Below the pieces are notes generated by a model, which was not told where the DNA came from, searched no databases, and was given only the letters and a program-made list of their open reading frames with translations. A stretch of 24,241 nt of DNA, taken from positions 1 through 24,241 of the IMG/VR virus record IMGVR_UViG_3300044643_001093. One strand, written 5' to 3'. Each line of letters begins with the position of its first letter. The stretch's first letter is position 1. Below are positions 1 through 24,241 of this stretch, piece after piece. The DNA comes from a virus. Position numbers and translations under genes: made by a program.

Positions 1-5
1 AACCA

Positions 6-251
6 ATGAAACCATACTACTACGTATACCGATACAACGACAGAGGACCAAAAGTCCGCCACGCTACACTCGAAGCCGCGCAAACAGAAGCAATGCGTCT
101 GGCAGAGCAACACCCTACAGGATACTTTGAGATCCTGAAATGTGTCGGCTTCGCCAGAACAACCGAAGCAGCAACGTTCTGGATGGACGGTGAAGAGCCA
201 CCCAAAAGCGGAAACCCTTTTAGACATGTCAAACCACCAGAGTTCTACTAA
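6..251 (+). CDS. small hypothetical phage protein (81 aa)
   Basis: I do not recognise this protein. It is an 81-residue soluble-looking polypeptide with an N-terminal aromatic stretch (KPYYYVYRYND), a probable helix rich in Ala/Glu (about residues 21-36) and a short acidic-proline tail (MDGEEPPKSG). There is no signal peptide or membrane segment. The ATG is only five bases from the window edge and the frame is open to that edge, so the true start could lie upstream. Its last 26 bases overlap the start of the zinc-ribbon gene at 226, which fits a tightly packed early phage operon read in the same direction. Its function is unknown; small proteins of this kind often sit in front of phage replication modules. 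Confidence 0.6.
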   Translation: MKPYYYVYRYNDRGPKVRHATLEAAQTEAMRLAEQHPTGYFEILKCVGFARTTEAATFWMDGEEPPKSGNPFRHVKPPEFY

Positions 252-450
252 ACTGCCATCACGCCGCTACGCTTGTAAGGTGTGCGGTCGAAAGGGACGC
301 CGTAACAACGCACCGGATGAACGGCTGAGAGAACCTGTCTGTCCGTCGTGCGAAAAAAGTCTTCGACATTTCGATTCAATTATCGCACACATGTCCCTCT
401 TCGACATCATCAAACGCAAAATTAGAAACCGTAAAACAAGTAACAAGTAA
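226..450 (+). CDS. small zinc-ribbon protein (74 aa)
   Basis: This basic 74-residue protein has two CxxC pairs, C17-x2-C20 (CKVC) and C39-x2-C42 (CPSC), spaced as in a zinc ribbon, so it probably binds one zinc ion. The tail (KRKIRNRKTSNK) is strongly basic, which would suit nucleic-acid binding. I chose the ATG at 226, not the in-frame GTG at 142: the region before 226 lies entirely inside the upstream gene, and the conserved-looking part begins after 226. The gene overlaps the previous one by 26 bases, and its TAA shares one base with the ATG of the next gene (TAATG), so it is probably translated in a coupled fashion. The specific role is unknown. Confidence 0.6.
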   Translation: MSNHQSSTKLPSRRYACKVCGRKGRRNNAPDERLREPVCPSCEKSLRHFDSIIAHMSLFDIIKRKIRNRKTSNK

Positions 451-716
451 TGAAGAAAATTGAACCATTTAAGATCATTGGTCGTTACGGCCATTCATGT
501 ACACTTACGAAACTCAAGCCAAAAAAGTATTTGATCTCGTTTGTGAGCCCAATAATTAGCTTTGGCGGCGTGACTCAAATCGAGTTCGTCGATCCGTCCG
601 GTGGGCCGTTCATTAGCGTCGGTACATCATTGCGGGAGTATCACCCAAAGCTGCCCGATAAAAAGATTGTATCGATTGACCGCAACGATAGTCTCCTTAT
701 CATTACAACAGAATGA
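450..716 (+). CDS. hypothetical protein (88 aa)
   Basis: I do not recognise this 88-residue protein. It looks like a small all-beta domain: alternating hydrophobic stretches (FKIIGRYG, KYLISFVSPIISFGG, QIEFVDPSGG, KIVSIDRNDSLLIITTE) with glycine/proline turns and no helix-rich region. It starts in a TAATG overlap with the zinc-ribbon gene and ends in an ATGA overlap with the helicase gene, so it is a genuine link in the operon rather than a chance frame. No catalytic residues are apparent. Its position directly before the helicase suggests a role in replication or early takeover, but that is inference from context only. Confidence 0.6.
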   Translation: MKKIEPFKIIGRYGHSCTLTKLKPKKYLISFVSPIISFGGVTQIEFVDPSGGPFISVGTSLREYHPKLPDKKIVSIDRNDSLLIITTE

Positions 717-2020
717 AAACGCTCTTCCCGAAACAACAAGAGTCTGTTGATTTTATTTTGCGTGCACTAACAGACCACCGCTGTGCTTTGGACTCCAGCC
801 ATACCGGAGTCGGCAAGACAGTCATTGCTTGTCGCGTAGCTAAAGAGTTCAAACAATTTGTAGCAGTTGTCTGCCCGAAGATTGTCATCCCCCATTGGGA
901 GCGTGAACTTCACGAGGTGGGCATTGTACCTATTTTTGTTACTAATTACGAGAAACTTAAGTTAGGTACTCAGTACATCACAAAGATAGGGAAGAAAATA
1001 TTCCGTTGGCACCTACCGCCAGACACTCTTATTATTTGGGACGAATGCCACAAGTGTAAATCTCCGTTTAGTCTGAACTCGCAGATGCTAGTATCGGCAA
1101 AACAAGCTGGATACCACAACTTGCTGTTATCCGCCACCGCTTGTCAGGACCCTACAGAGATGCGTTCATTGGGTTTTGCGTTGGGTCTGCACTCCCTTAA
1201 TAAAGCAGACGGCAAACTAAAAAGCTGGCCCTCGTGGATGATGCAGTACGGGTGTAGAAAAGACCAGTGGCACAACTGGGTAGCCGGACCGGTACCTAAA
1301 CTCGTCCCGCTTAACAAGGAACTCTATACCAGAAACTGCGTAAAGCTAGTACCGTCCGATCTACCTTCCGCATTTACCGATAACCATGTTATCACGGAAC
1401 CACTTGAGTTTTCTTCACGGTTCTACATCGATAAATACTACGATGACCTAGAGCTTACAGGTGAAATTATCGACGAGTTGCTGGAGAAGGGGAGACTTAG
1501 CTCACATGTGCTTGTCGAGATATTACGCGCCCGTCAACTTGCCGAAGTTGCAAAAGTACCTGATATTTCTGGTATGATTAAAGATGCGTGTGCTGAAGGG
1601 TTCAGTGTCGCTGTGTTTGTAAACTTTGTAGATACCGTCAAACTGCTATCCAATCTGTTTAAGGACGCATCTGTAATTGTAGGCGGTCAGTCTGCAACGG
1701 TGCGGGAAGATAATGTGCAGAGGTTCCAAACAAACCAGACAAACGTAATCATCTGCAACATCGCTGCCGGAGGCGTAGGTGTTTCGCTACATGATACGGA
1801 AGGGGGACACCCGAGGATGAGCCTCATCTCGCCGACATTTAACGTCAAAGACTACATTCAAACGTTGGGCCGTATCCATCGAGCAAACGCAAAAAGCCCT
1901 GCAATTCAAAGGGTTTTGGTTGCCTCGAAAACAATCGAAGAAAAAATTGTTGACAAGTTGGAACAAAAGCGTTTGTCTCTGGACACGCTTCACGCGAAAC
2001 CAGAACCACTATTAATATGA
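713..2020 (+). CDS. SNF2-like superfamily 2 DNA helicase/translocase
   Basis: This 435-residue SF2 ATPase has two RecA-like lobes. Visible motifs are Walker A TGVGKT (residues 31-36), the DEAH-box-like Walker B DECH (110-113), motif III SAT (140-142), motif V AAGGVGVSLHD (about 350-360) and motif VI QTLGRIHR (383-390) with its arginine finger. The arrangement, including the IIWDECHKCK block and the absence of accessory domains, matches the compact SNF2-type helicases found in phage replication modules. All core ATPase residues are present, so it should be active as an ATP-driven DNA translocase or helicase acting at forks or in recombination. The ATG overlaps the previous stop (ATGA) and its own stop overlaps the next ATG in the same way. 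There is no visible Shine-Dalgarno sequence, so translation is probably coupled. Confidence 0.9.
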   Translation: MKTLFPKQQESVDFILRALTDHRCALDSSHTGVGKTVIACRVAKEFKQFVAVVCPKIVIPHWERELHEVGIVPIFVTNYEKLKLGTQYITKIGKKIFRWHLPPDTLIIWDECHKCKSPFSLNSQMLVSAKQAGYHNLLLSATACQDPTEMRSLGFALGLHSLNKADGKLKSWPSWMMQYGCRKDQWHNWVAGPVPKLVPLNKELYTRNCVKLVPSDLPSAFTDNHVITEPLEFSSRFYIDKYYDDLELTGEIIDELLEKGRLSSHVLVEILRARQLAEVAKVPDISGMIKDACAEGFSVAVFVNFVDTVKLLSNLFKDASVIVGGQSATVREDNVQRFQTNQTNVIICNIAAGGVGVSLHDTEGGHPRMSLISPTFNVKDYIQTLGRIHRANAKSPAIQRVLVASKTIEEKIVDKLEQKRLSLDTLHAKPEPLLI

Positions 2021-2235
2021 GCAAGAACAAAACTGAAACCGTTATTGATGTCATTGAGAACGATACGACAAACATTACCCTAACCGACTTTATGGCAGCT
2101 GTTGCCTTTCTCGGGTACGCGATCAAAGACTACGAAGGGCTACACATCCCAGAAGGCAAAAACTTAGGTGAGGTTGTAGCATACGAGAGTTATGCTTGGG
2201 CTAAAGCAATGGTGAAAGAGAAAAATAATCAGTAG
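2017..2235 (+). CDS. small hypothetical protein (72 aa)
   Basis: This 72-residue acidic protein begins at an ATGA overlap with the helicase stop and ends five bases before the nuclease gene. It has a Thr/Asp/Glu-rich N-terminus, a hydrophobic patch (FMAAVAFLGYAI, about residues 25-36) that is too short and polar-flanked to be a confident membrane segment, and a helical C-terminus (ESYAWAKAMVKEK). I do not recognise a family. The tight placement between helicase and nuclease, transcribed with them, suggests an accessory replication protein, but nothing in the sequence shows its activity. Confidence 0.55.
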   Translation: MSKNKTETVIDVIENDTTNITLTDFMAAVAFLGYAIKDYEGLHIPEGKNLGEVVAYESYAWAKAMVKEKNNQ

Positions 2236-2240
2236 TAAAC

Positions 2241-3374
2241 ATGACTACACCCGACCATTCCGAACGTGCTCACGCTGAGTTCGGCCCCTCATCTCTCAAG
2301 TATGTTTCACTCTGCGCCGGATATCACGGCAAAGAAGGAAAGAACGCAGCCTCCGATAAGGGCACGCGTATCCATGAGGCTCTTGAAGTCCGCGACCCGT
2401 CCGCTCTCATGGACGATGACGAAGTACAAATCTATGAGCGCATGGTAGCCGAAGAGGATGAGGTCTTCCAAAATGTTTTTGGTGGTACTGACGGCGTAAC
2501 GATCAATCGCGAGATGCGCCTTGTGTTGGATCTCGACTGCGAGACACCGACATTCGGCACATCCGACATCGTAGCTTGGAAAGGCAACGTCGGTCTTCAG
2601 GTGGACTACAAGACTGGAATCAGCAAGATTGACGAGCCGCTGATTAACTGGCAAGCCAAAGCGTACGTACTTGCGGCGTTCCAGATGTATCCGGAACTGG
2701 AGACCATTCACTTTGCATTTCTAATCCCGAAGCGCGATGAGATCCTTGTCGGTACTTTCCATCGGTTTGAAATGGACGACCTGCGCAAACAGATTTCTAC
2801 CGTTATCAAGAAGGCCGAAACGACAAGACCGAAATGGGAAAATAAGACCATCGACATCGATGACCTTAACCCTACTGTGAACTGCCGCTTCTGCCGACAT
2901 GAGGAGCACTGTCCTGCATTAGGTGCAGTCGCAATCGAAGTCGTCAAGCGGTATAGGCCGGACCTACTGCCAGACGGACCCATCGCTTCTGGCGAGGTTG
3001 ACGATCCAGCTACAATCGAAAAGCTCTATGTCGTAGCCAAGATCGTAGAGAATTGGGCTTCCGGTATCAAGCACAAGGCTACAGGCATGGCGCACGAAGG
3101 CGTTGAGTTCGAGACCCTCAAGCTCAAGTCAATGGGTGCGCTTAAGAAGACCATCGAGAAAAACTACCTTGCGCAGCTCGCAATTAAACACGGACTTGAA
3201 CTTAATGAGATCATTGAGGCCGCTGACCTGACAATGGGTCAGCTCTCAAAAGCCCTGCATGATAAGGCTCCGAAAGGAAAAAAATCTTTTGTTGTTGACA
3301 GCTTCGAGAAAGAAGCTATTGATCTCGGCGTTGTCGAGGTTGGTTCAACACGATACACACTTTCCTCAAAATGA
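2241..3374 (+). CDS. RecB/Cas4-like PD-(D/E)XK exonuclease (DUF2800-type)
   Basis: This 377-residue protein has the RecB-family nuclease signature. H45 lies in GTRIHEALE, D109 in GTSDIV, the D-x-K motif is D122/K124 in VDYKTG, and the QxxxY motif IV is Q138/Y142 in NWQAKAY. A cysteine set, C25 near the N-terminus and C215-x2-C218-x5-C224 after the core, copies the split arrangement that holds a 4Fe-4S cluster in AddB and Cas4 nucleases. Phage members of this group (DUF2800) sit beside PolA-type polymerase genes, as here, and probably process DNA ends for recombination-dependent replication. The C-terminal 130 residues are helical and look like a separate interaction region. The start ATG has no Shine-Dalgarno sequence. 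A 73-base gap follows the stop, holding only a weak possible hairpin (AAAGGG/CCCTTT, about 3379-3403). Confidence 0.85.
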   Translation: MTTPDHSERAHAEFGPSSLKYVSLCAGYHGKEGKNAASDKGTRIHEALEVRDPSALMDDDEVQIYERMVAEEDEVFQNVFGGTDGVTINREMRLVLDLDCETPTFGTSDIVAWKGNVGLQVDYKTGISKIDEPLINWQAKAYVLAAFQMYPELETIHFAFLIPKRDEILVGTFHRFEMDDLRKQISTVIKKAETTRPKWENKTIDIDDLNPTVNCRFCRHEEHCPALGAVAIEVVKRYRPDLLPDGPIASGEVDDPATIEKLYVVAKIVENWASGIKHKATGMAHEGVEFETLKLKSMGALKKTIEKNYLAQLAIKHGLELNEIIEAADLTMGQLSKALHDKAPKGKKSFVVDSFEKEAIDLGVVEVGSTRYTLSSK

Positions 3375-3447
3375 GGACAAAGGGAGTTACGGCTGTCCCC
3401 TTTAGTAAGCAACAAGCAACAACCGATCAGAAACGAGAAATAGTAAT

Positions 3448-4074
3448 ATGAGTACAGAAGCACTAAGCACAAGCACATCGACTGGTCTGGCGTTTGCCGC
3501 ACAAGACATCGATATCCCACGCCTCAACGTCATCCAAAAGATGTCGGAGATCGAAGGGCCTATCGGTTCAGTCGTTATCGACAAGGACTCCGTTCTCCTT
3601 GAAGCCGAACAAAAAACTCCGGTAGTCGTGATCGGAGCTATCAAGCGGTGGAAAGAAGACGTTCCGTTCGGCGAGGACTACATCCCCAAGATCGTGTCCA
3701 ACGAACTGGATGCCAAGTCGCTCGCTGCCGAAAGCAGTTACGACGTGACTGAGTTCGCGGAAATCATCCTCTTGATCCCACAGATCGGTGAAGATGATAC
3801 CCTGTTCCCCTACCCGATTGGTGATACCAATTACCAGATCGGTCGCATCACCGTTCAGAAGGACGCATACCGCTTGACCTACAAGCGCCTGTTCACCTTC
3901 TCGACGTTCAACCCCAACATTCCTATCGCTTCACGCTTCTGGAATTTCGGTACCGAACTGATGTCCAAAGGGAAATACAGCTGGTATGTTCCTACCCTTG
4001 CACACACCAAGGACGACGCACCAGCCGAAGTCGCAGAGTTCGCTGCACGTCTTACCAAAGGAGGGAATGACTAA
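3448..4074 (+). CDS. probable phage single-strand DNA-binding-like protein (208 aa)
   Basis: I cannot assign this 208-residue protein by a firm motif. It begins with a Ser/Thr-rich tail, then a segment (DIDIPRLNVIQKMSEIEGP) of a pattern I associate with a widespread group of phage proteins found near replication genes. This is followed by mainly beta structure (VVVIGAIKRW, EIILLIPQIG, YRLTYKRLFTFSTF) and an acidic-free tail. Gram-positive phage replication clusters often carry DUF2800, DUF2815 (thought to bind single-stranded DNA), PolA and a VapE-like helicase in order. This gene occupies the DUF2815 position but does not look like DUF2815 by eye. A DNA-binding role is therefore inference from place and size. 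Its last codons contain the Shine-Dalgarno sequence for the following gene. Confidence 0.6.
   Translation: MSTEALSTSTSTGLAFAAQDIDIPRLNVIQKMSEIEGPIGSVVIDKDSVLLEAEQKTPVVVIGAIKRWKEDVPFGEDYIPKIVSNELDAKSLAAESSYDVTEFAEIILLIPQIGEDDTLFPYPIGDTNYQIGRITVQKDAYRLTYKRLFTFSTFNPNIPIASRFWNFGTELMSKGKYSWYVPTLAHTKDDAPAEVAEFAARLTKGGND
4057..4065 (+). promoter_or_regulatory. strong Shine-Dalgarno for the 4074 gene
   Basis: AAAGGAGGG lies eight bases before the ATG at 4074. It is a near-perfect anti-16S match and lies inside the final codons (Lys-Gly-Gly) of the upstream gene. It is the only clear Shine-Dalgarno sequence I can find before any start codon in the window, so it fixes this start and suggests the small coiled-coil protein is made in quantity. 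Confidence 0.8.
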
Positions 4075-4304
4075 TGGGCGCGATCGTACTTGATAACCCA
4101 CTCACGCTCCTTAAGCGGGAGTCGGACTCCATCCGCACCGTAATCACTAAGATCGACGGCGATATCCGCCAACTCAACGATCAGATTACTGAGTTGATGG
4201 TCCAGAAAGCATCTTTGAATCTTGTGGCGACTGCCCTCGATAACGAGATGGACCGCATCCGACTTGCTCCGGAACAACTGGAGTTTGATCTGGAAGTAGA
4301 ATAA
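4074..4304 (+). CDS. small coiled-coil protein (76 aa)
   Basis: This 76-residue protein is almost entirely helical, with a heptad-like run from about residue 10 to 60 (LLKRESDSIRTVITKIDGDI continuing through RQLNDQITELMVQKASL), so it probably forms a dimeric or longer coiled coil. It is acidic at the C-terminus (EQLEFDLEVE). The ATG shares a base with the previous TAA (TAATG) and is preceded by the strong AAAGGAGGG. I do not recognise a named family. Lying between the putative DNA-binding protein and the polymerase, it may be an oligomerising partner of one of them. A 16-bp hairpin begins nine bases after its stop codon, so it is the last gene before a possible transcription break. Confidence 0.65.
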   Translation: MGAIVLDNPLTLLKRESDSIRTVITKIDGDIRQLNDQITELMVQKASLNLVATALDNEMDRIRLAPEQLEFDLEVE

Positions 4305-4312
4305 CTACACCC

Positions 4313-4351
4313 AACCCGCACAGTACACTCATTAGGTGTATTGTGCGGGTT
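4313..4351 (+). terminator. 16-bp stem hairpin, candidate terminator or attenuator before DNA polymerase
   Basis: The left arm 4313-4328 pairs with the right arm 4336-4351 over 16 bp with a single G-T wobble and a 7-base loop (TCATTAG). The outer arms are AACCCGCACA and TGTGCGGGTT. The structure sits between the stop at 4304 and the polymerase ATG at 4373. The bases after it (TTCACTTTATCC) are not a proper U-tract, so it may be an attenuator, an RNase processing site or an RNA-stabilising element rather than a classical terminator. The AACCCGC/GCGGGTT core recurs in the hairpin at 8352-8389. Confidence 0.6.
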
Positions 4352-4372
4352 CACTTTATCCTCACGACACAT

Positions 4373-6145
4373 ATGATAACTTACGCAGTGGACTTTGAGT
4401 CCTACTACGATGGGGATTGCTCCATCACAACTTTAGGCCCTAGAGGCTATTTCTCACACCCACTATTCGACGCCTATATGATTACCGTTGTAGGCGATGA
4501 CGGGTTTGTCTATGCCGGATGTCCGAGAGAATTTGATTGGTCGATCCTTACCGACCACGCTGTGCTTTCCCACAACGCCGCATTCGACCAAAGCCTCTAT
4601 CTGTATGGCGTAGAAGTCGGTTGGTTCAAGCCATGCAGTCCTGCTGAATGGCACTGCACCGCAGACATGACTGCATTCTTAGGTCTACCGAGATCCCTCA
4701 AAAACGCCTCAGCCACCGTGTTCGGTCTGGAAGTCAACAAGACTACCCGCGACAACATGAAGGGCAAGCAATGGGCCGCGATGACAGATGACTTTAAAAA
4801 AGAAGTCACCGAGTACGCAGTTAAAGACTCCGAACTCTGTTTGCGCTTGTGGCAAGAACTGTCCGATAAATGGCCTCAAGTTGAGCGGGATATCAGCTAC
4901 TTGAATCGCAGAGTCGGGCAGCGCGGCATTCCGATTGACACTGAACTCCTCAAGAAGAACCTTGAGAATATTCGTACTGAGCTATTCAACGCAGAGCAGT
5001 CCATTCCGTGGATTTCGGAGCATACCCCGCTATCACGCAAAGCGTTCAACGAGCAGTGCCGTAAGCAAGGCATCGAACCACCAGCCTCTATTGCTGCTGG
5101 TAATGAAGATGCCGACAAATGGTTTGCTGCGTTCCAAGACGCATGTCCGTGGGCAAGGGGCGTGCAAAACTACCGCCGCATCAACGCATTCCTCCGTAAG
5201 CTCGAAGCGTTCGATTCCGGTACGATGCCTGACGGCAGGTACTACGGCGGACTGATGTACTGCGGAGCCAACCCGACAGCCCGATTCAGTGGCAGCGGCG
5301 GCAACCTTAACCTGCAAAACCTTCCGAGGGATGAGATGTTCGGAGTCAACTTCCGCCACATGATCCGACCCAAAGAGGGCTACAAGCTGGTCGTCGTTGA
5401 CCTTTCACAAATCGAGGTGCGCACATTGTGCTGGCTTGCTGAAGACAGGAAAGCCCTAAACCTTATCCGCGATTCGGACGACATCTACCATGCGTTCGGT
5501 GTGCTGTTGGGACTACACAATCCGGACAACGGTCCGTTGAAAGAGTACGACAAGCAGCTGCGGCACAAGGTGAAATCAATCGCGTTGGGCTGCGGATACG
5601 GAATGGGGGCCACCAAATTCTCTACATTCAGTGGTATGCCCATCGAAGAAGCAGAGAAAGCAGTTAAGCTGTACCGCGACCGTATGCCGACAGTGCCGAA
5701 GTTCTGGCGTTCACTCGACCAGAATATGGCAACCGCCTGTGCTGTCGGAGAGCCTTTCGAGCTAGAGCTTCCGTCCGGTCGATCACTCCGATATGGAAAG
5801 ATCAAGCGGATGAAGGAGGCTGGTTCGGTCAATCGATTCCGCCACATCGGAAAGATCGTCCGTAACGGACAGCTGCGGGACTTCCCCTTGTGGGGTGGTA
5901 TCCTTACTGAAAACTTGTCTCAAGGTTTAGCCAGAGACATCTTCTCAGACATGATGCTCCGCGTTGACGCGGCGGGATTTCCAGTTATCCTGCACGTTCA
6001 TGACGAAATGGTTTGCGAAGTACCGGAGGCACAAGCCGAAGAAGCTCTCGCAAAGATCCTTGAAATCATGCACACACCACCGCAGTGGATTCCGGATATT
6101 CCGGTTGCTGCTGAGGGGCACATTCTTGATTACTATACCAAATAA
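4373..6145 (+). CDS. family A DNA polymerase (PolA-type) with 3'-5' proofreading domain
   Basis: This 590-residue replicative polymerase has no 5'-nuclease domain, as in T7-like enzymes. The proofreading domain is intact: Exo I D7/E9 (DFES), Exo II N68 and D72 (HNAAFD), Exo III Y148/D152 (YAVKD). The polymerase motifs are also intact: motif A D343-LSQIE (E348), O-helix motif B R397, K401, L405, Y409-G410, and motif C H543-D544-E545. The O-helix residue equivalent to E. coli Phe762 is leucine here (L405). I start it at the ATG at 4373. The longer frame begins with a GTG inside the hairpin at 4343 and would add ten unconserved residues before the usual beta strand YAVDFES. No Shine-Dalgarno sequence is visible. 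It works with the primase-helicase 40 bases downstream. Confidence 0.93.
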   Translation: MITYAVDFESYYDGDCSITTLGPRGYFSHPLFDAYMITVVGDDGFVYAGCPREFDWSILTDHAVLSHNAAFDQSLYLYGVEVGWFKPCSPAEWHCTADMTAFLGLPRSLKNASATVFGLEVNKTTRDNMKGKQWAAMTDDFKKEVTEYAVKDSELCLRLWQELSDKWPQVERDISYLNRRVGQRGIPIDTELLKKNLENIRTELFNAEQSIPWISEHTPLSRKAFNEQCRKQGIEPPASIAAGNEDADKWFAAFQDACPWARGVQNYRRINAFLRKLEAFDSGTMPDGRYYGGLMYCGANPTARFSGSGGNLNLQNLPRDEMFGVNFRHMIRPKEGYKLVVVDLSQIEVRTLCWLAEDRKALNLIRDSDDIYHAFGVLLGLHNPDNGPLKEYDKQLRHKVKSIALGCGYGMGATKFSTFSGMPIEEAEKAVKLYRDRMPTVPKFWRSLDQNMATACAVGEPFELELPSGRSLRYGKIKRMKEAGSVNRFRHIGKIVRNGQLRDFPLWGGILTENLSQGLARDIFSDMMLRVDAAGFPVILHVHDEMVCEVPEAQAEEALAKILEIMHTPPQWIPDIPVAAEGHILDYYTK

Positions 6146-6185
6146 CAACCGTGCAGTCGGCACGTCATCAACCGACACAACGTTT

Positions 6186-8342
6186 ATGAAATACAGATAC
6201 CTTAAAAATCATCGCGCAACTACAGTAACCGTAATCAACGACCCATCAAACCTATCGTTTAACAAACCACAGTTTGCCTCTAAGGCTGAGTATCGGGCAT
6301 GGTGCGCCGATGCAAACACCGACCACTGTTTCTATTCTATGGCAGAGGGCGACAGCCCAAACGCCCGCATCAGCGAAGACAATCCAGTCCATAAGATACA
6401 CGGATTTGTCGCTGACTTCGACGCTCCTGTCGATTGGGACAAGATCGACGAGACTCTCAAGATCCGCTGCGAGGGCGGACACATGCCAACATGGCGTACC
6501 AAAACTCAGTCCGGCTACATCCGACTTGTGTGGGAATTTGACAAGCCACTCCCACTCGCTCCAGCACTTGCCGACTCCTTTATGAAGCGGTTGAGTGACG
6601 CGCTCAAAGCATCGATGCTGCTTGCTGGTTTCGACAAGACCAGCTTGAAGGTGTCGCAGTACTTCGAGTTAGGCACAGACTGGACCCGTATCGGGGACCC
6701 TATTGCCATATCCTTTGTCCGTACCGTGTTGCTGAAATCGGCAAACGATACACCGATCAAGACCGACGAAACCAACATCCCGCTCGATGACATCGCAGCG
6801 GAAGTTGCGCGTAAGTTCCCGAACCGATGGAAAGGTGAGTTCACCGTAGGTGCTCGCGGACCACTGTTCTGGATTGACGACGGCATCGACCGCGACGGCT
6901 GTCAGGTACGGGAAGACGGAATGATCTGCTACTCAGACCGTGCGGGTACAGGGTTCAAGTCGTGGGGTTCGATCTTCGGTAAGAAGTTCGTTGACCAGTA
7001 CGAGGAGAAGAAACTGTCTACTCTACTAGACCAGTACTGGTTCAACGGAAAGTCATTCTACAAGCTCCTTAACGGCGGACCTGTGGTAATCCCCAAAGAA
7101 CAATTGGTACTCGAACTCCGTAAGGCTGGCTTCAGCCCCAAACTCAAGAAGAACCAGACGGTGTCGGAGATCGAACAAGCCATCCTCACTATATCCAACG
7201 ACTGCCGTGTCGAAGAGGTCGCGCCTGTCGTGTTCTCCAAAGAGCGAGTGGTTGACTACTACGGCAGGAAGATCCTCAACAACTGTAGGGCAAACGCCGT
7301 GCAGCCAGCTGACAATGGAGATCCAGCTAACTGGCCGTGGATTCATTCATATCTCATGCCGTTCTTTGCAAAGGACAGTGACGGCAAGGAAACGCTGCCG
7401 TATTTCCTAGCGTGGTTCCAACGCTTGTACAAAGCGGTACTTGAATGCCGACTCGATCAAGGGCAACTGATGATCCTATTGGGACCAGCCGGACACGGTA
7501 AGACCCTACTCACCAACAAAATTATTGGTGCTTCGGTCGGCGGGTTTAGTGATGCCTCGGACTATCTGTCAGGCAAGACCAGCTTTAACCGTGACCTCTG
7601 CGGATCTGCCGCTTGGGTTGTGGACGACCAGACAGCAGCAGCGACCTACGCCGATCAGCGCAAGTTCGTCGAGCTTACCAAGAGGTGTGTAGCCAACCCT
7701 AGACTTGAGTACCATGCGAAGTATGCGGACGCTATCCCGTTGCCTTGGTCCGGTAGGGTTATGATGTCCCTCAACCTTGATGCCAACTCCCTTGCCGCTC
7801 TGCCGTCACTTGACAGCAGCAACCGAGACAAGATCATTGCGTTACGTATCAACAGCGGACACAAGGTAAAGTTCGGCTCAAATGAGTTCGTCGAGAACAC
7901 GATCAACACCGAACTTCCGTTCTTCCTCAAGTGGCTTTACGACTGGCAGGTGCCGATTGAGATCAAGGACTCCAACCGATTTGGCGTTAAGACCTACATT
8001 GACTCGTTCATCGAAGCCGCAGCTTACGACAACAGCTCCCGCTCTGCTATTGCGGAAATGGTGGAGTTCTTCGCTAAGAAGGTCCGTGAAACCGTATCTC
8101 TTACCAAGTGGCGCGGCACTCTTACTGAGTTCACCGTTGTGCTACAAGAATGTAACGGCGGTCGTAGCGTCGGCAACAGCGGAAATCTGGAGTTCGTCCG
8201 TCGCGGAATGACGGTCCTCGAAGAGGTAAGTCAGCACAACAAGAACGTCCGTCCGGTACGGAGCAAGGGTCAAGGTGGCGGCAAGATCTGGGAGATTGAT
8301 CTCTCAGAGGCGTACGACATCGATCAAGGTGGCGACTTCTAA
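6186..8342 (+). CDS. putative primase (AEP-like) fused to SF3/D5-like helicase
   Basis: This protein has 718 residues from the ATG at 6186; the open frame extends back into the polymerase gene but that part is out-of-frame shadow. The N-terminal part has FVADFDAP (D77, D79), which fits the hhhDhD metal-binding motif I of archaeo-eukaryotic primases. It is followed by TKTQSGYIRLVWEFDKPL (about 106-123), which resembles the motif II region but lacks the usual histidine. The C-terminal half is a helicase: Walker A GPAGHGKT (433-440), Walker B AWVVDD (476-481) and sensor-1 asparagine N530 in MMSLNLD, a D5/VapE-like SF3 arrangement. It probably primes and unwinds for the adjacent polymerase. The helicase assignment is firm; the primase activity is inference. 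Its stop lies four bases from the convergent nuclease gene. Confidence 0.82.
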   Translation: MKYRYLKNHRATTVTVINDPSNLSFNKPQFASKAEYRAWCADANTDHCFYSMAEGDSPNARISEDNPVHKIHGFVADFDAPVDWDKIDETLKIRCEGGHMPTWRTKTQSGYIRLVWEFDKPLPLAPALADSFMKRLSDALKASMLLAGFDKTSLKVSQYFELGTDWTRIGDPIAISFVRTVLLKSANDTPIKTDETNIPLDDIAAEVARKFPNRWKGEFTVGARGPLFWIDDGIDRDGCQVREDGMICYSDRAGTGFKSWGSIFGKKFVDQYEEKKLSTLLDQYWFNGKSFYKLLNGGPVVIPKEQLVLELRKAGFSPKLKKNQTVSEIEQAILTISNDCRVEEVAPVVFSKERVVDYYGRKILNNCRANAVQPADNGDPANWPWIHSYLMPFFAKDSDGKETLPYFLAWFQRLYKAVLECRLDQGQLMILLGPAGHGKTLLTNKIIGASVGGFSDASDYLSGKTSFNRDLCGSAAWVVDDQTAAATYADQRKFVELTKRCVANPRLEYHAKYADAIPLPWSGRVMMSLNLDANSLAALPSLDSSNRDKIIALRINSGHKVKFGSNEFVENTINTELPFFLKWLYDWQVPIEIKDSNRFGVKTYIDSFIEAAAYDNSSRSAIAEMVEFFAKKVRETVSLTKWRGTLTEFTVVLQECNGGRSVGNSGNLEFVRRGMTVLEEVSQHNKNVRPVRSKGQGGGKIWEIDLSEAYDIDQGGDF

Positions 8343-8346
8343 GGAA

Positions 8347-8871
8347 CTAACGAACCCGCTTCTTCGTGATCTTCACGGAGGGCGGGTTCAGTTCTGAGAT
8401 GGGTACCACAAACTCATCAGAGAAAGATAGCTTGCCATCATTTGGATCAACATTGCCTTTAGGCAGGAAGGTTGCTTTCGCAATAAACTCTTTTGCTGGC
8501 AACCAACCAATAATAGTGGCGAGAGTCATTTGTTGGTTACACCTAACGAAATAGTAGACATCACATTTGCTGCCTATCTTTTCTGCACTGGACTCTGCAC
8601 CGTACACGCGAGCCACATAATGGGGTTCCGGCACACTAGCGGCCTTAGTCGTTTTCACGTCAATGGTTACGCCGTCTGGCATAGTGATGTCGTAAGCGAA
8701 GTTTATGTCGCCTACTCTACTGCCTCCGATCTCGCGGTGGACAAGCATCTCGCCCATCATTCCGATCTCGTTGCCGCGTCCGCGTGCGATGGAGCCTCTG
8801 AGCACGCCCATCGCTTTTGCCTCAGCACGCGCTTGTTTCCGGTCTTCACCGGAAGGTTTGATAACTATCAT
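8347..8871 (-). CDS. small PD-(D/E)XK-type nuclease (174 aa)
   Basis: This 174-residue protein has the layout of a PD-(D/E)XK nuclease: E41 in MMGEMLV on the first helix, D61 in YDITM, and D71-x-K73 in IDVKTTK on the next strands. A hydrophobic strand (CDVYYFVRCN) and the block ATIIGWLPAKEF follow, as is common after the catalytic core in this superfamily. It could be a phage endonuclease acting as a junction resolvase, on host DNA, or in packaging; the sequence does not decide which. It is the last gene of the right-to-left operon, joined to the virion gene by a TAATG overlap, and its 3' end contains the shared hairpin. There is no Shine-Dalgarno sequence. The catalytic assignment is likely; the substrate is unknown. 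Confidence 0.7.
   Translation of the reverse strand: MIVIKPSGEDRKQARAEAKAMGVLRGSIARGRGNEIGMMGEMLVHREIGGSRVGDINFAYDITMPDGVTIDVKTTKAASVPEPHYVARVYGAESSAEKIGSKCDVYYFVRCNQQMTLATIIGWLPAKEFIAKATFLPKGNVDPNDGKLSFSDEFVVPISELNPPSVKITKKRVR
8352..8389. terminator. hairpin between convergent operons, candidate bidirectional terminator
   Basis: GAACCCGC (8352-8359) pairs with GCGGGTTC (8382-8389). Inside, CTTCGTGA and TCACGGAG pair around a 3-base loop (TCT), giving a nearly continuous long hairpin at the meeting point of the two transcription units. It overlaps the last codons of the minus-strand nuclease gene. Neither side has a U-tract, so Rho-independent termination in the classical form is not shown. 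The outer arm shares AACCCGC/GCGGGTT with the hairpin at 4313-4351. Confidence 0.6.
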
Positions 8872-9815
8872 TAGTACAGTTGGTAAATACGATTGAGATT
8901 GCCGGTGCCGTAAGGATCAACGTTCAATCTCGGAAGAGCGGCACCCCGTGAGGTTGCCGCCTCTTCTTCTAGTAACAGCATACATTTGTTCCAATGGTAT
9001 TCGGCACGCTCAATATCGGCGTTGTCTTCCATCAGGCGTCCCAATAGACCGTGCTTGAGAGCACCAATATTGTTGATGTAAACGATATCGTCGTCGTTAC
9101 GGATCGGCTGGAACGCACGCTTGCAAAGCACATGCACGGTAGTCTGCCCATTAGTGGAGCGATTCAGACGAAATCTCCGATAGCGGGTTACGCCGGAGTC
9201 TGGTCCAACCGTAGCGATGGTGGTGTCGGAATCTCCAGCGGTGGTTCGGATATCGTACCAGTCTGTGAGGGCGTCAAATCTAATGCTGATTACCGAATTA
9301 ATTGGAGCGGAGAAGGTAAGCGGGACATCATTATCCGAAACGGAGTCAGTGGTAGATGCGTAGAGCTTGTCGCCGTCAGTTGCAGTAACAAGGATAGTAC
9401 CCCCGTCAGCTGGATTGAAGTTGGTTTTAGTGGGCGACTGGTCCGACGGCACAATATGGAGGGTGTCGGTTGCTGTCTCAATCAACCTCCTAATCGCATG
9501 GAAGCCAGCGTCAACTAGACCCCACGTAAGGTCAGACGCCCCAACCCCCATACCTGTAGATTTGAAGTCGTGCCATAGAGCACGAACCGGAACCGGTAGG
9601 TTGTTTACAGTAGTATGCAGAATAGAATCCGCTTCGTCTGGTAGCGTAATGCAGTTATCCACTACCGGTAAACTGTACTGAATAGTCAGATCTCGATACG
9701 TACCCATGTTGTAGATACGCGAAAGAACCTGATTCAGGCTGTTCTTAAAATCGCCGTCCGGCTCGATGTATTTATCGAGCAGCGGAACAAGCTGGCTGGC
9801 AGTGGTTGCTGGCAT
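8871..9815 (-). CDS. virion structural protein (314 aa), neck/adaptor-like
   Basis: This 314-residue protein begins with a helical segment (TTASQLVPLLDKYIEPDG, then SLNQVLSRIYNMGTYRDL). A beta-rich middle follows with CITLPDEADSILHTTVNNLP, a pattern I associate with a conserved phage virion family in which an LP-(R/D)-x-x-x-S-(I/V)-x motif precedes an N-x-x-P strand. The C-terminus (YRRFRL, then NNIGALKHGLLGRLMEDNAD and RAEYHWNKCMLLLEEE) is a helical hairpin typical of the end of these proteins. I infer a virion component near the portal or neck; the exact role is not proven. It is coupled to its neighbours by one-base TAATG overlaps on both sides. No signal peptide or membrane segment is present. 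Confidence 0.65.
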   Translation of the reverse strand: MPATTASQLVPLLDKYIEPDGDFKNSLNQVLSRIYNMGTYRDLTIQYSLPVVDNCITLPDEADSILHTTVNNLPVPVRALWHDFKSTGMGVGASDLTWGLVDAGFHAIRRLIETATDTLHIVPSDQSPTKTNFNPADGGTILVTATDGDKLYASTTDSVSDNDVPLTFSAPINSVISIRFDALTDWYDIRTTAGDSDTTIATVGPDSGVTRYRRFRLNRSTNGQTTVHVLCKRAFQPIRNDDDIVYINNIGALKHGLLGRLMEDNADIERAEYHWNKCMLLLEEEAATSRGAALPRLNVDPYGTGNLNRIYQLY

Positions 9816-9943
9816 TACTTTTTGGGTTTAACTTTGACGTCGCCGGAATGTAGTTCGCCCTTCAGCTTGCCTTGCTGCTTGTCGCTCAGGGGGCTTACTT
9901 TACTAAGCAAATAGGCTACTTGTTTTTTAGTCTTGGTCTTCAT
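9815..9943 (-). CDS. small basic protein (42 aa)
   Basis: This short reading frame begins at the complement of CAT at 9941-9943 and ends with TAA at 9815-9817, encoding 42 residues. The protein is very basic (MKTKTKKQVAYLLSKVSPLS, then a lysine-rich tail ending VKPKK) and has a short amphipathic helix. Support for a real gene comes from its exact TAATG join to the virion gene at 9815, the same coupling seen at several other junctions in both operons, and from the otherwise unexplained gap it fills. I see no Shine-Dalgarno sequence before it. The family is unknown; small basic proteins at this place could be assembly chaperones or DNA-binding head proteins, but that is conjecture. The 46 bases before it (9944-9989) hold only G-rich filler on the plus strand, with a 7-bp tandem repeat. 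Confidence 0.55.
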   Translation of the reverse strand: MKTKTKKQVAYLLSKVSPLSDKQQGKLKGELHSGDVKVKPKK

Positions 9944-9989
9944 GGTGGGTACAGGATACAGGAAAAAGGGTGGGGGGTCAAGTACGGTT

Positions 9990-10295
9990 TTACCACTTTC
10001 CGATAGGGCATTTCTCAGTAGCCATGCGGAGTTTTGCCTGTGTGGAACAGCCGCACTTCTTGCAGCGTCCGGTCTTATCGAAGCCGGATTCGTCCCAAAA
10101 CTCGCAGCCTTTGCAGGTTTCGAGTCGGACTTTTAGGGTCTCTTCGTCTGTTATGGGCGCGCCTTCTTTGACCCAATTAGCGGTAGCTTTCGTCAGACTT
10201 AATATTTTGTCCAACAATGTCTGGTCAGGAATACACTCCTCGTATCCCTCAAACACTAGCACCCCATTTACTTTTTCGGTTGTGTAACATTTCAT
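9990..10295 (-). CDS. cysteine-rich, probably metal-binding phage protein (101 aa)
   Basis: This 101-residue protein has a C-terminal cysteine cluster, C61-x2-C64, C78-x2-C81-x-C83 and C96, ending CPIGKW. The pattern CxxC, CxxCGC and CP-x-G-K-W is one I associate with many small phage proteins located next to tail-fibre genes, and it probably coordinates zinc. The N-terminal half (KCYTTEKVNGVLVFEGYEEC) is beta-like and may be a separate domain. The start ATG overlaps the stop of the upstream gene as ATGA. The function is unknown; the position, at the end of the fibre genes, suggests a virion or fibre-assembly accessory protein, which is inference. Confidence 0.65.
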   Translation of the reverse strand: MKCYTTEKVNGVLVFEGYEECIPDQTLLDKILSLTKATANWVKEGAPITDEETLKVRLETCKGCEFWDESGFDKTGRCKKCGCSTQAKLRMATEKCPIGKW

Positions 10296-10963
10296 TCTAT
10301 GTTTAAATTAATAGTTAAAGTTGTGCGTATGGACCCAGTTTGTCTATACACCACCTCCATCCCACTCACGCTGTCTTGTCTAACTCCGTCTTGACTAGAT
10401 GTGCTTTTTTTGGTAATAGATAATGGAAAATCTGAGGTACAATAACTGCCATTAAAAACATTAATAGCTCTAATATCAAACCCTCCTCCTACAAACGTCA
10501 TCAAGCCAGCAACTGTTACTTCAATAGCACCATTCTCTTGTGTTGATCGTAATGCAGGACGTAATGCAGGGCTAGCTACAACTTGAATGGAGGAAAATGC
10601 CGGTCGAATTACAGTTTCAGTACCTACTGTTCCATCCTCTTTGAGTTTACGTTCATCGACTGATACATTAACTGTCCCCGATTCAACTTTACTAAAAGGA
10701 CTAGGCCTTTCACATGAAGGACAAGGCCCTAGACCACTAAAACTTTTGGTTAGGGTGTCATTAACTGATGCACTAAATGTTTCTGATTCATTGCTGTCAT
10801 TAGTTACCTGCACAGTAACGGAACCGTTAAAAGAAGCAGAAACCGTACCGCTAATTTTTTTGTACGTAAGCGCATGAAAATCTTCAAGCGGAAAAAAAGC
10901 CTGATTAAATAGCTTTACTTTATCTTTACTATTGTTTAATAAAACTTTAGGCTCGTACTTCAT
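10292..10963 (-). CDS. beta-rich putative virion/tail protein (223 aa)
   Basis: I do not recognise a family for this 223-residue protein. It is dominated by beta strands with Ser/Thr/Val alternation (KISGTVSASFNGSVTVQVTN, SGTVNVSVDE, GAIEVTVAGLMTFVGGGFDI, RTTLTINLNIE). This is the texture of phage tail-appendage domains, and a central loop carries CPSC (CxxC). A short helical N-terminus (NNSKDKVKLFNQAFFPLEDF) could attach it to another protein. It lies four bases after the 507-residue repeat protein and overlaps the cysteine-rich gene by ATGA, so it is co-transcribed with the fibres. The base composition is AT-rich compared with the nuclease and adaptor-like genes downstream of it. A role in the tail or host-binding apparatus is inference. 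Confidence 0.55.
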   Translation of the reverse strand: MKYEPKVLLNNSKDKVKLFNQAFFPLEDFHALTYKKISGTVSASFNGSVTVQVTNDSNESETFSASVNDTLTKSFSGLGPCPSCERPSPFSKVESGTVNVSVDERKLKEDGTVGTETVIRPAFSSIQVVASPALRPALRSTQENGAIEVTVAGLMTFVGGGFDIRAINVFNGSYCTSDFPLSITKKSTSSQDGVRQDSVSGMEVVYRQTGSIRTTLTINLNIE

Positions 10964-10967
10964 AACT

Positions 10968-12491
10968 TTAACAAGACTGTGTTGGTACCCACTTTAATTC
11001 ACGATTGTTTTGGTCCTGTATATCTATACCTAAAATATAAAGACCTTTTGTTGTTGGGAACTTCGGGAAAACATTAGGGTACCAATACTCATCAGTTGGG
11101 TAATTTTCAGAACCACTTAGAGTTTGAAACAAATGGCCACTTTGAATATTAATATCTTGCTGACCAGTAGCCGTAACATACGCAACAGTGTGTTCTTTAT
11201 AATCCGCTCTTGACATTATAATAGGGAAAACCATCCCTGTTTCTTTAGCATCTAACTGCTGCCCTTCCTGTTCTGGGTCTTTTTCTTTCCCGTTAGAGTC
11301 CTTTTTATCGTCTTTTTTAAGGGGCCTAGAGTTTGGGTTAGCCGTCTCAGACGAATCTTTAAGTGCTCTAGAGTTTGGGTTAGCCGTCTCAGACGAATCT
11401 TTAAGTGCTCTAGAATTTGGGTTAGCTGTGTCAGATGAATCTTCAAGAGCCCTAGATTCTGGATTAGCTGTCTCAGATGAATCTTCAAGAACTATAGATT
11501 CTGGATTAGCTGTCTCAGATGAATCTTCAAGAACTATAGATTCTGGGTTAGCTGTCTCAGGTAGATCTGGGGTTGTTTTATTCGGCGAGTCTTTAGTGCT
11601 TTGTTCTTTAGATAATTCTTTTATCTCTTTAACGTCGTTATCTGATAATTTAGTTGTAACTTTTTGAGTAGTAGATTTAGTTATTTCGTCAGCTGTGGTG
11701 CCGAGTTTTACATCTTTTCCTATATTGCTCGTAGTTGTTGTTTCAGTTTGCGGGGCACCGATTTTAGTTTCTGGTTTATCTAGAATAAGAGTAACAACGC
11801 TTTTAGCTTTGTCTACAGTCCCTTGTGTTTCTTCTACACTTACACTATCGTCAGTTTCTTGTGCCGATTCCGTTGGTATAAACGCCTCTTCTAAATCGGT
11901 TAGACGTCTTGTTAAGTTTTCAATTATCTGACTTTGTTGTTTAAATGCGTCAATAAAAAAATCGTTATTATTGATAGTTCTATTATCAACAGGAACTGGG
12001 GTGTTTAGATTACTAGACGCGCTAAACGAACTACCTACGTTAGTGACATCAGAACTCCTAGGAGTATTATTTAACGAAAAATCAATTGTGCTATTGCTGA
12101 TCTGGGGTACGACGCCGTCAATCGTTACTTTCTTAAACGTATCAAGTATTGTTACTCTGCTTATGTCTGCGATTGTATCGTATAGTTGCGGACTAACATA
12201 CCCACTATTTTGATTACCCAAAAAATCAGGCATCGGTGGCGCAAACGTCGCCCCTTCAAACGTGTTGTTTTTAAATTCTCCAATATCAAAAACCGATACG
12301 CTTGTGGTATTTAACGCTTCTGATGACAGTAATTGTTTTGTACCGTCTGCGCTATTTGTGCTGCTAGTACTATTTATTTGAGATAAACTGTGTAGCGGAT
12401 CTCTTCTATCATTCGATGAGAGATTATCTGACAACAGATCAAATGGTCTATTGTCCTCGTTTGGGAAAGAATCTAAAGTGTTTTCTGACAC
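10968..12491 (-). CDS. repeat-containing putative tail-fibre-associated protein (507 aa)
   Basis: This 507-residue protein starts at GTG (12489-12491), 11 bases after the upstream stop; no nearby ATG gives a better start. The order is: a Ser/Asn/Thr-rich, probably disordered region (1-170); a coiled-coil-like helix around 172-205 (FFIDAFKQQSQIIENLTRRL); a low-complexity acidic stretch; six 14-residue repeats of the form ETANP(E/N)SxxLxDSS (about 310-390); a Lys/Glu-rich hinge; and a globular C-terminal domain (about 415-507, with MVFPIIMSRADYKEHTVAYV and a Tyr/Trp-rich EYWYPNVFPKFP). This multi-part build, beside two giant fibre genes, suggests an elongated virion appendage with the C-terminus as its working head. 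I do not recognise the family. Confidence 0.6.
   Translation of the reverse strand: MSENTLDSFPNEDNRPFDLLSDNLSSNDRRDPLHSLSQINSTSSTNSADGTKQLLSSEALNTTSVSVFDIGEFKNNTFEGATFAPPMPDFLGNQNSGYVSPQLYDTIADISRVTILDTFKKVTIDGVVPQISNSTIDFSLNNTPRSSDVTNVGSSFSASSNLNTPVPVDNRTINNNDFFIDAFKQQSQIIENLTRRLTDLEEAFIPTESAQETDDSVSVEETQGTVDKAKSVVTLILDKPETKIGAPQTETTTTSNIGKDVKLGTTADEITKSTTQKVTTKLSDNDVKEIKELSKEQSTKDSPNKTTPDLPETANPESIVLEDSSETANPESIVLEDSSETANPESRALEDSSDTANPNSRALKDSSETANPNSRALKDSSETANPNSRPLKKDDKKDSNGKEKDPEQEGQQLDAKETGMVFPIIMSRADYKEHTVAYVTATGQQDINIQSGHLFQTLSGSENYPTDEYWYPNVFPKFPTTKGLYILGIDIQDQNNRELKWVPTQSC
11325..11562 (-). repeat. 42-bp tandem repeat, six copies, inside the 507-aa gene
   Basis: Six in-frame copies of a 42-base unit begin at 11331, 11373, 11415, 11457, 11499 and 11541 (counted from the common motif GTTTGGGTTAGC or its variants). 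They encode a 14-residue unit. Copies 1 and 2 are identical over almost their full length and copies 4-6 form a second similar group, so the array grew by at least two rounds of duplication. Confidence 0.9.
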
Positions 12492-12502
12492 GACTATTAA
12501 GT

Positions 12503-15500
12503 TTATTTAGTGTAGACCTCAATGGTTTCTGTAACCCACACACCACATTTCCAGTGTTCTGATTGTTGAGATACCAGCAACCAGTCAGGGATCTTAGTGG
12601 GCTGAGTAGCTGGGATCACTATAGTGTGTCCCGAAGGAAATGCCACAGTTATTTTTTCCCTTAAACATTTAGGGATAGACAGTGAAAATAGATTCTTACT
12701 TGTTGATTCTAACGATGATTGGTTACTAGAAGTAGAAGTTGACGCAGAAACTGATGTATTTAATCCTGCTGTCGCAGTCGCAGAACTAGAGACGTTAGAA
12801 CTATTTGAGGTTGAATTAGTATTGGTGTTGGTGGTGGAGTTTGATGTCCCGTTAGATGTGCTCGTAGAGGTACCAGTAGAAGTACCAGTAGAAGTACCGG
12901 TTGACGTACCGGTTGATGTACCAGTAGAAGTGCCGGTAGAAGTTCCAGTTGACGTACCAGTTGAAGTTCCGGTAGAAGTACCGGTAGAAGTTCCGGTAGA
13001 AGTACCAGTTGACGTACCAGTAGAAGTACCAGTAGAAGTACCAGTAGAAGTACCAGTAGAAGTACCAGTAGAAGTTCCGGTTGATGTACCGGTAGATGTA
13101 CCAGTTGACGTACCAGTAGAAGTACCAGTTGACGTACCAGTAGAAGTACCAGTTGACGTACCAGTAGAAGTACCAGTAGAAGTTCCGGTTGATGTACCGG
13201 TAGATGTACCAGTTGACGTACCAGTAGAAGTACCAGTTGACGTACCAGTAGAAGTACCAGTTGACGTACCAGTAGAAGTACCAGTTGACGTACCAGTAGA
13301 AGTACCAGTAGAAGTTCCGGTTGACGTACCAGTAGAAGTACCAGTAGAAGTTCCGGTTGATGTACCGGTAGATGTACCAGTTGACGTACCAGTAGAAGTT
13401 CCGGTTGATGTACCGGTAGAAGTCCCAGTAGAAGTGCCAGTAGAAGTTCCGGTTGACGTACCGGTTGACGTACCGGTAGATGTACCGGTAGATGTACCGG
13501 TAGCTGTACCGGTAGATGTACCGGTAGATGTACCAGTTGACGTACCAGTAGAAGTACCAGTTGACGTACCAGTAGAAGTTCCGGTAGAAGTTCCGGTAGA
13601 AGTACCAGTTGACGTACCAGTAGAAGTACCAGTAGAAGTACCAGTAGAAGTTCCGGTTGATGTACCGGTAGATGTACCAGTTGACGTACCAGTAGAAGTA
13701 CCAGTTGACGTACCAGTAGAAGTACCAGTTGACGTACCAGTAGAAGTACCAGTAGAAGTTCCGGTTGATGTACCAGTTGACGTACCAGCATCAATACCCG
13801 ATACTATTTTCTCATACGTATTTGTTTCTCTGGCTTGCCCACTACCGTTTTTGTTCGTTATTAGTCCAAAACCTTTTCTAGACCCAATATTGGTCCTAGA
13901 AAAATCCGATCCTCTGAAATTTTTATTTGAGGTTGTAGTACCACTTGAAGTGTTGGTACTGGTGTTGGTACTCGTATTAGTACTTGTATTAGTACTGGTG
14001 TTAGTACTCGTGTTGGTACTGGTATTAGTACTCGTGTTGGTACTCGTGTTAGTACTCGTGTTAGTACTGGTATTAGTACTGGTATTAGTACTGGTGTTAG
14101 TACTCGTATTAGTACTCGTATTAGTACTCGTATTAGTACTCGTATTAGTACTTGTGTTAGTACTGGTATTGGTACTGGTATTGGTACTGGTATTAGTACT
14201 GGTATTAGTACTCGTGTTGGTACTGGTGTTAGTACTGGTGTTAGTACTGGTATTAGTACTCGTGTTGGTACTAGTGTTAGTACTGGTATTGGTACTGGTG
14301 TTAGTACTGGTATTGGTACTGGTATTGGTACTGGTGTTAGTACTGGTGTTAGTACTGGTGTTAGTACTGGTGTTAGTACTGGTGTTAGTACTGGTGTTAG
14401 TACTGGTGTTAGTACTGGTGTTAGTACTCGTATTAGTACTCGTATTAGTACTTGTGTTAGTACTGGTATTGGTACTGGTATTAGTACTGGTATTAGTACT
14501 CGTATTAGTACTTGTGTTAGTACTGGTGTTAGTACTGGTATTGGTACTGGTGTTAGTACTGGTATTGGTACTGGTGTTAGTACTCGTGTTAGTACTGGTG
14601 TTGGTACTTGTATTGGTACTGGTGTTAGTACTCGTGTTGGTACTGGTATTAGTACTGGTATTAGTACTGGTATTAGTACTTGTATTGGTACTCGTATTAG
14701 TACTGGTATTGGTACTCGTGTTGGTACTGGTATTAGTACTGGTGCTAGTATTAGTATTAGAGGCTGTTGATGTGGAGTTTGTAACTGTAGTGTTTAACCC
14801 TTTATAAATAGAATTAGATTCATTACTAGAAGTCTGCGACCCAGACTGATTGCCACTGGACGAACTAGAAGAACTAGATGAATTAGAACTTTTACTACTA
14901 GACTTAGAAGTTAAATCATACTCAAAAGAAGCGTTAAAAGTTTCTGTTGCATAGAATGGAGTATACGAATTTAAAGAATTTTCGGGAGGGCCGTACGAAA
15001 AAGATCTAGTGAATTTAGTTTTTAAAGGTGAGTCCAATACCCGCTTCCACTTAGGAACCGCTATAAATCTTTCTGTCCCGATGACCTCAATACTCTCAAG
15101 AACATCCGGCAAATTTTCTCGCCTTAACCCATACCACACTTGCGGTTTAGGTAGGTTGGACAGATATGTTGTATTTTTATAAGAACGCCATTGGTCTTTC
15201 GGTTCTATCTCAACTGATTGTATTTCATCTCCTTTTTTAACTATACCGGTTTTATCACTATAGGGTAGTGATACAACTTCACGGTTAAAATATACCGGCA
15301 AACCGTATCTCGGGTCTGTCTGCACACCGTTTAGTGTCGGATATACCACGTTACCAGCCGTATTGGGCGGTACTTCTATGGTGGTTTTAACGCTTTGACC
15401 GTTACCTAACGGTGTAACTGAACTTTCAATAACACCAAAACCGGAGTCCACGTGAGTGCCGTCTTCAACAAGAGATTCCTTCCGTTTGGCAATAACTCCG

Positions 15501-16267
15501 CCGTAGTCGTTAACAATAAGTTCTCCTTCCGGTAGGACAACTGGCAAGTCTGGCTCAGTCCTTGATGTGGTCTTAACTACCTTTACATTAGGGTTGAGCT
15601 GGTCTTCCGAAGAAACTAAATCGTTACCAGCAAGTACTGGCAAAGTGGCATAGCCTTCTTTGATTTCTTCAGTAGTAACATTAGGAATAGACTCCCGAAA
15701 CTTATCAGGGATTAGATCCGGTTTCTGTGCGGAGTAGCTAATCTTTGTCTTGAGGAACTCGTCCTCGACGTACGTACGCTCTTCGATAACGTAGAGCGAG
15801 TCAAATTCCGGTTCACTTTTAGCCTGCTTCTTGTCGAAGAAAATGTAGTTGACGCCCTCAAAGGTACCTTCCGGCACGTCTGGCATTAGTGTTTTAAAAG
15901 CAGGAAAGTCTGGATCGAAGTCAGACCTCGGCGTGAGGTAGGTCCTAATAACAACACGCAGCTCCCGCCCTCCGGCGTTGCCAATAATGTTACGGTAGCC
16001 GAACGCGAAGTTATAGCGGTCCTGTTCCTCTCTGTCCGCAGCGTAAAAGAACTCGAAGATACCATCGCGCTCGATGTCTACTGGCTTGACGAAGACCAGC
16101 TTGTGGTGGGGCCACTTAACGGAATCAGGATGCGGGGTACCGTATGCAGGAATCTCGGAGCGGGTGCAATCCTTTACTTGACTGAATAATACGTCACCAC
16201 TATCCGGCGTGGGGTAAACCCGACGGTCTTGCCTATAGGGTGCTTGAGGTAATTGAGATACGGGCAT
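12503..16267 (-). CDS. giant low-complexity fibre-like protein with TSTN and GTST arrays (1254 aa)
   Basis: This 1254-residue protein has a non-repetitive N-terminal region (1-450) with mixed alpha/beta texture, probably its attachment to the virion. A polyserine stretch follows (about 455-485), then a perfect Thr-Ser-Thr-Asn array (about 504-774), a unique 50-residue basic linker (SSGTTTSNKNFRGSDFSRTN onward), a Gly-Thr-Ser-Thr array (about 826-1136), an Asn/Ser-rich stretch and a globular C-terminus of about 80 residues with two cysteines (CLREKITVAFPSGHTIVIP; WKCGVWVTETIEVY). The arrays would form long extended stalks that could be heavily O-glycosylated or stack as a narrow beta structure; both are conjecture. 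The ATG at 16267 lies 11 bases after the fibre stop, without a Shine-Dalgarno sequence. GC is about 50% in the 5' part and about 40% further on. I do not recognise the family. Confidence 0.7.
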   Translation of the reverse strand: MPVSQLPQAPYRQDRRVYPTPDSGDVLFSQVKDCTRSEIPAYGTPHPDSVKWPHHKLVFVKPVDIERDGIFEFFYAADREEQDRYNFAFGYRNIIGNAGGRELRVVIRTYLTPRSDFDPDFPAFKTLMPDVPEGTFEGVNYIFFDKKQAKSEPEFDSLYVIEERTYVEDEFLKTKISYSAQKPDLIPDKFRESIPNVTTEEIKEGYATLPVLAGNDLVSSEDQLNPNVKVVKTTSRTEPDLPVVLPEGELIVNDYGGVIAKRKESLVEDGTHVDSGFGVIESSVTPLGNGQSVKTTIEVPPNTAGNVVYPTLNGVQTDPRYGLPVYFNREVVSLPYSDKTGIVKKGDEIQSVEIEPKDQWRSYKNTTYLSNLPKPQVWYGLRRENLPDVLESIEVIGTERFIAVPKWKRVLDSPLKTKFTRSFSYGPPENSLNSYTPFYATETFNASFEYDLTSKSSSKSSNSSSSSSSSSGNQSGSQTSSNESNSIYKGLNTTVTNSTSTASNTNTSTSTNTSTNTSTNTSTNTSTNTSTNTSTNTSTNTSTNTSTNTSTNTSTNTSTNTSTNTSTNTSTNTSTNTSTNTSTNTSTNTSTNTSTNTSTNTSTNTSTNTSTNTSTNTSTNTSTNTSTNTSTNTSTNTSTNTSTNTSTNTSTNTSTNTSTNTSTNTSTNTSTNTSTNTSTNTSTNTSTNTSTNTSTNTSTNTSTNTSTNTSTNTSTNTSTNTSTNTSTNTSTNTSTNTSTNTSTNTSTNTSTNTSTNTSTNTSTNTSTNTSTNTSSGTTTSNKNFRGSDFSRTNIGSRKGFGLITNKNGSGQARETNTYEKIVSGIDAGTSTGTSTGTSTGTSTGTSTGTSTGTSTGTSTGTSTGTSTGTSTGTSTGTSTGTSTGTSTGTSTGTSTGTSTGTSTGTSTGTSTGTSTGTSTGTATGTSTGTSTGTSTGTSTGTSTGTSTGTSTGTSTGTSTGTSTGTSTGTSTGTSTGTSTGTSTGTSTGTSTGTSTGTSTGTSTGTSTGTSTGTSTGTSTGTSTGTSTGTSTGTSTGTSTGTSTGTSTGTSTGTSTGTSTGTSTGTSTGTSTGTSTGTSTGTSTGTSTGTSTGTSTGTSTGTSTGTSTGTSTGTSTGTSTGTSTGTSTGTSTGTSTSTSNGTSNSTTNTNTNSTSNSSNVSSSATATAGLNTSVSASTSTSSNQSSLESTSKNLFSLSIPKCLREKITVAFPSGHTIVIPATQPTKIPDWLLVSQQSEHWKCGVWVTETIEVYTK
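12858..13787 (-). repeat. 12-bp tandem array encoding (Gly-Thr-Ser-Thr)n, about 77 units
   Basis: The coding-strand unit is GG(T/A) AC(T/G/A) TC(T/A) AC(T/C), with all four third positions varying and the protein staying GTST, apart from one GTAT unit at about 13501. Larger blocks are themselves repeated: a 108-bp stretch at 13074-13181 recurs identically at 13650-13757. The unit count is my estimate from the tract length. Confidence 0.9.
13946..14750 (-). repeat. 12-bp tandem array encoding (Thr-Ser-Thr-Asn)n, about 67 units
   Basis: The coding-strand unit is AC(C/G/A) AGT AC(T/C) AA(C/T). The serine codon is always AGT, while the other three third positions vary, and I see no amino-acid change through the body of the array. 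It is separated from the GTST array by about 150 bases of unique sequence. The unit count is my estimate from the tract length. Confidence 0.9.
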
Positions 16268-16278
16268 ATTTTAATGGT

Positions 16279-19200
16279 CTATCCTAAGAATTTGATTTCT
16301 CCGTAGTTGGAAACAATTGGGGCGTCTGATCCAGCGGCATTAGTTGCATAAAGGTTAAGGCCCATCCCTTCAAGATTATTGACTGTAATACTTTTAGAGG
16401 TTACTTCGATGGTTTCTTTACCGTTACCATCCGTACAATTAATTGTGGTTTCAAACTTAAACATTGCGGAAGATGTTTTCGATATTTTTACCGACAATTT
16501 GGTTGTTGTACTTAAGTCTGAAACTACAGTAAACATAGAATCTAGTAGGCTAACACCACCAAATGTGATATTATAAAATTGCGAGAGCGGCGAAGTAGTT
16601 GCCTTACGTGTCGTTGTAAATTGTATGTTAACTGACTTCAACAGCGATACCAATGATGAAGTTGGTATTGGTATCCCATGTAACAAAATCTCACTAGTGC
16701 TCGACCCTGTAGTTGTTTCATTAGGGTTAAACGTAGGGTTGGGGGCTTCATCAGAAACTTCAGTAAGGTAAGACAATTCTGTTGGAGCACCAACGACGTT
16801 AATTGGTAATGTTACATATGTCGTTCCTTTAAAGTTAAATTTATACTCATCAGGAAGAACTAATACGATATCAACGTAATCAACTTTAATTTTTGACGTG
16901 TACGACCCAGCTCTATTAGGGGTTCCGTATAACCTACCAGTAGTTGGAATCTCTTCGTCGATTTGCAAACCCGAAGGGAGTGATTTGCTAGACAAAAATA
17001 AACGGTTTGTGAATGTTTGTATTGTGTCTTTTAGAAGTTTTACTGGGCGACTTATGTTTCCGACCATTCCGCCGCTGGCAATTGGCCCCAAATGACCACT
17101 ATTATCATGCCCCCAAACGTATATGTTTCCATCATCTGTTACAGCGTATGAACTGTACTCTCCGGCAGCTATATCTACAACTTTTAAATCTCTAGGAATA
17201 CCGTTAACACCTCTTACAACACTACGTGGGCGTGTTAGCTCGCTAACTCCAACACCCACACCTAGCACACCACTAGTGTTAATCCCATAGCTTGCTAATG
17301 AACCATCGGTACACAGCACTAACGTATGATTTCTACCGGTTGCTATTTTTTTAACTGTTTTACCCAATAAAAACCCACGACTCAATAGGTCTTTAGGTCC
17401 AATTAGCATCTCATGCGTGTCATCACTATAGTACGCCAAAAGAACATTTTGCGCCGTAGACGCTATGATATCTACTATAGGAGCGCTTCTAGGGTTAGGC
17501 AACAAAGTCCAATTAATGGAACAATTTAATTTATATTGCGAAAGGGTAGAAGGCGGTAAATGTGGTTGCGAAATTACCACAACACCATTTGAATTAGATA
17601 TTTGTGGCGGCGGTAATTCTAGCGGCCCTATTGATTCCGACTGGATTGAAAAAATAATTGGGCTTTGTGGGATAGTAAAATCAGAAGACACAGATATATC
17701 GGTCTGCGGTATTTCTATACGCCAAGTACTTTGCCCCGAAATTGTGGGCATAAAAAATTTAGTGTTTGGGGGTAGAAATCCTGCAAATATAGAACTAAAA
17801 GTAATTAGTGGTGCGTCGTATGGTAGTTCAAACATCCCTGTTTCTGTGTCACCACTCTTCACACGAACAAGTTTATAGCCTGATAACAAGGTCGGGTCAA
17901 CATAAACAAGCATACTTTTAGTACCACCAATACCACCAAAAGTTATTACTTGGGATTGTTGTTCTGTGTTAGTTATTTTATTAATACCAATTTGTCCATT
18001 CCCACCAAAAGATTCCAATGAATAATAGAAAAGATCACCAGTTTTATTGGGTATAAATAAAGTAGAGTCAAAAGATGGTCGTTCTATGATAGCTATTTGA
18101 GAAGTCGTATTGTTTGTAATTTTATACAATATACGCTGATCAGCAATTTTCCTACCTCGTGTTGTTCTAATGTTTGTTGTGGTATATAAGCTACCTAAAT
18201 GATCAGACCATATGTCAGAAGCATATATATTAATTGGTGTTATTTGTTTTAGTTGAGATATCCTTTCAACCCTACCTAACGAATCAAAAGTTATGTTTTG
18301 ACTTATATTACCACTAGGTTTTTCAGCTTCGTTAACTACAATAACATCTCCATTAGAATCTAACGCAACCGATCTAGGTCTAAATTGAGCACTATTTACT
18401 GTAGTATGTGGTTGTTTAATTACTACAACATTACCTGTTTGAGACACACTAGCGTTTGGTAGTACCGATGGCGATATAGAGTCATCAATATACTTAAACT
18501 CAAAAGCACTTTTAGATAGGTTAAGATCAGAGGCTAGTACTTCAGTTTCAGTAGGGAATTGAATTTGCCAAGTCTCTTGGTTAGCGACTGACGGTCTAGA
18601 GTACTGCGTACCTTGAGGGAGGAATCCCGAAAACACAGCGGTAATATCACTCACTGACGCATTATACGGTACAAGAAAATTCTGAGTTTCGGTGCTTGGG
18701 TTCGCATTAACCATTTTATACCTGCTCAGTACGCCAGTGTTTACAGAACAGCGTATTCCTCCACTATACGCAGCACTTAAGGCTAATTCCACAGACCTAA
18801 TTCCAGTTTCTGATAGGCTAGATATACCCCAATCAGGTATTGTGCCTTTCAGCGTGGTCAGAGTCCAAACTAAAATCTTCCCTCCCCTAAAATTTAATTT
18901 AATATACGGAAACTTATAATCGCCTTTTACTGGCAAATCAGTAAATATATCAGATATAGCAGTATTATTATTTACTATTTTACCTACTCTGATTTTGAAG
19001 TCAGAAGGGTTTGTATGATCTGCGCTAGGTCTATAAGTTTTTGTAGTATATAAATTACCTGAATAATCAGACCATACCGCCGCAGCATACAGATTAGTTG
19101 GAGTAACTTGTTGCGTTTGAGATACCCTCTCAATCCTACTCATGTTTATACCATATGCATCAACGTACTCTGAATTATTATTTTGTATTGCATAGTTAGT

Positions 19201-21750
19201 TATAAAAACATTACCATTAGTCCCAATAGCAACCGACGTGGGTTTACATGTAGGAGTACCAGCATAAAAAACCGAAACAACTCCGTTACTATTTATTTTT
19301 TTTACATTAAATGGTCCAGCTACACTACTGTTATTAAGCGGTACCCCCCTATAAGGAACCTCACACGCGTAAATATTCCCACTAGAGTCAATTACTGGAG
19401 ATACTATAGATTGATCAGTGCCCCAGTTAGCGTGGAGAGAAACGGTTCCTGTAGATGTTACTTTATAAACAGAGACATCTTGCAAAAGATAATAAACACC
19501 AGATCTTACAAGAATACTAGAAATGTTTGAAAAAGGTACTTCAAAAGGTTCAGTTACTTCGGACCATACCGAACCGTTGTATTTATAAATAATATAAGAA
19601 TAAAGTATTTGGTTTACTGCGTTTGTAAGTCGCTCATATTCAAAGTTAGCTTCTTTAAGATCCGCTTTTTTTACTCTTAATTCGTCTTGTAATCCATTAG
19701 CTTGTTGCCTTTTTTCCCTTACTAGCTCAACAAGAGACGAGCTGGGGTTATAGTAACCATAATAATCACTATACTCTTCTATTTTTTGATAAAGGGCATT
19801 AAGATCGTTCTCTATTAAAGAAATCTGGCTTGTAAGTTGGGTTTTAACAGCGTTTATTTGTGAAATCTCATTTTGATTTCTTTCAAGTTTTGCTGCGTAA
19901 GCTGCTTGTGAAAGCTGTACCGTCTGTTCCTTGCCTTTAAACAAAACATAAATACAATCTGGATCGTCTGGGGTGGTTGTATAAATCTCTGTTGCTTTAA
20001 ATTCTCCTTTATTAGATACCGGAGAGGGAATAGAAAACTTTTTCCCAAACAAAGGAGCACCCGAAAAATTACGAACTACTTTATTATAATTATCAGAATC
20101 AACTAAATAACCATCAGTATCGCTTGTAAGTTCAATAGTATTACCATACATACCATTACGGAAGGCTGAAGTAAATGGTACCTGTGCGTAATTACCAACC
20201 GTTTTTTTAACGTTAACTTGTATACTACCCGCAGTAGGCACTGCGGTTTGGGTTGAGTTTGTTTGTTTATGGAAGGTCGTAACCACACCGCTAGGTGAAA
20301 TTTTTCTAACGGAGTACTCACCAGCCGTTGTCGCATTACCTACGGCTACACGACTGTCGCATACATAAATATTATTGCTAGAATCAATTACCGGAGTACC
20401 TACAAAACGTCCAAACCTAGCAGCAGTTCCCGTTGCATCCACATAACCGTACTGATTTGATGCTCCTGCAAAAACAGAAACAACCCCAGCTGATGTTATT
20501 TTGTAAATTAAATTACGAACAAAAATATAAAAATTATTATTAGTATCTTTAATAATACGAGTTTCTTCATTAATTTGAGACCCTACTATAACGAAAATAC
20601 CAGTAACTTCAGCCCAACCACCATTAGCATACTTGTAAATATTAAGAGTCGAATAACTAGAGTTATCTCTAAATAAAACGTAAAGACCGGTTGAATCAGC
20701 AGTAAATAGCGGAGTATTTACAAAAGAACTAGTTGGTTTAACACCACTATATGGTAAATCAATTGTAAAAGATTTACCATACACAGCAGTATTATTGCTG
20801 CGAAAAACTTGATTAGTTGTTTTATTAACTAAATAGGAATCTTTATCGCTGTTAATTATGACACTATCACCATAAGGTCCTACGCGTATAGCGTCGGTAA
20901 CAGGAAATTCTTCTAGTTCTTGTGTTTGTTTTGTAACTTTTATTTCTATCGAACCACTTGTAGGTATTACTCCGGCAACTGGAATAGTGTACGGCTCAGT
21001 GCCTGTACTTAAAGTAACTGTGGCAGCGGTACCGTCAGTAAAAAGAACGCCATAATCTATTTTACTAGAACTATGAGTCCGTGATTGAGTAGTGCTACCC
21101 TTATAGCCGACACCAATTTGTTTGATTTTAGAGATAGTCTTACCCGAAATAATAGAACTATTGTCCTCATTTTTTAGTAGCGTAAACGAAGTATCTTGTG
21201 CGGCTACTAATGGTCTCACTAATGCCGATTGGAAATTACTGCTAGTAGTAATATTAGACTTATCGTCAGAAATATTAACAGATACATTAAGCGCATGTGC
21301 ATCGGCAGACCAAGGACCTTTACCACGAAAATAATCATTATAATAAGTAAGATCAACAATCCAGTTTTTGTAGTTATCAGGCGTTGTTGCATAAAACAAA
21401 TTAGGATCAGAATAATAGTCACCGTCAGCTATTACATTATATACATCTGAGGTATAAGGTGAAGAGTCTTGAAAAAACCTCCCCCATCTGCCTATAGTTC
21501 CATCGGAGCTAAGAACACGCGCATAACCACTAGGGTGTGTGCTGACTTTTACAATCTTCTCACCGGTAAGAGATGTACCCTCCGTCTCTGTGTCGTACTC
21601 CTCCGAAATATTAGTTGTGATTGTACTGCCGTTAACGTCTTTTATCTGAAAAATATCGAATAAATCAATAGTAGTTGGTTGGTCTTTGTAAACAGTAAGC
21701 CCTTCGCTGATGCTGCTATCTAGCTCTACGGTAATTGTATCTTTTGGCAT
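16279..21750 (-). CDS. giant modular tail fibre/adhesin with RCC1- and NHL-like segments (1823 aa)
   Basis: This 1823-residue protein has no cleavable signal peptide. Segments in order are: an N-terminal RCC1-like stretch (about 70-90, VLSSDGTIGRWGRF); two related modules (about 260-505 and 500-810) with NHL-like repeats (SAGVVSVFAGASNQYGYVDA, TPVIDSSNNIYVC), the second interrupted by a coiled coil (about 608-720); two further related modules (about 870-1115 and 1160-1400); an RCC1-like propeller piece (about 1440-1570, GRNHTLVLCTDGSLASYG and DDGNIYVWGHDNSGHLG); an Ig-like He_PIG-type segment (about 1600-1630, LPSGLQIDEEIPTTGRLYGT); and a beta-rich end. NHL and RCC1 repeats normally build beta-propellers, so this is probably a receptor- or polymer-binding fibre. 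The gene is strongly AT-rich (18 of 60 bases G+C in one hand-counted sample). It could be a minor virion adhesin rather than the main fibre. Confidence 0.75.
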   Translation of the reverse strand: MPKDTITVELDSSISEGLTVYKDQPTTIDLFDIFQIKDVNGSTITTNISEEYDTETEGTSLTGEKIVKVSTHPSGYARVLSSDGTIGRWGRFFQDSSPYTSDVYNVIADGDYYSDPNLFYATTPDNYKNWIVDLTYYNDYFRGKGPWSADAHALNVSVNISDDKSNITTSSNFQSALVRPLVAAQDTSFTLLKNEDNSSIISGKTISKIKQIGVGYKGSTTQSRTHSSSKIDYGVLFTDGTAATVTLSTGTEPYTIPVAGVIPTSGSIEIKVTKQTQELEEFPVTDAIRVGPYGDSVIINSDKDSYLVNKTTNQVFRSNNTAVYGKSFTIDLPYSGVKPTSSFVNTPLFTADSTGLYVLFRDNSSYSTLNIYKYANGGWAEVTGIFVIVGSQINEETRIIKDTNNNFYIFVRNLIYKITSAGVVSVFAGASNQYGYVDATGTAARFGRFVGTPVIDSSNNIYVCDSRVAVGNATTAGEYSVRKISPSGVVTTFHKQTNSTQTAVPTAGSIQVNVKKTVGNYAQVPFTSAFRNGMYGNTIELTSDTDGYLVDSDNYNKVVRNFSGAPLFGKKFSIPSPVSNKGEFKATEIYTTTPDDPDCIYVLFKGKEQTVQLSQAAYAAKLERNQNEISQINAVKTQLTSQISLIENDLNALYQKIEEYSDYYGYYNPSSSLVELVREKRQQANGLQDELRVKKADLKEANFEYERLTNAVNQILYSYIIYKYNGSVWSEVTEPFEVPFSNISSILVRSGVYYLLQDVSVYKVTSTGTVSLHANWGTDQSIVSPVIDSSGNIYACEVPYRGVPLNNSSVAGPFNVKKINSNGVVSVFYAGTPTCKPTSVAIGTNGNVFITNYAIQNNNSEYVDAYGINMSRIERVSQTQQVTPTNLYAAAVWSDYSGNLYTTKTYRPSADHTNPSDFKIRVGKIVNNNTAISDIFTDLPVKGDYKFPYIKLNFRGGKILVWTLTTLKGTIPDWGISSLSETGIRSVELALSAAYSGGIRCSVNTGVLSRYKMVNANPSTETQNFLVPYNASVSDITAVFSGFLPQGTQYSRPSVANQETWQIQFPTETEVLASDLNLSKSAFEFKYIDDSISPSVLPNASVSQTGNVVVIKQPHTTVNSAQFRPRSVALDSNGDVIVVNEAEKPSGNISQNITFDSLGRVERISQLKQITPINIYASDIWSDHLGSLYTTTNIRTTRGRKIADQRILYKITNNTTSQIAIIERPSFDSTLFIPNKTGDLFYYSLESFGGNGQIGINKITNTEQQSQVITFGGIGGTKSMLVYVDPTLLSGYKLVRVKSGDTETGMFELPYDAPLITFSSIFAGFLPPNTKFFMPTISGQSTWRIEIPQTDISVSSDFTIPQSPIIFSIQSESIGPLELPPPQISNSNGVVVISQPHLPPSTLSQYKLNCSINWTLLPNPRSAPIVDIIASTAQNVLLAYYSDDTHEMLIGPKDLLSRGFLLGKTVKKIATGRNHTLVLCTDGSLASYGINTSGVLGVGVGVSELTRPRSVVRGVNGIPRDLKVVDIAAGEYSSYAVTDDGNIYVWGHDNSGHLGPIASGGMVGNISRPVKLLKDTIQTFTNRLFLSSKSLPSGLQIDEEIPTTGRLYGTPNRAGSYTSKIKVDYVDIVLVLPDEYKFNFKGTTYVTLPINVVGAPTELSYLTEVSDEAPNPTFNPNETTTGSSTSEILLHGIPIPTSSLVSLLKSVNIQFTTTRKATTSPLSQFYNITFGGVSLLDSMFTVVSDLSTTTKLSVKISKTSSAMFKFETTINCTDGNGKETIEVTSKSITVNNLEGMGLNLYATNAAGSDAPIVSNYGEIKFLG

Positions 21751-21768
21751 ATAATCTATAGTTTAAAA

Positions 21769-24241
21769 TTAAGCAGTTACTGATTTAATAACGACAAAGG
21801 AAATAACGATTGCGTCAGATAAAGCCCCGTTTGTATGGTTGCGAATATTAATTGTTGCGCTACCACTATTTGTTCGGGCATTAAAAATATAATCACCCAA
21901 GTTACCGCCAGAATGGTGGTTCATAACTACAATGTCTTCGGTTTCAATTTTAGAGTTAGTAAGAGTAAACGACACACTAGCGCCACCAGCAAGGGAGGCA
22001 GAGCTTGTTGTAATCTGACCGTTAGTTTTATTTAATGTGACCCCGTTTGATTTGCTAGTAGGTTGTGTAATAGTACCACCAGAACCAGAAGTATATCCAA
22101 TTTTACCGGTACCGTTAACTAATCCATTTTCAAAATATTCAGGGATAACATAAAGGGAACCGTTTCCACTATCAGCGTGTGCGACATAGCCAACACGTAC
22201 TTTATACAATGGGTACGTCGGTTCGGTCGCCGTAAACCCACCGCCAGACGATAACCATACTTCTTGACCACTAAGATACGCCCCCAAATTTAACCCCCGC
22301 ACTAACCCACTCAAAGTAACATAACCCGATTCACCGATATCAATATCTTGTGTAGCTACCCCTACCACTGCTTTCGATGACAATGCGTCGTTAGAAGCAA
22401 GCCCGACTTCAGGAACTCCGTCAAAGGAGCCATTAATGTAAACGACTTGACCGTTTAGGATATTCTCTGAAGCATTGACAAACATCAATACTTCCTGACC
22501 AATTTGCTGTGTAACAGAAGTACCGGACATCTTTAGGTCTAGAGTTTTGTCCGTGCTGTTCCATCGAAGTTGGCCTTCAGTTAGTGCGGTACCGGTATCT
22601 GGAGTGGTATCAAATGAGAGGGTACCGATACCATCAGAACCATAACCAGTACCGCCTTTTGATACAGGAAGAACACCAGTAATATCTGCAACTGGGATTG
22701 TGTCACTAGCTGTCATTGCAGTAGTGCCAGTTCCTTTCACGTAACCTGTTAGTGACGACGCTCCAGTACCACCATTTGAGACAGAAATAGAACCAGTAAG
22801 ATCTGAAGTTGGGATAGTAGCACTTGCCGTCATTGCAGTAGTGCCAGTTCCTTTCACGTAACCTGTTAGTGACGACGCTCCAGTACCACCATTTGAGACA
22901 GAAATAGAACCAGTAAGATCTGAAGTTGGGATAGTAGCACTTGCCGTCATTGCGGTAGTACCAGTACCTTTAATATAACCGGTTAGTGTGGTTGCTCCAG
23001 TACCACCATTTACAACTGCAAGAGTGCCAGTAATATCGGCAACTGGGATTGTGCTACTGGCTGTCATTGCGGTAGTGCCAGTTCCTTTTACGTAACCCGT
23101 TAGTGTTGATGCTCCGGTTCCGCCGTTAGAGACAGAGATAGTACCAGTAAGATCCGAAGTTGGGATAGTAGCACTTGCCGTCATTGCAGTAGTGCCAGTT
23201 CCTTTTACGTAACCCGTTAACGTCCCCGTTCCAGTACCCCCACTCCCAACCGGAAGAGTGCCAGATACATGGGTTGTTAGACCGACTTTACCATACGAAG
23301 GCGCGTTATTGATGTTACCGGATAGGAGTACATTACCAGTTCCTATGCTTGAGAGCCTACCAAAATTAGAACTCGTGTTGGCATACACGATATCACCGAT
23401 GGAGTACGACGAAAAACCAGTGCCTCCCATTTGTACAGGAACTACACCACTTACATCAGATATGTTTATTGTAGCCCATGACGGAGCAGAAAGACCGTTC
23501 GCTCTTAAGAAACCATTAGATACTGTAGCCAACATTGCTGTAGCACCTACAGCAGACTGGTACGGGATAGAACCTACATTACCACCAGCTAAGTTTGTAG
23601 CGGTAGTTGCAGTTGTAGCAGATGTTGCAGTCGTAGCGGAACCAGCTGATGTTGCAGTCGTAGCAGAACCAGCTGATGTCGCATACGTAGCGGTAGCTGC
23701 ATTACCAGTTGTGCTTTGGTTTAGCGTAGGAAAATCAGCAGCGACAGCAATTGAAGGCTCTCCGGTACTCGTTGTGTTTTTGAGAATACCAGTAGCCAAA
23801 CCAGCAAGGGAGACGTTATTGATCTTCGTAACTTTAAGTACACCAGCTGTATCAGTGACATCACCGGTATGTGTGACGTTCGTAACTTTGGCAGTATTAG
23901 CTGTAATCTCGTTAGACAATGCCGTACTGAGCATTGACTTCTCGACAACAGACCAAGAAGGAGCAGCTGCGCCGTTAGATTTCAACACGGCACCACTAGC
24001 TCCAGACGTTAGCATGGCTGTGCTACTAGCTCCCGTTTGATATGGCAAAGAACCAACGATACCGCCAGCGATGTTGGTAGCAACGGTAGCAGATGTTGCA
24101 GTCGTAGCGGAACTAGCTGATGTTGCAGTCGTAGCAGAACCAGCTGATGTCGCATACGTAGCGGTAGCTGCATTACCAGTTGTGCTTTGGTTTAGCGTAG
24201 GAAAATCAGCAGCGACAGCAATTGAAGGCTCTCCGGTACTC
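21769..24241 (-). CDS. tail-fibre protein with NGGTGA repeats, 5' end outside window
   Basis: The frame is open to the window edge, giving 823 codons; the apparent start at 24048 is only an internal TTG. The N-terminal part seen is Ala/Thr/Ser-rich (SAGSATTATSA type) with LNQSTTGNAATATYA, as in phage fibre shafts. Five 39-residue repeats follow (GYVKGTGTTAMTAS, then IPTSDLTGTISVSNGGTGAS), the familiar NGGTGA fibre repeat. Next is a domain with NGQVVYINGSFDG, VVGVATQDIDIGESGYV and GQEVWLSSGGG, seen in many phage fibres. The C-terminal tip (about the last 90 residues) has VVMNHHSGGNLGDYIFNART and INIRNHTNGALSDAIVISFV, a common receptor-binding end domain. The role is host attachment. The 18 bases after its stop (21751-21768) are followed directly by the giant fibre. 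Confidence 0.9.
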   Translation of the reverse strand, partial: STGEPSIAVAADFPTLNQSTTGNAATATYATSAGSATTATSASSATTATSATVATNIAGGIVGSLPYQTGASSTAMLTSGASGAVLKSNGAAAPSWSVVEKSMLSTALSNEITANTAKVTNVTHTGDVTDTAGVLKVTKINNVSLAGLATGILKNTTSTGEPSIAVAADFPTLNQSTTGNAATATYATSAGSATTATSAGSATTATSATTATTATNLAGGNVGSIPYQSAVGATAMLATVSNGFLRANGLSAPSWATINISDVSGVVPVQMGGTGFSSYSIGDIVYANTSSNFGRLSSIGTGNVLLSGNINNAPSYGKVGLTTHVSGTLPVGSGGTGTGTLTGYVKGTGTTAMTASATIPTSDLTGTISVSNGGTGASTLTGYVKGTGTTAMTASSTIPVADITGTLAVVNGGTGATTLTGYIKGTGTTAMTASATIPTSDLTGSISVSNGGTGASSLTGYVKGTGTTAMTASATIPTSDLTGSISVSNGGTGASSLTGYVKGTGTTAMTASDTIPVADITGVLPVSKGGTGYGSDGIGTLSFDTTPDTGTALTEGQLRWNSTDKTLDLKMSGTSVTQQIGQEVLMFVNASENILNGQVVYINGSFDGVPEVGLASNDALSSKAVVGVATQDIDIGESGYVTLSGLVRGLNLGAYLSGQEVWLSSGGGFTATEPTYPLYKVRVGYVAHADSGNGSLYVIPEYFENGLVNGTGKIGYTSGSGGTITQPTSKSNGVTLNKTNGQITTSSASLAGGASVSFTLTNSKIETEDIVVMNHHSGGNLGDYIFNARTNSGSATINIRNHTNGALSDAIVISFVVIKSVTA
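22713..23297 (-). repeat. 117-bp direct repeats, five copies, in the tail-fibre gene
   Basis: The motif TCATTGC(A/G)GTAGT begins at 22713, 22830, 22947, 23064 and 23181, exactly 117 bases (39 codons) apart. Copies 1 and 2 are nearly identical for most of their length; the fifth diverges in its second half. They encode the GYVKGTGTTAMTAS/NGGTGA shaft unit. Confidence 0.92.
23618..23770 (-). repeat. 153-bp direct repeat, first copy (partner 24089-24241)
   Basis: This stretch matches 24089-24241 with one mismatch (AACCAGCTGA against AACTAGCTGA) at an offset of 471 bases, which is 157 codons. Both copies are in the same frame and encode the Ala/Thr-rich shaft and the GEPSIAVAADFPTLNQ segment. 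Confidence 0.92.
24089..24241 (-). repeat. 153-bp direct repeat, second copy, cut by window end
   Basis: This is the partner of 23618-23770 with one base difference. The match runs right up to the last base of the window, so the repeat is longer than seen and there may be further copies upstream in the fibre gene. Confidence 0.9.

Follow-up and report, generated by a model that had tools for sequence, protein, structure and literature searches.

Repetitive beta-structured shafts are known from the T4 long tail fibre and from the triple beta-spirals of adenovirus and reovirus. Long antiparallel beta-hairpins between domains occur in the MACPF/CDC, gasdermin and aerolysin pore proteins, and the hairpin strands of these proteins are tens of residues long. 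The protein described here is encoded in a 24,241-bp uncultured virus record, the whole of which was analysed and is called the window. It resembles phage tail fibres in its putative repetitive beta-rich shaft, its tailed phage origin, its tail-fibre-like neighbours, its conserved N-terminus and its variable distal part. However, known tail-fibre shafts run one way, whereas the chain of this protein would go out and back in two low-complexity strands of matched length. Searches gave no match to the known fibre shafts in sequence or in fold. It resembles the pore proteins in its putative long antiparallel beta-hairpin between domains, and the fold resemblance of a homologue lacking the arrays is weak. 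Unlike those proteins, it belongs to a family with low-complexity arms of 128 to 782 residues, polar on both faces. It also shares Ser/Thr-rich low complexity and scrambled synonymous codons with serine-rich repeat adhesins, mucins and sericin-like silks, for which we know of no paired, equal-length second array and no cross-array pairing. We consider it highly probable that the two arrays of this protein pair in antiparallel fashion as one giant beta-hairpin with its turn in the linker between them, probably in a virion-attached fibre or adhesin. The features of the window are collected in Table 1.

Table 1. Parts of the putative hairpin protein and neighbouring genes in the window.
Feature	Position	Strand	Remarks
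Whole ORF	12503-16267	minus	1254 aa
N-terminal domain	14918-16267	minus	aa 1-450; ends at the anchor Tyr of ..FNASFEY
Arm 1, putative outgoing strand	13868-14917	minus	aa 451-800; anchor Tyr to linker Gly, 351 residues
TSTN array	13952-14743	minus	66 units, aa 509-772, within arm 1
Linker, predicted hairpin turn or tip	13787-13951	minus	55 residues between the arrays
Arm 2, putative returning strand	12674-13867	minus	linker Gly (aa 801) to aa 1198
GTST array	12863-13786	minus	77 units in the window, aa 828-1135
Overlapping 128-nt exact repeats	13050-13285	minus	with an extra nine-unit (108-nt) block, ABABABDEC
C-terminal domain	12506-12673	minus	aa 1199-1254; starts with PKCLR
Tail-fibre-like protein	21769-24240	minus	five 117-nt (39-aa) tandem repeats; runs past the window end; PHROG tail-fibre match
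RCC1-like and NHL repeat protein	16279-21750	minus	1823 aa; beta-propeller-like; adjacent to the hairpin gene on its upstream side
ORF with tandem repeat	10968-12491	minus	507 aa; 42-nt repeat at 11326-11560 (5.6 copies; SSETANPESIVLED-like units)
Gene that follows the hairpin gene in many relatives, both armed and array-less	8871-9815	minus	314 aa
SNF2-type helicase-like and Cas4-like nuclease genes, replication block	713-2020 and 2241-3374	plus	

The preliminary description claimed two pure four-residue arrays of about 77 GTST and 67 TSTN units. Both arrays are real, and 77 and 66 units, respectively, were counted in one ORF. Its statement that the units differ almost only at wobble positions, with one replacement, was accurate: a single GTAT unit (Ser to Ala, about 13502-13504) is the sole replacement in the GTST array, and the TSTN array has none. 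Comparison between units gave pS = 0.55 and pN = 0 for TSTN, and pS = 0.48 and pN = 0.0045 for GTST. When the silent and non-silent differences were counted, as had been proposed, the alleles at each site required at least 14 silent events and 1 replacement. The binomial probability of the silent excess under random single-base change is about 4e-4 for GTST and 5e-4 for TSTN. Since silent changes far outnumber replacements, purifying selection on the window arrays at the protein level is supported. The distinct 12-mers are few (11 and 13 in the two arrays), some wobble sites are invariant, the Ser codon of TSTN is always AGT, and blocks such as ABABABDEC recur within the arrays. The few 12-mers and the recurring blocks indicate that the units are not independent and that recombination and duplication have spread a few mutations. 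The suggestion of an old array is unsupported, and the block structure points instead to continuing turnover. A plus-strand ORF at 12624-14807 (727 aa, with VEVPVDVP... and VLVLVL... stretches) was rejected as a gene; it is antisense to the arrays and is open only because they contain no stops in that frame.

Relatives were sought in viral contigs with profiles of the N-domain, the C-domain and the end of the N-domain. About 20 lineages with arrays were recovered, together with many homologues that lack them. No cultured relative was found in INPHARED, and no cellular relative across 84,980 bacterial and archaeal genomes. The array-bearing members share one layout, consisting of N-domain, arm 1, short linker, arm 2 and a C-domain with the motif ..PKCLR..QSEHWK.GIWVTE... 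The beta-rich N-terminal domain is conserved in armed and array-less relatives. The arm units vary by lineage and include SSSQSGSQ, NSGTQSST, SGTSSQSGTSSS and SQSQSQGQ among others, so the exact TSTN and GTST protein is not conserved in the family. Selection for the protein, as first proposed, is thus borne out within the window, and exactness of sequence as a rule does not extend to the family. Judged from the sequences, the family appears to keep the alternation of residues, the equality of the arms in length and the pairing between them. Two related proteins (L025 and L029) have no Ser/Thr arms and carry other, GSSNVVWTDGTTTIYEVNEIT-like tandem repeats. The relatives are tailed phages by gene content, as a 70-kb relative contig carries genes for terminase large subunit, endolysin, CHAP, DnaB and primase.

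Arm 1 was taken to run from the anchor Tyr that closes the N-domain as far as the linker Gly, and arm 2 from the linker Gly to the Pro of PKCLR. The linker anchor was picked by eye in each lineage, and a few choices could be shifted by one or two residues. Arm 2 is longer than arm 1 by 10 residues, give or take 2, in 18 of 19 lineages, over arm 1 lengths of 128 to 782 residues. The fit over the 19 lineages is arm 2 = 0.9997 × arm 1 + 9.6 (r = 0.9999). In a permutation control for the 18 of 19, the mean was 1.6 and the maximum was 9 in 100,000. The rule had been fixed before three further lineages (L080, L084 and L085) turned up, and the differences of arm 1 minus arm 2 there are -10, -9 and -10. 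In ten of the lineages that fit, neither arm contains an exact DNA repeat of more than 24 nt; therefore, the equality of the arms cannot be produced by assembly. Departures from the rule were found in the window (-47), L002 (+145), L006 (+23) and L007 (+119), all of which have, or are related to, arrays whose exact repeats exceed 127 nt. The rule thus lets assembly errors in such arrays be detected. L060 and L061, at about +1 to +3, are 11-13 residues off the rule and have no long exact DNA repeats. They are the only reproducible exception of this kind.

The deviation of the window is connected with its GTST copy number, which differs among contigs of the same phage: 77 units in the window, 68 in L003, 50 in L035 and 29 in L002. 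The flanks are 100% identical to the window over 12.3 kb in L002, over the same length minus 468 bases in L003, and over 4.9 kb plus the linker in L035. The TSTN array is the same as that of the window in L002 and L003, both of which span it, and in the 29 units reached by L035. The points at which the 68- and 29-unit versions part from the window are the longest exact repeats in it, of 128 and 161 nt; this is the pattern expected of collapse or expansion in short-read assembly at k near 127. In the 50-unit version, 18 units are missing with no long homology at the junction, so that part of the variation in GTST length may be real. The extra nine-unit block is unique to the window and missing from L003 and L035; it is suspected to be a mis-assembly or a recent duplication. 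Arm 2 to the PKCLR anchor has 398 residues in the window and 362 in L003; the 77-unit version is off the length rule by 37 residues and the 68-unit version fits it (-11). The count of 77 is therefore doubtful. That the arrays exist and their length in the window is an assembly artefact is, on these four counts between identical flanks and these joins, the somewhat likelier account of the copy number. It would account for the window (perhaps also L006 and L007) alone, as the family pattern holds without long exact repeats, and it is compatible with the hairpin reading.

To compare the two faces, residues were numbered forward from the N anchor in arm 1 and backward from the C anchor in arm 2. 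In nearly every lineage, Thr and Ser share one parity in this numbering and Gly takes the opposite one; pooled over the arms, Thr is distributed 2164:241 and Gly 9:995 between alternate faces. The parity is the same from both anchors, so that the alternation is phase-locked to both ends, and in 11 lineages Thr also keeps a constant phase modulo 4. The Ser/Thr alternation is weaker in L043 and L047, and in arm 1 of L080 Gln occupies the Ser/Thr face. Phase slip does not build up across hundreds of arm residues, as would be expected of uninterrupted beta-strands.

One pair of phages could be aligned codon by codon. The arms are 420 and 430 residues long in L030, and 576 and 586 in L033. Counted from the tip, an extra 4 residues appear at position 121 of arm 1 and at position 120 of arm 2. 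The insertion of the other 152 residues falls at about 281-321 (arm 1) and 284-317 (arm 2), giving 156 in total per arm. Codon identity on the chosen shifts was 0.28-0.51 against a background of 0.20 with a maximum of 0.27, so the segment at 0.28 is weak. Such mirrored insertions, read from the sequences of a single phage pair, are the pattern expected of compensatory change in paired strands. Other pairs were too diverged, and their weak alignments were left out. The matched arm segments of L030 and L033 share 89-95% amino-acid identity, with only 28-51% of codons identical. This bears on neutral, microsatellite-like expansion, in which the silent excess and the equal lengths would be accidental. 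Block duplications and the variable copy number among contigs of the same phage suit such a process. We give it almost no probability, as it is opposed by the 14 to 1 minimum events, by the identities just given and by the equal arms in about 20 lineages.

Covariation between the arms was scanned over 117 antiparallel registers in the 19 lineages. The register i + j = Y + P - 3 gave a mean z of 1.93, whereas the 116 others had a standard deviation of 0.28 and a maximum of 0.80. The peak persists in 15 non-redundant lineages (z 1.80). Among residues opposed at this register, Gly:Asn was observed 314 times against 176 expected, Ser:Ser 646 against 542, and Asn:Ser 131 against 253. Within a protein, 69% of Asn lie opposite Gly, compared with 33% when arms are taken from different lineages (15 non-redundant lineages). 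The turn centre implied by this register is 3.5 residues past the linker Gly, which corresponds to GAPL/VGDP. In the window, GLITNKNGSGQAR (13829-13867, in the linker) was matched by eye to the family motif GAPLVGDPxxNR, and this alignment is uncertain. In a parallel-register control, the maxima fell at the edge registers -52 to -61, probably through inflation by few pairs. In the same 19-lineage scan, the signal was absent in L023, L043, L047, L055, L058 and L085. The Asn:Gly complement expected of TSTN and GTST in the window was absent at the family register, where Asn faces Ser and Ser faces Gly; Asn:Gly would need a two-residue offset there, and the discrepancy is real. The pure repeats of the window hold phase information only. 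An alternative is that the arrays are two independent, unpaired low-complexity linkers, flexible or glycosylated in a mucin-like manner. The composition in S, T, G, N and Q agrees with it, as does the lack of confident structure in the AlphaFold2 arms. It seems very improbable to us, because such linkers fail to predict equal length, phase-locked alternation, mirrored insertions and covariation across the arms.

In the AlphaFold2 model of the array-bearing L055, two strands of similar length, the last of the N-domain (262-283) and the first of the C-domain (540-563), lead into the arms, which themselves have pLDDT under 50. From their lengths and positions in the model, these two strands may pair. 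The model of an array-less homologue (L019) contains hairpin-like strands at 486-511 and 517-544 with five residues between them. They lie just before the PKCLR-equivalent segment, with pLDDT of about 86-95 over most of their length. The segment is also present in other array-less homologues. Most simply, a short hairpin present in the ancestor would have been extended 5- to 30-fold by low-complexity arms. In a fold search with L055, no PDB match was obtained at E ≤ 0.001, lambda tail-tip and kinase-lobe rows had Z < 5, and one uncharacterised BFVD protein of an uncultured tailed phage matched (E 8e-6).

The top PDB rows for the L019 model were MACPF/CDC and gasdermin pores (VIA Z 5-7.1, rmsd 7-19 Å). 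Membership among pore proteins was not accepted from these rows, since Z ≤ 7.1 is within the range of a common arrangement (<8). An hmmsearch of PDB sequences, including MACPF/CDC and gasdermin, with profile A5 gave no match at E ≤ 1. The main rival of the hairpin rod is a closed ring of subunits in which the long hairpins together make up a giant beta-barrel tube, serving as a conduit. The lead of hairpin-barrel pore proteins among the matches speaks for the tube, and two-face alternation would also suit a barrel wall. We regard it as unlikely in view of the low Z and high rmsd, the polarity of both arm faces, and relatives with truncated or different distal parts, to which a long tube would not be essential. 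Ig-like modules in varying number on the N-side also suggest a stalk instead. In L043, L099, L105, L020 and L024, the N-terminal side carries a varying number of similar modules (..KPDxVPxKFR..LGDG..), and residues 238-302 of L019 have an Ig-like resemblance (Z 4.7). These modules look like a stalk of variable length.

The giant hairpin is preferred because the arms are equal, the alternation is locked to both ends, insertions are mirrored, covariation peaks at one register and array-less homologues have a short hairpin. Of the marks of an antiparallel beta-hairpin, equal strand lengths about a turn, two-residue alternation and covariation at one register at the family level were found. The narrow beta stack or extended stalk suggested in the preliminary description came near to this reading, except that the arrays would be two strands and not two separate rods. 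In the proposed arrangement, the N- and C-terminal domains would form the base, from which the chain would pass through arm 1, the turn and arm 2. The Ser/Thr/Gly/Asn-rich arms would run antiparallel and pair as one very long, nearly bulge-free beta-hairpin, turning at the conserved linker. The ribbon would be a rod exposed on the virion. Its Ser/Thr face may pack in an oligomer, for example a trimer, with the Gly/Asn/Ser face outward, and the linker may be the tip that contacts the host. Arm length would then set the reach, from about 40 to 260 nm at about 0.33 nm per residue, and about 115 nm in the phage of the window.

The protein most likely serves as a virion fibre with the turn at its tip, and the tail-fibre-type neighbour and the tailed-phage genes of the 70-kb relative are counted in support of this reading. 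Among PHROGs tail-fibre profiles, the window protein had only a composition-driven match (phrog_4785); the best PHROGs match of the array-less members (E 0.0078) was a family of unknown function. The 314-aa gene possibly encodes a tail or connector protein; it had no PDB match, and none of its PHROG matches rose above weak chance level. The genes of the replication block partially match the PADLOC DpdE/DrmD and Cas4-like nuclease profiles.

A search of part of the literature, mainly outside subscription journals, found no description of this architecture. As far as our searches and general knowledge reach, the two-strand, length-matched and residue-paired arrangement is rated as categorically new. 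A formless-looking repeat thereby becomes a readable structure, in which pairing register, turn position and strand length are obtained from sequence alone. The finding also suggests a design rule for very long two-stranded beta ribbons, consisting of alternating Thr/Ser with Gly:Asn and Ser:Ser across the strands. It raises the question of how two separate arrays change length together. We think it likely that the family is the protein equivalent of a long RNA stem-loop, with strands of up to about 780 residues paired through compensatory mirrored insertions and a preference for Asn:Gly and Ser:Ser, so that the length of a phage fibre would be tunable by paired insertions.
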